A stretch of DNA of 64,000 bases, taken from Terriglobia bacterium. GTDB lineage: Bacteria > Acidobacteriota > Terriglobia > Terriglobales > SCQP01. The notes beneath the pieces were generated by a model. The model searched no databases. It saw only the letters and a program-made list of their open reading frames with translations, and was not told the origin of the DNA. The position numbers were made by a program, and so were the translations under genes. Position 1 is the stretch's first letter. Every line of letters begins with the position of its first letter. This document shows positions 1 through 64,000 of the stretch, piece after piece. The stretch covers positions 147,364 through 211,363 of the forward strand of contig JAJPKR010000061.1 of assembly GCA_021323595.1 (NCBI GenBank), given 5' to 3'.

Positions 1-551
1 AGCAGCAGCACGTCGGGCTCGGCGAGCAGGAGCTTGGCGAGCGCGATGCGCATCTGCCAGCCGCCGCTGAAGGACTCGCAGGGGGCATCGAGCTGGGCGG
101 CGGGAAAACCGAGGCCGGCGAGCACGGCGCCGATGCGGGCGTCCATTTCGAAGCCGCCGCGGACCTGAAAGGCATGCTGGAGCTGGGCGTAGCGTTCGTG
201 CAGCGCGGCGCCCTCGGCGCCCGCCGCCGAGGCCATTTGCGGCTCGAGCGCGCGCAGTTCTTGCTCCATGGCCAGCAGCTCGGTGAAGACCGAACGGCAC
301 TCCTCGCGCAGCGAGCGGCCGGCGGCGGTCAGCCCCTCCTGCGGCAGATAGCCGACGCTCTGGCGCTTGGTCTGCACGATCTTGCCGGCGTCGAGTGGCT
401 CGAGGCCGGCCAGGATCTTCAGCAGCGTGGATTTTCCGCTGCCATTCGCGCCGACCAGGCCGACTCGGTCCTGATCGCCGAGCAGCCAATCGGCTTCGGA
501 AAACAGCGTGCGGGCGCCAAAGTGCTTGGCCGCCCCGGTGAGTTGAATCAT
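1..551 (-). CDS. ABC-F family ATPase, N-terminal part (runs off the window)
   Basis: Reading leftward from the ATG at 549-551, the protein begins MIQLTGAAKHFGARTLF and has a Walker A motif (GANGSGKST) near residue 35. After a Q-loop region come the ABC signature SFSGG and a Walker B strand ending LLLAEPDVLLL at the window edge. There is no membrane segment. ABC-F proteins are soluble, carry two ATPase domains and act on the ribosome in translation rescue or antibiotic protection; only the first domain is visible here. A TATACT hexamer 42 bases upstream could be its -10 box. The family is clear, but the subfamily cannot be set without the linker and second domain. Confidence 0.9.
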   Translation of the reverse strand, partial: MIQLTGAAKHFGARTLFSEADWLLGDQDRVGLVGANGSGKSTLLKILAGLEPLDAGKIVQTKRQSVGYLPQEGLTAAGRSLREECRSVFTELLAMEQELRALEPQMASAAGAEGAALHERYAQLQHAFQVRGGFEMDARIGAVLAGLGFPAAQLDAPCESFSGGWQMRIALAKLLLAEPDVLL

Positions 552-592
552 TCCAAAAAGAGGGAGGACGGGTGGCAGCCGTCCCTGAATTC

Positions 593-598
593 AGTATA
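593..598 (-). promoter_or_regulatory. possible -10 box for the ABC-F gene
   Basis: TATACT on the minus strand lies 41 bases before the ABC-F start codon. I see no convincing -35 element. Confidence 0.3.
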
Positions 599-687
599 GG
601 GGCGCGCGGGCGGGGTACGAACGACAACAGAGGCGCCCTCACCGGCGGTGCGGCGCGGGCTCAGTGCGGGCAGCCTGGGGCCCCGCG

Positions 688-963
688 CTAGGCTACCAGC
701 GGGCGATTGGCCGGACGAGCCTCCACCACCGCGCCGCGAGCGAGCTCGGGATCGCGAGCAGGCGGCAATACGGCAACGGGACTCGAGGCGCGCGGCGTTT
801 GCTGCTCCATAAGGTCGTCGAAGGTAACCGGATAGGGCTTCATGCAGGAAGCGCACCGCAGGCCATAGCTGCCATCCGCCCAGCGCGCGCGTACCCAATG
901 GTGCGAGCAAGTCAACTGATTGAGCCAGCGCCAAAAGCGCGAGGAAGATTGTGTAGCCATCAT
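688..963 (-). CDS. small Cys/His protein, unknown function
   Basis: This is a 91-residue protein starting MMATQSSSRFW, with GGAG a few bases upstream of the double ATG. Residues 15-45 hold a compact C-H-H then C-x2-C arrangement (LTCSHHW followed about 17 residues later by CASC), which looks like a small zinc-binding fold. The remainder is Pro/Ala/Arg-rich and probably disordered. It lies alone between the DUF1015 gene and the ABC-F gene, all on the minus strand. I do not recognise the family. The aromatic, Cys-containing N-terminal half looks like real coding sequence, while the C-terminal half is less persuasive. Confidence 0.55.
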   Translation of the reverse strand: MMATQSSSRFWRWLNQLTCSHHWVRARWADGSYGLRCASCMKPYPVTFDDLMEQQTPRASSPVAVLPPARDPELARGAVVEARPANRPLVA

Positions 964-1167
964 CCGCTCCGGGGGGCCAGCAGAGCCGCCGCCGGGCCGC
1001 CACACATCGGAACCCGGCGCCGGCCGGCGACCATATGCCGCGACTGGCCGAACACCTAAGTAGATGCTGGCTGGAAGGCCAGCGTTGCAGCCCGCAGGGA
1101 CAAGTGGGGCAAGTGCTTACCAATTCGGGACTTATCAGTCAGTGCCAAAATGCGTCAGGGGAGGTTT

Positions 1168-2514
1168 TTACTCAAGTTTATAGACTGTCAGGCCGCTGAG
1201 CAGCTTGGGGAAAAAGTCGGTGGACTTTTGCGGCATGACGGCGCCGGCCAGGGCGATGTCGCGAACTTGTTGTGGGCTGACGGGATGGAGGAAGAAAGCG
1301 GCCTGGGCCTTGCCGGCGGCAACGGGGGCGTAAGCGGCGTCCGCCTCCCGCTCGTAACGCAGGTTGGTTTGGCGCAACACGGCCTCGGCATTCACGCCGA
1401 GCGCGCGATCGAGGATGAACTCGTGCAGCAAGAGCACCGGCAGGCGCCGCTGGAGGTCGTGATAGCCGGGCAATTCCGCAGCGAGCTGGACCGAGGGCCG
1501 CAGGCGCAGCACGTGAAAACTGGGGGCGGAGGGCGCGGAGCGGGCCAGGGCGGCGGCGACGGCCGGCCGACCGGCGGCAGCGGCCCGCGCCAGCGCTTCG
1601 CGCAAGCGCGGCCAAGCCTGCTCCCAGGCGCCGGCAACGGCCTCGATTTCGAAATATTGCCCCAGGCGCTCGAGCGCGGCGGCGGCGTCCCAGGCGGCCA
1701 GCGAATGGACGACGCGATGGGTGGGCAAGACCACCAGCCCCGGGGCGTCGAGGTTGACGAAGGTCATCATGGCCCAGTCCCAGGGGGCGGCGGTTTCGCG
1801 GGGATCGTTCACGTGCGGGGCTTGCGCGCGCTGCTCCTCGCGCCAAGCCAGGGCGGTTTCGTACCGATGATGCCCGTCGGCGATGACCAGCGGCAGCGGC
1901 GCCATCGCCTGCGTCAGGCGGGCGATGACGCCGGCATCGGTTTCGCGGAAGAGGCGGTGGAGCGTGCCGTATTCATCGCGCACCTCGAGGATGGGCGCAT
2001 CGGCGCGCGCGAACAGCGGCGCTTCGGCGGCCCGCGACGGATCGCTGTAGAGCATGAAGATTTGCCCGAAATGGGCGCGCGTGGCGCGCAGCAGGTTGAG
2101 GCGGTCCTGCTTGGGCCCCGACAGCGTGCGCTCGTGGCGAAAGACGACCTTGCGGTCGTAGTCCTCGAGATGGCCGAGGGCGATGAAGCCGCGGCGGGTG
2201 TGCGAACCGCTCTCGCCGGGCACGGTGAAGGTTTGGGTATAGGGGTAAATGGCCGGTTCGGAATCCTTGCGCAGAACGCCCTCGTTGATCCAATCGGCGA
2301 GGGAGCGGGAAGCGCGGGTGTAAACGTTGTTTTGCGGCGTATCGGAGGCGAGCTGGGCGCCGAGGATCAAGCGCACGAAGTTATACGGGCTGCGCTCGAA
2401 ATAGGCCTGCTGCATCGCAGGCGTGATCTTGTCATAGGGTTGCGTCACGACGTCGGCGGCGTTGACGCGGCCGAGATCGTAGCGATAGGCGGCGAAGGGA
2501 CGAACGAGAGCCAT
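1168..2514 (-). CDS. DUF1015 family protein
   Basis: This 448-residue soluble protein has the usual DUF1015 length and landmarks: an N-terminal RPFAAYRYD block, the VVTQPYDKI segment near residue 25, a Pro-Tyr-Asn-Phe block near residue 43, and a DGHHRYETAL motif in the central part. The biochemical role of the family is not settled, and members are often annotated only as conserved hypothetical. The ATG is preceded by TACAAT with a 7-base gap, so the transcript could be leaderless; no Shine-Dalgarno is visible. It is separated by 385 bases from the upstream dehydrogenase gene and is probably its own transcription unit. Confidence 0.9.
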   Translation of the reverse strand: MALVRPFAAYRYDLGRVNAADVVTQPYDKITPAMQQAYFERSPYNFVRLILGAQLASDTPQNNVYTRASRSLADWINEGVLRKDSEPAIYPYTQTFTVPGESGSHTRRGFIALGHLEDYDRKVVFRHERTLSGPKQDRLNLLRATRAHFGQIFMLYSDPSRAAEAPLFARADAPILEVRDEYGTLHRLFRETDAGVIARLTQAMAPLPLVIADGHHRYETALAWREEQRAQAPHVNDPRETAAPWDWAMMTFVNLDAPGLVVLPTHRVVHSLAAWDAAAALERLGQYFEIEAVAGAWEQAWPRLREALARAAAAGRPAVAAALARSAPSAPSFHVLRLRPSVQLAAELPGYHDLQRRLPVLLLHEFILDRALGVNAEAVLRQTNLRYEREADAAYAPVAAGKAQAAFFLHPVSPQQVRDIALAGAVMPQKSTDFFPKLLSGLTVYKLE

Positions 2515-2521
2515 CGCGAGT

Positions 2522-2527
2522 ATTGTA
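2522..2527 (-). promoter_or_regulatory. -10 box of DUF1015 gene, leaderless geometry
   Basis: TACAAT on the minus strand ends 7 bases before the ATG at 2514. Transcription would then begin at or within about one base of the start codon. No -35 match is evident. Confidence 0.5.
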
Positions 2528-2599
2528 GTGGGTTCGCGCCGACGGCCCGCGGATCATGGCGGGGCGGGGCGCTAAGGTTCGCAGGGCGTCGTTCTCCCA

Positions 2600-2627
2600 C
2601 CCCAAGGCGCGCCGCTGCGCCTTGGGG
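2600..2627 (-). terminator. perfect hairpin, possible terminator of the dehydrogenase gene
   Basis: An 11-bp stem (CCCCAAGGCGC and its exact complement) encloses a 6-base loop. It lies 270 bases past the stop of the hydroxyacid dehydrogenase gene. No T-tract follows on either strand, so an intrinsic terminator is only a possibility. Confidence 0.35.
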
Positions 2628-2700
2628 ACGCCGGTTTGCCCCGCTCGGGCGTCGTTACCAGGTACGGACCCGCCCGGCGGAATTTCGCGGGGCTTCTATT

Positions 2701-2833
2701 GGCGCTCCGCCCCGCTGCGCATTCTCTCGGCGCTCCGCTGCGCTGCGCGTTGCTCGGCGCTCCGCTGCGCTGCGCGTTGCTTGGCGCTCCGCTGCGCCGC
2801 GCGTTGCTTGGCGCGTCGCTGCGCTGCGCAGTT
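2701..2833. repeat. 27-bp GC-rich tandem repeat, about five copies
   Basis: Units begin at 2701, 2729, 2756, 2783 and 2810 with the shared core GGCGCTCCGCTGCGCTGCGC. The first unit is 28 bases and the most diverged; the middle three are nearly identical. Each unit contains alternating GCTGCGC motifs and can fold on itself. The unit length is a multiple of three, but no real gene appears to use it. Confidence 0.85.
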
Positions 2834-2899
2834 CCCCTCAGTCTCAGTTGGCGGGCTTTTCGGTGATGAACTTGGGACTGCCGCCGGCGGGTCGCGGCG

Positions 2900-3997
2900 C
2901 TAGGCGAAGATTTCGCGGTTGACGATGAAGGGACTGTCGCCGCGCTCGATCACATCGCGCAGGGCCTGGACGCAGCGGCCGGCCATGCCGCGATCGGGAT
3001 CGGGCGAGAGCCGGGTGATGGCGCCGGCGCTGGCGAAATGGGGATAGAGGCGGAGGCGGTCTTCCAGGCGGGGATCGCGCAAGGGCGAGGCGGCGGGCAG
3101 GGGCTCGGTCGCGAAGACGTCGAGGGCGGCGCCGGCGAGGCGGCCGGCGAGGAGGGCGCGGGCGAGGGCGGCTTCCTCCACCACCGGACCGCGCGAGGTG
3201 TTGATCAGATAGGCGGTGGGCTTCATCCAGCCGAGGGTCTCGTCGTTGATGAGGTGGCGGGTGCCGTTGGGGCCCTCGAGGAGCGGCACGTGCAGGCTGA
3301 CGAAATCAGCCGCGGCGAGCGCTTCCCGCAAGGAGACGAGACGGATCGAGCCGGGCGGCGCGCCAGGCGCGAGCGCGGCGAAGGCCTCGAGGACGCGGGA
3401 GGCGCCCGCAATGAAGCCGTCGGCGCCGGGCGCGCCGGCCGGCTCGACACAGAGCAGGTGCATGGCGAAGCCGAGGCATTTTTGGGCGAAGGCGCGGCCA
3501 ATGCGGCCGAGGCCGACGACGGCCACCGTTTTGCCGGTCACCTCGTCGCCGAGCATGGGGTGATAGGGATGCCAGGCGCCCCAGCGCTGCTCGCGGACCA
3601 GTTTTTCCGCCGGCCACAGCTTGCGGGCGACGGCGCCGAGGATGAAGAACGCGAACTCGGCGGTGGCGTCGGTGAGCACGCCCGGGGTATGAGTGAAGGG
3701 GATGCGATGGCGATCGGCGGCGGCGCGGTCAATGTTGTCGAAACCGACGGCATCCTGCGCGACGACTTTCAAGCCGGCGGCGGCGCCGGCGGCGAAGATA
3801 CCCTCGTCAATGCGGTCGCGCAGGGTGGTGATCAGGCCGGCGATGCCGCTTTGCACGCGCGCCAGGATCAGCTCGTAGGGGGGCGCTTCGATGCGCGGAT
3901 AGACTTCGACTTCATAACCGGCGGCGCGGAGACGGTCGAGCGCGGCGGCGCCGATGTCGGCGGTGGCGAAGACGCGGGGCTGGAGGGCGGACGGCAA
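2900..3997 (-). CDS. D-isomer-specific 2-hydroxyacid dehydrogenase
   Basis: This 365-residue NAD(P)-dependent enzyme should interconvert a 2-keto acid and its D-2-hydroxy acid in the cytosol. Visible features are the Rossmann loop VVGLGRIG in the middle of the protein, the LHVPLLEG block, the NTSRGPVVEE segment carrying the catalytic Arg region, a Glu in DVFATEPLP, and YPHFASAG, where His matches the catalytic His of the family. It is most like the glyoxylate/hydroxypyruvate reductase and D-lactate dehydrogenase branches; the substrate cannot be fixed from sequence. A 75-base gap separates it from the upstream aminotransferase gene on the same strand, so the two may be co-transcribed. Confidence 0.9.
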   Translation of the reverse strand: MPSALQPRVFATADIGAAALDRLRAAGYEVEVYPRIEAPPYELILARVQSGIAGLITTLRDRIDEGIFAAGAAAGLKVVAQDAVGFDNIDRAAADRHRIPFTHTPGVLTDATAEFAFFILGAVARKLWPAEKLVREQRWGAWHPYHPMLGDEVTGKTVAVVGLGRIGRAFAQKCLGFAMHLLCVEPAGAPGADGFIAGASRVLEAFAALAPGAPPGSIRLVSLREALAAADFVSLHVPLLEGPNGTRHLINDETLGWMKPTAYLINTSRGPVVEEAALARALLAGRLAGAALDVFATEPLPAASPLRDPRLEDRLRLYPHFASAGAITRLSPDPDRGMAGRCVQALRDVIERGDSPFIVNREIFA

Positions 3998-4072
3998 GAA
4001 GTCGAGCGTAGCAGAAGCGGCGGGCGCGCGCGAAGGCGGGCGGGACGGGCCGCGCCGGGCGCGGGCGGAGGG

Positions 4073-5275
4073 TCAGCGCTGGCCGGCGGTGCGCTGCCGG
4101 TCCAGCCAGGCGGCGATGCGATCGATGGCTTCGTTAATGTTCTCGAGGGAATTGGCGAGCGAGAAGCGCAAATACCCTTCGCCGCCGGGGCCGAAGGCGG
4201 TGCCGGAGAGCGCAGCCACGCCGGCCTCCTCGAGCAAGCGGTCTTGCAGTTCCCGGGCGGTGAAGCCGGTGGCCTCGATATTGGGAAAGGCGTAGAAAGC
4301 GCCTTGCGGCATGCGGCAGCGGAAGCCGGGCAATTGGTTGATGCGCGGCACGCAGAGATCGCGGCGGCGGCGGAACTCCGCCACCATGCGCGCGACCGGC
4401 GCCTGGTCGCCGCGCAGGGCGGCGACGCCGGCCATCTGGGTGAAGGCGGCGGTGCAGGAAGTGGAGTTGCCGATGACGCGGGTGACGGCTTTGGCGAATT
4501 CCCGCGGCATCACGCCGTAGCCCAGACGCCAGCCGGTCATGGCGTAGGCCTTCGAGAAGCCGTCCATCAGCACCGTGCGCTCGCGCATGCCGGGCTCGGA
4601 AAAAATCGAGTGGTGCGCGCCTTCGAAGACGATGCGCTGATAGATCTCGTCGGTGAGCACCATGGCATCGGTCGCGGCGACGGCGCGCGCCAGCCGCTGC
4701 ACGTCTTCCCGCGTCATCATGCCGCCGGTGGGATTGTGCGGGGAGTTGAGGATGATCAGGCGCGTGCGCGGCGAGAGCGCGGCTTCGATTTCGCCGATAT
4801 CCATGCGGAACCCCAGCTCTTCGCGCAGGCGAATCGGGCGCAGCGCGGCGCCGAGGAACTTGGCCATGGACTCGTAGATCGGAAAACCGGGATCGGGATA
4901 GATCACCTCGTCGCCGCGCTCGATCAGCGCCAGCATGGTGTTGAACAGCGTCGGCTTGCCGCCGGGGACAATGACCACTTCCTCGGGATCGACCGGCACG
5001 CGATGCGAGCGCGCCACGTGCTCGGCGACCGCCTCGCGCAAGGCGGGCAAGCCGGCCGAGGGCGTGTAGTGCGTGTAGCCGTCGCGCATGGCGCGATAGG
5101 CGGCTTCTTGAATGTGCTCGGGGGTGGCGAAGTCAGGCTCGCCGATCTCGAGATGAATGATGGTGCGGCCCTGAGCCTCGAGCTGGCGGGCGCGATGCAA
5201 GACATCGAACGAACTCTCGATGCCGATGCCGCGCATGGGCGCGGCGAGGCGAAGGGCAAAAGCGGCGGGCGGCAT
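4073..5275 (-). CDS. PLP-dependent class I/II aminotransferase
   Basis: This 400-residue fold-type I aminotransferase carries the ILNSPHNPTGG block, the cofactor-binding segment GFSKAYAMTGWRLGYG with Lys242 as the Schiff-base lysine, and a C-terminal LRFSLANS Arg region that binds the substrate carboxylate. Its length and motifs fit the aspartate/aromatic aminotransferase I-gamma group. The exact amino donor is not determinable. The dehydrogenase gene downstream could act on keto acids it produces, but that is inference. The promoter at 5285-5290 sits 9 bases before the ATG, and an AAGGA sequence fills the gap. Confidence 0.92.
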   Translation of the reverse strand: MPPAAFALRLAAPMRGIGIESSFDVLHRARQLEAQGRTIIHLEIGEPDFATPEHIQEAAYRAMRDGYTHYTPSAGLPALREAVAEHVARSHRVPVDPEEVVIVPGGKPTLFNTMLALIERGDEVIYPDPGFPIYESMAKFLGAALRPIRLREELGFRMDIGEIEAALSPRTRLIILNSPHNPTGGMMTREDVQRLARAVAATDAMVLTDEIYQRIVFEGAHHSIFSEPGMRERTVLMDGFSKAYAMTGWRLGYGVMPREFAKAVTRVIGNSTSCTAAFTQMAGVAALRGDQAPVARMVAEFRRRRDLCVPRINQLPGFRCRMPQGAFYAFPNIEATGFTARELQDRLLEEAGVAALSGTAFGPGGEGYLRFSLANSLENINEAIDRIAAWLDRQRTAGQR

Positions 5276-5284
5276 GCTTCCTTG

Positions 5285-5290
5285 ATTATA
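5285..5290 (-). promoter_or_regulatory. TATAAT -10 box of the aminotransferase gene
   Basis: A consensus TATAAT on the minus strand ends 9 bases before the ATG. The predicted 5' leader is only 2-4 bases long. Confidence 0.55.
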
Positions 5291-5348
5291 GATAGCCCGG
5301 CTGCCGCGCCCGCGGCGGGCGCCCGCGAAGGCCGCCGCGCCGGGCCGG

Positions 5349-7046
5349 CTAGTTGATGTAATCCTGCAGCGTGCAAGCCCCGGCGCCGCCGGTGGCGGGG
5401 GCGCAGGAGCGCTCGCGATAGGAGAGGATCGAAAACGCGCGGTTGTAGTTGGCGGCGTTGAGGTCGACGCTATTGAAACAAATGCTGCAGCCGGTGGTCC
5501 CCTTGTTGCCGTTGCCGCCGCCCGCCCCCGGCTCGAAGTCGGAGTTGCCGAGGGTGTTGCACGCAGTGGCGCCCTCCCTGGCGCCGGTCAGGTCGGCGGG
5601 CGCGCCGCTGGGGTCGGTGGCGCCGTAATTGCCGCAGACGTTGGCGAGAAAGAGGGCGCCGTTATAGCTGGGGGTTCCGCCACCGCTGGCGCTCAGCTTT
5701 CCGGTTCCGATCACGAGCAGCAGCCCGTTCCAGGTGACGTTGTTGGGGGCGGTGACGTTGCCGGTGACCAGCAGCGTGCCGCCGCCGCTCGAGGGCAGCG
5801 TGTAGTTACCTTCGATCACCGTAATGCCGGGATTGGTCGAGTCCAGGAACCCGGTGCCGTCGCCAGCGCTGCTCGGGCAGGTGGCGATACCCGGGGTCGC
5901 GGTCGGGGAGCAAACGACGTCCGCCGATGCTACGAGTTGGCTGTAGAGGCCGAGCAGGCCGCTGGGGGGGCTGAAGGTGCCCTCGAAATTCAGGCTCGAG
6001 TTCAGGGGTATGGGATTGCTCGAGCTCGGCTGCGTTACGTTGGTGATAGTCGAAGGAGGCGTGCCGGTGCAGCTAGGATCCTGGGCGCCATAATGGGAAC
6101 AGTCGTCCCGGAAGGCCCCGTTGTTGATGTCCTGAACGGCGGTGGCGCTGGTGCCGCCCATGGCCGGCATGATGGGGTAAACACCGGAGGTATCAACGCC
6201 AGAAACCGTGAAGTTGTTGGAATGGCCGCTGGCGTAAACCGGATTAGCGCCAAGTTGCGTGACAGACGCGGGCGGGGAAAAGCCGAACGGAAATCGGCTG
6301 ACCTGCTCAGTGACGATTCGCGTGTAGCCGTTTACGACAGCGTACGAAGTGATCTGGAGGATCGGCTGGGGATCGACTGGGTTCGTGCCCAGAGTCGAGC
6401 CGCTGCAGGGAGCTAAAACCGTGCGCACCGCGGGGCCGCAAGGGAAGCGCCCCGAGGAGGCGTTGGAGTCGTAGACGAGCATGGCCGGGGCCAGCCCCGG
6501 CTTCGCGCTATCCACGACCTGCCCGACGCTGTTCTCGCTGGCGACGTTAATCCGGGCCCATTTGAAGCCAGGAATATTGGCCAGACTGGAAGTTACGATT
6601 TGAGTCCCCGTTGGTACGGCAAAACCGGTGGGGATGACTCCGCCGTTAAACGGATCGGGCTCGGTGGCGAAGGTCGGATCGGCATATTTGTCGGTGGCGA
6701 GCCAGGGCGCGCCATTGTAATTGAGGACGTAAACAACCGTGGTCATGGAGCAGACCGGCGGCTCGGTTGGGGGCGTGATGCCGCCTGGGCATAGCAATTG
6801 CAGCACCGGCGAAAGCGCGCCCTTGCGGTCGCGCAGCAGCGCGCGCGCTTCCTCGGCGCCGGCTTGGGCGGCGTTGGTGGCGCTCTGCAAGCCGGAAGCT
6901 TGCTGGCTGGAGCGCGAGCCGTTGGTGCTGACGGTCAACACCGCCAGGCCGAGCAGCGAGATCACCACCATGGCGAAGATGGCGATCATCAAGGCGACAC
7001 CGCGCTGGCGGCGGGAAGGACGGCGATGCGAATCCAAGACGGCCAT
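5349..7046 (-). CDS. PilX-like pilus assembly protein
   Basis: This 565-residue protein starts at the ATG at 7046 (MAVLDSHRRPSRRQRG), with GAGG about 10 bases upstream; the longer open frame upstream is not needed. A charged leader is followed by one hydrophobic helix (VALMIAIFAMVVISLLGLAV), matching the PilX N-terminal domain. The rest is a large exported region rich in Ser/Thr/Gly/Asn with paired cysteines, resembling secreted adhesin-like parts. It lies 13 bases after the pilW-like gene and closes a three-gene minor pilin operon. It would prime type IV pilus assembly or contribute to adhesion. It is much larger than classical PilX, and its C-terminal part is unassigned. Confidence 0.75.
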   Translation of the reverse strand: MAVLDSHRRPSRRQRGVALMIAIFAMVVISLLGLAVLTVSTNGSRSSQQASGLQSATNAAQAGAEEARALLRDRKGALSPVLQLLCPGGITPPTEPPVCSMTTVVYVLNYNGAPWLATDKYADPTFATEPDPFNGGVIPTGFAVPTGTQIVTSSLANIPGFKWARINVASENSVGQVVDSAKPGLAPAMLVYDSNASSGRFPCGPAVRTVLAPCSGSTLGTNPVDPQPILQITSYAVVNGYTRIVTEQVSRFPFGFSPPASVTQLGANPVYASGHSNNFTVSGVDTSGVYPIMPAMGGTSATAVQDINNGAFRDDCSHYGAQDPSCTGTPPSTITNVTQPSSSNPIPLNSSLNFEGTFSPPSGLLGLYSQLVASADVVCSPTATPGIATCPSSAGDGTGFLDSTNPGITVIEGNYTLPSSGGGTLLVTGNVTAPNNVTWNGLLLVIGTGKLSASGGGTPSYNGALFLANVCGNYGATDPSGAPADLTGAREGATACNTLGNSDFEPGAGGGNGNKGTTGCSICFNSVDLNAANYNRAFSILSYRERSCAPATGGAGACTLQDYIN

Positions 7047-7059
7047 GGTTGAAACCTCG

Positions 7060-7893
7060 CTACTTGCTGACGTTGCGCACATAAGCGACGCCGCTGAAGC
7101 TCTGCTGCACGGGCAGGTTATTGAGCTTGTCCGAGGAGCAAGTCTGCAGCGTGAAATTGACCCGGACCTGAGCGACATCCACGGGAGTCGCAGTGACGGC
7201 GCCGGAGGCATCGTAATAGCTGAAGATCGACGGCGCGGCGCCGCTCGAGGAGAAGATATGGTCGAGGACCGGCGTGGTGGTGACCGCGCCGGGAACGCCA
7301 TTGGCGCCCTTGACGGCGATGGAGCGGCTCAAGGTCCAGAGCGTGCCGGCGGGATATTGCGGGTTGGGACTGCAATTCGCGGTCAGGGCGGCGCTCATGC
7401 GCGCCAGCGTGTACTCGACTTGATCCACGATGGGACTGGTATAGCCGAGGGTGTTGAGGCCGGTGTTGCCGAGCGCGGCCTCGAAGGTCACGCTGCTGGC
7501 GTTGAGATTGGGGGCGGCGAAGCCGGCGGCCAGCGGAACCGCCGGCGGGCCGGCCAGATTGAAGCCGGTGGCGACGATATTGTCCGCGGTCCCGTCGAGG
7601 TTGGTGCCGGCGGCCGTTGGGTAAAGGTAGAGCGCGAACGCGCTCGCGGTGGGAGCGGAGGGATAGCCGGCCAAACGCAATTCGCCGACCACGCGATTGA
7701 TGGCGCGATCGCCGGCGGAGGTGAGATTGCTGGCCTCCATCTCGACTTGATAGCGCTGGCTGTAGCGGCCGTAAAAGCCGAAGGCGATGGCGCTGATGAG
7801 CAGCAGCAGGCTGATCGCCATCAGCATTTCCAGCAGCGAAAAGCCGGCGGCCCGGGCGCGGGGCGGCAGGGGAGTCTTATTGCGTGGCGGCAT
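7060..7893 (-). CDS. PilW-like minor pilin
   Basis: This 277-residue protein has a basic leader and a prepilin peptidase site (RAAG followed by FSLLEMLMAISLLLLISAI), with Glu at position 5 of the mature form as in type IV pilins. The size fits PilW. The ATG at 7893 is preferred; an in-frame GTG two codons earlier (7899) is possible. The start overlaps the end of the pilV-like gene by 17 bases, implying translational coupling. The product should be processed at the inner membrane and join the pilus tip or initiation complex with the PilV- and PilX-like proteins. Confidence 0.8.
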   Translation of the reverse strand: MPPRNKTPLPPRARAAGFSLLEMLMAISLLLLISAIAFGFYGRYSQRYQVEMEASNLTSAGDRAINRVVGELRLAGYPSAPTASAFALYLYPTAAGTNLDGTADNIVATGFNLAGPPAVPLAAGFAAPNLNASSVTFEAALGNTGLNTLGYTSPIVDQVEYTLARMSAALTANCSPNPQYPAGTLWTLSRSIAVKGANGVPGAVTTTPVLDHIFSSSGAAPSIFSYYDASGAVTATPVDVAQVRVNFTLQTCSSDKLNNLPVQQSFSGVAYVRNVSK

Positions 7894-8434
7894 AAACACT
7901 CACAGGGGCGAAATTCATGCCGCCGCCGGCGGCGCGCGCGGCGACGGTGATCTGGTGCGGCATCTGCATCAAGACGCCGTTGATGGTTTCGGTCGGAGTC
8001 AGTATCTTCCAGCGCAACTGGTATTCTTGACAGCCGGCCTTGGTGATCGCACCGCCGGTGCAGCCGGAACCGCCTAGAATCACGGTCTCGCTATAGCCGG
8101 ATTGCGCGCTGCCGGTGAACGAGGTCGTGCCGCCGTCGGCAAGATTCACGGTCGTACCGTTTTGGTCGGTGAAGGCGCCGCAGGGGCTCTGGCTGGTGAA
8201 GTTGATGCCGCAAGGAGTGCGGAAGGCGCGAAAGGCGCGCACGATTTGCTCCGCTTCTTGATTGGCGAGAAAGCGGCCGGCGTTCTGCGCCTGGGTATTG
8301 GCGTCGGCGCGAATCGTGGTGCCCATGGTGCCCGCCAGAAAGGCGATGGCGACGCAGAGGACGAAGAGCGCGAAAATGGTTTCGAGCAGCGTGAAGCCAT
8401 CCGCGTTCGGCCGAGGTAGTCGATTGGGCAACAT
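7877..8434 (-). CDS. PilV-like minor pilin
   Basis: This 185-residue protein starts MLPNRLPRPNADG, then the prepilin cleavage site and hydrophobic helix FTLLETIFALFVLCVAIAFL. The site G/FTLLE is canonical. I chose this start because it leaves a short basic leader before the cleavage site; an upstream in-frame start at 8518 would give an unusually long leader. It is the first gene of the pilV-pilW-pilX operon. No major pilin, PilY1 or secretion ATPase is in the window, so the rest of the pilus machine must be elsewhere. The upstream Shine-Dalgarno is weak. Confidence 0.8.
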   Translation of the reverse strand: MLPNRLPRPNADGFTLLETIFALFVLCVAIAFLAGTMGTTIRADANTQAQNAGRFLANQEAEQIVRAFRAFRTPCGINFTSQSPCGAFTDQNGTTVNLADGGTTSFTGSAQSGYSETVILGGSGCTGGAITKAGCQEYQLRWKILTPTETINGVLMQMPHQITVAARAAGGGMNFAPVSVYAATQ

Positions 8435-8781
8435 CGCAGTCAACAGAGCACGTCGGGGGCCAAGCGCGCCCGCCCAGGCTACGGTTTGGATTAGCGGCGG
8501 CAAGCCCCGTCGACTCAATGAGTTGCGATCGGCATTGGCGAGACGCGCGCGGTCGCGGCGGAAAACCTCGGGAAGCCGCGCCTAGACTCGGGGACAGGTT
8601 GATACGTTTTCGCCCAAGCGGAGACGCCAGCGGCCCGACCGCGCGGGACGCGCGAGCCGTTACGCCGGCAATCGCGAAGCCGCCGCTCGATCCATAGATC
8701 GCGAGCTCGCCAGGGCGCCGGCCGGGGCGAGTTGGCGGCGGCCGTGTCACCGCGGAGGCGCAAACTGATCTATTAGAGGAT
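8435..8781. other. intergenic region between pilV-like and doxX-like genes
   Basis: This 347-base divergent gap should hold promoters for both flanking genes. I see no gene-like frame, strong hairpin or clear promoter consensus in it. Confidence 0.6.
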
Positions 8782-9186
8782 ATGGAAACCGTCCGGAATC
8801 TAGCCTTGCTCCTGCTGCGCTGCGCGGTGGGGGTGATCTTTTTTTACCATGGCGTGACCAAGGCGACGCATTGGAGCGCCTTGGCGGGGATGTTTGGACG
8901 GATGGGATTTCCGGGCTATTTCGGCTATATCGCCGCCTGCCTGGAGACGATCGGCGGCGTGGCGCTCGTGCTCGGGCTGGTCACGCGAATTTTCGGAATT
9001 TTGCTCGCGGGCGAAATGCTGATCGCATTTTTGCGAGTGCACCTGCCGTCGGGTCCGATCACGCATGTCCCCGGCTATGAGCTGCCGATGGTGTTGTCGG
9101 CGGCGTCCTTCTTGATCTTCGCCTTCGGCGCCGGAACCGTCAGCTTGGACCACGCGCTGCCCAAGAGCCCCTGGCGCCGGGTGTAG
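8782..9186 (+). CDS. DoxX family membrane protein
   Basis: This 134-residue integral membrane protein has four hydrophobic helices and the DoxX-type opening LLLLRCAVGVIFFYHGVTK near residue 9. The helix pair around GGVALVLGLVTRIFGILLAGEMLIA is also typical. DoxX proteins are small quinone-linked or poorly characterised redox-associated membrane proteins. AGAGGA lies only one base before the ATG, too close to be a good Shine-Dalgarno, so the start is slightly uncertain. It ends 14 bases from the convergent hydrolase gene. Confidence 0.85.
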   Translation: METVRNLALLLLRCAVGVIFFYHGVTKATHWSALAGMFGRMGFPGYFGYIAACLETIGGVALVLGLVTRIFGILLAGEMLIAFLRVHLPSGPITHVPGYELPMVLSAASFLIFAFGAGTVSLDHALPKSPWRRV

Positions 9187-9200
9187 CGAGCCGGCGCGAG

Positions 9201-10079
9201 TCAGGACGCAGCGGAAGCCGCCGGGGCCAGCGCGGCATCGTGGACGAGCTCCTGAACCGGGGTATCGGCCTGGTTCGCCATCCACTCGAAGAGCGCATCG
9301 GCGACCTCTTCCCAGCCGTCTTCGATGATCATCATGTGGCCGCGATCGAAGAGTTTCAGCGGGCATTGGAGCCGCCGCGCCAATTTTTCTTGCTCGGAGG
9401 GCGGGATCAGCCGATCGGCCAGGCCGCCGACGACCAAGCGTGGCGAGCGGAAGCGCCGCTCGTCGACTTTCACCAACCCCAGCGCCATTTGCAGCGAGGC
9501 GCGGCCGGAATCAGGCGCTTCGAGCTGATAGATCTCGCGGCGCTGAGCCGGCAGCAAACGATTGTTGACCAATTCCTCTTCGAGCCGCTCGTCGAGCGCC
9601 ATGCTGCGGCCGCGCACGGAGGCGAAGACATGCGCGACGGGGTGACGCAACAGGTGGCTCCAGAGCGGCCAATAGGCGGGGCGGAACATATGCCAGGGCG
9701 GGGCGCTGCAGAGGAAGACGAAGCCGGCGCGGCGAAAGTTCTCGGCGAGCTTTTGCGCGATCAACCCGCCCATGCTGTGGCCGACGACGAAGCAATCGCC
9801 CAATTCCGCCAGCGCCGCCGCGCACGCCAGGGCGTAGCTCTCCACGCTATAGTGGCCGAGCCGCGGATCCGGCGGCTCGGCGAGCCGGACGCCATGCAGC
9901 GGCAACTCCAGCGCGTGCGATTCCCAGCCCTGTTCCGCCGCCCGGCGCTGAAAGTTCTGCCAACCCCAGCGCCCGCCGCCGAGGCCGTGGATGAAGAGAA
10001 TCGGCCGGAAACGCGCGCCGCCATCCGGCGCGATCACGGTGCAAGGCAGACCCGCCAGACGCGTTTCGCGAAGTCGCAT
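9201..10079 (-). CDS. alpha/beta hydrolase
   Basis: This 292-residue soluble hydrolase has the oxyanion segment FIHGLGGG near residue 30, the nucleophile elbow GHSMGG (Ser) near residue 100, and a late FDRGHMM block supplying the catalytic His. There is no signal peptide. The substrate is unknown; esterase and C-C hydrolase activities are both possible. It lies 57 bases downstream of purF on the same strand and may be read through from the purine operon, although nothing ties its function to purines. Confidence 0.88.
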   Translation of the reverse strand: MRLRETRLAGLPCTVIAPDGGARFRPILFIHGLGGGRWGWQNFQRRAAEQGWESHALELPLHGVRLAEPPDPRLGHYSVESYALACAAALAELGDCFVVGHSMGGLIAQKLAENFRRAGFVFLCSAPPWHMFRPAYWPLWSHLLRHPVAHVFASVRGRSMALDERLEEELVNNRLLPAQRREIYQLEAPDSGRASLQMALGLVKVDERRFRSPRLVVGGLADRLIPPSEQEKLARRLQCPLKLFDRGHMMIIEDGWEEVADALFEWMANQADTPVQELVHDAALAPAASAAS

Positions 10080-10136
10080 GGCGTTACCTATTTTTTCACG
10101 GTTCCGGCGGTCGTGCCGCGGCGGCCCGCACGCGCC

Positions 10137-11552
10137 CTAGGCCTGGCGGATGGCGATCAGCGCGGGCTCGGGCACTTCGGTGGGGTAATCGCCGGTGTAG
10201 CAGGCGGTGCAGAAGCGGCTCACGGCGCTGTCGCCGGCGGCGGCGTGCAAGTTTTCGATGGAAAGATAGGCGAGGGAGTCGGCGCCGACGAATTCGCGAA
10301 TCTGCTCCACGCTCTGGTTCGCGGCGATGAGCTCGCCCTTCGAGGGCGTATCCACGCCGTAGTAGCAGGGCGAGATGGTCGGCGGGCAGGAGATGCGCAG
10401 GTGCACCTCGCGGGCGCCGGCTTCGCGAATCATGCGGACGATCTTGCGGCTGGTGGTGCCGCGCACGATCGAATCATCCACGAGAATCACGCGCTGGCCC
10501 TCGAGCAGCGACCGCACGGGATTGAGCTTCAACTTGACGCCGAAGTCGCGAATCTGCTGCGACGGTTCGATAAAGGTACGGCCGACGTAGTGGTTGCGGA
10601 TCAACCCGAAGCGGAACGGCAGGCCGGATTCGGCCGAAAAACCAATCGCCGCCGACACCCCGGAGTCCGGCACGGGCACGACTAAATCCGCGGGCACGGG
10701 CGCTTGCCGGGCCAGCAGACGGCCCATCATTTCGCGGCTCTCTTGCACGCTGCGGCCGAAGACGACGCTATCGGGGCGGGAAAAATAAACGTGCTCGAAG
10801 ATGCAATGCCGCGGCGGCAGCGCCGGCGCGAAGCGCCGCGTCTCGATCCCGTCTTTGGTCACCCGCACCCATTCCCCCGGCGCCACGTCGCGCACGTGGG
10901 CGGCGCCAATCAGATCGAAGGCGCAGGTTTCGCTGGCGAAGACCACGGCCTGCGGCTGGCCGGGCAGCGGCGAAGGCAGCAGGCCCATGGCGAGCGGGCG
11001 GAAGCCGCGCGGATCGCGGATGGCATAGAGACTATCGGGAGTGAGGAGCACCAGGGAATAGGCGCCCTCGACCTGGTTGAGCGCCTCGCCCAGGGCGCCG
11101 GGCAAGTGCGGCTCCCGCGCCCGCGCCAGCAGGTGCAGGATCACCTCGGTGTCGCTGGTGGTCTGAAAGATCGAGCCTTGATTTTCGAGGCGGGCGCGAA
11201 TCTCGACGGCATTGACGAGATTGCCGTTGTGGCCGATCGCGAGGGTGCCTTTATTGCAATCCACGATGAGCGGCTGGGCGTTGCTGAGCGCGCTGCTGCC
11301 GGTGGTGGAATAGCGGGTGTGGCCGATGGCCAGCGAGCCGCGCAGGCGCTCCAGCCGCGCGTTGGTGAAGATCTCGGCGACTTGGCCCATGGCGCGATGA
11401 AAATGCACGCGCTCGCCGTCGCCGCTGGCGATGCCCGCCGACTCCTGCCCGCGGTGCTGGAGCGCGTACAGGCCGAGATAGGCGAGCTTGGCCGCCTCCG
11501 GATGGCCGAAGATGCCGAAAACGCCGCACTCTTCGTGGAGCTTGTCAAACAT
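10137..11552 (-). CDS. purF: amidophosphoribosyltransferase (PurF)
   Basis: This 471-residue enzyme transfers glutamine amide nitrogen to PRPP, the first step of purine synthesis. The N-terminal Ntn-glutaminase begins after a short propeptide at Cys9 ([10 protein letters not shown]) and includes [11 protein letters not shown]. The phosphoribosyltransferase half carries the PRPP loop [14 protein letters not shown]. Cysteines late in the protein ([12 protein letters not shown]) fit the Fe-S-containing Bacillus-type enzyme. Its ATG overlaps the purL stop by 8 bases, so the two are translationally coupled. It is the last purine gene of this operon. Confidence 0.97.
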
Positions 11553-13869
11553 AAGCCACCGCCTCCGCGCTCACTTGCCGCTCTAGCGCATGCTCCCAAA
11601 TTTCGGCCATTTGCGCGAGTGGCATGGAAATCAATACGCGGCCGCCGGCGCCGGCGATCTCCAGCCGCTCCGGGATGGTTTCGCCCAAGCGCCGGCAGGG
11701 CAAGCCGCGGGCGGCGGCCAATTCCTCGACGGCGGCGGCGGAGGCGAGAGCGCAACTGACGACCACGCGGCCGCCGTGCTCGGCGAAAAGCTCCAGCCAG
11801 TCCGAGCCGGGCGCGGCGCCGGAGGGCAAGACCAGGCGCGCGCCGACGAACGGCGTCTCGGGCTCTTCGACGGACCGGGCCAAGGCACATTTGGCCAAGC
11901 TCAAGGCGAGGCCGCCCAAACCGACTTGGCGGGCGGAGAAGATGAGGTCGCGGCCGACGAGCTCGGCCAGGAGTTCGTGCAAGGCCCGCTCGCGCTCCAA
12001 ATCGAGCGCCGGCGGCAGCCCCCAAACGGCGCCCAAGACCGCGTCGGCGAGTTCGGTGGCGCCCATGCGCCGGACCTCTTCTTCCGGCGGCAGCGGCGGC
12101 GCCGCGCCCAGCAACAGCACCGCCTCGCCGGGCGCGCGAAAATGCCCCGCCGGCGGACGCCAGCCGCAAACCCGTCCCGCCAGGCTCAAGATTCCGACGA
12201 TACCGACGACCGGCGTGGGATCGATGCCGCGGCCGAGCGTTTCGTTATACAGGCTGACGTTGCCGCCGGTGATGGGCGTGCCCAGCGCGCGGCAGGCTTC
12301 GCCCAGGCCGGCGATGGCCTCGACGAGCTGGCCCATCACCTCCGGCTTCTCCGGATTGCCGAAGTTCAGGCAATTGGTCGCCGCCACCGGACGCGCGCCG
12401 GTGAGCGCGACTTGGCGCGCCGCCTCCGCCACGGCCAGCCGCGCGCCTTCACGCGGCGCCAAGCGGCAATAACGGCCGCGGCCGGCGAGCGCCATGGCCA
12501 GCGCCTGATCGGTCCCCTTGATCCGCACCACGCCCGCTCCCGCGCCGGGGGCGACCAGGGTGTTGGTCCGCACCATGGTGTCGTAGCGGGCGTAGATATA
12601 GCGCTTGGCGGCGAGGTTGGGCGAAGCCAGCAGGCGCTCGAAGGCGGCGGCGCAGCTCACGGCCGGCGGCCAGGCGCCGGGCGGGGGATCGAGCGGCGCC
12701 AGGGAGGGCGGCGCGGCGACCGGCCGCTGGTAGCGCGGCGCTTCATGCGTGAGCGCGGCGTTGGGGATCTCCGCCACCACGCGGCCGCCATGCCGGACGC
12801 GCAGCATCCCGCCCGCGGTCACTTCGCCCACGATCGCGGCGTCGAGGCCCCATTTGCGGAAGACGGCGAAGACTTCATCTTCCCGCCCGCGCTCGGCGAC
12901 CAGCAGCATGCGCTCCTGGCTTTCGCTGAGCATCATCTCCTCGGCGGTCATGCCGGTTTCGCGCTGCGGCACGCGATCCAGATCGAGATCCACACCGGTT
13001 CCGCTGCGGCCGCCCATCTCGCAACTGGAGCTGGTCAGCCCCGCCGCGCCCATGTCTTGAATGCCGACGACGGCGCCGGTCGCCATGGCTTCCAGGCACG
13101 CTTCGAGCAAGAGCTTCTCGAGGAACGGATCGCCCACTTGCACGTTGGGCCGCTTGGATTCGGAAGCTTCGGAAAACTCCTCGCTGGCCATGGTCGCGCC
13201 ATGAATGCCGTCGCGTCCGGTCTTGGCGCCGACGTAGATCACGGGATTGCCGACGCCGCTGGCGCGGCCGTAAAAAATCGCGTCGCGGCGCGCGATGCCC
13301 AAGGCGAAGGCGTTGACCAGCGGATTGCCCGAATAGCAGGGATCGAACTCGGCTTCGCCGCCGAGATTGGCGACGCCGAAGCAGTTGCCGTAATGGGCGA
13401 TGCCTTCGACCACGCCTTCGAGCAGCGCCTGATTGCGCGCGGCCACGGTTTCGCTCACGCCCTTACCGGGCGCGAGCGGGCCGAAGCGCAGCGAATCCAT
13501 GATCGCGATCGGCCGCGCTCCCATGGTGAAGACGTCGCGCAAGATGCCGCCGACGCCGGTAGCGGCGCCTTGAAACGGCTCGACGAAGCTGGGGTGGTTG
13601 TGCGACTCGATCTTGAAGATCGCGGCCCAGCCTTCGCCGATGTCGATGACGCCGGCGTTTTCGCCCGGGCCCTGCAGCACGCGCGGGCCTTCGGTGGGGA
13701 GGCCCTTGAGATGCACGCGGCTGGACTTGTAGGAACAGTGCTCGCTCCACATGACGCCGAAGATGGCGAGTTCGACGGCGTTGGGCTCGCGGCCGAGCAA
13801 GTCGCAGATGCGCTGGTACTCGGCGAGAGTGAGTCCTTGCCGGGCGATCTGGGCGGCGCTGAAGGGCAT
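11545..13869 (-). CDS. purL: phosphoribosylformylglycinamidine synthase subunit PurL
   Basis: This 774-residue protein is the ATP-dependent synthetase subunit that converts FGAR to FGAM. Its size is that of the small PurL, which works with PurQ and PurS, and not the ~1300-residue fused form. Landmarks are the [12 protein letters not shown] block near residue 40, KIESHNHPS near residue 90, and [16 protein letters not shown]. It starts 12 bases after purQ and overlaps purF. No purS gene is present next to purQ, although this type of PurL needs it; see findings. Confidence 0.97.
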
Positions 13870-13881
13870 GGGGATGGCGGC

Positions 13882-14598
13882 TCAGCCGGCGACGGTGAGC
13901 GCCGTCTCGGCCGCGAGCGTCTGCACGAGCGAACGGAAGATGGCCAAGCCGTCGTCGGAGCCCAGCGCCGCTTCCACGGCGCGCTCGGGATGCGGCATCA
14001 AGCCGACGACGTTGCGGCCTTCACTGGCGACGCCGGCGATATCGTCGAGCGCCCCGTTGGGGTTGGCGTCCGGCGCGGGCCGGCCATCGCGGCCGCAATA
14101 GCGGAAGATCACGCGCCGCTCGCGCCGCAGCCGGTCGAGGGTCGGCGGATCGACGACGTAATTGCCGTCGCCGTGGGCCACGGGGATCCGCAGGACCTGC
14201 CCGGCGCGGCAGGCGGCGGTGAACGGCGTGTCGGTGGCTTCGACGCGGAGATACACCGGGCGGCAGACGAAGTGCAGGCCGGCATTGCGCAGCAAGGCGC
14301 CGGGCAGCAACCCGCTCTCGCAGAGAATTTGAAAGCCGTTGCAGATGCCCAGCACCGGGCGTCCGGCCGCCGCGAAGCGCCGCACCGCGCTCATCACCGG
14401 CGAGAAGCGGGCGATGGCGCCGGTGCGCAAGTAGTCGCCGTAGCTGAAGCCGCCGGGCAGAATCACCGCGTCGGCGCCCTCCAGATCCTCCGACTCGTGC
14501 CAGAGGGGCACCGCTTGCTGGCCAGCCAGAACACCGGCCGCATAAAGAGCGTCGTGATCGCAGTTGCTGCCCGGAAACACGACTACGCCGATTTTCAT
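13882..14598 (-). CDS. purQ: phosphoribosylformylglycinamidine synthase subunit PurQ
   Basis: This 238-residue class I glutaminase supplies ammonia to PurL. The start [16 protein letters not shown] is canonical for PurQ. The nucleophile Cys is in [11 protein letters not shown] and the His/Glu pair is in the C-terminal GLMPHPERA. It is the first gene of the purQ-purL-purF operon. A TAAAAT -10 box lies 9 bases before the ATG. The upstream neighbour is divergent, leaving about 295 bases of intergenic DNA with no purS-like frame. Confidence 0.96.
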
Positions 14599-14607
14599 GG
14601 AAGTTCA

Positions 14608-14613
14608 ATTTTA
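14608..14613 (-). promoter_or_regulatory. -10 box of the purQLF operon
   Basis: TAAAAT on the minus strand ends 9 bases before the purQ ATG, giving a leader of only a few bases. This would leave no room for a purine riboswitch in the transcript. Confidence 0.45.
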
Positions 14614-14893
14614 CCGCACCTGCTCGCCCGGCCCGCGGCGCGGCCGCCCGGCGCTCGGCCCGGGCATTGGAGCACGCCCAACTACGCCGCCCACGGTCCC
14701 ACCGCGGCACGGTGCTGCGGCGCGTCGAAACCTCCGTCTGCCGGCGCAGCGCCGCCGGCGCGCGGCAGCAGGGCGGCTGCGGGTTCCCACTTCGGGGTCC
14801 TGGAAAGCGCCTCCCGCCGCCGCTTATCCCGGCGCGGCGACCGCTCATCACAATTTTCCCGCGCCGGCGGCGGGGACCGCCGATCGTGAGGGC

Positions 14894-15898
14894 ATGACAA
14901 CCACGAATTCCGCTCTCTCCCGCCTGGGCCGCGACGGCGTCTGCGTGGCCCTGGCATTGCTGGTGGCCGGCGGCAGCTTGCAGTCGCTGCGCGCGGCGCG
15001 CCGCGTGGCCTGGAGCGGCCGGCTCGTGCTGGCGACGGGATTGCTGCTGCTGGCCGGCGCCGCCGCGCCGCCGCCGCCCCGCCCCGCGTTCTACGTGCAA
15101 GTCACCGGCCGGGGCCGGCCCATGATCCTGATCCCGGGCTTATCGTCCTCCGGCCCGGGCACTTGGGATGCCACGGTCGCGCAGTTCAAGAACCGGTATC
15201 GCTGCTACGTGCTGACGCTCGCGGGGTTTGCCGGCGAGCCGCCCATCACCGCGCCGCTGCTCCCGACCGTGCGCGACCAATTAGCCGCCTATATCGCCGC
15301 GCAGCACCTGGACCGGCCGGTCATCGTGGGGCACAGCCTGGGCGGCTCAATCGCCCTTGATTTGGCCGCGCGCTATCCGAACCGCGTGGGCGCGGTGGTG
15401 ATCGTGGATGCGCTGCCGTTTTTCGCCGGCGCATGGTTTCAAGCGCCGAACGTCGCGGCCGCCCAGCCGGTGATCGCGCGCATCCGGCAAGCCATGGCGA
15501 GCATGCCGCCGGCGCAATGGAAGGCCTACGCCGAATCCGGCGCTTCGACCAACAGCCTGGCCACGTCACCCGCGGACCGGAAGAACCTGATTGCCTGGGC
15601 CGCGGCTTCCGATCCGGGCACCGTCACCCGCGCGCTGCTGGCGCTGATGAACACCGATTTGCGGCCGGAGCTGCCGCGGATCACCGCGCCGGTGCTGGTG
15701 ATCGGCACTTGGATCGGCTTGCAAGAGATTTACCATGTCAGTCGGGAGCAAGCGATGCAGATTTTCCATGAGCAGTATGCCGGGGTGCGGCAGCTCCAAT
15801 TCGTCATGTGCGACAACGCCCGCCATTTCGTGATGCTGGATCAGCCGGAATGGTTCTACCGGGAAATGCGCTCGTTTTTGACGGCCCATGCGCGATAA
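14894..15898 (+). CDS. alpha/beta hydrolase, membrane-anchored or exported
   Basis: This 334-residue protein starts at ATG 14894 with GAGGG just upstream. The N-terminal ~60 residues contain hydrophobic stretches and a Pro-rich linker, suggesting export or anchoring. The hydrolase core follows, with MILIPGLSSSG as oxyanion segment, VGHSLGGSIAL as nucleophile elbow (Ser), and CDNARHFVMLDQP supplying His. Its last 11 bases overlap the kinase gene, so hydrolase, kinase and regulator form one coupled operon. The enzyme may make or remove the signal sensed by the kinase, but that is inference from arrangement only. Confidence 0.88.
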   Translation: MTTTNSALSRLGRDGVCVALALLVAGGSLQSLRAARRVAWSGRLVLATGLLLLAGAAAPPPPRPAFYVQVTGRGRPMILIPGLSSSGPGTWDATVAQFKNRYRCYVLTLAGFAGEPPITAPLLPTVRDQLAAYIAAQHLDRPVIVGHSLGGSIALDLAARYPNRVGAVVIVDALPFFAGAWFQAPNVAAAQPVIARIRQAMASMPPAQWKAYAESGASTNSLATSPADRKNLIAWAAASDPGTVTRALLALMNTDLRPELPRITAPVLVIGTWIGLQEIYHVSREQAMQIFHEQYAGVRQLQFVMCDNARHFVMLDQPEWFYREMRSFLTAHAR

Positions 15899-16997
15899 CG
15901 AGGAAAGGACGACCGCCGCGCCGCGCCGCGAAGCCCGCTACGCGCGCCGCGTGTACTGGCTATGCCAGAGCTTCGGCTGGCTGGCGTATGGGATCTTCTA
16001 TTACCTCGCGATCTTGGTGCCCTTCGGGGCGCGCGGCTGGCGGACGATCCTCGCCGATGCCGCCTATTGCGGGGGCGGATTGCTGGGCACGCATCTGCTG
16101 CAGCGGCAGATGCAGCGGCGCGGCTGGCCGAGCTTGGGGATTTGGCGGCTGCTGCCGCGCTTGGCGGCGAGCGCGATCCTGCTGGGCATCGGCGAAGCGG
16201 TGCTGCTGCAGGGCGTGTTGATCCTCGCCGTCCGCGCTTATCGCTGGCACGATCTGCCGGCGCCGTGGGCGATCAGCGGCAGCATGGCCTTCGGCTCCGC
16301 CATTCTCATCGGGCTCTGGCTGGCGCTGTATTTCGCCGGCCAGGCGATGCTGGCGCGCCAGCACCTGGAGGTCGAGGCGCTCAGCCTGCGCCTGTCGGCG
16401 CGCGAATCGCAGTGGCGCGAACTGCAGGCACAGCTCAATCCCCACTTCCTGTTCAACAGCCTCAACAGCCTGCGGGCGCTGATCGGGGAAGATCCCGGCC
16501 GGGCGCAGGCGATGGTGACCCGCCTGGCCGAACTGCTGCGCTACACCTTGCGCGCCGACCGCACGTCCAGCGTGGCGCTGGCGGAGGAACTGGCGGTCGT
16601 GGACGATTATCTGGAGTTGGAGGCGGTGCGGTTCGAGGAGCGGCTGCGCATTCGCCGCGACATCGCCGCCGAGGCGCTGGAGGCGCGCGTGCCGCCGATG
16701 CTGGTGCAAGGATTGGTCGAGAATGCGCTCAAGCACGGCATCGCCCGCTTGCCGCGCGGCGGCGAGCTGCGGCTGGCGGCGGCAGTGCGCGCGGGGTGCT
16801 TGCACGTGGAGGTCGTCAATAGCGGCGGGCTGGCGCCGGCGCGGCCGGGCGGCGTGGGCCTGGCCAACGCTCGCGAGCGCCTGCGCCTGCTGTACGGCGC
16901 CGGCGCGCGGCTGACGCTGGAGGAGAGCGCGCCCGGCGAGACGCGCGCCGCCCTGACGCTGCCCTACCAGCGCGCGGAGAGTGCATGCGGGCGGTAA
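15888..16997 (+). CDS. LytS/YehU-type sensor histidine kinase
   Basis: This 369-residue membrane kinase has about four hydrophobic helices in residues 25-155. The His_kinase domain follows, with the phosphoacceptor in AQLNPHFLFNSLNSL (His186). The ATPase domain has its N-box at LVQGLVENALKHG (Asn279) and a Gly-rich GGVGLANARERL segment near residue 325. There is no recognised extracellular domain, so the signal is probably sensed in the membrane. It overlaps the hydrolase by 11 bases and the LytTR regulator by 13, which implies obligate co-expression. The partner is the adjacent regulator. Confidence 0.93.
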   Translation: MRDNEERTTAAPRREARYARRVYWLCQSFGWLAYGIFYYLAILVPFGARGWRTILADAAYCGGGLLGTHLLQRQMQRRGWPSLGIWRLLPRLAASAILLGIGEAVLLQGVLILAVRAYRWHDLPAPWAISGSMAFGSAILIGLWLALYFAGQAMLARQHLEVEALSLRLSARESQWRELQAQLNPHFLFNSLNSLRALIGEDPGRAQAMVTRLAELLRYTLRADRTSSVALAEELAVVDDYLELEAVRFEERLRIRRDIAAEALEARVPPMLVQGLVENALKHGIARLPRGGELRLAAAVRAGCLHVEVVNSGGLAPARPGGVGLANARERLRLLYGAGARLTLEESAPGETRAALTLPYQRAESACGR

Positions 16998-17698
16998 TCG
17001 TGGACGACGAGCGCCTGGCGCGCGAAGAGCTGCGCCGCTTGCTCGCCGCGCATCCGGACATCGAAATCGTCGCCGAGGGCCGCGACGCCGACGAGGCCGA
17101 GGCGCTGCTGGCGGAGCATCGTCCCGACCTGCTCTTCCTCGACATCCAGATGCCGGGGCGCAACGGCCTGGAGATGCTGGAGAGCCTCGACGACGCGCCG
17201 CTGGTGATCTTCACCACCGCCTTCGAGGAATACGCGCTGCGCGCCTTCGAGGTCAGCGCTCTCGACTATTTGCTCAAGCCGGTGGCGCCGCAGCGCCTGG
17301 CGCGCGCCTTGGCCCGCGCCCGCGAGCGCGCGGCGGCGGCGGGCCCGGCGCCGGCCGCGCGCCTTGGCCCGTTGCGGCAGGTCTTCGTGCGCGAGGGCGA
17401 GCGGTGCTGGCTCGTGCGCGTGGCCGACATCAAGCTCTTGCAATCGGAGGGCAACTACACGCGCGTCCATTTCGGCGCGCAGCACCCGCTGGTGCCCCGC
17501 TCGCTGGCGGCACTCGAGGCGCGGCTCGATCCGGAGACGTTTTTCCGCGCCAATCGCGCCGCGATCGTGAACCTGCGCTGGGTGGCCGCGGTCACGCCGG
17601 AGGTGGACGGCGGTTACGCGCTCGAGCTGCGGGAAGGGCCGCGCGTCGCCGTCTCGCGCCGCCAGGCGCGCCGCTTGCGGGAGATTCTCTCGCTCTAG
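16985..17698 (+). CDS. LytTR family response regulator
   Basis: This 237-residue regulator has a receiver domain at residues 1-115 with the acidic pair VDDE, phospho-acceptor Asp53 (FLDIQMPG), Thr78 and Lys98 (DYLLKP). A LytTR DNA-binding domain at residues 135-235 is recognised by LLQSEGNYTRVHF and FFRANRAAIVNL. LytTR proteins bind short direct repeats upstream of their targets. It is the last gene of the hydrolase-kinase-regulator operon. I could not identify its target sites in the window. Confidence 0.95.
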   Translation: MRAVIVDDERLAREELRRLLAAHPDIEIVAEGRDADEAEALLAEHRPDLLFLDIQMPGRNGLEMLESLDDAPLVIFTTAFEEYALRAFEVSALDYLLKPVAPQRLARALARARERAAAAGPAPAARLGPLRQVFVREGERCWLVRVADIKLLQSEGNYTRVHFGAQHPLVPRSLAALEARLDPETFFRANRAAIVNLRWVAAVTPEVDGGYALELREGPRVAVSRRQARRLREILSL

Positions 17699-17707
17699 CG
17701 CCGGGCG

Positions 17708-18340
17708 TCAACGCGGCGGCGGCGAGGGCGCTTCGTCGGCGAAGCCGGGGACGTAGGGCAGCGGCACGGCGGAGGCGAGGCGGCGCGCGCGGGGATGGCG
17801 ACGAGCATAGCGCCAGCGCGCGAAGGAAGCCGCGGCAACGACGAGCGCACAGATCTCGATGACGACCTTCTCGCCATCCAGCGGGTCGAGCGGCGCGCCG
17901 CTCAGCGCAGGATCGGCGGCGATGCCGTGCACGAAGAACAGCGCGGCCGCGAGATAGGAACCATAGTGAACCCACTTCCAGGCGCGGCGGCCGAGCAGGA
18001 GGCGGTAATAGGAGGTCACGGCCACGATGACCACGAGGTAGAGGGCGATCGCGCCCAAAGTGTTCACGAGCGGCTGCGAGGGGGCGTGGATAGGCCAGGC
18101 GATTTGCCCCCAACGGAAGCGATGGCGCGCCGCCCAAGCGAGCGGAAGCGGGTGCGCGACGGTCAGGGCCAGGCCGGTGTAGCCGGTCCAGTTGTGGTAG
18201 CGGAACAGATCCAAGCGGCGGCGCGGCCAATCGCGGCGGGGATTGTAGCGGACCGAGATCAGCAGCCCGATCAGGATGTTGAGGCTGAGCAGGCAAAGGG
18301 CGACGAGACCGAGGTCGCCGGCGAGATCGATGGCGCTCAT
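17708..18340 (-). CDS. ferric reductase-like haem membrane protein
   Basis: This 210-residue integral membrane protein has about six hydrophobic helices. Two His pairs sit on two helices at haem-ligand spacing: His49 and His63, then His125 (WVHYGSY) and His138 (FVHGI). This fits the ferric reductase-like transmembrane domain family, which includes MsrQ/YedZ. MsrQ normally pairs with the periplasmic molybdoenzyme MsrP, but no msrP is nearby, so the electron acceptor is unknown. It is convergent with the LytTR gene and follows the M18 peptidase gene by 70 bases on the same strand. Confidence 0.82.
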   Translation of the reverse strand: MSAIDLAGDLGLVALCLLSLNILIGLLISVRYNPRRDWPRRRLDLFRYHNWTGYTGLALTVAHPLPLAWAARHRFRWGQIAWPIHAPSQPLVNTLGAIALYLVVIVAVTSYYRLLLGRRAWKWVHYGSYLAAALFFVHGIAADPALSGAPLDPLDGEKVVIEICALVVAAASFARWRYARRHPRARRLASAVPLPYVPGFADEAPSPPPR

Positions 18341-18410
18341 AGACGGGGCGCGGCTATCCGCGTGGGGGCCGACTCGGGTACGCCGCGCCAGCGCGGCCGG
18401 TTACCGCCGG

Positions 18411-19856
18411 CTACTCGGCGCCGCCGCCGAGGAAGGCTTTCATGGTGCGATACATCGCCCAATCATCCACCTTCGACGACAGCTCGTAGGGCGAGTGCAT
18501 CGAGAGCAGCGGCACGCCCAGATCAATGACGTTCATGTTCTGTGCCGAAAAGAACAGGCCGATGGTGCCGCCGCCGCCGATGCCCTCGACGTAGGTCGAG
18601 GTCTGCCAAGGGATGCGCTCGGCCTCGAACATGCGGCGGAAGCGGGCGATCATCTCCGAGTTGGCGTCAAAGCCGTGGCCGTAGCGCTTGAGCGCAACAC
18701 CCTCGCCCAGGCGCGCCGCGTTATCGGGCTCCTGCACCTGGGGAAAGTTGGGGTTGATGCCGGTGTTGCAATCGGCCGAGATGACGCTGGTGCGGTCCTT
18801 GGCCTGGCGCAGCGCCAGCGGCGTGAAACGCGCGCCCAGGTCGGCGCTGAGCAAGCCGGTCAGGACGGTATCGAGAAACTGCGAATCGGCGCCGGTGTCG
18901 TTGACGCTGCCGACCTCTTCATTATTCGTCCAATAAACCAGGGCGGTCTTATCCGGCGCGCCCTCGGTGTCGAGCAGCGCGCGCAGCGCCACGAAGGAGA
19001 GCAAGCGGTCGTCCTGGCCGTAGGCGGCGATCAGGGCGCGGTCGAGCCCGGCATCGGCAGGGGGAGTGTTGGGCGTCAAGATCAACTCGGCGCTGGTGAA
19101 ATCCGCCGGGCCGACGTGATAACGGGCGAAGAGCTGCGCGAGCGCCTGCGCCATGACGCCGCCGGAAGCGAGCGGCTCGCTCGCCGCCACGGGCAGCATT
19201 TCTTCGGTGGAGATGACTTCGGTGTAGGTGCGATTGCGGAAGGGGCGGTCCACATGCGGAGCGACGTCGGGGATGACGAAAACCGGGTCGCCCGGCGCCA
19301 GCCCGATCGAGACCTCGACGCGCGTGCCGTCGGCGCGGTCAATGTGGCCGGTCAGCGCCAGCGGGCGATTGACCCACTGATAGTGCTTGAGGCCGCCGTG
19401 CGTCAGCACGTGCAGCACCACGAAGTCCTGCTTGGCGACCAGCGGGTTGGCCTTCAGCTCCAGCCAGGGGGAATCGGCGTGGGCGCCGACGATGCGGAAG
19501 CCCTGCGCGCCGCCCTCGCGGCCTTGGATGCCGAGCAGCAGCGCCCGGCCGCGGTTATTGACGTAAAAGCGCGCGCCCGGCGCCAGGTGCTCGCCGGGTT
19601 TCCATTCCGCGAAGCCATGCGCCCGGGCGCGGCGAATGCCCTCGGCCACCGCCAATTGATTTTGCCGGGCGACGTTCAAGAAGGCCTTGATGTCGTCGCC
19701 GAAGGCGAAGACTGCTTGGCGCTCGGCGGGAGTCAGCGCCAGCCAGGCCGACTGCCGCTCGGGAAGCTGCGCCGCCGGCGCCGGCGACACCGATTGCGCC
19801 AACCCCGCCGCCAGCAAGCCGGCCGTCAGGGCGAAAACCGCAAACACATGGGACAT
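18411..19856 (-). CDS. M18 family metalloaminopeptidase, exported
   Basis: This 481-residue dizinc aminopeptidase starts at ATG 19856 (MSHVFAVFALTAGLLAAGLA); this start gives a clear signal peptide and an 11-base gap after the upstream gene. The M18 metal-site motifs appear in order: GAHADSPWLELK, SADCNTGINP, TNNEEVGS and a late SMHSPYELSS. M18 enzymes remove N-terminal acidic or neutral residues and form large dodecamers in the cytosol. A signal peptide is unusual for the family, suggesting peptide digestion in the periplasm or outside the cell. It is probably co-transcribed with the upstream secreted protein. Confidence 0.92.
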   Translation of the reverse strand: MSHVFAVFALTAGLLAAGLAQSVSPAPAAQLPERQSAWLALTPAERQAVFAFGDDIKAFLNVARQNQLAVAEGIRRARAHGFAEWKPGEHLAPGARFYVNNRGRALLLGIQGREGGAQGFRIVGAHADSPWLELKANPLVAKQDFVVLHVLTHGGLKHYQWVNRPLALTGHIDRADGTRVEVSIGLAPGDPVFVIPDVAPHVDRPFRNRTYTEVISTEEMLPVAASEPLASGGVMAQALAQLFARYHVGPADFTSAELILTPNTPPADAGLDRALIAAYGQDDRLLSFVALRALLDTEGAPDKTALVYWTNNEEVGSVNDTGADSQFLDTVLTGLLSADLGARFTPLALRQAKDRTSVISADCNTGINPNFPQVQEPDNAARLGEGVALKRYGHGFDANSEMIARFRRMFEAERIPWQTSTYVEGIGGGGTIGLFFSAQNMNVIDLGVPLLSMHSPYELSSKVDDWAMYRTMKAFLGGGAE

Positions 19857-19867
19857 GAGGGGGAGCC

Positions 19868-20509
19868 TTATTGACCGCTGGCCAGCGCCTGCACGGAGGC
19901 CTTGATCTGGTCGCCGCCCAGCTTGAAATCCACGGTGTCGGATTGCGACGGGCAGCAGCGCGGATCGCCCGCCGCGAACACCGCGGAAACGATGCGCAGC
20001 CGCCGCTTCTTCTCGAGGTAATGGGCGTTGAGGCCGCCGCGGCAATCGAAGGTGATTTGATCCATCACCTCGACCCGCTGGTCGCGCCGCTCCAGAAGCT
20101 GCGCCACGCCGGTGCAGACCGGCGTGCCGTGGCCGGCATAGAAGGTGCCGATCACGATGGCCGCCTGGTGATCCGGCGCATGGGGCAAATCCGCTTGCAC
20201 GACTTGGATCACATCGAACTCGAAGGGATTGGCGGCGGCGTTGCGATGATTATAGACGCCATCCACGACAGGGGCTTCGACTTGCTCGGGGATGCCGGCG
20301 CGGGTGGCGTCCGGGGTCGCCTGGGTCGCGAAGAGCCGGTAGGAGAAGTTGCGGAAATCGATCTGCGCGAGCGGCGGCGCGGGCGCGGGGGCGGGCAGAT
20401 AGACTCCGAGCGGCAAGAGCGTGATGCCGCCGTAGGTCTTCATCTTTCCGCTGGCGGCCCAGGCCACGCTCAGCGCTCCACACACGACGCAAAGCGCGAT
20501 ACGACGCAT
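19868..20509 (-). CDS. secreted protein with a C-terminal CCPS motif, unknown function
   Basis: This 213-residue protein starts at ATG 20509 (MRRIALCVVCGALSVAWAAS), giving a signal peptide of about 20 residues; the much longer open frame upstream is not coding. The mature part holds an FRNFSYRLFATQ segment, an AIVIGTFYAGHGTP segment and a conserved-looking DPRCCPSQSDTVDFKL block near the C-terminus, reminiscent of secreted LppP/LprE-type hypotheticals. Four cysteines in the mature region suggest disulphides. It is followed by the exported M18 peptidase gene after 11 bases. Function is not known. A TACACT -10 box lies 19 bases upstream. Confidence 0.75.
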   Translation of the reverse strand: MRRIALCVVCGALSVAWAASGKMKTYGGITLLPLGVYLPAPAPAPPLAQIDFRNFSYRLFATQATPDATRAGIPEQVEAPVVDGVYNHRNAAANPFEFDVIQVVQADLPHAPDHQAAIVIGTFYAGHGTPVCTGVAQLLERRDQRVEVMDQITFDCRGGLNAHYLEKKRRLRIVSAVFAAGDPRCCPSQSDTVDFKLGGDQIKASVQALASGQ

Positions 20510-20528
20510 AGTGACGCGGCAGGGGACC

Positions 20529-20534
20529 AGTGTA
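20529..20534 (-). promoter_or_regulatory. -10 box of the secreted protein/M18 operon
   Basis: TACACT on the minus strand in the context GGCGTACACTGG, which also occurs upstream of dps at 27379-27390. Confidence 0.4.
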
Positions 20535-20625
20535 CGCCATCCGCGCAGACCGCGGCTCGCCCGCGCGCGCCCGCGGCGCTCGCAGGCCGCGGGCCGGCCG
20601 GTGGTGCCCGCGCCGCCGCCGGACT

Positions 20626-21465
20626 TCAGCGATGCGCGGCGTCGGCCAGCCGCCCGGCGCGTTCGGCGGCGCGGCTGACGGCCTTGATCAGGGCCACGCG
20701 CAAGCCGCCGGCCTCGAGCTCGAGAATGCCGTCCACGGTGCAGCCGGCGGGGGTGGTGACCGCGTCCTTGAGCTTGGCCGGATGCTCCCCCGTAGCGAGC
20801 ACCATGCCGCCGGCGCCGACGACGGTTTGCGCCGCCAGCTCCAAGGCGAGGTCGCGGGGCAAGCCCACGCGCACGCCGCCCTCGGCCAGCGACTCGATGA
20901 CCATGTAGATGAACGCGGGACCGCTGGCGCTGAGGCCGGTGACGGCGTCCAAATGCCGCTCCTCGACGACGACCGCACGGCCGACGGAGCAAAACAGCGC
21001 GCGCGCCAGCTGCAACTGCGCCGGCGAGACGCGCGTGCCGCTGGCGAGGGCGGTCATGCCCTGGCCGATCAGCGCCGGCGTGTTGGGCATGGCGCGGACC
21101 ACCGCGGACCCGGCTCCCGCCTGCCGCTCGATCTGCGCCGTGGTCACCGACGCCGCCACAGAGACGAGCAGGACGCCGGGCGCCAGCGCTTCCGCTACTT
21201 CGCTCACCACCGGCAGCACCAGGCTGGGCTTGAGCGCCAGCACCACCACCTCGGCGCCGCGGGCGGCGTCCGCGTTGTCGAGCGTGGCGGCCACGCCGAA
21301 GGTCTCGCTCAACCACTCCGCCCGCGGCGCCCGGCGCGCGGAGACGTGAATCTGCCGCCGCGCCGCGAAGCCGGATTCCAGCATGCCGCGCACCAGCGCC
21401 TCGCCGATCTTGCCGCAGCCGAGCACGGCGATCTTATTGCCTTCGAATTTCTCCGCGTTCACCAT
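20626..21465 (-). CDS. proC: pyrroline-5-carboxylate reductase
   Basis: This 279-residue NAD(P)H-dependent enzyme catalyses the last step of proline synthesis. The dinucleotide loop AVLGCGKIGEAL is near residue 13, the RAMPNTPALIGQGMTAL block is central, and the family signature covers GLSASGPAFIYM through TTPAGCTVDGI in the C-terminal helical dimer domain. Length is typical. It lies 94 bases after purN on the same strand and may be co-transcribed with purM-purN. The first few residues (MVNAEKFEGN) precede the Rossmann fold, so an alternative start is unlikely. Confidence 0.95.
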   Translation of the reverse strand: MVNAEKFEGNKIAVLGCGKIGEALVRGMLESGFAARRQIHVSARRAPRAEWLSETFGVAATLDNADAARGAEVVVLALKPSLVLPVVSEVAEALAPGVLLVSVAASVTTAQIERQAGAGSAVVRAMPNTPALIGQGMTALASGTRVSPAQLQLARALFCSVGRAVVVEERHLDAVTGLSASGPAFIYMVIESLAEGGVRVGLPRDLALELAAQTVVGAGGMVLATGEHPAKLKDAVTTPAGCTVDGILELEAGGLRVALIKAVSRAAERAGRLADAAHR

Positions 21466-21559
21466 GAGTCCTCTCCCCCGCCCCGGCGGCGGCGCGCCTT
21501 TCGCCGCTTGGCCCGGCCTGCCGCCGCCTCGCGCAGCGTCCGGGATCCCCGGAGCCCGC

Positions 21560-22165
21560 CTAAGCCATGATCACGCGCCGGCCTTCGATCCGGTAGCGGC
21601 CGCCGAGCACCAAGCGCAGCGCCTCGGGATAGAGCCGATGCTCCTGCTCGAGGATGCGCGCGGCGAGCGTATCTTCGTCGTCGTCGTCCCGAACCGGCAC
21701 GATCGCCTGGGCGATGATCGGGCCGCCGTCCACGGTTTCGTCCACGAAATGCACGGTGCAGCCGGCGAACTTCACTCCGTAATCGAGCGCCTGCTTTTGC
21801 GCTTCCAAGCCGGGAAAGGCCGGCAGCAGCGACGGATGAATGTTGAGAATCTTGCCCCGGTACTGCTCGATGAAGTAGCCGCTCAAGAGGCGCATGTAGC
21901 CGGCCAGGCAAACCCATTCCACGCCCCGGGCGCGCAGCAGCTCGACGACCTGGCGGTCATAGGCCTCGCGCTCCTGGCCGCTGCCGGCGAGCGCCGCCGT
22001 CTCGAAGCCGAGGCGGCGCGCGATCTCCAGCCCCGGCGCCGCGGGCCGGTTGGAGAAGACGAGCGCGATCTCGGCCGGCACCATGCCGTCCCGGACCGCC
22101 CGCGCCAGCGCCTCGAAGTTCGAGCCGCGGCCGGAAAGCAAGATCGCCAGGCGCGGCACGGTCAT
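21560..22165 (-). CDS. purN: phosphoribosylglycinamide formyltransferase PurN
   Basis: This 201-residue folate-dependent enzyme formylates GAR. The start MTVPRLAILLSGRGSNF is at 22165; the longer frame upstream overlaps purM and is not used. Catalytic residues are visible in ILNIHPSLLPAF (Asn, His) and HFVDETVDGGPII (Asp). The ATG overlaps the purM stop by four bases (ATGA), a tight coupling seen in many bacterial purMN pairs. The following gene is proC. Confidence 0.96.
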   Translation of the reverse strand: MTVPRLAILLSGRGSNFEALARAVRDGMVPAEIALVFSNRPAAPGLEIARRLGFETAALAGSGQEREAYDRQVVELLRARGVEWVCLAGYMRLLSGYFIEQYRGKILNIHPSLLPAFPGLEAQKQALDYGVKFAGCTVHFVDETVDGGPIIAQAIVPVRDDDDEDTLAARILEQEHRLYPEALRLVLGGRYRIEGRRVIMA

Positions 22166-23181
22166 CGCCAGCGCACCTCCGGCCGGCCGGGCACGATGCG
22201 ACCGAGCACGAAGAACTTTTCGCGGCCGCGCAAGCGCGCCGCCACCTCGTTGAGCTTCGACGGCGCCACGACCAAAATCATGCCAATGCCGAGATTGAAC
22301 GTGCGCCGCATCTCCGCCAGAGGCACGGGGCCCAGCCGCTCGAGCACGCGGAAGATCGGCGGCCATTCCCAGCTCGCGGCGTCAATCTCGGCGGCACAGT
22401 TCGGGGGCAAGATGCGCGGCAGATTTTCGGTGATGCCGCCGCCGGTGATGTGCGCCATGCCGCGCAAGGCGCGGCGCTCGAGCAAGGGGGCGAGCAAGGC
22501 CCAGTACTGGCGATGCGGCGCGAGCAAGGCTTCGCCGACGGTGGCGCCGAGCTCGGGGAGACGGTCCTCGAGGCGGTAGCCGGCTTGCTCCAGCAGCAGC
22601 CGCCGCGCCAGCGAATAGCCGTTCGTATGCAGGCCGGCCGAGCGCAAGCCGAGCAGCAGGTCGCCGCGGCGGATGCCGCGCGGCAGCAGGCGGCCGGCTT
22701 CCGCCACGCCCACGATGCAGCCCGCCAGGTCGTATTCGCCGGGTGCATAGAAGCCGGGCATCTCGGCGGTCTCGCCGCCGATCAGCGCGCAGCCGTTCTC
22801 GCGGCAGCCGCGGCCGATGCCGCGCACGACCTGGGCGACCAAAGCTTCGTCCATGCGCCCCAGCGCCAAATAGTCCAAGAAGAAGAGGGGGCGGGCGCCT
22901 TGCACCAAGATGTCGTTGACGCAATGGTTGACCAGGTCGCGGCCGACAGTATCGTGGCGGCCGGCGGCGATCGCCACCTTGAGTTTGGTGCCGACGCCGT
23001 CAATGCTCGAAACCAGCACCGGCTGCCGCACGCCGCGGAGCCGGAACAGGCCGCCGAAGCTGCCCCCGGCCAGCACGCCGCGCGTGAAGGTGCGGCGTGC
23101 CAGGCGCTTGATCTCCGCCTTGGCGCGGGTAGCGGCGGCGATATTGACGCCGGCATCGGCGTATGTGCTCGCCTGGCCCAT
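22162..23181 (-). CDS. purM: phosphoribosylformylglycinamidine cyclo-ligase PurM
   Basis: This 339-residue enzyme closes the imidazole ring to form AIR. The start MGQASTYADAGVNI at 23181 is the usual PurM opening; the longer frame upstream runs into GH13-gene DNA and is not used. Family landmarks are SSIDGVGTKLKVA, the VNHCVNDILVQGARPLFFLDY block, GGETAEMPGFY and HITGGGITENLPR. A TACAAT box ends 5 bases before the ATG, so the mRNA is probably leaderless. It is the first gene of the purM-purN pair. Confidence 0.96.
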   Translation of the reverse strand: MGQASTYADAGVNIAAATRAKAEIKRLARRTFTRGVLAGGSFGGLFRLRGVRQPVLVSSIDGVGTKLKVAIAAGRHDTVGRDLVNHCVNDILVQGARPLFFLDYLALGRMDEALVAQVVRGIGRGCRENGCALIGGETAEMPGFYAPGEYDLAGCIVGVAEAGRLLPRGIRRGDLLLGLRSAGLHTNGYSLARRLLLEQAGYRLEDRLPELGATVGEALLAPHRQYWALLAPLLERRALRGMAHITGGGITENLPRILPPNCAAEIDAASWEWPPIFRVLERLGPVPLAEMRRTFNLGIGMILVVAPSKLNEVAARLRGREKFFVLGRIVPGRPEVRWR

Positions 23182-23186
23182 GTAGC

Positions 23187-23192
23187 ATTGTA
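23187..23192 (-). promoter_or_regulatory. -10 box of purMN, leaderless geometry
   Basis: TACAAT on the minus strand ends 5 bases before the purM ATG. Normal spacing places the first transcribed base at or within 1-2 bases of the A of the ATG. Confidence 0.5.
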
Positions 23193-23231
23193 CCGACCCC
23201 GGCGGCGGCAGGCCGGCACAGCACGCGCGGT

Positions 23232-26200
23232 CTAGCGGCGGCGCGCGGGCTGGCGGCGGGGCGTGGGCTGGCGGCGGGGCGTGGGCTGGCGGCGGGGCGT
23301 GGGCTGGCGGCGGGGCGCGGGCTTCGCGGAAATGGGCGCTGCGTCGAGGGCGGCGGCGCGAAAGCCCAGCGCGCGCGCTTCGTCGCGCAGCGACGCCACG
23401 AGCGCCTGCAGGGCGCGGACGCGGGCCGGCCGCCGGCGCGGGGCCGCCGTCGCGATGGCCGGCAGCGCCAGCCACGGCAGCGCGCGCTCGAAGCCCTCCT
23501 GCGCGAAGTAGCGCTCGCCGCGGTATTCGTGCAAGCCGATCAGCCAGGCGAGGTCGGCGTCGCTCGACCACTCCGGCACGCCGCCGCGCGGCGCCGGGGC
23601 GCGCTGCCGCCCGCGGCGGGGCGGCGGCGGCGCGAGCGCATGCGCGAACGAAGCCCGCACCAGCGCCGCCAGCCGCCAGCGCTCTTCGCCGTCGAGCCCC
23701 AGCTCCTGCAGCGCCTCGGCCAAGGGCGCGCGCAGGCGCAGCTCGTCGAAGAGGCGCGCAGCGGTTTGCGGCGAGTCGCCGGCGAGGGCGGCGAGCGCGC
23801 TCCAGGCCAGCCAGGCGGCGCGGGCGGCGGCCGGAACGGCCGCGCCCGGCCCGGCCTCCGGCACGAGCGCAGGCGCGGTCCGGCACAGGCGGTCAAGCGC
23901 GAGCAGCGCGCCGCGCAGCGCCGCGGCCTGCCGTGCCGGCGCGGCGGCGACCGGGAGCCCGGCGGCGCGCCCGGCCGCCGTCGCCGCCCAGCGCCCCGCC
24001 TCGTCGGCGAAGCGCGCGAAGGCCGGCGCCGTTTCGCGCAGCAGACGCGCGGGGGTGCGGGCGCACGCCCAGGCGCGCAGGCGCGACGGCGCCAGCAACT
24101 CCCGCCACGCGGCGTGCACGCCGCGCAGCTCCAGCCCCCGCAAGGCCTCGGCCAGGCTCGGCGCGCCGCGGCCGGCGAGCTCCGCCAGCAACTGGCGCCA
24201 AGGGTGAGCGCCGTCGTCGTACAGCTCGCGCCAATCGAGCAGCACCCGGCTTTCGTAGGCTTCGAGCGCCAGCGGCAGGCCCTGCTCGGCGAGGGAAACG
24301 CCGTCGAAGAGATATTCCAGCCCCCCGCGCAGATCGTGGCAGGCGACCAGGACGCCGGGGCCGAGGCGCAATCCCAAGGCTTCGGCGAGCGTGCGCCGAG
24401 CCAGCCGCGCGCCGTCCGCATCGCGCACGGCGCGGGCCGCGCTGACGCGCAGCCAGCCCTGCGCGCGCGCGTAGCGGTTGTGATAGACGACCAGGGCGCG
24501 CTCGCCGCCGCGGCGGTTGGTGAACGCGAAGACGTCTTCGTTGACCGCGCCATCCCCGGCGAAAAAGTCGAAGAGCCAAAACTCCGCCGCTTCGGCGAAG
24601 AGCGCCCGCCGCCGCAGCAGCGGCGTGATTTCGCGCTCGTGGCGCGCCACCAGCTCGGCGTCCGGGGTCTCGTCGAGCAGCGGGCGGCGGAAATCCATGC
24701 CGTATTTTTCGCCGAAGCCTTCGAACTGACCGTGGCCGAACATCGGCAGTCCCGGCAGCGTCGCCAGCAGCGTGCAAACGCCGAAGTATTTGTCGCCCTT
24801 GCCGAACTGATCCACCGCGGTGCGCTCGTCGGGGTTGTTCATGAAATTGACGTAGCGCTTGAGAATCTCGGGATCGAACTCGAGCGTCTGCTTGAGCACC
24901 GCGCGGTAGTTGGCGTTGCGCTCGTCGCGCAGCATGTTCATGAAGGCGCTGTTGTAAACCCGGTGCATGCCGAGGGTGCGGACGAAGTAGCCTTCCATAA
25001 GCCAGAAGGCCTCGGCCAGCAGCAAGGTATCGGGCGCTTCCGCCGCGACGCGGTCCACAACCTGGCGCCAAAACTCCTCCGGCATGGCGCGATCGAACTC
25101 CTCGGCGGTCATGCCGAACTCCGCGCGCGAGGGAATGGCGCCGGCGGTGCCGGGCGCCGGGAACCACAGCCGCTGGTAATGCCGCTTCGCGAGGGTCATG
25201 GCGGCGTCGAAGCGGAGGATGGGAAAGCGGCGGGCGACGGCGAGGATGGTCTGGATCATCGCCTCGCGCACCGCCGGGTTGAGGTAATCGAGCTGCGCGC
25301 TGTCGTTCCAGGGGAAGCTGGTGCCGTCGTTGCCGTGATAGAGGTAGCGCGTGTCGCCGCTCGCGCGGTCGCGGCGCTGGAACACCACCGCCGCGTCGGT
25401 GCGGTCGTAGTAGTGGTCCTCGATCCTGATCTCGGCGCGCGCGTCGCTCGACAAATCGGGGCCGGTGAAGCGATAGGCGGGGAAAGGCGGATCGGGCCGC
25501 GCCAGGAACCAATCGGGATGCTCGATCACCCAGGGCGAATCCAGCCCCATGTGATTGGTGACCAAATCGCTGGCGAGGCGGATGCCGCGGCGCGCCGCGC
25601 GCTGCCGCAATTCGGCGCAGGCCGCCTCGCCCCCCAGGTCGGCGGCGACGGTGTATTGGCGGATGGAATAGGCCGAGGCCTCGGCCTGGGGATTGCCGGT
25701 CAATTGCTTGATGCGCCGCGAGGCGGGGCTGCGTTCCCACAGGCCGATCAGCCATAGCGCGGTGAAGCCGCGCGCCGCCAGGCAATCGAGCTCGGCGTCG
25801 GGAATCTGGTCCAGGCGCTCGATCGCGCGTCCGTACTGGCGCGAGAGCTGCGCCAGCCAGACATAGGCGTTCTTGGCGAGGAGGACGACGCGGGGCATCC
25901 AGTCGAGATCGGGGCTGAAGCGCTCGGCCTCGGCCGGGGTGAACCGCGGAATCGCCGCCGCGCTGGAATCGCCGGCGCCGCCGCCGCCGGCGGCGGCGAG
26001 CCAGCGCGCCAGCGCCAATTCTTCTTCTTGCAGGAAGTCCAAGCCGGCGGTGATCTCCGCCAGGAGATCGCCGATCAGCTCGCCCCAATGCTCGCGAATC
26101 CAGGCCAACTGGCCGGCGAGGGAATGCGGCGAAGCCAGGGCCGGCGCGAGCAGGAAATCGAAGACGTTTTGCCCCCGCCGCCCGACGCCGGGCTGGGAGG

Positions 26201-26669
26201 CGAAGAAGGCCGGCCAGCGCGCGGCCATCTCGCCGTAGGCGGTGGCGCGCGCCAGTTCGTGATCGTCGAAGAGCTCGCGCAAGGCGGCGAGCGCGGGATT
26301 GAGATTGCGCAGGCGGAGCAGCAGCAATTGCTCGAGCGCGGCCAGGCGATGCGCCGCCAGCCAGCGCTCGAGGCTTTCAGCGCCGCGATAGACGACCAGC
26401 GGCGGGAAGCGCGCGGCGCCGGCGGCGAGCGCGGCTTCGAGGCGGTCCGCGCCGAGCTGCGCCGCAAACCAGTCGAGCGCGGGCGGCAGCGCGCGCGAGC
26501 GCGCCAGCACGGCGTGCATCGCCGCCGCGATCAGCGCCATCGCGTGCACCGCGGCGGGCGAAACGCCCATGCGCCCGGCCAGCTCCCGCGCCGCGCGCCA
26601 GCCGTCGAGCGGCGCCGCGAAGCGATACCGGTCGCGCGCCGGCCGCGCCAGATGCAGCTCGAACTCCAC
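23232..26669 (-). CDS. very large GH13 alpha-amylase-family protein with basic repeat tail
   Basis: Starting from GTG 26669, this is a 1145-residue protein. A helical N-terminal region of ~300 residues precedes a GH13 barrel: region I SDLVTNHMG, nucleophile Asp488 (RFDAAM), acid/base Glu553 (LLLAEAFW) and the third acid Asp614 (NNPDERTA). A beta-rich domain and a helical region of ~350 residues follow. The extreme C-terminus repeats PRRQPT four times and ends in RRR. There is no signal peptide, so it probably acts on alpha-glucans inside the cell. The length is over twice that of typical amylases. An upstream in-frame ATG (26867) would overlap dps and add a low-complexity Arg-rich leader, so I reject it. 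Confidence 0.85.
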   Translation of the reverse strand: MEFELHLARPARDRYRFAAPLDGWRAARELAGRMGVSPAAVHAMALIAAAMHAVLARSRALPPALDWFAAQLGADRLEAALAAGAARFPPLVVYRGAESLERWLAAHRLAALEQLLLLRLRNLNPALAALRELFDDHELARATAYGEMAARWPAFFASQPGVGRRGQNVFDFLLAPALASPHSLAGQLAWIREHWGELIGDLLAEITAGLDFLQEEELALARWLAAAGGGGAGDSSAAAIPRFTPAEAERFSPDLDWMPRVVLLAKNAYVWLAQLSRQYGRAIERLDQIPDAELDCLAARGFTALWLIGLWERSPASRRIKQLTGNPQAEASAYSIRQYTVAADLGGEAACAELRQRAARRGIRLASDLVTNHMGLDSPWVIEHPDWFLARPDPPFPAYRFTGPDLSSDARAEIRIEDHYYDRTDAAVVFQRRDRASGDTRYLYHGNDGTSFPWNDSAQLDYLNPAVREAMIQTILAVARRFPILRFDAAMTLAKRHYQRLWFPAPGTAGAIPSRAEFGMTAEEFDRAMPEEFWRQVVDRVAAEAPDTLLLAEAFWLMEGYFVRTLGMHRVYNSAFMNMLRDERNANYRAVLKQTLEFDPEILKRYVNFMNNPDERTAVDQFGKGDKYFGVCTLLATLPGLPMFGHGQFEGFGEKYGMDFRRPLLDETPDAELVARHEREITPLLRRRALFAEAAEFWLFDFFAGDGAVNEDVFAFTNRRGGERALVVYHNRYARAQGWLRVSAARAVRDADGARLARRTLAEALGLRLGPGVLVACHDLRGGLEYLFDGVSLAEQGLPLALEAYESRVLLDWRELYDDGAHPWRQLLAELAGRGAPSLAEALRGLELRGVHAAWRELLAPSRLRAWACARTPARLLRETAPAFARFADEAGRWAATAAGRAAGLPVAAAPARQAAALRGALLALDRLCRTAPALVPEAGPGAAVPAAARAAWLAWSALAALAGDSPQTAARLFDELRLRAPLAEALQELGLDGEERWRLAALVRASFAHALAPPPPRRGRQRAPAPRGGVPEWSSDADLAWLIGLHEYRGERYFAQEGFERALPWLALPAIATAAPRRRPARVRALQALVASLRDEARALGFRAAALDAAPISAKPAPRRQPTPRRQPTPRRQPTPRRQPARRR
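23247..23318. repeat. 18-bp in-frame tandem repeat, four copies
   Basis: Four near-perfect copies of an 18-base unit (plus-strand GGGCTGGCGGCGGGGCGT) lie at 23247, 23265, 23283 and 23301; only the last base of the fourth differs. On the minus strand they encode the PRRQPT tail of the GH13 protein. Such arrays expand and contract by replication slippage. Confidence 0.95.
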
Positions 26670-26833
26670 CGCTTCTATTGTCGCCCGCGCGCCGCGGCGG
26701 GGCGATCGCGCGCCAGCCGCGCGGCGCGCCCGCGGCCCGGCACGGCTGCGCCGCTCCTCGCGCGACTCGCCTTGCAGCCCTCGAGTCCGCGCGCAGGCTG
26801 CCGCGCGAGGCCGGGCACGGGGCGCGAAAGGGT

Positions 26834-27352
26834 TCAGGCGCGGCGGCCGGCCTCGGTCAGGAACCAAGCCCGGCGCTGCGCTTCGTCGATCCAGATTTCC
26901 AAGAGGCTCGCGGTCGCGACGTCGCGCTTCTCCTCGCAGAGATTGTGGACGGCGAGCATGCGGGCCGCGAACTCTTGGTTGTCTTCGCGCAGCTCGGCCA
27001 GCATGTCGCCGGGATCCACGAAGTCGCGGTCGTTGTCGGCAACGCGCTGGAGGCGGGCGATCTCTCCCACCGAGCGCAGGGTGGCGCCGCCGATCTTGCG
27101 CACGCGCTCGGCGATGGGATCGATCATCGCGAAGATCTGCGCCGCTTGTTCATCGAGCAGCAGATGGTAGTCGCGAAAATGCGGGCCGCCGATGTGCCAG
27201 TGGAAGTTCTTGGTCTTGACGTAGAGGCCGAAGGAGTCGGCCAGCAAAAGATTGAGCGCGCCCGAGAGCTCCTTGACCGTCTCCGGGTCGAAGCCGGCGC
27301 GGGGCGCGAAGCGCGCCTGCCGGCGCATCGCCAAGGCTGTCTTCTCCGCCAT
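26834..27352 (-). CDS. dps: Dps family DNA-binding ferritin-like protein
   Basis: This 172-residue protein has all Dps ferroxidase residues at classical positions: His51-Trp52, His63, Asp67, Asp78 and Glu82. Dps dodecamers oxidise and store iron using peroxide, and many also coat DNA; the basic N-terminus (residues 1-20 with five Arg/Lys) would support DNA contact. A strong Shine-Dalgarno (GAGGAGGTGA) precedes the ATG, and a TACACT -10 box lies 28 bases upstream of it. It stands between tyrS and the GH13 gene on the same strand, with 56 bases to tyrS. Confidence 0.95.
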   Translation of the reverse strand: MAEKTALAMRRQARFAPRAGFDPETVKELSGALNLLLADSFGLYVKTKNFHWHIGGPHFRDYHLLLDEQAAQIFAMIDPIAERVRKIGGATLRSVGEIARLQRVADNDRDFVDPGDMLAELREDNQEFAARMLAVHNLCEEKRDVATASLLEIWIDEAQRRAWFLTEAGRRA

Positions 27353-27380
27353 GGCTCACCTCCTCAATGCAGACGAGTCC

Positions 27381-27386
27381 AGTGTA
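27381..27386 (-). promoter_or_regulatory. -10 box of dps
   Basis: TACACT on the minus strand lies 28 bases before the ATG. The short leader contains the strong GAGGAGG ribosome-binding site. Confidence 0.4.
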
Positions 27387-27408
27387 CGCCGCCGGCGCGG
27401 GGCGCACG

Positions 27409-28641
27409 TCAGGCGGGCGGGGCAAAGCGCACGCGGAGGTAGCGGCGCTTGCCGACGCGAAAGAGAACCTCGCCGGGCGGCGGCGCCGCCAGGGCCAGCT
27501 CGCGCAGGCGCGCGCCATCCATCTCGACGGCGCCGCTCTTGATCAGGCGCGCGGCCTCGCTGACGGAGGCGGCGAGCCCCAGCTCCGCCAGCATCTTGTC
27601 CACGCGCAGCGGCCCGGCGGAGCCGAGAGGGTACGCGGCGCTGGGCACATCCTGCGGCGTCTGCTGCGCCTGCACCACTTGTTCGAACTCGCGCCGGGCC
27701 GCGCGGGCCGCGGCCGCCGGATGGAACTGCGCGGCGATCTCCTCGGCGAGGTCCTTCTTGACTTCCATGGGGTGCCGCGCGCCCGCCGCCACCGCCTGCC
27801 GCAGCGCCGCGATCTCGGCTTCGCTGCGATCGGTCAGCAGCAGCATGTAGCGCCACATCAACTCGTCGCTGATCGACATCAGCTTGGCGAAGATCACGGC
27901 CGCCGGTTCGGCGATGCCGACGTAGTTGCCGAGCGACTTCGACATCTTGGCCACGCCATCCAGCCCTTCGAGCAGGGGCACGGTGAGCACGATCTGCGGC
28001 GGCTGCCCGTACTCGCGCTGAATCTCGCGCCCGACGAGCAGATTGAACTTCTGATCGGTGCCGCCGAGCTCGACGTCGCAGCGCAGCTCGACCGAGTCGT
28101 AGGCCTGCGAGAGCGGATAGAGGAACTCGTGGATGAAGATCGGCTGGGCGGCACGGAAGCGCTTCTGAAACTCCTCGCGCTCGAGCATGCGCGCCACGGT
28201 GAACTTGGCGCACAGCCGCACCCAGTCGGCCGAGGACATCGCCCCCAGCCAGCGGCTGTTGAAAACGATCTGGGTGCGCTCCGGATGCAAGATCTTGAAG
28301 ACCTGATCGCGATAGGTGGCGGCGTTGGCGGCGATCTCCTCGCGGGTGAGCGGCGGGCGCGTCACCGAGCGGCCGGTGGGATCGCCGATCAGGCCCGTGA
28401 AATCGCCGATCAGGAAAAAGACCTCGTGGCCGAGATCCTGGAAGTGCTTGAGCTTGCGCAGCAGCACGGTGTGGCCGAGATGCAGGTCCGGCGCGGTGGG
28501 GTCGAAGCCGGCCTTGACGCGCAACGGCCGCTTCGCCTGTTGCGCGGCGAGCAAGCGCGCGCGCAGCTCTTCCTCGGAGATGATCTCCGCGGCGCCTTTG
28601 CGCAGGTAGGCCAGTTGGTCTTCGAGGTTCGCCGCCCTCAT
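27409..28641 (-). CDS. tyrS: tyrosyl-tRNA synthetase
   Basis: This 410-residue class I synthetase charges tRNA-Tyr. The HIGH-type motif is HLGH at residues 54-57, followed by [13 protein letters not shown]; the KMSKS loop is at 232-236 (AKMSKSLGN). An S4-like RNA-binding domain occupies the last ~65 residues, with [16 protein letters not shown]. Length and HLGH variant fit the TyrS2-like (TyrZ) group. A TATAAT box ends 11 bases before the ATG. I see no T-box riboswitch, and the short leader would not allow one. Confidence 0.96.
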
Positions 28642-29232
28642 GAAAAGCCTTCATTATAAGGTTCGCGCCCGGCGGGGCCGGTGGCGACGCCGCGCCGGCG
28701 CGGGTCCGGCGCGGCGTCGGAGCGGCCGTCTGCCAGCGTATCTCGTTGACATGGCGAGAGATCGCGCATGGCGCGAGGCGAGGCCGCGGCGAGGGAAGAC
28801 GCGTTCTCCCCTCAAAAGGGGGCTCCCGAATCGGGAGGAGACCACCGGTTGCAAGCGGAATCAGCGATTGGAACTGGAACTCTTTTGGGAACAACGACTT
28901 GCGGACATTCGTGCACCGGGCGGCCGGCAAAAAAATGGTCTCGTCCCCATTTGGGGGGATTGCGGCGGGGCAATAGAAATGGGCGGCGGGATGGGGCTGG
29001 TGTGCTCATTTCGTGGGAGGCCCAAGGAATACGATGCCAAGCAGAGTGGATCGGGTTGGCCGCTTGGCCCATGCGCCGCGGAGGCTGCGCTCGGCAGGCG
29101 TCGATCGGGCGGAGTTGAGAAGCTCGGCGGCGTGGGCCGGGGCGCGGCGTGCGCCGGGACGGCGCCAGGCGAGACGCCGCCGCGGCCGTTGCGTTGTGGC
29201 CGAATTCGGCCGTTCGCGCGCAAAATGATCGG
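28642..29232. other. 591-base gap with clustered hairpins and no clear gene
   Basis: The part from about 28,800 to 29,040 has more A/T than its surroundings and several short inverted repeats. Examples are CTCCCG/CGGGAG with a 3-base loop (28823-28837), CCCC/GGGG just before it, and a CCCCA/GGGG pair around 28945-28958. A 65-codon minus-strand frame (about 28812-29009) crosses it but resembles no protein I know. It could hold an unrecognised RNA or a decayed gene. Confidence 0.5.
28653..28658 (-). promoter_or_regulatory. TATAAT -10 box of tyrS
   Basis: A consensus TATAAT on the minus strand ends 11 bases before the ATG, giving a predicted leader of about 4-5 bases. Confidence 0.5.
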
Positions 29233-29766
29233 ATGAGAAGAACGCTCGGCTTGCTCGCGCTGGCGCTATGCAGCGCCACCCTGCCCGTTTTCGCCGCCGC
29301 GCCGCCGGCCTCGGCGCCGGTAGCCAAGCTCGGAGCTTTTTTGGGCCACTGGGTGTTTCGCGGCACGAGCGCGGCCAGCGCCCAGCATCCCGCGACGAGC
29401 TGGACTTGGGACGAGCACTGCCGCTGGTCGAGCAACGGCGTTTTCCTGGAATGCAGCTTCGATAACGTATGGGGGCGCACGGGCGAGAAGGCGGGGACGG
29501 TCGTCCAGTCGCTGGTCGTGGATACGTACAACCACCGAGACCACGGCTACTGGCACTACGAACTCTTCGCCGGCGGCGATGGCGCCCGTCCCTTCATTTC
29601 GAAGATGAGCGTGCAGGGCAACACTTGGACCGAATTGGCCGGCCACGAACGCATCACTTACGTCTTCACATCGCCGCGCGAGGTGACGGTTAAGATCGAG
29701 AGCAGCCGCGACGGCGCGCGGTGGCGCACAGAGGACGCCGGAACCGGCCGCAAGCTCGACCGCTGA
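29233..29766 (+). CDS. secreted DUF1579-like protein
   Basis: This 177-residue protein starts at ATG 29233 (MRRTLGLLALALCSATLPVFA), giving a signal peptide of about 22 residues. The mature domain (LGAFLGHWVFRGTS, WTWDEHCRWSSNG, then a WHYELFAGGDG block) resembles the lipocalin-like DUF1579 fold, where a Trp-rich beta barrel may bind a small ligand. Function is unknown. It stands alone; pyrD begins 106 bases later. The Shine-Dalgarno is weak. Confidence 0.75.
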   Translation: MRRTLGLLALALCSATLPVFAAAPPASAPVAKLGAFLGHWVFRGTSAASAQHPATSWTWDEHCRWSSNGVFLECSFDNVWGRTGEKAGTVVQSLVVDTYNHRDHGYWHYELFAGGDGARPFISKMSVQGNTWTELAGHERITYVFTSPREVTVKIESSRDGARWRTEDAGTGRKLDR

Positions 29767-29872
29767 AGGGCCGCCGAGCGGCGGCGGCGCAAGAGAGCGT
29801 CCGCGGCGGGGCGCGAACCGCGCCCGGCTGCCGATCGCCCGTCCTCGATCCCTGCTACCCTGTACCCTTGCC

Positions 29873-30781
29873 GTGGACCTGAGCGTCGAAATCGCCGGTA
29901 TTCGCCTGCAAAATCCCATCCTGGCCGCGAGCGGCACCTTCGCGTACGGAGTGGAGTTCGAGGACATCGTCAATTTGAAGAAGCTCGGCGGCATCGTCAC
30001 CAAGGGCCTGTCGGCGACGCCGATCGCCGGCAATCCCAGCCCGCGGCTTTTCGAAACCGCGGCCGGGATGCTGAACTCCGTCGGGCTGCAGAACATCGGC
30101 GCCTCGGCCTTCGTGCGCACGCGCTTGCCGCGGCTGCGCCAGATCGGGGTCCTGGTGATCGCCAACGTCTTCGGGTATTCGGTCGAGGATTATCTGGACT
30201 GCATCGGCATACTCAATGAGGGCGAGGGCATCGCCGCCTACGAACTGAACGCCAGTTGCCCGAATACCCATCAAGGCGGCATGATCTTCGGCACCGACGC
30301 CCGCCTGCTGGCGGAACTGACCGGCAAAGCCAAGCGCTTCTCGCGGCGGCCGCTGATCGTGAAGCTGAGTCCCAACGTGACGCACATCGAAGAGATGGCG
30401 CGCGCGGCCGAGGAGGCCGGGGCGGACGCGCTGTCGCTGGTCAACACGTTCTTGGGCATGGCCATTGACGTCCACGCGCGGCGCCCGCGCTTCGCGCGGG
30501 TGGTCGTCGGCCTCTCCGGGCCGGCGATCAAGCCCTTGGCGGTGCGGATGGTGTGGGAAGCGCACCGAGCGGTTAAGATTCCGATAATCGGTATAGGAGG
30601 AATCGCCAGCGCGGAGGACGTGGTCGAATTCATGCTCGCCGGGGCCACGGCGGTGCAGATCGGCACGGCCAATTTTTGGGATCCGCGCGCCACCGAGCGC
30701 GCCTTGCGGGGCCTGCGGCATTTTTGCCGTCGTCATGGCCTCGAGGCGGCGCGGGAGCTGACGGGCGCGCTCGAGGCCTAG
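29873..30781 (+). CDS. pyrD: dihydroorotate dehydrogenase, class 1B type
   Basis: This 302-residue FMN enzyme oxidises dihydroorotate to orotate in pyrimidine synthesis. It starts from GTG 29873 (first residues MDLSVEIAGI). The catalytic base is Cys129 in YELNASCPNTH, which marks class 1 enzymes rather than the membrane class 2, which use Ser. FMN-phosphate contacts are in IGIGGIASAEDV and GATAVQIGTANF. Class 1B enzymes normally pair with the Fe-S/FAD subunit PyrK, but pyrK is not adjacent. purD follows 18 bases later, so pyrimidine and purine genes share this operon. Confidence 0.94.
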   Translation: MDLSVEIAGIRLQNPILAASGTFAYGVEFEDIVNLKKLGGIVTKGLSATPIAGNPSPRLFETAAGMLNSVGLQNIGASAFVRTRLPRLRQIGVLVIANVFGYSVEDYLDCIGILNEGEGIAAYELNASCPNTHQGGMIFGTDARLLAELTGKAKRFSRRPLIVKLSPNVTHIEEMARAAEEAGADALSLVNTFLGMAIDVHARRPRFARVVVGLSGPAIKPLAVRMVWEAHRAVKIPIIGIGGIASAEDVVEFMLAGATAVQIGTANFWDPRATERALRGLRHFCRRHGLEAARELTGALEA

Positions 30782-30799
30782 CGCGGCGCCAACAAAGCC

Positions 30800-32086
30800 A
30801 TGAAGATTCTATTGCTGGGATCAGGGGGACGCGAGCATGCGCTGGCCTGGAGCATGCGCCACTCGCCGCGCGCCCGCCGCCTGTACGCGCTGCCGGGCAG
30901 CGATGCGATCGCAACGCTGGCCGAGCCGATCGGCGCCGATCCGTGCGACCCGGCGCAAGTGCTCGAGGCCGCCGGGCACATTCATCCCGACTTGGTGGTG
31001 ATCGGTCCGGAAGCGCCGCTGGCGGCCGGGGTGAGCGACGCCTTGCGGGCGCGGGGCTATGCGGTGTTCGGCCCGTCGCAGGCGGCAGCGCAATTGGAGA
31101 GCAGCAAGATTTTCGCCAAGCAGTTCATGCAGCAGCACGGCATTCCCACGGCGCGCGCCGAGGCGTGCGAGACGCTCGCCGCCGCCCGCCGCGCTCTGGG
31201 CGGCTACAGTTTCCCGCTGGTGATCAAGGCCGACGGGCTGGCCGCGGGCAAAGGCGTCGTCGTGGCGGCGGACGCGGCGGAAGCGGAAGCGGCGCTGGCG
31301 GCGATGTTCGGCGGCAAGCTCGGCGCCGCCGGGCAGCGGGTGCTGGTGGAGGAGTGCCTGGCGGGCGAAGAGGTCAGCCTGCTGGCGCTCTGCGACGGCG
31401 AGCGCTACGAGCTGTTGCCGCCGGCGCAAGATCACAAGCGGGTCTTCGCCGGCGACACCGGGCCGAACACCGGCGGCATGGGAGCGTACTCGATCGACAG
31501 CTTGCTCAGTCCCGAGCTGCGGCAGCAAATCGCCGAGCGGGTGGTGCGGCCGGCGCTCGCGGGGATGCGCGCGGCGGGCACGCCGTTCCAGGGCGTGCTC
31601 TATTGCGGGCTGATGCTGACGGCGGCCGGTCCGCGCGTGCTGGAGTTCAACGTCCGCTTCGGCGACCCGGAAACGCAGGCGCTGCTGATCCGCGCCGAAG
31701 GCGATCTGGTCGAGGCGCTGGCCGCCGCCGCCGCCGGCCGGCTGGCGCCGCAGGCGCTGCGCTTCAGCCGGGTGGCGGGCGCCTGCGTCGTGCTCGCCTC
31801 GGGCGGGTATCCCGGGTCTTTCGAAAAGGGCTTGCCGATCCACGGCCTGGAGCAAGCGGCGCGGAGGGCCGGCGTCATGATCTTCCATGCCGGCACCGCG
31901 CTGCACCAGCAGCAATGGGTGACGAATGGCGGGCGCGTGCTCGGCATCGCCGCCGCCGGCAATTCCCTGGCGCAGGCCCTCGAGCGTTGCTACGCCGCCG
32001 CCGAGGAAGTTCGCTTCGAAGGCATGCATTACCGCCGCGACATCGGCCGCGGGCGGCTGGCCGCTCACCAACCCGCGGCTTCCTGA
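30800..32086 (+). CDS. purD: phosphoribosylamine-glycine ligase PurD
   Basis: This 428-residue ATP-grasp enzyme joins glycine to phosphoribosylamine. The N-terminal MKILLLGSGGREHAL is canonical. The ATP-grasp domain has VIKADGLAAGKGVVVA near residue 145 and LVEECLAGEEVSLLAL near residue 180, and the GDTGPNTGGMGAYS block follows. EFNVRFGDPETQ holds the metal-binding Glu/Asn. It lies between pyrD and purE on the same strand. Confidence 0.97.
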   Translation: MKILLLGSGGREHALAWSMRHSPRARRLYALPGSDAIATLAEPIGADPCDPAQVLEAAGHIHPDLVVIGPEAPLAAGVSDALRARGYAVFGPSQAAAQLESSKIFAKQFMQQHGIPTARAEACETLAAARRALGGYSFPLVIKADGLAAGKGVVVAADAAEAEAALAAMFGGKLGAAGQRVLVEECLAGEEVSLLALCDGERYELLPPAQDHKRVFAGDTGPNTGGMGAYSIDSLLSPELRQQIAERVVRPALAGMRAAGTPFQGVLYCGLMLTAAGPRVLEFNVRFGDPETQALLIRAEGDLVEALAAAAAGRLAPQALRFSRVAGACVVLASGGYPGSFEKGLPIHGLEQAARRAGVMIFHAGTALHQQQWVTNGGRVLGIAAAGNSLAQALERCYAAAEEVRFEGMHYRRDIGRGRLAAHQPAAS

Positions 32087-32145
32087 TCGCCGAAGGATCC
32101 GCCGGGGCGAAGTTCGCGGCCCGGCGGCCAAGGCGCGCGGCGCGG

Positions 32146-32151
32146 TATGAT
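32146..32151 (+). promoter_or_regulatory. possible internal -10 box for purE
   Basis: TATGAT lies 18 bases before the purE ATG, in the 83-base gap after purD. It may give purE its own transcript. Confidence 0.3.
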
Positions 32152-32169
32152 CAGTATTTTTCCAAGGCT

Positions 32170-32691
32170 ATGAACATGTCCAAACCTCTTGTCGGCATTC
32201 TCATGGGCAGCGACACCGATTTGCCGCTGATGAAACATGCGGCCGCGGTGCTCGCGGAATTTTCCGTTCCTTATGAAATCGAGATCGTCTCGGCGCATCG
32301 CTCGCCGCGCCGCACCGCCGAGTACGCCGCTTCCGCCGCCGGCCGCGGCTTGCGGGTCATCATCACCGGCGCCGGCTCGGCGGCGGCCCTTGGCGGCGCC
32401 GTCGCGGCGGAGACCACGCTGCCGGTGATCGGCGTGCCGCTGGCGACCTCGCCGCTTTCCGGCTTCGACTCGCTGCTGTCGCTGGCGATGATGCCGGCGG
32501 GCGTTCCCGTCGCCACCATGGCGGTGGGGGAAGCGGGCGCGCGCAACGCCGCCATCCTCGCGGTGCAGATTCTCGCCGGCGCCGATGCCGCGCTGGCCGA
32601 ACGCCTGCGCGCCTACAAAGAAAAAATGGCGAGCGGCGTCGCGGAAAAAAATCGCCGCGTACAAGAGCAGCTCGCGAGCGCGAAGGTCTAG
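32170..32691 (+). CDS. purE: 5-(carboxyamino)imidazole ribonucleotide mutase PurE
   Basis: This 173-residue enzyme rearranges N5-CAIR to CAIR. It opens with GILMGSDTDLPLM, has the active-site SAHRSPR loop near residue 45, then ITGAGSAAALGG and MPAGVPVATMAVGEAGARNAA. These match class I PurE, which needs PurK to make N5-CAIR. The start at 32170 (MNMSKP) has AAGG six bases upstream; a second ATG two codons later is possible. No purK is adjacent, so that partner must be elsewhere. Confidence 0.95.
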   Translation: MNMSKPLVGILMGSDTDLPLMKHAAAVLAEFSVPYEIEIVSAHRSPRRTAEYAASAAGRGLRVIITGAGSAAALGGAVAAETTLPVIGVPLATSPLSGFDSLLSLAMMPAGVPVATMAVGEAGARNAAILAVQILAGADAALAERLRAYKEKMASGVAEKNRRVQEQLASAKV

Positions 32692-32745
32692 GCGCAGGAG
32701 CGCCTGCCTCGTCAAGAAAAAAATGCAAAATCGGGAAGATTTTTC

Positions 32746-32775
32746 TTGACTCCGCGGAGGCGGACGCCCTATATC
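32746..32775 (+). promoter_or_regulatory. sigma-70-type promoter of the Lys-rich peptide unit
   Basis: TTGACT (32746-32751) and TATATC (32770-32775) are separated by 18 bases. This is the best two-element promoter in the window. Transcription would begin near 32782. Confidence 0.7.
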
Positions 32776-32827
32776 TTGTGTGACTTCGTCAGCGGCCCTA
32801 AATGTCGGGGCGCGAGGAGGTCACAGT

Positions 32828-32848
32828 CCCCCGCGTTCGCGCTGGGGG
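32828..32848 (+). promoter_or_regulatory. UUCG-capped hairpin next to the ribosome-binding site
   Basis: CCCCC-GCG pairs with CGC-GGGGG across a TTCG loop, with one bulged T at 32843. The stem ends two bases before AGGAGG (32851-32856). A UUCG-capped stem here could stabilise the mRNA or tune access to the ribosome-binding site. Confidence 0.6.
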
Positions 32849-32863
32849 AAAGGAGGAAAGAAT

Positions 32864-32917
32864 ATGGCTGCGAAGAAAAAGGCTGCCGCGAAAAAGCCCG
32901 CGAAGAAGAAGAAGTAG
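32864..32917 (+). CDS. 17-residue Lys/Ala-rich micro-peptide
   Basis: ATG at 32864 opens a 17-codon frame translating to MAAKKKAAAKKPAKKKK, followed by tandem TAG codons. AGGAGG lies 7 bases before the ATG. Nine lysines, six alanines and one proline give a composition like the tails of histone H1-like bacterial proteins. A strong promoter, a hairpin leader and a perfect terminator enclose it, and no other gene shares the transcript. That packaging argues for a real, highly expressed product, either a nucleic-acid-binding peptide or a small RNA with a peptide inside it. The function is not known; the length is too short for family assignment. Confidence 0.65.
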   Translation: MAAKKKAAAKKPAKKKK

Positions 32918-32945
32918 TAGCGAATTTCCGAAGCAACCGAACCTG

Positions 32946-32979
32946 AAAGGATGCGCCGTCGCGGCGCATCCTTTTTTTT
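32946..32979 (+). terminator. intrinsic terminator of the Lys-rich peptide unit
   Basis: A perfect 13-bp stem (AAAGGATGCGCCG and its complement) encloses a 3-base TCG loop, followed by eight T residues (32972-32979). It is the clearest Rho-independent terminator in the window and ends a transcript of about 195 bases. Confidence 0.92.
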
Positions 32980-33002
32980 GCGGCGCGCGCGCAGCGGCGC
33001 GC

Positions 33003-33320
33003 TCAGGCGTGCCCGAAGCGCAAGCCGATCAAGCCGGCCAGGATCAGCGCGATGGAAACCAGCCGCAGCGGCTGCCGCGACTCGGCGAAGAGCCACATGC
33101 CGCCGACGGCGGTGCCGACGATGCCGATGCCGGTCCAGACGGCGTAGGCGGTGCCGATCGGCAGGGAGCGCGCGGCGCGCGCCAAGAAGAACATGCTGGC
33201 CGCGATGGCCGCGGCGGTGAAGAGCGAGGGCAGCGGACGGCGGAAGCCGTCGGTGAATTTGAGGGCGAGCGCCCAGGCGATTTCGCAGCACCCCGCCAGC
33301 AGCAGCCAAGTCCAAGCCAT
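33003..33320 (-). CDS. small multidrug resistance (SMR) exporter, Gdx/SugE-like
   Basis: This 105-residue protein has four transmembrane helices and the essential membrane Glu at position 13 (LLLAGCCEIAWALALKFT). GTAYAVWTGIG in helix 3 is typical. Glu13, the Trp-Ala-Leu pattern and the GF-R-P segment near residue 25 fit the Gdx (SugE) branch, whose known members exchange guanidinium for protons, rather than the EmrE drug exporters. It should form an antiparallel dimer in the inner membrane. Only 57 bases separate it from the divergent TIM-barrel gene; I see no guanidine riboswitch there. Confidence 0.88.
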   Translation of the reverse strand: MAWTWLLLAGCCEIAWALALKFTDGFRRPLPSLFTAAAIAASMFFLARAARSLPIGTAYAVWTGIGIVGTAVGGMWLFAESRQPLRLVSIALILAGLIGLRFGHA

Positions 33321-33362
33321 GGCCCCATTGTGCGCGTTTTGCACGAAGGGCCCGCGGCGGAG

Positions 33363-33368
33363 TACACT
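33363..33368 (+). promoter_or_regulatory. -10 box of the first TIM-barrel gene
   Basis: TACACT ends 9 bases before the ATG at 33378, giving a leader of about 3 bases. Confidence 0.4.
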
Positions 33369-33377
33369 TTTCGCGCC

Positions 33378-34250
33378 ATGCCTCCACTGAATCGCCGCGC
33401 CTGGCTGGCGGCGGCTTCCTCGGCCGCCGTTTTGCCGGCGCTGGCCGCGCCGCCGCAAGCGCAAAGCGCGCCCGCCGGGCGCGCGGCGCGCCGCTTGCGC
33501 ATTCATCAATCCGTCGCCCGCTGGTGCTATCAAAAGATTCCCCTCGACGATCTCTGCCGCGCCGGCGCGGCGATGGGGCTGGTGGGCATCGATCTGCTCG
33601 GTCCCGAGGACTGGGAAACGCCGCGCCGCTACGGCTTGATCTGCACCATGGGCTACGCCGGCGCCAACGACATTTACAACGGGCTCAACCGCCCGGAGAA
33701 CTTGCCGGCGATCGAGAGCGCCTTCCGGCAAAACCTGCCGCTCGCCGCCCGCGCCGGGGTGCCGAACGTGATCTGCTTCTCCGGCGCGCGCCGCGGCATG
33801 CCCGACGACCAAGGCGCCGACAACTGCATCGCCGCGCTGCGGCGCCTGGTGCCGATGTGCGCCGATCAGGGCATCACCCTGTGCATGGAGATCCTGAACA
33901 GCAAGATCGACCACCCCGATTACATGTGCGACCACGTCGCCTGGGGCGTGAGCGTGGCGCGGGCCATCAACTCGCCGCATTTCAAGCTGCTCTTCGACCT
34001 CTATCACGTGCAGATCATGCAAGGCGACTTGATCCGCACGCTGCAAACCAACAGCGCTTGGATCGGCCACTTCCACACCGGCGGCGTGCCGCACCGCCAT
34101 GAGCTCGACGGCACGCAGGAGGTGCGGTGGGACGGGGTGATGCGCGGGATCGTCGCCAGCGGCTTTCAGGGCTATGTGGCGCATGAGTTCCTCCCCACGC
34201 GCGACCCGCTCACGTCGCTGGCACAAGCGGTCGCGCTCTGCGACGTCTAG
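33378..34250 (+). CDS. Tat-exported TIM-barrel protein, hydroxypyruvate isomerase-like
   Basis: This 290-residue protein starts at ATG 33378. The N-terminus MPPLNRRAWLAAASSAAV is a twin-arginine signal. The mature part is an AP-endonuclease-2/xylose-isomerase-like TIM barrel of the hydroxypyruvate isomerase type: LCMEILNSKIDHP (metal-ligand Glu), LLFDLYHVQIMQGD (Asp, His) and GHFHTGGVPHRHELD (His). These enzymes need a divalent metal and act on small hydroxy-keto sugars. Location outside the cytosol suggests use of environmental sugar derivatives; the true substrate is unknown. The next gene, 14 bases on, encodes a second exported barrel of the same superfamily. Confidence 0.87.
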   Translation: MPPLNRRAWLAAASSAAVLPALAAPPQAQSAPAGRAARRLRIHQSVARWCYQKIPLDDLCRAGAAMGLVGIDLLGPEDWETPRRYGLICTMGYAGANDIYNGLNRPENLPAIESAFRQNLPLAARAGVPNVICFSGARRGMPDDQGADNCIAALRRLVPMCADQGITLCMEILNSKIDHPDYMCDHVAWGVSVARAINSPHFKLLFDLYHVQIMQGDLIRTLQTNSAWIGHFHTGGVPHRHELDGTQEVRWDGVMRGIVASGFQGYVAHEFLPTRDPLTSLAQAVALCDV

Positions 34251-34264
34251 AAAGGATCTTCGCG

Positions 34265-35161
34265 ATGAACCGCCGCTACTTTCTCCGCACCACTCTGGCC
34301 GCCGTCGCCGGCGGCGCCGCCACGTCCGCTTGGGCGCGGGCGAACAATCCCAAGGCGCGGCTGGCGTGCAACTCCTGGCCGTTCCGCGGCTATTTCGACA
34401 CGCCGGAGATGCATCGCTACCGCGATCCCAGCCTGCCGCTGCTGGACCAAGTTCAGTTCCCCACGTTCCTCGCTGACACCTTCGGCATTCATGCCGTCGA
34501 ATTCCTGCCGCAGCATTTCGCCGAGACCAGCGCGGCCTACGTGGCGCAGGTGCGGGCGGGCGTGCGCAAGGCGCATGCGCGCGTGGTCAATCTCATGGGC
34601 GTGGAGATTCCCGGCGGGCTTTACAACCCGCGGCTGGACGCGGCGCGCGCGCGCGCCGCCGGCCGGCTCTGGATCGACATCGCCGCCGCCCTGGCGTGCC
34701 CGAGCGCCACGTTCGTGCTGGGGGGGCCGCCGCCGTTCGAGGCGAAGACGGCCGCCGCGAACCTGCGTCCGATCTTGGCTTACGCGCGCTCGCGGCGGGT
34801 CAAGGTGCTGTTCCACAACGACGACCTTCGCCGCGAATCGGCGGATCAGATCCTGGCGGTGCTGGCCGCGCTCCACAGCCCGGATGCCGGCACCTGCCCC
34901 GATTTCGGCAATTTCGCTCCCAAAAGCCCGGCCTACGCGCTGGAGACCCTCAAGCGGCTGCTCCCGCACGCCACGAACATCTGCCACGCCAAGGACGGCA
35001 TCGCCGAGAACGGCAAGTTCTATGCCGACGATTTCGCCGCCTCCATGCGCGCCACGAAAGCCGCCGGCTTTCGCGGCCACTATTCGCTCGAGTTCGAAGG
35101 GCTCGGCCCCGCCGTCGCCGGCGTGCGCGCGCTCATGGCCAAGACGCTGCGCTATCTTTAG
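34265..35161 (+). CDS. Tat-exported sugar isomerase/epimerase-like TIM barrel
   Basis: This 298-residue protein has the Tat signal [17 protein letters not shown], cut probably after SAWA. The barrel holds [29 protein letters not shown], a [10 protein letters not shown] segment (Asp) and NICHAKDGI (His), ending with YSLEFEG (Glu). These are the expected metal-site positions of the sugar phosphate isomerase/epimerase superfamily. It is co-transcribed with the preceding hydroxypyruvate isomerase-like gene. The pair may process an exported or imported sugar acid in sequence; that is inference. Confidence 0.87.
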
Positions 35162-35220
35162 CGCGCGAGCGGGGCCGGGCGCCGCGGCCGCCGCCGGCCG
35201 CGCGCCGCTCCCGGCTGCCT

Positions 35221-35226
35221 TACTCT
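35221..35226 (+). promoter_or_regulatory. -10 box of the UbiA-family gene, leaderless geometry
   Basis: TACTCT ends exactly 6 bases before the ATG at 35233, so the first transcribed base would be the A of the ATG. Confidence 0.4.
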
Positions 35227-35232
35227 GATCTC

Positions 35233-36138
35233 ATGGCTTCCGGCTCGCCGACGATGAGCGCCGACGCGGGCGCGTGGCGCAACTTGCGGCGCACGCTCGA
35301 GATGATCAAGTTCGAGCACTCGATCTTCGCGCTGCCCTTCGCCTTGCTCGGCGCCATGCTCGCGGCCGACGGCTGGCCGAGCGCGCGGCAACTGTTTTGG
35401 ATCGTGGTGGCGATGGTCGCCGCGCGCAGCGCCGCAATGACCTTCAACCGGCTGGTGGACCGCGAGCTGGACGCGGCCAACCCGCGCACGCGCAACCGCG
35501 CGCTGCCCCGGGGCTTGCTGTCGCCGCGCTTCGCCTGGATGTTTTTGCTGGCCAGCGCGGTGGTCTTCGAAATCGCCGCCGCTTCGCTGAACCGGCTGAC
35601 GCTCGAGCTGTCGCCGCTGGCGCTCGCCTGGGTGCTGTTTTACTCCTACACCAAACGCTTCACGTGGCTGTCGCACCTGGCGCTGGGCGCGGCGCTCGGG
35701 ATCGCGCCCGCCGCCGCCTGGATCGCCGTGCGCGGCAGCCTGGCGCCGCGCATTCTCTTGCTGAGCGGCGCGGTCACGCTGTGGGTCGGGGGCTTCGACA
35801 TCCTCTACGCCTGCCAGGATTACGACTTCGACCGCGCGCAGCCGGGCCTGCGCTCGCTCCCCAAATTGCTGGGCATCGCCGCCGCCCTGCGCTGGGCGCA
35901 GATCCTGCATGCCATCATGCTGCTGCTGCTGCTGTGGCTGCTGCTGGCCAGCGGCCTGGGCTGGCTCGGCGGCGGCGGCTTGGCGGCGGTGGCCGGCCTC
36001 ATCGTCTATGAACATTCGCTGGTCAAGCCCGGCGACCTGTCGCGGCTCGACGCCGCCTTCTTCACGGTGAATGGGTATATCGGGGTGCTGCTGCTCGTGA
36101 CTTGGGGCGCGGCGATCGTATTGCGGGCGGGACGATAG
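35233..36138 (+). CDS. UbiA family prenyltransferase
   Basis: This 301-residue membrane enzyme has about eight helices and both Asp-rich motifs of UbiA proteins: [18 protein letters not shown] (near residue 77, NxxxDxxxD) and [10 protein letters not shown] (near residue 195, DxxxD). These bind prenyl diphosphate through Mg2+. The first motif with PRTRNRALP is characteristic of 4-hydroxybenzoate octaprenyltransferase and its menaquinone-route relatives. It probably makes a quinone precursor. In Acidobacteriota, which largely use menaquinone, futalosine-route MqnP is a plausible identity. No other quinone genes are adjacent. Confidence 0.9.
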
Positions 36139-36184
36139 GCGCGCGCGGGGCTGCGGCGCCGGCCATTAAGGGCAAAATAGAGAA

Positions 36185-36616
36185 ATGATGTCGCTGGCGC
36201 AGGAAGAGGCGCGCGTGCGCGAGGCCAATCAGCGCTTCTACCAGGCCGTGGAGAATCTCAGCTTGGACGACTTGGAAGCGGTCTGGCTGCCCAGCCCCGC
36301 CTGCCGCTGCGTGCATCCCGGCTGGCCGCCGGTCGAGGGGTGGGAAGCCATACGCGAAAGTTGGAGCCGCATCTTCGAGAGCACGAACGACCTGGAGATC
36401 GTCCTCGACCAGGTGACCGTGCATATCGAGGGGGCGGTGGCTTGGCTCAACTGCCTGGCGCGGGTCAGCAGCGCCGCGGAGTCGCGCATCGACACCGCGC
36501 TGCTGTGCAGCTCCAATCTTTTTATCCTGCACGACGGCGAATGGCGGCTGGTGCTGCACCACGCCTCCCAACTGCCGGACCCGATGGATTCGCCGCAAAC
36601 CGACCTGATTCAATAG
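36185..36616 (+). CDS. SnoaL-like (NTF2 superfamily) protein
   Basis: This 143-residue protein has the small cone-shaped NTF2/SnoaL fold pattern. An N-terminal helix carries EARVREANQRFYQAVENLSLDDL; then come a CVHPGWPPVEGWEAIRESW block typical of SnoaL_3/DUF4440-like proteins and late beta strands ending WRLVLHHASQL. Such proteins are ketosteroid-isomerase-like enzymes or binding proteins, and the substrate cannot be inferred. It follows the UbiA-family gene by 46 bases on the same strand. Confidence 0.85.
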   Translation: MMSLAQEEARVREANQRFYQAVENLSLDDLEAVWLPSPACRCVHPGWPPVEGWEAIRESWSRIFESTNDLEIVLDQVTVHIEGAVAWLNCLARVSSAAESRIDTALLCSSNLFILHDGEWRLVLHHASQLPDPMDSPQTDLIQ

Positions 36617-36684
36617 CGGCCCGCTGAGGCCGCTGCACCGGCGGCAGGCGACGGCGCGCCGGGCCGCGGCGCGCGGAGCTTGGC

Positions 36685-39600
36685 TTATGGCTGCGGGCGG
36701 CGCCGCGGAGCGGGCGGCGCGGGCCGGGCCTTGGCGACGACGCCGGCGAGGAGCACTTTGACGGCGGTCGCCAGTTGCACGTCTTGGCCGTGGTAACTCT
36801 CGCCCAGCGGGCGCTGCACGGAAACGTCCACGGGCCGCGGGTGCATCTCCATGGGCTTGCCGTCAGCGTCGAGGACGCGGATGCCGGGCATGCGCAAGCT
36901 GTCGCCGTTCAGGAGCGTGACTGCGCCGGTGTAGATAATCCAGCCGCCGGTGGGCTGGCCGACGACCTCGCCCAGATGCAAGGCACGATAGCCCTCGGTG
37001 AAGTCTTCGGCGTCGGAGAGCGACTGCTGGCTGGTCATCAGCACGGTCGGCAGCTCCAGCGCCCGCTGGCCGAGCACGCTGCGGGCGCGCGCCGCCGGAA
37101 AGCCGCGGCGAATCATCGTCAAATAGCCGCGGCGGGCAAAGACGTCGAGGGCGTAGGCGTTGACGAAGCCGCCGGTGTTGGCGCGAATGTCCACGATCAC
37201 GCCCTGCTTGGCATGCGTCTTCGCGTCGAGATCGACGTAGAGCTGCGCCAGCGATTCCGCCGACATGTCGGGAATATGCACGTAGCCCAGGCGCCCGCCG
37301 CTGAGCCGGTCGACGAGCTCGCGATTCTGTTCGGCCCAATCCAAATAGATCAGGTGCTTGATGGTGCTGTCGTCGGCGGGCTCGACCGTGACCTGGCGCT
37401 CGGCGCCGTTTTCGGCCAGGGTCAGAGTCACCTTGCGTCCGATTTGGTGCGCGAGCAGCGCGTCGAGGTTATCGCGCGGCTGCAGACGATAGCCGTTGAC
37501 CGCTTGCAGGATTTCGCCGTTGCGCACGCCGGCCACGTCCGCGGGACCCAGCGGAACGATGGCGGTGACGCGCAATTGGCCGGTTCGCTCGTATTGCCGG
37601 CGGTCGAAGAACAAGCCGAGCCGCCCGGTCACCGGCCGCGCCGCGCCGCGCGGCGGCGCGATCCCCATGTGGGAGGAGTTCAGCTCGCCGATCATCAGCG
37701 ACACCAGGCGGCGGAACTCGCCGTCGGTGCGGGCGGCGGCGACGTAGGGCGCGAAGCGGGCGCGCAGCGCCGGCCAATCGGTGCCGTTCATGCGCGCATC
37801 CACGAAATCGTCGCGCAGCGCGCGCCAAGCCTCGTCGAAGCTGGTCCGGGTGTCCGGGCCGAAGCGGACCGTGATCGCGGCCGCCGCGTGCAGCGGCTCG
37901 GGCTGCTCCGGCTTGGCCAGGGCCACGTGAAAGATGCGGCCGCCGTCGAGGTAGAAGACTTGCTTGCCGTCGGGGGCGAACTGGGCGCCGGCCTTCATCC
38001 CGCTGGTGGCGGTCAACTGCTTGGCGACCGGCGGCGCGGCCGCCAAGGGATCGAGCGAGTAGGAGTAAAGATTCGCGCGGCCGGCGGAGGTCGCGATCAG
38101 CACCAATTGCTTGCCGTCGCGGCTGAGCGCCAGGGAGTTGACGTTGAGGCCGATGGGCAGCAGCCGCAGGCGGCGCTCGATGCCGTTGAAGTCGATCGCG
38201 ACGGCCGGCGCCGCGCTCGCGCCCCCGGGCCGGGCCGCGCCGGCGCCGCCGCGCGCGGGCGCGGCCGAGGGCGCTTTGAACAGATCGAAGAACTGGTCTT
38301 CGCGGAACTTGGGCGTCGCCGGCACCAGATCCACGCGCGCCACCTGGAAGGGCTCGGTACGCTGTCCGGTGGTCAGCAAGATTTGCTTGCCATCCGGAGT
38401 CCAGGCCAGGCTGCCGCCGAAGCTATTCGCCAAGAAGGTCACCGGCCTGGCGGCGCCGCCGCCGAGGGGCACGACATAGGCGTTGCTGAACATCTGCCGG
38501 TCGTAGCCCATGTAGGCCAGCCAGCGGCTATCGGGCGACCAAGCCAGATTTCGGCCGCCGCCGAAAAAGGCGCCGCCGTTGACCAGCGCCGACGCCAGCG
38601 GCTTTTCTTCGCCGCTCGCCAGGTTCAGCGCCAGCACTTGGCGCCGGCCGCGCAGGAACGCCAGCCAGCGGCCGTCGGGCGAAAAGGTGGGATCGCTGTC
38701 ATTGGCCGCGGCCTGGGTCAACTGCCGGCTTTGGCCGCGATCGAAGTCATACAAGAAGAGATGGCGCGTGCCGCCGGCTTCGGCAACGTAGGCGAGACGG
38801 CGGCTATCGGGCGCCCAGGCCAGCTGCGACGCCCGCTCCGGTCCGGCGGTGACGGCGATCGCCTCGCCGCCTTGCTTCGTGCCCACGGCAAAAATGCGGC
38901 CGTGGGCGACGAAGGCTGCCTTTTGGCCGTCGGGGGAGAGCGCGAGATCGCTGAAACGATCGCTTTGCTCGCGGTATTGATCCGGCGGATCAGGCAGGCC
39001 GCCTTCGAGGGTGATCGCGACGGGAGCGGCGCGGCCGCTGCGCGTATCGAGTCTCCACACGCCGAGGCCGCGCTGAAAGACGATCGTGCGACCGCGGGCG
39101 TCGATGGCCGGCCAGAGCAAGCGGCCGTCGCGGAAATGCGTCAGCGGCCGCGCCGTGCCGCCGAGCGGCAACATCCAGATGTTTTCGGCGCCGTTCTCGT
39201 CGGACATGTAATAGAGCGTCCGGCCGCCGGCGCTCCACATCGGCCACAACTGCTTGCCGGTTTCGCGCGTGAGCCGCTGGTATTCCGGCGGATCGCCGAT
39301 GCGCACCGTCCACAATTCGGTCTCATCGAGATGGCTGTGGCCGTGCCGCCACCATTGCGACGACGAGATGCCGCGGGTGGCGATGGCCAGCGTTTCACCA
39401 TCCGGCGCGGGCGCGGCGTCGAACTCGTTCATATAGCGATCCGCCGCCACCGGCATCGGCGTGCCCCCTTGGGCGGAGACACGATAGACGTCGTTCATCC
39501 AGGAGATGTCGTGACCGCTAGTGTCGAAATAGAGCCAGCGGCCGTCACGCGACCAGGCGTCGAGCTGCTTCGGGGCATCGTCGAAGGTGAGCTGGCGGGT

Positions 39601-39897
39601 GACACCGCTGGTGAGATCGAGCACATAAAGGTTGACGTGCCCGTCGGGATCGGCGGTGAAGGCCAGCGCGCGTCCATCGGGCGCCAGCAGCGGCCGCTGT
39701 GGATCGCCGGGGCCGGCCCAGAGCAGATGCGCCGCGCCCCCCGCGGTCGGAGCCGACCAGATGCCGCCCTCGGAGGTGAAAAATATCTGCGCACCGTCGG
39801 GTGAGACCGAGGGCTCCATCAGCGCTGCGCGCGGCGCCTGCCCCGCCGCGACGCCAACGCAGAGCGCGGCAAGAACGCCAGCCTGAATGAGTCTCAT
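36685..39897 (-). CDS. tricorn-like protease (S41), full length
   Basis: This 1070-residue protein has a signal peptide (VLAALCVGVAAGQ), then two runs of PD40 beta-propeller repeats (repeated SPDG/APDG and SRRLAYV-type blades) over about residues 25-640. A PDZ-like domain and an S41 core follow. Catalytic positions match archaeal tricorn: Ser742-His743 (NSSHMG), nucleophile Ser961-Asp962 (SLSDAED) and a Glu near 1017 (MEMHPRP). Tricorn trims proteasome-derived peptides to 2-4-mers. Here the signal peptide places it outside the cytosol, so scavenging of external peptides is more likely. The length is almost the same as the archaeal enzyme. Confidence 0.92.
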   Translation of the reverse strand: MRLIQAGVLAALCVGVAAGQAPRAALMEPSVSPDGAQIFFTSEGGIWSAPTAGGAAHLLWAGPGDPQRPLLAPDGRALAFTADPDGHVNLYVLDLTSGVTRQLTFDDAPKQLDAWSRDGRWLYFDTSGHDISWMNDVYRVSAQGGTPMPVAADRYMNEFDAAPAPDGETLAIATRGISSSQWWRHGHSHLDETELWTVRIGDPPEYQRLTRETGKQLWPMWSAGGRTLYYMSDENGAENIWMLPLGGTARPLTHFRDGRLLWPAIDARGRTIVFQRGLGVWRLDTRSGRAAPVAITLEGGLPDPPDQYREQSDRFSDLALSPDGQKAAFVAHGRIFAVGTKQGGEAIAVTAGPERASQLAWAPDSRRLAYVAEAGGTRHLFLYDFDRGQSRQLTQAAANDSDPTFSPDGRWLAFLRGRRQVLALNLASGEEKPLASALVNGGAFFGGGRNLAWSPDSRWLAYMGYDRQMFSNAYVVPLGGGAARPVTFLANSFGGSLAWTPDGKQILLTTGQRTEPFQVARVDLVPATPKFREDQFFDLFKAPSAAPARGGAGAARPGGASAAPAVAIDFNGIERRLRLLPIGLNVNSLALSRDGKQLVLIATSAGRANLYSYSLDPLAAAPPVAKQLTATSGMKAGAQFAPDGKQVFYLDGGRIFHVALAKPEQPEPLHAAAAITVRFGPDTRTSFDEAWRALRDDFVDARMNGTDWPALRARFAPYVAAARTDGEFRRLVSLMIGELNSSHMGIAPPRGAARPVTGRLGLFFDRRQYERTGQLRVTAIVPLGPADVAGVRNGEILQAVNGYRLQPRDNLDALLAHQIGRKVTLTLAENGAERQVTVEPADDSTIKHLIYLDWAEQNRELVDRLSGGRLGYVHIPDMSAESLAQLYVDLDAKTHAKQGVIVDIRANTGGFVNAYALDVFARRGYLTMIRRGFPAARARSVLGQRALELPTVLMTSQQSLSDAEDFTEGYRALHLGEVVGQPTGGWIIYTGAVTLLNGDSLRMPGIRVLDADGKPMEMHPRPVDVSVQRPLGESYHGQDVQLATAVKVLLAGVVAKARPAPPAPRRRPQP

Positions 39898-40018
39898 GGG
39901 CGTTCATGCTACCTCAATTGAACGCGCCCGGGAGGCTCGTCCCCGTCCTTACGGCCAGCCCGCCCGCAAAAAATTGCACCTAATCCATTTTTGGCGGCTG
40001 ACCCTACTCTTTTGGGAT

Positions 40019-41890
40019 GTGAGCTCTTTGCCTTTACCGAATGAGTCGGCGCGGCTTGCGGTGCTGGCTCGCTACCGGATTTTCGACTCCGCGCCCAGCG
40101 CCTCGTTCGACAACATTGTCTATCTTGGCGCGCGGGTCGCGGGCGCAAGCATGGCCTATTTGGCGTTTCTCGACGATCGCCGGGAATGGTGCAAGGCCCG
40201 CTTCGCCTGGCCCACGCCGGAAGTGCCGCGGGCGTATTCGCTCAGCGCCGCGGTCTTGGATTCGGGCGACGTTTTGGTGGTGAGCGACGCCTGCGCCGAT
40301 ACGCGCTTCGCCGATCACCCTTGGGTTTGCTCCGAGCGCCACTTGCGCTCCTTCGTGTGCGTGCCGCTCATGAGCCCCGAGGGGTTCGCGCTCGGCTCGC
40401 TGACGGTCGCCGATCGCGAGCCGCGCGAGTTTAGCAGCGTGCAGATCCAGGCTTTGCGCACGCTGGCGCGCGAGGCCATGGAGCTGCTGGAACAACGGCG
40501 GGAGGACATCGCCTCCGCGCCGGCCGTTGAGATCGCCGCCGTCATTCCCGCTTCCCCCGCTCCCCCCGCTTCCCCCCGCTTCATGCCCACGCCCGCGGCG
40601 CCCGCATCCTGGCCGCACTGGTGGACGGAGGTCACCCCGATCGCCGCCGTGCAACTGGACGCGCACGATCGCCTGGCCTGCGTCAATCCCGCCTGGTGCG
40701 CGCTGCTCGGCTATTCGGCCGAGGAGGCGGCGGCGCTGACGCTGAGCGATGTGCTCCATCCGGCCGATTGGGCGCGGCAACGCGAGGCGATGGACCGGCT
40801 GCGCCGCGGCGAATTGGCGCAATTCACCGCGGAGCAGCGCTATATCAGCAAGAGCCGCGCGACGATCTGGGTGCGCGCGCGGACGCTGCTCCCCCCCGGC
40901 AGCGCCCACCGCTTGATCCTGGCCGAGGATATCAGCGAGCGCAAACGCGCCGAGACCGAGGTGCGGCTGCTGCAAGGGCTGATCCTCGCGGCCGGCGGCG
41001 CCAGCGACACCGCCGGGGCGCTGCGGATCGCGCTCTATCAAATCTGCGACGCGGCGGGCTGGGATCTCGGCCAGGCTTGGATCCCGACGCCCAACGATCG
41101 CATGCTGCGCCTGAGCACGGCGACGTACGCCCGCGACGGCAGCTTGGAGCGGTTCCGCTATTTGCAAGCCGATCTCACCTGGTCGCGCGGCGAAGGGCTG
41201 CCGGGACGGGCCTGGGCGACCGGCACCGCGCAGTGGCTCAACGACGCCTGGAGCGACGGCGCTTTCCGCCGCCAGCAAGCCGCCCGCGACTGCGGCTTGC
41301 GCGCGGCCTTGGCGGTGCCGGTGGCGGGCGTCAACGGGACGGCTGCGGTGCTCGAGTTCTTCGCGCGCGAGCCGCGCGCGCCGGATGCGCGCCTGCTGCA
41401 GATTGCCGCAACCGTGGCCGCCCAGCTCGGCACGACGCTGCGGCGGCGGCAGGCGGAAGAGATGCTGCGCGCGCACGACGCGCGCTTGCGGCTGGTCGTC
41501 GAGCACTTGCCCGTGGTCGCCTGGACCGCCGATCCCCGGCTGCAGGTGACCTCGGTGCACGGCGCGGCGGCCGGGCGCTTCGATCCGCGCGCCCTGCTGG
41601 CACGGCCGGAGAACACGCCGCTCGTGACCGCGCACCGCTTCGCCTTGGCGGGCGAGACGCGGCAATGCGACCTGGAGGAGCAAGGCCGCGCCTGGCGCGT
41701 TTTTCTGGCGCCGATTCCCGGCGAAGACGGCGGCGTGGCCGGGCTGGCGATGGAACGCGAGGCCCGCGCTGCGAGCGCCGCCGATCGCGCGGCCATCGCG
41801 CAGCTCGCCGCCGCGCTCGCCGCGCAGGCCGGGCAACTGCTGGCCATGGCGCGCGCGGCGGGCGGCGACGAACCGCCGGCCGGCGCCTAA
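40019..41890 (+). CDS. GAF-PAS-GAF-PAS sensory protein without an output domain
   Basis: Starting at GTG 40019, this is a 623-residue soluble protein. GAF domain 1 (about 15-155) begins with the typical ESARLAVLARYRIFDSAPS. A Pro-rich linker follows, then a PAS domain (about 200-310; AVQLDAHDRLACVNPAW), GAF domain 2 (about 315-475) and a second, shorter PAS-like segment (about 485-570). It ends in an Ala-rich helix with no kinase, GGDEF, EAL or DNA-binding domain. Its stop codon overlaps that of the convergent CRTAC1-like gene. It may signal through a partner protein or be truncated. The start is inferred by family alignment, since no Shine-Dalgarno is clear. Confidence 0.8.
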   Translation: MSSLPLPNESARLAVLARYRIFDSAPSASFDNIVYLGARVAGASMAYLAFLDDRREWCKARFAWPTPEVPRAYSLSAAVLDSGDVLVVSDACADTRFADHPWVCSERHLRSFVCVPLMSPEGFALGSLTVADREPREFSSVQIQALRTLAREAMELLEQRREDIASAPAVEIAAVIPASPAPPASPRFMPTPAAPASWPHWWTEVTPIAAVQLDAHDRLACVNPAWCALLGYSAEEAAALTLSDVLHPADWARQREAMDRLRRGELAQFTAEQRYISKSRATIWVRARTLLPPGSAHRLILAEDISERKRAETEVRLLQGLILAAGGASDTAGALRIALYQICDAAGWDLGQAWIPTPNDRMLRLSTATYARDGSLERFRYLQADLTWSRGEGLPGRAWATGTAQWLNDAWSDGAFRRQQAARDCGLRAALAVPVAGVNGTAAVLEFFAREPRAPDARLLQIAATVAAQLGTTLRRRQAEEMLRAHDARLRLVVEHLPVVAWTADPRLQVTSVHGAAAGRFDPRALLARPENTPLVTAHRFALAGETRQCDLEEQGRAWRVFLAPIPGEDGGVAGLAMEREARAASAADRAAIAQLAAALAAQAGQLLAMARAAGGDEPPAGA

Positions 41891-43665
41891 GACACCGGCT
41901 TGAGGCCGAGACCGCGCGTGAGGCCGGGGATCACGCCTTGGCCCTCGCGCACGACATAGAAGCGGTCGGCGGGCAGATCGCGCAAGGTATCCACGACGCC
42001 GCTGGGCCAGCGAATGACGATCCGTTCGGCCCGCGTGTCGCCGCCGAGGCCGAAATGGATGCGCAGATCGTTTTGCGAAATGAAGCTGCCGCCGCTGCGC
42101 ACTTCGGTGTAGGTCTTCAGCCCGTCTTGATACAGCGTCAGCTCGGCGCCCAGAGCGGCGCGATTCGACTTCACGCCCTGCAATTGCAAGCTGATGAAGT
42201 GACCGACGGGGCCGGTGTTGCGATAAATCGAAGGCCGCTCGTTCATGTTGTTCACCACCGCTTCCAAATGCCCGTCATTGAAGAGGTCGCCGACGGCAAC
42301 GCCGCGCGCCGAGTGGGGAGTCGAGAGCGCCTCGCCGGCCTGGGCGGTGATGTTGGCGAAGCGGCCGTCGCGCAGGTTGTAATACAGGACCTTGGGCTCG
42401 CGATAGCTCGTCCCCAGGCCCTTGCCATCCACCTCGGGATAGACGTGGCCGTTGGCGATGAAAATGCCGGGCCAGCCGCTGTTGTCGTAATCCATGAACT
42501 CGACGCCCCAGCCCAGCCAGCGCGTGATGTTGCCGAGGCCGGCGGCGAAGGTCACGTCGTCGAAGGTGCCGTCGCCGTGATTGCGGTATAGCGTCGGCGT
42601 GTCGTCGGAAAAGTTGGTCTTGACGATGTCGAGGTTGCCGTTGCGCAAGTAATCGGCGGCGGAGGCGCCCATGCCGGCTTGCTCGGCGCCATCCTCGTTG
42701 TAAGCGACGCCGGCCATGGTGCCGACGTCGGTGAAGGTGCCGTTGCCGTGGTTGTGAAAGAGGATGTTGGGGGTGGAGTCGTCGGTCAGATAGATGTCAT
42801 CCCAGCCGTCATGGCTGAAGTCGCCGGTGAGCGGGGTGAAACCGTAGTAGCCGTGCGGCTGGGTGATGCCGGCCTTTTCGGAGACGTCGCTAAAGGTGCC
42901 GTCGCCGTTGTTGTGATAGAGCGCGTTGACGGTTCCGGGCAGGCCGCGCGGGCCGCACATGACCGGGATGCCCTTCCATTGGCACCAGGGGCCTTGGCCG
43001 GGCTTGGGCACTTTGTCGTAGGCGAAATCCACGTAGCGGGCGATGAAGATGTCGGCGCGGCCGTCGTGGTCGTAATCGGTGAAGGTGCAGCCGGTGCTCC
43101 ATTCGGGCGCGGGCGTCTCGAGGCCGGCCTGTTTGGTGACGTCGGTGAAGGTGCCGTCGCCGTTGTTGCGGTAGAGGACGTTCTGGCCCCAGTAGGTCAC
43201 CAGCAGGTCGAGGTTGCCATCGTTGTTGTAATCGCCGACGCAAGCGCCTTGCGCCCAGCCGGGATGCCGGTCGAGGCCGGCCTGATGGGTGACATCGGTG
43301 AAGGTGCCGTCGTGATTGTTGCGATACAAATGGCCCACCGGCGCCTGGCCGGCGGGAAAGCCGGCGACGGTCGAACCGTTGGGCAGATAAATGTCGGGCC
43401 AGCCGTCGTTGTTGTAGTCGAAGATCACCGCGCCGTTGCCGGTGGTTTCGATGATGTAGTCCTTGTGCTTGTCGCCGCCGTAAACATTCAGCGCGGTGAC
43501 GCCCGCTTGGGCGGCGATATCCACGAAATGAACGACGGGAATTTTCGCCGGCGCGGGGCGGGCATGCGCAGCCGGCGCATGCTTGCGGGTCTGCGGGCCG
43601 GCGGCGGCGACGAGAGCGACGGCGGCCGCGGCGGCGGCCAGGCCATAAAGCGGGCGGAAAGACAC
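41887..43665 (-). CDS. CRTAC1-like FG-GAP/VCBS protein with ASPIC-UnbV domain
   Basis: From GTG 43665 this is a 592-residue exported protein with an Ala-rich signal peptide. The mature part has at least six FG-GAP/VCBS-type calcium-binding repeats (for example FDYNNDGWPDIYLPNGS and DYNNDGNLDLLV), forming a beta-propeller. It ends with an ASPIC/UnbV domain (SNRAALGAELTLYQDG through RIVIRWPSGVVDTL). Such proteins are highly expanded in Acidobacteriota and Planctomycetes and are thought to bind surfaces or carbohydrates, but activity is not established. Its stop overlaps that of the sensor gene. The start lacks a clear Shine-Dalgarno. Confidence 0.9.
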   Translation of the reverse strand: MSFRPLYGLAAAAAAVALVAAAGPQTRKHAPAAHARPAPAKIPVVHFVDIAAQAGVTALNVYGGDKHKDYIIETTGNGAVIFDYNNDGWPDIYLPNGSTVAGFPAGQAPVGHLYRNNHDGTFTDVTHQAGLDRHPGWAQGACVGDYNNDGNLDLLVTYWGQNVLYRNNGDGTFTDVTKQAGLETPAPEWSTGCTFTDYDHDGRADIFIARYVDFAYDKVPKPGQGPWCQWKGIPVMCGPRGLPGTVNALYHNNGDGTFSDVSEKAGITQPHGYYGFTPLTGDFSHDGWDDIYLTDDSTPNILFHNHGNGTFTDVGTMAGVAYNEDGAEQAGMGASAADYLRNGNLDIVKTNFSDDTPTLYRNHGDGTFDDVTFAAGLGNITRWLGWGVEFMDYDNSGWPGIFIANGHVYPEVDGKGLGTSYREPKVLYYNLRDGRFANITAQAGEALSTPHSARGVAVGDLFNDGHLEAVVNNMNERPSIYRNTGPVGHFISLQLQGVKSNRAALGAELTLYQDGLKTYTEVRSGGSFISQNDLRIHFGLGGDTRAERIVIRWPSGVVDTLRDLPADRFYVVREGQGVIPGLTRGLGLKPVS

Positions 43666-43948
43666 GAGTCGGCGGCAAGCGCCTGCGGGGCGCGGCTGCT
43701 CCGAGCATAGCACTCGCCGCGCGGCGTCCTGCCGCACGTTGCCACCGCGCGGCGTCCTGCCATGCCGTGGCCGGCGCCGCCGCCGGCTTCTGCCGCTCCC
43801 GCCGGCGTCCCCGCTCGGCTTCCCTGTCCGCACCCGGCCACCCGCGTCCAAAATCGAACACTTCGGCCGCCGCACCGCTCTCTAACTCCAGATTTATCAG
43901 CAGGCGCTGGCCCGCGCGCCGTGGCCCGACAAATGCACCTGTTTCGGC

Positions 43949-46414
43949 ATGTTCGTCCAGGAACTTCGGCAGGCGGCGCGCTCGCTCGGCAAGAGCAAGG
44001 GGTTCACCACCGTCGCCGTGCTCACCCTGGCGCTCGGCATCGGCGCCAACACCGCGCTTTTCAGCGTCGTTTACGCCGTGTTGCTGCACGCGCTGCCGTT
44101 CCAGAACGCCAGCCGGGTTTACCGCGTGGACCGCGTTTACGAAAACGCCGAATTCGCCGGCGGAGCACCGCCGACGATTCCGTGGCAATCGGCGGCGGAT
44201 ATCCAAGACATCGAGACCCAGGCCCATTCCTTCGCGGCCATGGCCGCCACCCGCTTCGAGGGCGTGCTGACGCTCAACGCGCCCGGCGCGGCGCCGCGCG
44301 CCGTGCTAGCCGTGCGCGCGACGCCCAATCTGTTTTCCGTCCTCGGCTTCGCGCCCTTATTCGGCCGCGGCTTTACCGCCGCCGAGGCCGCCCACCAAGC
44401 GCCGGTGGTGGTCCTTTCGAATCGCTTTTGGCGCAGCGAGTTCAATGCCGATCCCGCGGTGGTCGGGCGCGAGTTGCGCCTCAATGGCGAAACCTATCGC
44501 GTCATCGGCGTGCTGCCGCCCCATCTGTTGATCTTCGGCGCTCCGGTGGGCGCGCTATTGCCGCTCTCGATGGCGGCGCTGCCGCCGCAAATGCGCGACC
44601 GCGGCGTTCACAGCATGTTCCTCTACGGGCTCTTGCGTCCCGGCGTCTCCCCCAGCGCCGCCGAAGCCGAAATGCGGCTCATCGGCGAGCGGCTGCAGCG
44701 CGCCTATCCCAAGACCGACGCGCATCAAGGCATGACGCTCGTCGGCTTGCGCGCCACCATCGCCCGCGACGTCCGCCCGGCGCTGCTGCTGCTTTTGGCC
44801 GCCGTCGGCCTGGTTCTGCTGATCGCTTGCGCCAATCTCAGCGGCATGATGCTCGTCCGCGCCACCGAGCGCCAGCGCGAGCTGGCGATCCGCTTGGCGC
44901 TGGGCGCCAGCCACGCCGACTTGCTGCGCCCGCTGCTGGCGGAGACGATCTGGCTCGCCGGCGGCGGCTGTTGCGCCGGCCTGGTCGTCGCCTGGCTGGC
45001 CCTGCCCTCGCTTTTGGCGCTTGCGCCCTCGGCATTGCCCGCAGTCGGCGCGATCCGGCTGGATCCGGCGGTGCTCGGCTTCGCGATCGCGCTCAGCGTC
45101 GCCGCCGCCCTCTTTTGCGCCCTGGTGCCGGCGGCGCAGATGCGCCGCCGCCGCCTCGCGGGCCTGCTCGCCGAGCGCGCCTCGACCGGCCGCCGCGAGG
45201 CCGCCTTCGCCCGCCGCGCCATCACCGTCGCCGAAGCCGCCCTGGCCGTCGTCCTGGTCTTCGCCGCCGGCGTGCTGCTGAAGAACTTCGCCCAGCTCTA
45301 CGCCGAAGCCCCCGGCTTCCGCACTCGCGGGCTGCTGACCTTCGCCGTCACCCTCGATCAGGCGCGCGGCAGCCTTGCCCAGCAAAACGCCCTGATCGCC
45401 TCCTTGCGCCGCGCCCTCGGCGGCGTGCCGGGCGTCGCGGCCGTGGGCGCCAGCACCAACCTGCCGCTCGAACGCGGCTCCGACTGGCTGTTCACCATCG
45501 CCGGCCAGCCTGCGGCGACCTCGATCACCGCCGCTCCCGACGCTCTCGTGCGCTTCGTGAGCCCGGGCTATCTCCAGGCCGCCGGCTTTCGTCTCGCCGC
45601 CGGGCGCTACTTCACCGAGGCCGACGACACCGCCGCGGCGCCGGTCGTCATCGTCAATCAGGCTCTGGCGCGCCGTTACTTCGCCGGTCAGAAACCGCTC
45701 ACCGAGCACATCGAACTCGGCAGCGTGATTGCCCCCGGACTGCAAGACGTCGGCGAGCGCTCCGTCGTCGGCGTTCTCGCCGACGCACACACCGTGTCGC
45801 TCGATTTGCCCGATCAGCCGACCCTCTACGTGCCCTTCGCCCAGGTTCCGCCGCGCCTTGCGGCCTTTATCTACGGAGGCTTCTCGGTCGCCGTCGCTAC
45901 CCGCGGCGATGCGGATTTGCTGCGCAAGGCGGCGATTGCCGCGGTCCATCAAGTCGCGCCGGCGCTGCCCATTTCCTCGATCAGCACCGGCGAGCAACTC
46001 ATCGCCGCCGACGTCGCCCCGCAGCGTTTCGATCTCGCGCTCATCGCCCTCTTCGCCGCGCTCGGCCTTTTTCTCGCGGCTCTCGGCCTCTACGGGGTCA
46101 TGGCCTACTCCGTCGCCGAACGCCGGGCGGAAATCGGGGTTCGCATCGCCTTCGGCGCCCAGCGCGCCGACGTGCTGCGCCTGGTCGTCGGCGGCGGGAT
46201 GAAGCTTGCCGCCTTCGGCGTCGCGCTCGGCCTCGCCGCCTCGCTGCTGCTGCGCCAGTGGCTCGCGCCCTTCGTTCACGGCGCCATCGGCGCCGATCCG
46301 GCGACGATCGTCTTTGTCGCCATCGTCTTTCTCGCCGTGGCCTTCGCCGCCACGCTGGTCCCCAGCCTGCGCGCGTCCCACCTAGCCCCCGCCGAAATCC
46401 TCCGCTCGCAGTAG
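43949..46414 (+). CDS. FtsX/MacB-like ABC permease, acidobacterial ADOP type
   Basis: This 821-residue protein duplicates the MacB_PCD plus FtsX arrangement. Helix 1 ([28 protein letters not shown]) is followed by a periplasmic domain, three helices near residues 270-400, a second membrane-proximal helix near 425, a second periplasmic domain, and three final helices with [18 protein letters not shown]-like coupling sequence (here [18 protein letters not shown]). No ATPase gene is adjacent. Such orphan duplicated permeases are a hallmark of Acidobacteriota. They probably couple to a MacB-type ATPase for transport or mechanotransmission; the cargo is unknown. Confidence 0.93.
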
Positions 46415-46549
46415 GCGTCGCCAAGGCTCCAGTTCTCGGGCCCCGGTCCCGCGCCCCGGTCCCGCGCCCCCCGGCTCCGGCGGCCAGGCCGGGGCTTGGC
46501 CTGACGTACTCTGGGAGGAGGCGCGACGGGCGCCCGGGAAAGAGCCAGC

Positions 46550-47521
46550 ATGCGCTATCGAACCCTTGGCCGCACCGGCCTGAAAGTCAGCGAGATCGGC
46601 TACGGCGCTTGGGGCATCAGCGGCCGGCAATGGATCGGCGCCGAGGACCAGGTGTCGCTGCGCGCCCTGGCCGCGGCGCGGGCGGCGGGCGTAAACTTCT
46701 TCGACACCGCGCTGGCCTATGGCGACGGCCACAGCGAGCAGCTCATCGCGCGGGCCTTCGGCCGCGACACCGAGGTGATCATCGCCACCAAGGTGCCGCC
46801 CAAGAACTTGATCTGGCCGGCGGCGCCGCACTCGCGGCTGGAGGAGGTGTTTCCGCGCGCCTACGTGCTCGCCTCGCTGGAGCAGAGCTTGCGCAATCTC
46901 CAGCGCGAGACGGTGGACCTGGTGCAATTCCACGTCTGGAACGACGAGTGGGCGGCGAAGGACGAGTGGCGGGCGACGCTCGATGCCATTCGCCGGACCG
47001 GCAAGGCGCGCTTCATCGGCATCTCCATCAACGACCACCAGCCGAACAACGCGCTCAAGGCGCTCGAGACGGGCGAGATCGATTGCGTGCAGGTGATCTA
47101 CAACATTTTCGATCAATCGCCGGAAGACGAGCTCTTCCCCTTCTGCCAAGAGCACGCCATCGGCGTGATCGCGCGCGTGCCCTTCGACGAAGGCGCGCTG
47201 ACCGGGCGCATCACGCCGGAGACCGTCTTTCCGAGCGGCGACTTTCGCGAGCAATATTTTGCCGGGCGGCGCAAGGAACTGGTCTGGGATCGCGTGCAGC
47301 GCATCTGCCAGGATCTCCACATCGCCGCCGAACAGATGCCGGAGATCGCCTTGCGTTTTTGCCTTTCGGCGCCCGCCGTCAGCACCGTCATTCCCGGTAT
47401 GCGCACGCCCGCGCACGCTCAGCTCAATGCCGCCGCTTCCGACCGCGGCGCCTTGCCGGCGCAAGCGCTGGCCAAGCTGCGCGCCTACCGCTGGGAAAAG
47501 AATTTTTATGCCGAGGATTGA
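46550..47521 (+). CDS. aldo/keto reductase
   Basis: This 323-residue NADPH-dependent (beta/alpha)8 enzyme has the catalytic tetrad Asp52, Tyr57 (FDTALAYGDGHSE), Lys81 (IIATKVPP) and His128 (VDLVQFHVW). The opening MRYRTLGRTGLKVSEIGYGAW is typical of the YdjG/IolS-like group. It reduces an aldehyde or ketone, or oxidises a polyol; the substrate is unknown. It lies 148 bases before the bactofilin gene and within 2 kb of the BMC shell genes. An aldehyde role there is possible but not shown. Confidence 0.93.
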   Translation: MRYRTLGRTGLKVSEIGYGAWGISGRQWIGAEDQVSLRALAAARAAGVNFFDTALAYGDGHSEQLIARAFGRDTEVIIATKVPPKNLIWPAAPHSRLEEVFPRAYVLASLEQSLRNLQRETVDLVQFHVWNDEWAAKDEWRATLDAIRRTGKARFIGISINDHQPNNALKALETGEIDCVQVIYNIFDQSPEDELFPFCQEHAIGVIARVPFDEGALTGRITPETVFPSGDFREQYFAGRRKELVWDRVQRICQDLHIAAEQMPEIALRFCLSAPAVSTVIPGMRTPAHAQLNAAASDRGALPAQALAKLRAYRWEKNFYAED

Positions 47522-47585
47522 ACCCTTGCGGCCGAGCACGCAGCAACTTGGCCCTCCGGCCAGGCGGACTCGGTGGTTTGCGGGC

Positions 47586-47614
47586 TTGTATCGCGGCGGC
47601 CAGCCGCTTACAAT
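47586..47614 (+). promoter_or_regulatory. promoter of the bactofilin gene
   Basis: TTGTAT (47586-47591) and TACAAT (47609-47614) are separated by 17 bases, good sigma-70 geometry, 55 bases upstream of the ATG. Confidence 0.5.
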
Positions 47615-47669
47615 GCGCCAATCCCTTGCGTTTTCTTCGTCAATTTTCTCATCGAGGTAGATTGCATCC

Positions 47670-48140
47670 ATGTGGAAGAACCAACCGGAAAAAGAACCGG
47701 CCGCCGCACCGCCGCGGCCTGTCGCTCCCACGCCCACGGTGACCGCGCCCACCATCACCGCGCCGCCGCCCACGGCCGCGCCGCGCGGGGCCGAGCGGCC
47801 GACCCACATTGGCAAGACGATGTCGCTGAAAGGCACGATCACCGGCGGCGAGGATCTGTACATTGACGGCAAGCTGGAGGGAACGGTCGACTTGCCGAAG
47901 AACAGCGTCACCATCGGCCTCAACGGCCAAGTGCAGGCCGATATCACGGCACACGAGGTGATCATCCAGGGCAAGCTGGGCGGCAACGTGACCGCCAGCG
48001 ACCGGGTGGAGATTCGCGCCCAAGGGGCCTTGACCGGGGACGTGACCTGCGCCCGCATCAGCATCGAGGATGGGGCGTTCTTCAAGGGCGGGATCGATAT
48101 TCAGAAGTCGTCGAGCAGCAAAGTCGCCAGCGTCGGCTAG
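47670..48140 (+). CDS. bactofilin
   Basis: This 156-residue protein has a Pro/Ala/Thr-rich N-terminal tail (residues 1-45) and a DUF583 beta-helix core (about 48-145), read from the repeating TITGGEDLYIDGKLEGTV, TIGLNGQVQADI, VEIRAQGALTGDV and RISIEDGAFFKGGI rungs. Bactofilins self-assemble into filaments without nucleotides and organise cell shape, chromosome or envelope machinery. It converges on the BMC shell operon with 77 bases between stops. Its own promoter is at 47586. Confidence 0.95.
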   Translation: MWKNQPEKEPAAAPPRPVAPTPTVTAPTITAPPPTAAPRGAERPTHIGKTMSLKGTITGGEDLYIDGKLEGTVDLPKNSVTIGLNGQVQADITAHEVIIQGKLGGNVTASDRVEIRAQGALTGDVTCARISIEDGAFFKGGIDIQKSSSSKVASVG

Positions 48141-48158
48141 GCGGCGCCGGCGGCCGAT

Positions 48159-48188
48159 GCGGGAGGACGGTTGCGGCGGTCCTCCCGC
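48159..48188. terminator. hairpin between the convergent bactofilin and BMC genes
   Basis: A perfect 10-bp stem (GCGGGAGGAC and its complement) encloses a 10-base loop in the 77-base gap between two convergent genes. It lacks a T-tract but is well placed to end transcription from both sides. Confidence 0.5.
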
Positions 48189-48217
48189 GCCGCCGCGGGC
48201 GCGCGCCGGCGGCGCTT

Positions 48218-48493
48218 TCAATTGCGAGCGAGATCCACGCGGTCAATGACGCCGACGACGGCGGCGTTGATGGGCGACTGCGGGCGGCCGACGGCGGTCA
48301 TGGCGGCATAGCCCTCGACGACCACCAAGACGCGGTCGCCGGCGCCGGCATCGACGGCATCGAGCGCCAGGAACGGCGCGCCGCGCGGGGCGCCCTCGAG
48401 TTCCAGCGGCTGCACCAGGAGCAGCTTGCGGCCCTCGTGGCTCGGGTGCTTGCGCGTGGCGACGATTTCGTCCACCACCTCGGCGATGATCAT
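48218..48493 (-). CDS. BMC shell vertex protein, EutN/CcmL type (third paralogue)
   Basis: This 91-residue single-domain protein is of the BMC-P (pentamer) family: IIAEVVDEIVATRKHPSHEGRK, then KLLLVQPLEL, a FLALDAVDAGAGDRVLVV core and a C-terminal AAVVGVIDRVDLA. BMC-P pentamers cap the vertices of polyhedral protein shells. The GAGDRVLVVVEG segment keeps the family Gly-Ala-Gly turn but has lost the usual GSSAR that follows. Its ATG overlaps the stop of the preceding paralogue by four bases, so the proteins are made in a fixed ratio. It is the last gene of the shell operon. Confidence 0.92.
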   Translation of the reverse strand: MIIAEVVDEIVATRKHPSHEGRKLLLVQPLELEGAPRGAPFLALDAVDAGAGDRVLVVVEGYAAMTAVGRPQSPINAAVVGVIDRVDLARN

Positions 48494-48774
48494 GGCCGCG
48501 CCTGCAAGTTCGGATTGGCGGCGGGATCCACCACCCCCACGATGCTGAGGTCGGCCGGCACGGTGGCCGGCAGCCAGGGAAAGCTGGCTTCCCGTCCGCG
48601 GCAGTAATAGACCATTTCGCCGGGGCCGACGCCCACGGCATCGAGCGCGACCAGCGGCGTTCGCACCGGGCGGCCGGCGCCATCCACCGGCTGGATCAGC
48701 AACAGCTTTTGGCCGGCCAGGCCGGGATCCTTGACGGTGGCGACGACGTTGCCGAGGACGCGAGCCAGGAACAT
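48490..48774 (-). CDS. BMC shell vertex protein, EutN/CcmL type, divergent paralogue
   Basis: This 94-residue BMC-P homologue starts MFLARVLGNVVATVKDPGLAG and has KLLLIQPVDG and LVALDAVGVGPGEMVYYC. The normal GSSAR turn is replaced by a longer GREASFPWLPATVPADLS stretch, and the C-terminal tail ends NPNLQARP. The fold is still expected from the VVATVKDP and SIVGVVD blocks. It lies one base after the first pentamer gene and overlaps the third. The altered loop may change pentamer contacts or the pore region. Confidence 0.9.
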   Translation of the reverse strand: MFLARVLGNVVATVKDPGLAGQKLLLIQPVDGAGRPVRTPLVALDAVGVGPGEMVYYCRGREASFPWLPATVPADLSIVGVVDPAANPNLQARP

Positions 48775-48775
48775 G

Positions 48776-49045
48776 CTAGCGCTCGCTCTCGACCGTGTCC
48801 ACGATGCCGACGATGGCCGCGTCCACCGGGCGATCCTTGCAGAGCGCGGCCATGCGCGCGGAGCTGCCCTGCACGATCAGGACTTGTTCCTTGAAGCCGG
48901 CGCCGACGGTATCCACGGCGACGAGATAGCCGCTTTCATCCCTGCCCTGCGGCGAAACCGGGCGAACGACGAGCAGCTTCATGCCTTCCAGGCGCGGATC
49001 TTTCCGCGTGGCCACCACCGTGCCGATCACGCGCGCGAGAACCAT
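48776..49045 (-). CDS. BMC shell vertex protein, EutN/CcmL type (canonical)
   Basis: This 89-residue protein is the most typical of the three BMC-P paralogues: VLARVIGTVVATRKDPRLEG, KLLVVRPVSP, YLVAVDTVGAGFKEQVLIV and the family signature QGSSARMA, ending AAIVGIVDTVE. It is expected to form pentamers at shell vertices. It lies 36 bases after the hexamer gene and one base before the second pentamer gene. Confidence 0.95.
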   Translation of the reverse strand: MVLARVIGTVVATRKDPRLEGMKLLVVRPVSPQGRDESGYLVAVDTVGAGFKEQVLIVQGSSARMAALCKDRPVDAAIVGIVDTVESER

Positions 49046-49081
49046 AACCAGGATTCAGGCTAGCGACCGCGGGACCCGCGC

Positions 49082-49405
49082 CTAGCCGATGCCGCCGCCC
49101 TTGGCCGCGCTCGCGGCCGATTTGCCGATGGGCAGCACATCTTCCAAGCTGGGATGGGGCCGGGGAATCACATGCACGGCGATCAATTCGCCCACGCGCC
49201 GCGCCGCCGCCGCGCCGGCATCGGTGGCCGCCTTGACGGCGGCGACATCGCCGCGCACGAGGCTGGTGACGTAGCCGGAGCCGATCTTTTCCCAGCCGAC
49301 CATGGTCACCTTCGCGGCTTTCACCATGGCGTCCGAGGCCTCGATCATGGCCACAAAGCCACGCGTTTCGATCATTCCCAGGGCTTCCCCGAGCGGTTCC
49401 GGCAT
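49082..49405 (-). CDS. BMC shell hexamer protein (BMC-H)
   Basis: This 107-residue single BMC domain is of the PduA/EutM/CcmK type: [21 protein letters not shown], then [20 protein letters not shown] with the pore loop KIGSGY, a [18 protein letters not shown] helix and [16 protein letters not shown] ~15-residue flexible C-terminal tail follows. BMC-H hexamers form shell facets, and their central pore passes metabolites. It heads a four-gene operon with three BMC-P genes. AAGGAGG precedes the ATG by about 6 bases and sits in a small hairpin. No encapsulated enzyme gene is present in the window. Confidence 0.96.
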
Positions 49406-49408
49406 GCG

Positions 49409-49422
49409 CGCCTCCTTAGGCG
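49409..49422 (-). promoter_or_regulatory. Shine-Dalgarno of the BMC operon inside a small hairpin
   Basis: On the minus strand CGCCT-AAGG-AGGCG forms a 5-bp stem with the AAGG of the ribosome-binding site in the loop. It starts 3 bases before the BMC-H ATG and could dampen or tune translation of the shell operon. Confidence 0.4.
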
Positions 49423-49567
49423 AGCGGCATATCTACCCGCGGTCGCGTGACGCCGAACCATTCCGCCGCCGCGTCGCTGCGGCAATTCCAGGGGAAAAGC
49501 CGCAAGCTTCTTCTGCGTTGCGCGGAGCGCTGCATTCCGCAACCGCTGCTAGCTGCCGCGAGAGGCG

Positions 49568-49576
49568 ATTGTAGCA
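49568..49576 (-). promoter_or_regulatory. possible extended -10 promoter for the BMC operon
   Basis: TGCTACAAT on the minus strand matches an extended -10 element (TGN followed by TACAAT). It would give a leader of about 155 bases before the BMC-H gene. No -35 match is evident. Confidence 0.35.
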
Positions 49577-49649
49577 GTTTGCCGCGATGGCGAGTAGGAA
49601 AACCGCCGACCGCGGGCGGCCGGGGCGGCAACCCGAGATGAAAAGAAAA

Positions 49650-49675
49650 GGGGCGGGCGAAGAATCGCCCGCCCC
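49650..49675 (-). terminator. intrinsic terminator of the lipoprotein gene
   Basis: A perfect 11-bp stem (GGGGCGGGCGA and its complement) with a 4-base loop is followed on the minus strand by TTTTCTTTTC. It lies 19 bases past the stop of the lipoprotein gene and separates it from the BMC operon. Confidence 0.88.
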
Positions 49676-49694
49676 CGAGAAGAAGGGGGACTGC

Positions 49695-51107
49695 CTAGTC
49701 GCCGTTCTCCACCAGATCCACGTGCGTGGCGTAGTCGGTGTACACCCCGTTCGACACCAGGATGTAGCCGCGCACGCGCATGGCGGTTTGCAGCGCCAAG
49801 CTCGGCAACTGGCTGAGAGTCAGGTCATCGCCGAAGCGGGTGAACTGGCTGGTGGCCACGTTGAGCGAGCTCGCCTTGCTCAGCAGCGCGAACGTGCCCA
49901 ACGGGTTGAGCGACAAGGTGAAGGTGAAGTTCGGCGAGGTGCCCGCCACGGCCGTGGACAGCAAGCCATGATGGAAGCCGGGCGCGAGCCGAATTTCCGT
50001 GGCCGTGAGCGTGCCCGCTTGCGCGTTCACGTCCATGCCCGCCACCATGACCGTCTGGCCCGGGAAGATCTGGCTGGCGTCGAAGGTATTGGCGCCGGCG
50101 TTCTGCGCTTCGATGGGCAGACGATAGACGGTGCTGGCATTGACGTCCACGGTGAGCGTGCGACCCACGTCATTGGTGAAGAAGCGGGCGCGCGTCACCA
50201 TCTGGAACGAGGTTAGGGCGCCGGTGGAATCGGTGGTGACCGAAGTCACCGTGCCCGCGCCGGTGTCATTGTACATCCCGCCTTCTTTTTCGCCGGCCTC
50301 GACCGGATCGACGGTGACCGCGACAAAACTGCCGTCGGATTGCACCGTCGCGCGGACAATGACGATGGCGCCGACCTGGATGCTCGACAAGGACGCACCA
50401 TCCTCGAACTCGGTGTTGCTGTTGACGGTGAACGTCAGCGGCACCGCCGACAACAGCGTCTGCACGGTGATCGAGGTGGAGGTCGTCGCGGTGACTTGGC
50501 CGACCACGCGGAAGGCGCGGTCGTCGTCGTTCTCCTGATCAATGCGCACCATGGCCGCGCTGATCACCGGCGTGAAGGTGACCGTGCCGTTGGTCAGATC
50601 GAACGACTGCGGCAAGTTGAAATCGAGATGGAGGTCAACGCCGGCGTTGGAGTTGATCGTCACGGCCGGATTGAATTGGAAGGTGGCGGTGCCGTTGCCG
50701 CCGAGGGTCGCTTGCGCCTCGACCGGCAGGCCGGTGGTGGGATCAAGATAGGTCACCTCGGCGCCGGTCACGGTCACGCTGACGCTGGTGTAGGAACCCT
50801 GCTGGATGTTGTTGAGCTCGAGCGGAGCGCGCACGCCGCCCAACTCGGAGAGCTCAATCTCCCGCGGTTTGGTCAGGACGTTGGCGCTGATGCTGCCGCC
50901 GCCGCTCGCAGTGCCCGTCAGCGTGACTGCCGAGATTGTGACTTCCGCGGAGAGCACGCCGTCCATGGGCGCGTCCTGCACGCTAACCACGGCCGGCGCG
51001 GAAGGCGGAGGATTGTTGTTGTTTCCCGATGTGGCACTGGAGTTTCCGCCACACCCGACAAGACTCAAGCCGGCAAGAGCCAGGAGCGAAGCAACCAGTT
51101 TCTTCAT
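49695..51107 (-). CDS. DUF4382/DUF5666-type lipoprotein
   Basis: This 470-residue protein starts at ATG 51107 with GAGG upstream. The signal MKKLVASLLALAGLSLVGCGG has a lipobox with Cys19. Residues 40-210 resemble DUF4382 (VSVQDAPMDGVLSAEVTISAV, then PREIELSELGGVRAPLEL), and two following regions of small beta strands resemble DUF5666 repeats (VGQVTATTSTSITVQT and GTVTSVTTDSTG). It is Asn/Thr/Ser-rich, unlike its GC-rich neighbours. The product is an envelope-anchored beta protein, perhaps adhesive or carbohydrate-binding. A strong terminator follows. Confidence 0.87.
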   Translation of the reverse strand: MKKLVASLLALAGLSLVGCGGNSSATSGNNNNPPPSAPAVVSVQDAPMDGVLSAEVTISAVTLTGTASGGGSISANVLTKPREIELSELGGVRAPLELNNIQQGSYTSVSVTVTGAEVTYLDPTTGLPVEAQATLGGNGTATFQFNPAVTINSNAGVDLHLDFNLPQSFDLTNGTVTFTPVISAAMVRIDQENDDDRAFRVVGQVTATTSTSITVQTLLSAVPLTFTVNSNTEFEDGASLSSIQVGAIVIVRATVQSDGSFVAVTVDPVEAGEKEGGMYNDTGAGTVTSVTTDSTGALTSFQMVTRARFFTNDVGRTLTVDVNASTVYRLPIEAQNAGANTFDASQIFPGQTVMVAGMDVNAQAGTLTATEIRLAPGFHHGLLSTAVAGTSPNFTFTLSLNPLGTFALLSKASSLNVATSQFTRFGDDLTLSQLPSLALQTAMRVRGYILVSNGVYTDYATHVDLVENGD

Positions 51108-51448
51108 AAGAACCTCGCGTTCCAATGGAAATCAAAACTGCCCATTGAGGCGGTTTTGGCGGTCTGGTCCCAAGGACAGCCGCTGGCCCGTATGCACTCA
51201 GGTATGTGCAGCACGTTGTGTGCCGCACGCAAATGCCCTAACTGCAATCGCGGCGCGTACTGGACATGGTCTTTTCTCGCCAGAACAGGAACTTTTTCCC
51301 CGGCTTTCTTTCCCTCCGGGGCGCCATGCCGCGCCGCCCGATCGTGAGGATTAAACCCGGATCGGCCGCCAAGGTTGCGCCGGGTCACAAATGAGTTGCG
51401 GCCATCTCTTTCAGACCCTGTCCGGACGGACGGCAATGTGGACGATGG
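51108..51448. other. 341-base gap upstream of the lipoprotein gene
   Basis: This region lies between the GH67 stop and the lipoprotein start, both on the minus strand, and should hold the lipoprotein promoter. I see no gene, strong hairpin or confident promoter consensus. It is less GC-rich near the lipoprotein start. Confidence 0.5.
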
Positions 51449-53998
51449 TCAGGGACGCCGCCAAACGGCGATGTAATCGAACCAGGCGTTTTCTCCGCCG
51501 TCGGGCCAGCCGGTCAGGCGGATGACCTCACCGGAGCGCAAAGGAACGGCGGGGATGAGCCGGCGCGCGGCGGAATCCGCGTCGGGAACGCGCGCGGGCA
51601 GGCGCAGGTCCGCGCGCCAGGAAGCCAGCACGCGGCCGCCGGCAGCCAGGGAGTAGCGGGCGCGGCCATTGTCAGTATCAAAATAGGCCACGACCAGGTC
51701 ATAGCGGCCAGACCGGCCATGAAACACGAAGCTGGCGCGGCAAGCGGCACGCAGGCAGGCGGCGGCTTGTCCGCCGCTGGCGGCATACCAGGGATGCACG
51801 GGCTCGAGGCGGTAGCCGGCGAGGCGCATCGTTTGCGCCGGATGACGGCAAGGATGATGGCCGACGCGGCCGCGCGCATCGGGAATGCCGCTCAAGCGAT
51901 AGAACCAGTCGTTGATGGCGTCGCGCCAGACCGCGGCATAGCCGGCTTGATAGCGCAGCAGCTCGAGAACGGCGCGATAGCGCGCGGAGTCGATTTTGCC
52001 TTGCAGGCGCTGCCAGCGGCGAGGAAAGGCTGCGGCCACGGCGGCGCCGCGATAGTGGGCGTCGTAGATCGTCTGAATGATGGTCGAGCCGCCGGGCAGG
52101 CGGTAGGTGTAGGGCAGGTGGTGAAAGAACAACAAGAGATTCGACGGGCAGGTGGCCAGGGAAGTGTAGTAGCGGTCCACCGGCGCGGAGTATTGACCGA
52201 GAAAGCCGGTGCCGGTGGCGACGGTGCGGTCCATGCCGATGGCGTCGCGGCCGGCGCGGATCCATTGACCCCAGCCGTTGTTGTCGGCGGTTTCCGGGCC
52301 GGGTCCGTAGTGCGAGCCGAGAATGTTGGTCAGCGTTTGCAGGCCCAGCGGCCCGCCGGTGTAGTCCTCGTAGGCGGGCCAGGAGTCCATCAACAAGCCG
52401 GTGACGGTTGAGACGACGCGGGGATCGGAGGAGAAGGTGAGGCGCGTCCAGTTGGCGGCGAGGGCGCGCGCACCGAGGTTGGGGTTCCAAGCCAGGCGGC
52501 CGAAGGCGAAGAGGTTGGCTTGGGCGAGATCGGAGCCCATCCAATTGGCGGCGCGGCCGGCATTGACCACGCCGACGAAGCCGCCCAGCGGGCGGTGAAA
52601 CACCTGACCGGTGACGATGGCCTTGACCGGCGTGCCGGGCACGCCGCGGGCCTCGAGATCGAAATCCAGCACTTGCTGCCACATCGGCGCCAGGTAGCAC
52701 AACTGGCGCTGCTGGCCGGTGTATTCCTGGGTGACTTGCAATTCCAGCGCCTGATTGGTGCGGCGCAAGGCGCCGATCAACGGCGAGACCGGCTCGCGCA
52801 CCTGAAAGTCGATCGGCCCGTACTTGATCTGAACGACGACGTTCGCGTCGAAGCGGCCGTCGAGCGGCGCGAAGTTGTCATACGCCGCCTTGGCACGATC
52901 GGCCTTGAGATCGTGAAAATCGAGCGGATGTTTGTACACGAAGGCGCGATAGACGAGCACGCCGCCATGCGGGGCGAGCGCGCGGGCCAAGACATTGGCG
53001 GCCTGGGCATGCGTGCGATGGTAGGTCGAGGGGCCGGGCTGGCCCTCGGCGTCGGCCTTAACGAGGAAGCCGGCGAAGTCGGGGATGGCGCGATAGATGG
53101 CATCGGCTCGCTGCCGCCACCAAGCGGCGACTTGCGGATCGAGCGGATCGAAGCTGGGGAGTCCGCCGGCGGTGGCGGGCGCATTGAAGGGCACGGCCAG
53201 CGCCAGGCGCACGCCCCAGGGGCGAAAGGCCGCCGCCAGCCGCGCCAGCCCCGGGAGGAAGTCCGGAGCCAGCACGCGCGGATTGGCGTTGACGTTGTTG
53301 ACGACGCAGCCGTTGATGCCGAGAGAGGCGAGCAGGCGGGCGTAGGCGCCGGCGCGGGCCAGGTCGGGCAGCACCGCGCCGGCGGCGAAAAAGAACGAGG
53401 GGCCGGCGTAGCCGCGCTCGATCGAGCCGTCGAGGTTGTCCCATTCGTTGGTCCAGCGCAAGGGCGCGGCGGGCTCGCTGCGCACGCGGCGATCAGGCGT
53501 GCGGCCCAAGGCGAGGCGGCGCAAGAAGCCGAAGACGCCGTAGAGCACGCCGCGGGAGTTGCCGCCGGCGATCGCGAGCAACCGGCGTCCGTGCCAGGTG
53601 ACGGGCGCGATCGCATAGCCCTCGCCCACCGGCGCGGGCAGGCGCAGGCCGGGGAAAGCGCGGGCGAGAGCGGCGGCGGCGCCCAGCACGAGGGCGCCGC
53701 GCGGCGGCACCGTGGCCGCCGGTTCGGGCGCGCTGCCGAGCAAGCCGGCGAGGCCGCGCGCCAGCTCGCCGCGGGCGGAGAGCAGCACGGGATCGCCGGC
53801 GGCGCCGATCACGATCAGGGCGCGCGGCACGAGGGCGCGATCGCGCGCGAGCCACGCCGGGGGCAGGCGCGCATAGCGGAGCCAAGCCGCCGCGCCGTCG
53901 TCGGCGCGGCCGAGGACGCACAAGCCGCCGAGCAGCGCCGCCGCCAGCCCGAGCCGCGCCGCGCGCCGCCGCGCCGCCCGCCATGCACCGCGAGGCAT
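51449..53998 (-). CDS. GH67 alpha-glucuronidase, exported
   Basis: This 849-residue enzyme starts at ATG 53998, with a basic leader and hydrophobic segment LGLAAALLGGLCVLG. Domains follow the GH67 order: N-terminal beta domain, then a barrel with RWTNEWDNLDGSIERGY, FAGFLVKADAEGQPGPS and AYDNFAPLDG. Asp374 in that last block and Glu402 in FQVREPVSP are 28 residues apart, the spacing of the paired catalytic acids in characterised GH67 enzymes. A helical C-terminal domain and an extra C-terminal beta region of ~120 residues follow. It removes (methyl)glucuronic acid from xylo-oligosaccharides. It lies 13 bases after the GH31 gene, third in a GH3-GH31-GH67 operon. Confidence 0.94.
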   Translation of the reverse strand: MPRGAWRAARRRAARLGLAAALLGGLCVLGRADDGAAAWLRYARLPPAWLARDRALVPRALIVIGAAGDPVLLSARGELARGLAGLLGSAPEPAATVPPRGALVLGAAAALARAFPGLRLPAPVGEGYAIAPVTWHGRRLLAIAGGNSRGVLYGVFGFLRRLALGRTPDRRVRSEPAAPLRWTNEWDNLDGSIERGYAGPSFFFAAGAVLPDLARAGAYARLLASLGINGCVVNNVNANPRVLAPDFLPGLARLAAAFRPWGVRLALAVPFNAPATAGGLPSFDPLDPQVAAWWRQRADAIYRAIPDFAGFLVKADAEGQPGPSTYHRTHAQAANVLARALAPHGGVLVYRAFVYKHPLDFHDLKADRAKAAYDNFAPLDGRFDANVVVQIKYGPIDFQVREPVSPLIGALRRTNQALELQVTQEYTGQQRQLCYLAPMWQQVLDFDLEARGVPGTPVKAIVTGQVFHRPLGGFVGVVNAGRAANWMGSDLAQANLFAFGRLAWNPNLGARALAANWTRLTFSSDPRVVSTVTGLLMDSWPAYEDYTGGPLGLQTLTNILGSHYGPGPETADNNGWGQWIRAGRDAIGMDRTVATGTGFLGQYSAPVDRYYTSLATCPSNLLLFFHHLPYTYRLPGGSTIIQTIYDAHYRGAAVAAAFPRRWQRLQGKIDSARYRAVLELLRYQAGYAAVWRDAINDWFYRLSGIPDARGRVGHHPCRHPAQTMRLAGYRLEPVHPWYAASGGQAAACLRAACRASFVFHGRSGRYDLVVAYFDTDNGRARYSLAAGGRVLASWRADLRLPARVPDADSAARRLIPAVPLRSGEVIRLTGWPDGGENAWFDYIAVWRRP

Positions 53999-54011
53999 GA
54001 GCGGGGGCGCG

Positions 54012-56402
54012 CTAGCGGCGCACCTCGATCGCGGCGCCGGTGTAGTGCACGACCTTGTCGGGCCGGGCCGGGGCGATGCCGCCGCCGCGGCCGGAGCGCA
54101 CGAAGACGACATCGAAGGTGCGCGAGGCCAGCATGCCGGGAAACGAACCTTGGCGGGCGCCGATGGTCAGCGTGCGGCGGGCGTCATCCCAGTGCATGGG
54201 GATGATGGCGTACTGGCCCTGCAAGTATTGATCGCCGTCGCCGGCATCTTCATAGAGCGTGAACGAACCGTCGGCGCCGGGATAGACGCGCAGCTCGATG
54301 GGATCGGCGGGTTTCTCGGCCGCGTACTCGACCTCCGGGCCGAGCGGCACGATCGCGCCCGCGCGGACGTGGAGCGGCATGCGATCGAGCGGCGCCGGCA
54401 CGGTCACGTCGGCGCCGCCGGCGAGCCGGGCGCCGGTCCAGAAGTCGTACCAGGCGGCGGGCGGCAGGTAGAGGCGGCGCGTGGTGCCGCCGGGAACGGT
54501 CACCGGCGAGACCAAGATCGAAGGGCCGAAGAGGAATTCGCCGCCGATATTGAGCGAGCGGGGATCGTGGCGAAAATCCATCGCCAGCGGCCGCATGAGC
54601 GTGTAGTTCTCGCTGGTGACGCGCCAGGCCAGCGAATAGATGTAGGGCAGCAGGCGGTAGCGCAGGCGGTCGTAGTCGGTGAGGATTCGCTGCGCTTGCG
54701 GCCCATAGGACCAGAGCTCGTTGTGGTTGGTGGTGCGCGTGCCGTGGACGCGGAAGATCGGGCAAAACGCGCCGTACTCGAACCAGCGCACGAACAATTC
54801 CCGGTAGCTGGGATCGTCGGGATTGCCGATGAAGAAGCCGCCGATGTCGGTGGTCCAATAGGGCAGGCCGCTGAGGCTGTAGTTGAGGCCGGCGGGAATC
54901 TGGCGGCGGAAACTGATCCAGTCGGAGATGACGTCGCCCGACCAGGCGGTCACGCCGTAGCGCTGGCTGCCGGCGAAGGCGGAGCGCGACAGGATGAAGA
55001 CGCGCTTGGTGCGGCTGGCGTCGCGCTGGCCATCGGAGACGGTGCGCACCGCCATGAGCGGGTAGAGATTGGCATAGCGCGCGCCGTTGCCGATGTAGAG
55101 GTGATGGTCGAGGAGGATGTTTTCCTCGCGGCCTTCGGTTTCGGGCTCGTCGGTGTCGAGCCACCAGGCGTCCACGCCGAGCCGGAACAAATGCTGGTCG
55201 AGCAGATTCCAATAAAAGGCCTGCGCCTGCGGATTGGTGGGATCGTAGAGCGCCATGCCGACGGGATGGAACGAAGGCGCGATGGTGCGGGCGATGAAGA
55301 AGCCGCGCCGATCCATTTCGTCATAGACTTGCGAGCCGCGCTCGAAGTAGGGCCAGACGGAGATCATCAGATGGAAGTGCTGGCGATGGAGGGCGGCGAT
55401 CATCGCCGCCGGATCGGGATAGTTGGCGTTGAAGCTCATCTCGCCCATGCGCTTCCACCAGAACCAGTCCTGCACGATGTTGTCGATGGGGATATGCAGG
55501 CGGCGATACTCCGCGGCCACGCCCAGCAATTCCGCTTGCGACTGGTAGCGGTTCTTCGACTGCCAGTAGCCGTAGGCCCAGCGGCCGAACAGGGGCACGC
55601 CGCCGGTCAGTTCGCGATAGCCGGCCACGACGCGGTCGAGCGCGGGGCCGTAGATGAAGAAGTAGTCGATATCGTCGGTGACGTCGGAGCTGACGTAGAG
55701 GGAGTGGACGAAGCGGTTGTCGAAGCGGGTGCGCGAGGTGTTGTGCCAGAAGAGGCCGAAGCCGTTCGAGGAAACGAGCATCGGGATGGCGATTTCGGTG
55801 TTCTCCTGCGCCAGCTCGACGGATTCGCCGCGATAGTTCCAGACGCCGGCCTGGTGCTGGCCCAAGCCGTAGAACGCCTGGCGCGAGCCGTACATGGCGA
55901 AATAGGTCTCGGCGTGGTAAGCCGCCTCGCCATTGACGGTGACGGGCGTGAGCGTGCGCACCGCGTCTTGCAGCAGCTCGCGGCCGGCGCCGTCGCGAAA
56001 GGCGATGGCGCCGCTGGCGCGGTCCACGGCGACGGCGAGCTCGGCGGTGGCGAGCGTGACCGTTTTCGCGTCCTCCTGGAGCGACCACAGGGCGGCCGGC
56101 TCATCGCGGTGCACGAGCACGAATTCGGGGCGCTCGGGCACGGCGGCGCCGGGCGCGAAGCGCACGCGGACGATATTGGGCGCGCGCACGTCGAGGCGCA
56201 GCACGCCGGTGCGCAAGGTCAAGACGACGCCCGCGCGCCCGCGCGCGACCGCTTGCACGGGATTGGGCAGCGTCCATTGCGCCGGGGCGGCGAGCGCCAG
56301 CGCCAGCAGCAGGCCCCACGCGATTCCGACCGAGCGAAGCGTGGCGGCGCGGCGCCACGGCCGCTGAAGCAGCGCCGGCTGCTGCCGTGGGCCGCGGCTC
56401 AT
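54012..56402 (-). CDS. GH31 alpha-xylosidase/alpha-glucosidase-type hydrolase, exported
   Basis: This 796-residue protein has a hydrophobic signal (GIAWGLLLALALAAPAQW). Its N-terminal beta-sandwich is followed by a barrel with nucleophile Asp416 (WWLDTDEPE) and acid/base Asp490 (WSGDVISDW). C-terminal beta domains (a GH31 beta region and DUF5110-like) complete it. The sequence GGFFIGNPDDPSYRELFVRW and an aromatic +1 region suit alpha-xylosidases acting on xyloglucan side chains, which would pair well with the xylan genes, but alpha-glucosidase activity cannot be excluded. Its ATG overlaps the GH3 stop by four bases. Confidence 0.92.
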   Translation of the reverse strand: MSRGPRQQPALLQRPWRRAATLRSVGIAWGLLLALALAAPAQWTLPNPVQAVARGRAGVVLTLRTGVLRLDVRAPNIVRVRFAPGAAVPERPEFVLVHRDEPAALWSLQEDAKTVTLATAELAVAVDRASGAIAFRDGAGRELLQDAVRTLTPVTVNGEAAYHAETYFAMYGSRQAFYGLGQHQAGVWNYRGESVELAQENTEIAIPMLVSSNGFGLFWHNTSRTRFDNRFVHSLYVSSDVTDDIDYFFIYGPALDRVVAGYRELTGGVPLFGRWAYGYWQSKNRYQSQAELLGVAAEYRRLHIPIDNIVQDWFWWKRMGEMSFNANYPDPAAMIAALHRQHFHLMISVWPYFERGSQVYDEMDRRGFFIARTIAPSFHPVGMALYDPTNPQAQAFYWNLLDQHLFRLGVDAWWLDTDEPETEGREENILLDHHLYIGNGARYANLYPLMAVRTVSDGQRDASRTKRVFILSRSAFAGSQRYGVTAWSGDVISDWISFRRQIPAGLNYSLSGLPYWTTDIGGFFIGNPDDPSYRELFVRWFEYGAFCPIFRVHGTRTTNHNELWSYGPQAQRILTDYDRLRYRLLPYIYSLAWRVTSENYTLMRPLAMDFRHDPRSLNIGGEFLFGPSILVSPVTVPGGTTRRLYLPPAAWYDFWTGARLAGGADVTVPAPLDRMPLHVRAGAIVPLGPEVEYAAEKPADPIELRVYPGADGSFTLYEDAGDGDQYLQGQYAIIPMHWDDARRTLTIGARQGSFPGMLASRTFDVVFVRSGRGGGIAPARPDKVVHYTGAAIEVRR

Positions 56403-58747
56403 GGCGTCACCTGCAGGCGGGCCTGGAGGGTCGCCAGCGAGCTGCCGCCGACCATCACGGTGATCGGGCCCGGCTCGACTTCGCGGCGCATGTCGAGCCC
56501 GTAGAAGGAGAGGCGCTCGGGACCGAGCGGGAAGCTGACGGTTTGCGTCTGGCCGGGCGCGAGATGAATGCGCTCAAAGCCCTTGAGCTCCTCGACCGGC
56601 TGGGTGGGGAAGGCCACGTCGTGGCGAATGTAGAGCTGCACGACGTCGTCGCCGGCGCGCGTGCCGGTGTTGGTGACATCCACCAGCGCGCGGGTGGTTC
56701 CCTGCGGGCCGATGCTCGCGGGATCCAAGCGCAGGTTCGAGTAGCGGAAGGTGGTGTAGCTGAGGCCCCAGCCGAAGGGAAAGAGCGGCGCGGCGTTCGA
56801 GAACAGATAGCCGCGCTTGGCGGAGGGCTTGTGATCGTAATAGATCGGCAGCTGGCCGACGTTGCGGGCGATGCTCACCGGCAGCCGGCCGGCGGGGTCG
56901 TAATCGCCGAAGAGGACCTGCGCCACGGCGGCGCCGGTCTCTTCGCCCAGGTACCAACCCTCGAGGATCGCCGGCGCGTGCGCGGCCAAGTAGTCGATCG
57001 AGTAGGGACGGCCGTTGAGCAGCACGACGGCGACGGGGCGGCCGGTGGCGAGCATGGCCTTGGCCAGATCGAGCTGGCGGCCGACGAGCTTGAGGTTATC
57101 CATGTCGCCAAGATGGGTGGGCGAATAGGCCTCGCGGGAGACTTGATCGTTGCCGCCGAGTACGAGAATGATCGCGTCGGGCCGGGCCTCGCGCACCAGC
57201 CGCTCGGCGGCGGCGAGGCGCGCGGCGTCTCGTTGCGGGTCGGGCAGCTTGACTTCATCGATGCCCCAGCCGCCGCCGGGGGCGGTGATGCGGCAGCCCT
57301 CGGCGTAGACCACCTTGACGCCCGGGCCGAGCCGCGCCTTGATGCCTTCAAGCACGGTCACGACGTGGCCCGGCTGCCCGCTGTATTCGCCGAGCACGGG
57401 CTGGTCGGCATTGGGACCGATGACGGCGACGGTCTTGAGCCGGGCAGGATCGAGGGGCAGCAGGCCGTGGTCGTTCTTGAGCAGGGTGATGGTTTCGAGC
57501 GCGGCGCGCAGCGCCAGCGCGCGGTGGGCCGGGGAGTTGGTGACGGCGACGGCGCGCGCGGGATCGGCGGTCGGGCGATCGAAGAGCCCGGCGCGAAATT
57601 TGGCGCGCAAGATCGGCGCGACGGCGGCGTCGATCTCTTGCATCGAGACCCGGCCCGCGGCGACCAACTGCGGCAAGTAGGGATAGGCGGCGGGATCGGG
57701 CAGCTCCAGGTCCACGCCGCTGGCGAGCGCGAGCGCGGCCGCCTGCTGCGGCGCGGCCACGACGTGGTGCAAGGTTTCGAGCTGCGTGATGCCGAAATAA
57801 TCGGAGACGACGAAGCCGCGAAAGCCCCACTCCTGCCGCAGAATGCGCTGGAGCAGCCAGCGGTTGGCGTGGGAGGGAATGCCGTCAATTTCGTTGTAGG
57901 AGGCCATCACGCTCGCGGCGTGGGCGTGGACGACGGCGTAGCGGAACGGGTAGAGCCAATCTTGCCGCAGCAGCCGCAGCGGCAGGTCGCCGGGGGCGAC
58001 GTTGGTGCCGGCCTCCGGCTGGCCGTGGCCGGCGAAGTGCTTGAGCGTCGCCCACACGTGCTCGTCGTCGAGATTGGGGCCGACGCCTTGGTAGCCGCGC
58101 ACGGCGGCGGCGCCGATGCGGGAGACGAGATAGGGATCTTCGCCGTAGGTCTCTTCGATGCGGCCCCAGCGCGGCTCCCGCCCCAGGTCGAGCACCGGCG
58201 CCAGGCACTGCTGCGCGCCGCGCGCCCGCACCTCCTGCGCCACCGCGCCGAAGACCTGCTGGACGAGCGCCGGATCCCAGGTGCCGGCCAGGCCGATGGC
58301 TTGCGGAAACGAAGTGCCGCCGGGAGCTTCCTCGCCGTGCAGGCACTCCTCATGGAACATCACCGGGATGCCCAGGCGGGTGTGAGTCATCACCCATTGC
58401 TGGACGGCGTCGGTGAACTCGGCCATTCGGCGCGGGCCTTTGTCTTCGCCGGGGCGGGTGATCTCGCCGATGCCGTCGGCCAAGACCGAAGCCGCCTTGG
58501 CGGGATCGAAGTCGCCGCGGGCGTCTTCGATCCGGCTCTTCTCTTTCCAGATGCCCTCGAGCTGCGCGATCTTCTCCTGCAGCGTCATGCGCGAGAGCAG
58601 ATCGGCGACGCGCCGCTCGACCGGGAGGCGGGGATTTTTGTAATCGGGAACGGCGGGCGGGGGCGCGGCAGCCACGGCCAACACGGCAACGGAGGCGAGC
58701 GCCAGCAACGGCAGCGCCCGCCGAAGGCGGCAAGCAGTTCGAGTCAC
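56399..58747 (-). CDS. GH3 beta-xylosidase/beta-glucosidase, exported
   Basis: This 782-residue enzyme begins at GTG 58747 with a signal peptide (LPLLALASVAVLAVAAA). It has the two-domain GH3 core: a barrel with GYQGVGPNLDD, KHFAGHGQPEAG and nucleophile Asp316 (GFVVSDYFGI), then a sandwich domain with the PNADQPVLGEYSG block. A fibronectin-III-like C-terminal domain includes GWGLSYTTF. It removes terminal xylose or glucose. It is the first gene of the GH3-GH31-GH67 operon. The TACAAT box at 58757 gives a leader of about 3 bases. Confidence 0.93.
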   Translation of the reverse strand: MTRTACRLRRALPLLALASVAVLAVAAAPPPAVPDYKNPRLPVERRVADLLSRMTLQEKIAQLEGIWKEKSRIEDARGDFDPAKAASVLADGIGEITRPGEDKGPRRMAEFTDAVQQWVMTHTRLGIPVMFHEECLHGEEAPGGTSFPQAIGLAGTWDPALVQQVFGAVAQEVRARGAQQCLAPVLDLGREPRWGRIEETYGEDPYLVSRIGAAAVRGYQGVGPNLDDEHVWATLKHFAGHGQPEAGTNVAPGDLPLRLLRQDWLYPFRYAVVHAHAASVMASYNEIDGIPSHANRWLLQRILRQEWGFRGFVVSDYFGITQLETLHHVVAAPQQAAALALASGVDLELPDPAAYPYLPQLVAAGRVSMQEIDAAVAPILRAKFRAGLFDRPTADPARAVAVTNSPAHRALALRAALETITLLKNDHGLLPLDPARLKTVAVIGPNADQPVLGEYSGQPGHVVTVLEGIKARLGPGVKVVYAEGCRITAPGGGWGIDEVKLPDPQRDAARLAAAERLVREARPDAIILVLGGNDQVSREAYSPTHLGDMDNLKLVGRQLDLAKAMLATGRPVAVVLLNGRPYSIDYLAAHAPAILEGWYLGEETGAAVAQVLFGDYDPAGRLPVSIARNVGQLPIYYDHKPSAKRGYLFSNAAPLFPFGWGLSYTTFRYSNLRLDPASIGPQGTTRALVDVTNTGTRAGDDVVQLYIRHDVAFPTQPVEELKGFERIHLAPGQTQTVSFPLGPERLSFYGLDMRREVEPGPITVMVGGSSLATLQARLQVTP

Positions 58748-58756
58748 GGCGGAATC

Positions 58757-58762
58757 ATTGTA
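58757..58762 (-). promoter_or_regulatory. -10 box of the GH3-GH31-GH67 operon
   Basis: TACAAT on the minus strand ends 9 bases before the GTG start of the GH3 gene. The start codon is GTG and no Shine-Dalgarno is visible. Confidence 0.5.
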
Positions 58763-58828
58763 CTCAGCTTTGCGGAGTCCTCGCGGCGCGCGGGCGGTGC
58801 CGGGCAGCGTTTCTTGCTAACGTGAGTC

Positions 58829-61528
58829 ATGGCCGCGATCGCATTCCGCCGCTCGGAACTGCCGCTGAAGCGCGAGGTGAGTTACCTGGGGCGCTTGCTC
58901 GGGCGGATCATCGCCGAGCAGGAGGGGGAAGCGGCGCTGGCGCTGGAGGAGGAGATCCGCGCCCGCTGCAAGGCGCTGCGCGGGAGCGAGAGCGGCGACG
59001 GGGCGGCGCTGGCGGCGCGGCTGGACGCGCTGGAGGGCGGCGAGATGGCGCTGGTGGCGCGCGCCTTCACGCTCTATTTCCATCTCACGAACCTGGCCGA
59101 GCAGCGGCACCGCGCGCGCCGCCAGCGCCTGTATGCGCAAGCGGGCAAGCCGCGCCCGGACTCGCTCGCCGGCACCTTCGCGCTGCTGCGCCGCCGCGGG
59201 GTGAAGGCGGAGCGGCTGGAGGCGCTGCTCGCCGATTTGCGGCTGGAGCTGGTGCTCACCGCCCATCCCACGCAAGCGCTGCGGCGCACGGTCATGCACC
59301 GGCTGGAGGAGATCCGCCGGCTGCTGGCGGAGCGGGAAAGCGGAGCGGCGCGGGAAGCCAACGAGGCGGACTTGCTGGAGCAGATCGAGGCGCTGTGGCT
59401 GACGCGCCAGGTGCGGCCGGAGCGGCTCTCGGTGCTGGACGAGGTGCGCGGCACGCTGGTCTATTTCGAGGACGTTTTTTTCGCCGCCGTGCCGCGCTTG
59501 CAGCGCGAGCTGCGGCGGGCGCTGGCGGCGCAGTATCCGGAACTGGCCGGGCGCGACTGGCCGCCGCCGATCCGCTTCGCCTCGTGGGTGGGCGGCGACG
59601 CCGACGGCAATCCGCACGTCAACGCGGAAACGGTGCGGCGCACGCTGCAACTGCACCGGCACACGGCGCGGACCTACTACCTGCGCGAGCTGGACCGCTT
59701 GTTTTTCGAGCTGGGCCATGACGGGGAGATGCTGCGCTGCCCGCCGGGGCCGGGGACGGAGGCGCTTGCCGCCTACCGGCGGCGCTTCGGCGCGCCGCCG
59801 GCGCGGCTGGCGGCGGAGCCGGCGCGCGAGCTGCTCAGCTACATGCAACGGCGCATCGAGGAGCGGGGCACGGCGCCCTTCGGCGCGCACGCGTATGCCG
59901 CCGCGGACGAGTTCGTCGCCGACCTGGACGCGCTGGCGGCGCTGCTGGCGCGGGCGCCGCGGGCGGCGGCGCGCGTCGGCGACTTGCGCGCGGCGGCGCG
60001 CGCCTTCGGATTTCATCTGGCGGCGCTCGACCTGCGCAACAACTCCGACGCCCATGAAGCGGCGCTGGCGGAGCTGACCGGCGACGATTATCGCGGGCTG
60101 GCGCCGGCAGCGCGGGTCGCCCGGCTGCGGCGGCTGCTGGCGGCGCCGCCGCCGGCGCCGGCCGCCGGGGCGGTGGCGATGCTGCGCGCCGCCGCCGAGG
60201 GCGAGCGGATGGCCGCCGGCGCCATCGGCAACTACGTCATCAGCATGACGCGCGACCTCAGCGACCTCTGGGAGGCGCTGGCGCTGGCCGGCGCCGCCGG
60301 GCTGGCGGAGCTGGCGGGCGGGCGGCTGCGCACGGCGATGCATCCGGTGCCGCTGTTCGAGACCATCGCCGACTTGGAACGCGCGCCCGCCGTGCTGGAC
60401 GAGCTCTTCGCCGATCCCGCGTATCGCGACTATCTGCGCGGCCGCGGCGACGTGCAGCAGGTGATGATCGGCTACTCCGACAGCAACAAGGACGGCGGCT
60501 ATGTCGCCTCCCACTGGATGCTCTATCGCGCGCAAGGGCGGCTGGCGGAGGCGGCGGCGCGGCACGGCGTGCGGCTGGAATTCTTTCACGGCCGCGGCGG
60601 CACGGTGGCGCGCGGCGGCGGGCGCGCCTACGAGGCGATGCTGGCGCTGCCGCCGGGCACGGTGCGGGGGCGGCTGCGGGTGACCGAGCAAGGGGAAGTG
60701 ATCAGCGGCAAGTACGGAGATACGGAGACGGCGGGGCGCAATCTCGAGCTGACGCTCTCCGGCGCCCTGCTGGCCAGTCTCGAAATCCGGCCCTTGGGCG
60801 GGCGCAGCGGGCGCGGAACGCGCGTCGAAGCGGCGGTGCCGGCGGCGTGGCGGCGCGCGCTCGATCGCATGGCCGAGACCTCGCTCGCCGCCTACCGCGA
60901 TTTTTTGAACGGCGATGTACTGGCGTTCTACTGGCAGGCGACGCCGGTGGGCGAGCTGGGCGACTTGAATTTGGGATCGCGACCGACGTTTCGCCGCGCC
61001 CAGCAGGACTTCGCCAACCTGCGCGCGATTCCCTGGGTCTTCGCCTGGACGCAGACGCGGGCGCTGCTGCCGGCATGGTTCGGCCTCGGAACCGCGCTGG
61101 CGGCCGAACTCGAGCACCCGGGCGGCGCGGCGCGCCTGCGCCGCATGTATCGCGGCTGGGTATTCTTCCGCGACCTCATCGACAATGCCGCGATGGCCTT
61201 GGGCAAGACCGATTTGCGCATCACCCGCGCCTACCGCGACCTCGCCGCCGATCCGGCGGCGGCCGAGCGCGTGCTGGCGGGGCTCGAGGCCGAATTCGCG
61301 CGGGCGGTGCGCGGGGTGCTGGCGGCTTCCGGCGAGCCGCACCTGCTCGCGAACGCGCCGGTGCTGGCGCGCGCCATTCAGCTACGCAATCCGTACGTGG
61401 ATCCGCTCAGCTATTTGCAGGTGCGGCTGCTGGCGCGCAAACGGGCGGGCACGCTGGACGCGGAGGGAGAGCGGGCGCTGCTGCTGACGCTGCAAGGCAT
61501 CGCCGCCGGCCTGCGCAACACCGGCTAA
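58829..61528 (+). CDS. ppc: phosphoenolpyruvate carboxylase
   Basis: This 899-residue enzyme adds bicarbonate to PEP to give oxaloacetate, replenishing the TCA cycle. Motifs are all present: VLTAHPTQALRRT with catalytic His146, GYSDSNKDGGY near residue 550, EFFHGRGGTVARGGG with His587, RPLGGRSGRGTRVEA, and the C-terminal LRNPYVDPLSYLQ ending in RNTG, as in bacterial PEPC. The start at 58829 (MAAIAFRRSELPLK) is divergent from the GH3 gene, with only 81 bases between. Length is typical. Confidence 0.97.
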   Translation: MAAIAFRRSELPLKREVSYLGRLLGRIIAEQEGEAALALEEEIRARCKALRGSESGDGAALAARLDALEGGEMALVARAFTLYFHLTNLAEQRHRARRQRLYAQAGKPRPDSLAGTFALLRRRGVKAERLEALLADLRLELVLTAHPTQALRRTVMHRLEEIRRLLAERESGAAREANEADLLEQIEALWLTRQVRPERLSVLDEVRGTLVYFEDVFFAAVPRLQRELRRALAAQYPELAGRDWPPPIRFASWVGGDADGNPHVNAETVRRTLQLHRHTARTYYLRELDRLFFELGHDGEMLRCPPGPGTEALAAYRRRFGAPPARLAAEPARELLSYMQRRIEERGTAPFGAHAYAAADEFVADLDALAALLARAPRAAARVGDLRAAARAFGFHLAALDLRNNSDAHEAALAELTGDDYRGLAPAARVARLRRLLAAPPPAPAAGAVAMLRAAAEGERMAAGAIGNYVISMTRDLSDLWEALALAGAAGLAELAGGRLRTAMHPVPLFETIADLERAPAVLDELFADPAYRDYLRGRGDVQQVMIGYSDSNKDGGYVASHWMLYRAQGRLAEAAARHGVRLEFFHGRGGTVARGGGRAYEAMLALPPGTVRGRLRVTEQGEVISGKYGDTETAGRNLELTLSGALLASLEIRPLGGRSGRGTRVEAAVPAAWRRALDRMAETSLAAYRDFLNGDVLAFYWQATPVGELGDLNLGSRPTFRRAQQDFANLRAIPWVFAWTQTRALLPAWFGLGTALAAELEHPGGAARLRRMYRGWVFFRDLIDNAAMALGKTDLRITRAYRDLAADPAAAERVLAGLEAEFARAVRGVLAASGEPHLLANAPVLARAIQLRNPYVDPLSYLQVRLLARKRAGTLDAEGERALLLTLQGIAAGLRNTG

Positions 61529-61652
61529 GCCGCGAAACCGGGCGCGGCATCGGGCGGACGCACGCGGCATCGGGCGCGGGCCCGGCGGCGCGGATTCGTG
61601 CATGCGCGGAAGGGACGAGGGACGGCGGCGGCAGCGGCGCGGGGGACCGCGG

Positions 61653-61820
61653 TCAGGAGGCGGCCTTGACGATCAGGCGCCACTGCGCATCTTGCGGCGT
61701 CGCGAGCAGGTTCAGGCGATCGAGCTCGCGATCCGCCTGGTCCTTGCTGCGGAAGGTGGCGGCCACTTCCAAGCCACTGGTTTCCGAATTGGGGCGACAG
61801 ACGATGTAGAGCTCGGCCAT
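61653..61820 (-). CDS. 55-residue small protein, unknown
   Basis: Reading leftward from ATG 61820, a 55-residue frame begins MAELYIVCRPNSETSGLEVA and ends WRLIVKAAS before a TGA. TAGGAG lies a few bases upstream, a good Shine-Dalgarno. The pattern of a beta strand, an amphipathic helix (SKDQADRELDRLN) and a second strand is that of a compact alpha/beta fold, with ordinary amino acid composition unlike the Arg/Pro-rich shadow frames. It lies between ppc and the methyltransferase gene. I do not recognise a family. Confidence 0.65.
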   Translation of the reverse strand: MAELYIVCRPNSETSGLEVAATFRSKDQADRELDRLNLLATPQDAQWRLIVKAAS

Positions 61821-61950
61821 GCTCCTATTGCACTCCTAATTGGGGCGCGCGTCCAATCCAAAGCTTGGATGGCGGCGATAAGAGAAAGCTTGGCGCCGCC
61901 CGGGCAACGGGCGGCGGGTTGCGGGCGGCGGCGCGAGAAGCGCGGCGCGG

Positions 61951-62739
61951 TCAGCGGCGGGCTTCGAGGTTCTGGCGGACGTAATCCACGCGCCAGCCGC
62001 CGAGCAGCTCGCGCGCCACGTCGGGAAAGCGGGCTTGCAAGGCTTCCCACTGCGGCGGGGGCAACTGGCTTTGATAGGAGCGGAGAAAGACGACGGTGCA
62101 GAAGCGGGCGAAGGCGGCGCGGTCGGGAAAGGTCGCGGGAGCTTCATTCTCCCAAACGCGGACGTCGCGGAAGCCGCAAGTCTTCAACTGCTCCTTGGTC
62201 TGCTCGACGGATTGAAACGACCAGCGCTCTTGCGCGGCGGCCGCGCCGAGCTCGCGCAGCACGCGGTAGAGGGCGGCGCGAATGCGCTGGATGTTTTTCT
62301 CGCCGCCGTATTGCGCGACGACGCGGCCGCCCGGCTTGAGCAGGCGCGAGAAGCCGGCGAAGGCGCGCAGCTTGTCGGGAACCCAGTGCAGCGCGGCGTT
62401 CGAGAACACGAGGTCGAAGCTGGCCGGGCGCAACGGGGTCATCTCCAGGGCGGCGATATCGCCCAAGACGGCATCGACGGGAATCGCCAGCTTCAAGGCG
62501 CGGATGCGCTGGCGCGCGGCCTCGATCATGCCGCCGTCGCGGTCGAGGCAGGTGAGGCGGCCGTGGGGAATTTTTTCCGCCAAATACGGGAGCAACTGGC
62601 CGCTGCCGCAGCCGGCATCGAGCACGGATTCTTCCCCGCTCCACTCGATGCGGGCGATGAGCTCGCGGCCCCAGCGCTCTTGCACGCGGGCGACGGCGTC
62701 GTATTCGCCGGCGTCCCAATCGAAGTTTCCGGTGGCCAT
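61951..62739 (-). CDS. class I SAM-dependent methyltransferase, trans-aconitate methyltransferase-like
   Basis: This 262-residue soluble protein has SAM-binding motif I VLDAGCGSGQLLPYL near residue 40, an acidic end of strand 2 (CLDRDGGMIEAAR), DLVFSNAALHWVPD (motif IV-like) and LLKPGGRVVAQYGGE. The opening FDWDAGEYDAVARVQERWGRELI and the SNAALHWV block match trans-aconitate 2-methyltransferase and its relatives, but the substrate is not certain. It lies 34 bases downstream of the M16 peptidase gene on the same strand and may be co-transcribed. Confidence 0.88.
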   Translation of the reverse strand: MATGNFDWDAGEYDAVARVQERWGRELIARIEWSGEESVLDAGCGSGQLLPYLAEKIPHGRLTCLDRDGGMIEAARQRIRALKLAIPVDAVLGDIAALEMTPLRPASFDLVFSNAALHWVPDKLRAFAGFSRLLKPGGRVVAQYGGEKNIQRIRAALYRVLRELGAAAAQERWSFQSVEQTKEQLKTCGFRDVRVWENEAPATFPDRAAFARFCTVVFLRSYQSQLPPPQWEALQARFPDVARELLGGWRVDYVRQNLEARR

Positions 62740-62773
62740 GCAGGGCGATCCGATTGCCGAGGCGCGGCGGCGG

Positions 62774-64000
62774 TTAGGGCTTCTTGGCCAAATCGGCGGC
62801 GAGCAAGCCGGTGTTCAACTTGAGCGAGGTGATCCGGCTCTCGGAGAACGGCTTGCCGTCGCGCAGCGTGCGGCTGGCGAAGGCGCAGAGGATGCCGTCC
62901 ACGGGGCGGTAATCGCTGAAGTATTCGACGACCTCGGCGGGCAGGCCGGCCTGCGTGCGGTAGCGCTTGCCCAGCACCTGGCCGCTCGCGGCGTCCAGAA
63001 GCAGCTCGAAGGTTTCGCCTTGCGTGGTGATTTGGACGACCTGGGCGGCGCGGCCGTTCACGGTTTCCGGCGCCAGCAGGCGCACGCGATAGCCGGGGTC
63101 TTGGTAGTGCAGCAGCGTCCAATAGACGTTGGTGGCGCTTTCTTGGCGGAACTGCGCTTCTTGCGCCGGCGGCATGGGGACGACGCCTTGCGGCGTCTGC
63201 ATCCAGCCGGAAGCGCCGTCGCTGTAGGCGGTGATCGTGCCGAAGGGGAGCTGCAGGGATTGGCGGATGGCGCCGGGAAAGACGATCTCGGTCGTGGCTT
63301 GGACTTGCACGGGGCCGCGCGGGGTTTGGATGGTGCTGGCGCCGGCGACGGTTTCGTCCTTGAGGGCGGCGAGCGCGGCGCCGCCCATGGCGGCGCGGGC
63401 CTTGGCGAGCGCGGCCTCGGCGGCGGCGATTTCGGCGGCGCTGGCGGGCGCGGCGGCGGGCGCCGGTTCGGCGGGAATGGAGACGTCAAGAACGCGCGTC
63501 GGCAGATCGAGGGCGGCCAGCGGCTGGCCGTATTGCTTCTCGTTGCCGACCACGACGTAGGCGAAGCGGTCGGGATGCAGGTACTCGCGGGCGACGCGCA
63601 AGACATCGGCGCGGGTCACCTTCTCGAGCGCGTCGCGGTATTGGAAGATGAAGTCGGCGGGATAGCCGAAGTAGTCGTAGCGAAGCAGGCGATTGACGGT
63701 CTTGGCGCGGGTGTCGAAGGCGAAGACGAAGCTGTTGAGCACCTGATCCTTGGCCGTCTGGAGCTCCGCCTCGCTGACCTCGCTGCTTTGCAGCGCGCGC
63801 ACTTGCTGCATGATGGCGCGGATGGCGGCGACCGTCGAAGCCGATTTGGTGCTGGCGGAGATCTCGAACAAGCCGGGGTGGGCGTAATCGGCGTTCCAGC
63901 CGCCGCCGACGGCATAGGCCAGGCCGAGCTTGGTGCGCACGGTCTCGAAGAGGCGGCTGGCGAAGCCGCCGCCGAGAATTTCACTCATCACCGCCAGCGC
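62774..64000 (-). CDS. M16 family peptidase, C-terminal part (start lies outside the window)
   Basis: The frame is open to the right edge, so the N-terminal half, where the HxxEH zinc site would lie, is missing. The visible 409 residues begin with LAVMSEILGGGFASRLFETVR and LGLAYAVGGGWN, the second M16 repeat whose Arg-Tyr-like pair helps bind substrate. After a Pro/Ala-rich linker (near 62774+640) comes an extra domain (ALAALKDETVAGASTIQT, then YRVRLLAPETVNGRAAQVVQ) resembling outer-membrane lipoprotein-sorting (LolA-like) beta repeats. M16 proteins of this kind are usually exported zinc peptidases or their inactive partners. Confidence 0.88.
   Translation of the reverse strand, partial: ALAVMSEILGGGFASRLFETVRTKLGLAYAVGGGWNADYAHPGLFEISASTKSASTVAAIRAIMQQVRALQSSEVSEAELQTAKDQVLNSFVFAFDTRAKTVNRLLRYDYFGYPADFIFQYRDALEKVTRADVLRVAREYLHPDRFAYVVVGNEKQYGQPLAALDLPTRVLDVSIPAEPAPAAAPASAAEIAAAEAALAKARAAMGGAALAALKDETVAGASTIQTPRGPVQVQATTEIVFPGAIRQSLQLPFGTITAYSDGASGWMQTPQGVVPMPPAQEAQFRQESATNVYWTLLHYQDPGYRVRLLAPETVNGRAAQVVQITTQGETFELLLDAASGQVLGKRYRTQAGLPAEVVEYFSDYRPVDGILCAFASRTLRDGKPFSESRITSLKLNTGLLAADLAKKP

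What the first reader, a model, noticed from the sequence alone, without database searches (positions are those of the whole stretch)
32746..32979. Self-contained transcription unit for a 17-residue Lys/Ala peptide
Within about 235 bases there is a good sigma-70 promoter (TTGACT-N18-TATATC), a UUCG-capped hairpin, a perfect AGGAGG, a 17-codon frame rich in Lys and Ala with tandem TAG stops, and a 13-bp terminator with eight T residues. Every expression element is better than at most neighbouring genes, yet the product is smaller than gene callers accept. It may be a nucleic-acid-binding histone-tail-like peptide, or a structured small RNA that also codes.
Basis: partly seen in the sequence, partly recalled or inferred. 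Interest (0 to 1): 0.78.

Follow-up and report, generated by a model that had tools for sequence, protein, structure and literature searches.

The report
Conserved lysine-rich micropeptide gene in Acidobacteriota
A 200-base stretch of this acidobacterial genome is a real, self-contained gene for a 17-residue, strongly positively charged peptide, one of two related micro-genes that occur across its order and beyond but match no family library searched; the sister gene has lost its peptide several times while its RNA was kept, which hints that the RNA matters too.

Summary
Promoter, two leader hairpins, AGGAGG, a 17-codon Lys/Ala frame and a terminator lie in the purE-SMR gap; no other Lys-rich frame exists in the 64 kb window. 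The unit is found in 11 of 14 genomes of the family (7 of 7 near-complete ones), once per genome. Frame, start and stop are kept and changes are mostly synonymous. It belongs to an order-wide gene family with two types. Type A (the window's) is in 68 of 200 order genomes, type B in 171 of 200; similar units occur in other acidobacterial classes. Nearly all encode Lys/Ala/Pro/Thr peptides of 12-27 residues; two distant relatives encode 69-127-residue H1-like proteins behind similar promoters. No Pfam, NCBIfam, Rfam or PDB match. Unexpectedly, the type-B peptide was lost at least four times while promoter, 5' hairpin, GGGAG box, GGCAA motifs and terminator stayed, often still upstream of rsmE. 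So type-B RNA probably has a peptide-independent role. For type A every copy read keeps the frame. Most likely: a highly expressed polycationic micropeptide that binds nucleic acid like a free histone-H1 tail, made from a transcript of a dual-function-RNA lineage. Binding, expression and RNA targets are untested.

The parts
32711..32721 (.). Left arm GTCAAGAAAAA of an 11-bp perfect inverted repeat with TTTTTCTTGAC (32740-32750), which overlaps the -35 box; A/T-rich, UP-element-like or operator-like
   Evidence: sequence; GTCAAG(A)AAA arm present at this place in most of the 11 family loci; function inferred only
32746..32775 (+). Promoter: TTGACT - 18 nt - TATATC; the family consensus runs on into TATATCTTG
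   Evidence: CTTGAC-N18/19-TATATSTTG exactly once in 11 of 14 family genomes, 0 in the reversed-pattern control; invariant columns in alignment A2
32779..32825 (+).
   Evidence: all 11 family leaders fold with a stem near the 5' end, median z -2.9
32828..32848 (+). Leader hairpin 2, UUCG-capped, directly before the SD
   Evidence: a second hairpin of different sequence before the SD in several family members, absent in others
32851..32856 (+). Shine-Dalgarno AGGAGG; AAGGAGG invariant in the family
   Evidence: alignment A2
32864..32917 (+). Micropeptide frame MAAKKKAAAKKPAKKKK, 17 aa, 9 Lys, no acidic residue
   Evidence: frame, start and stop kept in 11 family genomes with whole-codon length changes; 24 synonymous vs 8 nonsynonymous codon differences in family pairs of equal length, about 23% synonymous expected
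32918..32920 (+). Second, tandem TAG stop (not conserved in relatives)
   Evidence: relatives have one stop
32946..32979 (+). Intrinsic terminator AAAGGATGCGCCG-TCG-CGGCGCATCCTTTTTTTT
   Evidence: stem GGATGCGC/GCGCATCC with T-run in 9 of 11 family members (GGGTGCGC/GCGCATCC in G011); G003 has GCGTGCGC/GCGCACGC

Best explanation
The interval is a genuine single-gene transcription unit (about 32782-32979) whose main product is a 17-residue polycation. It is the 'type A' member of an old family of acidobacterial micropeptide genes, which also has a type-B paralogue elsewhere in the same genome (G000:C52:29919-30118). Proposed mechanism: a strong sigma-70 promoter with an A/T-rich upstream region gives a short mRNA; leader hairpins protect its 5' end and keep the SD open; it is terminated by its own hairpin; the peptide, net charge about +9 with Ala/Pro spacers, binds nucleic acid (DNA, RNA, perhaps polyphosphate) electrostatically, like a detached histone-H1 or Hc-type tail or a genetically encoded polyamine. 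Shown here: unit, conservation, coding signature, two types, distribution. Inferred: actual transcription and translation, abundance, nucleic-acid binding. The transcript lineage probably also has RNA-level function, supported by conservation for type B only.
For: Elements in place and nothing else in the gap. Present in 11 of 14 family genomes, 7 of 7 near-complete, one copy each, next to purE in the family members read (purD in G003) while the downstream gene changes (SMR, rplU-rpmA-obg, atp genes). Coding selection: 24 syn vs 8 nonsyn in the family; 329 vs 304 in all type-A pairs against about 23% synonymous expected. Type A in 68/200 and type B in 171/200 order genomes, usually one each. 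Specificity control: of 18 exact promoter matches among 84,980 species genomes, 8 of 8 acidobacterial ones carry the KA frame and 0 of 10 others do. Same kind of unit in other acidobacterial families, some as tandem pairs; in G254 and G216 a similar promoter precedes 127- and 69-residue Lys-repeat H1-like proteins.
Against: No expression data. Peptide sequence is low-complexity and its length drifts (12-27 aa), so no specific fold or partner is implied. The type-B frame can be lost repeatedly, so at least the type-B peptide is dispensable. No known family matches. The three HU/IHF-like proteins of this genome carry no long Lys/Ala tail, so 'detached tail' is by analogy only. The paralogue detector selected on composition, so the composition of the wider set is partly by construction.
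Confidence: 0.55

Rival explanations
1. The RNA is the main functional product: a small regulatory RNA with its own promoter and terminator that in most lineages also encodes a peptide (dual-function RNA). In type B, GGCAA(A/C) motifs and the GGGAG box would be binding sites for an RNA-binding protein or pairing sites.
For: Type-B units in genera g12, g14, g20 and three g9 genomes lack any KA frame but keep promoter, 5' hairpin, GGGAG box and terminator; 17 of 20 still sit upstream of rsmE like 21 of 47 coding copies, so they are the same locus; RpoB tree needs 5 label changes, at least 4 forced by well-supported branches; GGCAA 54 times in 20 RNAs vs 9.8 +/- 2.9 shuffled, and 48 vs 10.5 +/- 2.8 in the 3' UTRs of 54 coding copies; element invariant in six g12 species with diverged flanks.
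Against: For type A, the window's type, every copy read keeps the frame with a coding signature; GGCAA is not a feature of family type-A units; upstream of rsmE the RNA might be kept only as that gene's promoter and leader, though the three g9 copies have no rsmE nearby; related sequences inflate the motif counts.
Confidence: 0.25
2. The peptide is a ribosome-associated basic peptide, working like bTHX or mycobacterial bL37.
For: Small, basic; neighbours rplU-rpmA-obg in several family genomes and rsmE for many type-B copies.
Against: Sequence is repetitive and length-variable, unlike ribosomal proteins; no PDB sequence match; downstream ribosomal genes are not constant, and in the window the next gene is a convergent SMR transporter.
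Confidence: 0.1
3. The frame is an attenuation leader peptide (Lys codons plus terminator) controlling a downstream gene.
For: Lys-codon-rich short frame followed by a terminator; type B is often upstream of rsmE.
Against: In the window the next gene is on the other strand; downstream genes differ among relatives; no antiterminator alternative was seen in the predicted fold; ORF-less copies keep the terminator.
Confidence: 0.04
4. Chance assembly of motifs without function.
For: The consensus scan does not list the promoter or the terminator.
Against: Conservation in 11 family genomes and across the order.
Confidence: 0.01

Closest known systems
Bacterial histone H1-like proteins (chlamydial Hc1/Hc2, Pseudomonas AlgP)
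   Same: Lys/Ala/Pro-rich low-complexity polycations; length varies by repeat units (Hc2 size variation, PMC2848022; AlgP, PMC9239181); two acidobacterial relatives behind similar promoters are 69-127 aa Lys-repeat proteins
   Different: 12-27 residues instead of more than 100; no Pfam or NCBIfam match; own mini transcription unit; nucleic-acid binding untested
Dual-function small RNAs (VcdRP of Vibrio cholerae, PMC8672173; RyhB/RyhP, PMC5331693)
   Same: Short transcript with its own promoter and intrinsic terminator and one very small frame; type B shows conservation without the frame
   Different: Here the coding part is the widespread state and is lost repeatedly; no target or Hfq-type site tested; no Rfam family matches
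Small basic ribosomal proteins (bTHX, mycobacterial bL37; from general knowledge)
   Same: About 20-30 aa, strongly basic
   Different: No sequence match in PDB; repetitive, drifting sequence

Membership tests
Bacterial H1-like proteins (Hc/AlgP type) | Lys/Ala(/Pro)-rich, low-complexity polycation | tested here: met
   about 52% Lys and 30% Ala over 77 paralogues, a set partly selected on composition; window peptide 9 Lys, 6 Ala, 1 Pro of 17
Bacterial H1-like proteins (Hc/AlgP type) | Match to a curated family model | tested here: not met
Bacterial H1-like proteins (Hc/AlgP type) | Length of about 100 aa or more | tested here: not met
   17 aa here, 12-27 aa in nearly all relatives; 69 and 127 aa in G216 and G254 only
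Bacterial H1-like proteins (Hc/AlgP type) | Binds and condenses DNA | not testable with these tools
   needs peptide and DNA
Dual-function small RNA | Independent short transcription unit (own promoter and terminator) | tested here: met
   sequence level only
Dual-function small RNA | Frame under coding selection | tested here: met
Dual-function small RNA | RNA-level function separate from the peptide | tested here: inconclusive
   type B: supported by repeated ORF loss with RNA kept; type A: no ORF-less copy seen
Dual-function small RNA | Regulates targets by pairing or protein titration | not tested
   no target search made
Known Rfam families | Covariance-model match | tested here: not met
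   no match at the curated scores for window, type-A and coding type-B loci, and none at E<=0.1 for ORF-less type-B loci; weak overlaps are below gathering scores
Attenuation leader peptide | Co-directional gene behind the terminator, conserved | tested here: not met
   convergent SMR gene in the window; different genes in relatives
Type I toxin peptide | Hydrophobic membrane-spanning peptide | tested here: not met
   no large hydrophobic or aromatic residue in the peptide beyond the start Met

The most novel reading that the evidence does not exclude
Types A and B are an ancient pair of dual-function RNAs of Acidobacteriota: each transcript is a regulatory RNA (hairpin, GGGAG box, GGCAA repeats in type B) and an mRNA for an H1-tail-like micropeptide, and in type B the peptide has been shed at least four times, turning an mRNA into a non-coding RNA at the same locus.
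Probability: 0.4. Interest if true: 0.85.

Novelty: new variant of a known kind. Interest (0 to 1): 0.72.

Why it matters
It is a widespread, apparently undescribed gene family too small for standard gene callers, in one of the commonest soil phyla, with a conserved strong expression cassette. It would be among the smallest H1-like polycations, and the type-B series offers a natural experiment: the same locus with and without its peptide in related species. That makes two open questions directly testable: what free polycationic micropeptides do in bacteria, and how an mRNA becomes a non-coding RNA.

Tried and rejected
Consensus promoter/terminator scan: uninformative here. Rfam at gathering and relaxed thresholds: only sub-threshold overlaps, ftsZ-DE 35 bits against 72 required, on the minus strand at the terminator. 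Pfam, NCBIfam and PDB: no hit. Literature: nine searches found no description of such peptides or RNAs in Acidobacteria. RNAalifold on the type-B alignment gave no pairs because MAFFT does not align the drifting hairpins; replaced by per-sequence fold tests, so covariation was seen by eye but not counted formally. First RpoB tree contained antisense frames for six rows; rebuilt with a motif check. HU-tail idea: HU proteins of this genome have no Lys/Ala tail. Hits to the KA-coding part alone were treated as H1-like background, not as units. The genomes searched are unnamed in the tools; the two families of the order are known only as f1 and f2.

Full report
What is there. Window 32692-33002 is the gap between purE (+, ends 32691) and an SMR-type transporter gene on the minus strand. 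Inside it lie, in order, an 11-bp inverted repeat whose right arm overlaps the -35 box (32711-32721 / 32740-32750), TTGACT-N18-TATATC (32746-32775), a leader with two strong hairpins (32779-32825, 32828-32848), AGGAGG (32851-32856), ATG-16 codons-TAG-TAG (32864-32920) and an intrinsic terminator (32946-32979). The predicted transcript folds 4.7 sd better than dinucleotide shuffles. It holds the only Lys-rich start-to-stop frame in the 64 kb on either strand.

Conservation in the family. A DNA search over 41 relatives found the unit at 75-76% identity over its length in three genomes and in part in seven or more others. The pattern CTTGAC-N18/19-TATATSTTG occurs exactly once in 11 of 14 family genomes, including 7 of 7 that are near complete, and never in the reversed-pattern control. 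Every one has AAGGAGG and a 16-22-aa frame of Lys/Ala/Pro/Thr. The alignment shows -35, -10 plus TTG, SD, ATG, the Lys codons and the terminator stem as the conserved blocks, with whole-codon gaps in the frame and free gaps in the leader and 3' UTR. Among family pairs of equal length, codon differences are 24 synonymous to 8 nonsynonymous, none at second positions. The unit lies directly 3' of purE in the members read (in G003 the gene upstream is purD), while the gene behind it varies: rplU-rpmA-obg in several, atp genes in G001, a protease-like gene in G003, SMR in the window. So it is an independent gene, not part of an operon with its downstream neighbour.

Specificity control. A stricter promoter pattern was run over 84,980 species genomes: 18 matches. 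All eight in acidobacterial records carry the KA frame behind the promoter; none of the ten others does.

A wider family with two types. A sequence model of the family units (R1) found units throughout the order, and showed that family genomes carry a second, different unit. Type A (window type): -10 region (t/a)ATATCTTG, a true GGAGG. Type B: TTGACA-N-TCTATACATTC, GGGAGAATAG in SD position, terminator GGGGACGC..GCGTCCCC. The window's genome has both: type A in the window and type B at G000:C52:29919-30118. With type-specific models, type B is in 171 of 200 order genomes (166 of 192 good ones, 56 of 57 genera) and type A in 68 of 200 (64 of 192, 36 of 57 genera), nearly always one match each. 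Peptides range from MATKKKAKKKKH (12 aa) to about 25 aa. In other acidobacterial families outside the class, similar units exist: f57 and f66 genomes carry both A-like (CCCTATATATTGGG) and B-like (CTCTATATTCG plus GGGGACGCC..GGCGTCCCC terminator) units, and f25, f59, f30 and f63 genomes carry tandem pairs or single copies. In G254 a similar promoter precedes a 127-residue frame of Lys/Arg/Thr/Ala repeats, and in G216 a 69-residue PAAKK-repeat protein, which links the micropeptides to H1-like proteins.

Loss of the peptide, retention of the RNA (type B). Some type-B matches end before the frame. Reading them showed no KA frame: in g12, g14, g20 and three g9 genomes the promoter, a 5' hairpin, the GGGAG(A/C)(A/G) box and the terminator are present, but the start codon is gone, in G153 by what reads as ATG to ACG. 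In six g12 species with diverged flanks the stretch TGGGAGCGCAGGCAAACGCAACC..AGGCAAAGCA..GGCAACACA is nearly invariant. GGCAA occurs 54 times in 20 ORF-less RNAs against 9.8 +/- 2.9 in shuffles, and 48 times in the first 60 nt of 3' UTR of 54 coding copies against 10.5 +/- 2.8; the sequences are related, so these are not independent counts. Of the ORF-less copies, 17 of 20 lie upstream of rsmE in the same orientation, as do 21 of 47 coding copies, so they are orthologous loci. On an RpoB tree the ORF-less state needs five changes, at least four on well-supported branches. Retention after repeated loss is evidence for a role of the RNA or, where rsmE follows, of its promoter and leader; the three g9 cases have no rsmE nearby. 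Leaders of all classes start with a stem within 16 nt of the predicted start; median fold z is -2.9 (type A, family), -1.1 (type A, rest of the order), -2.2 (type B coding) and -1.9 (type B ORF-less).

Interpretation. For the window's locus the simplest reading is a micropeptide gene built for expression, whose product is a polycation without hydrophobic or acidic residues. From composition and from the longer relatives, the likely activity is electrostatic binding of nucleic acid, like a free H1/Hc tail; this is inference. The alternative that the RNA matters as much or more is real for type B and open for type A. Ribosome association is possible in view of rplU and rsmE neighbours but has no direct support. 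Attenuation, type I toxin and chance are disfavoured.

Limits. Everything is sequence-based; there are no expression data. E-values from the shortened calibration are rough. The frame detector used composition, so composition statistics of the wide set are partly circular, but model R1 was built from family units only and still led to KA frames across the order.

Noticed in passing
G000:C52:29919-30118 (locus L072): Second, paralogous micropeptide unit (type B, MAKATKKPAKKAAKKTAKKKK) in the window's own genome.
   Followed up: yes
L202-L206, L209, L210, L212-L218, L220, L221, L224, L225, L228, L232-L234, L236, L237, L239: Type-B units that kept promoter, 5' hairpin, GGGAG box, GGCAA repeats and terminator but have no peptide frame; most still upstream of rsmE.
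   Followed up: partly
L171, L173, L176, L179: In other acidobacterial classes two KA micropeptide frames stand in tandem, sometimes identical (L179: MAKKTAKKATKKAAKKR twice).
   Followed up: no
L175 (G254) and L180 (G216): A similar promoter precedes long H1-like Lys-repeat proteins (127 and 69 aa) instead of a micropeptide.
   Followed up: no
window 32711-32721 and 32740-32750: Perfect 11-bp inverted repeat GTCAAGAAAAA/TTTTTCTTGAC around the -35 box, similar in most family members; could be an operator, an UP element or a divergent -35.
   Followed up: partly
f2 type-A units, e.g. L053, L063, L064, L086 3' UTR and L055, L058 leader: An AGGGA(A/G/T)A element lies either before the SD or behind the frame in 17 of 19 type-A units of the wider order; the type-B SD box resembles it.
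   Followed up: partly
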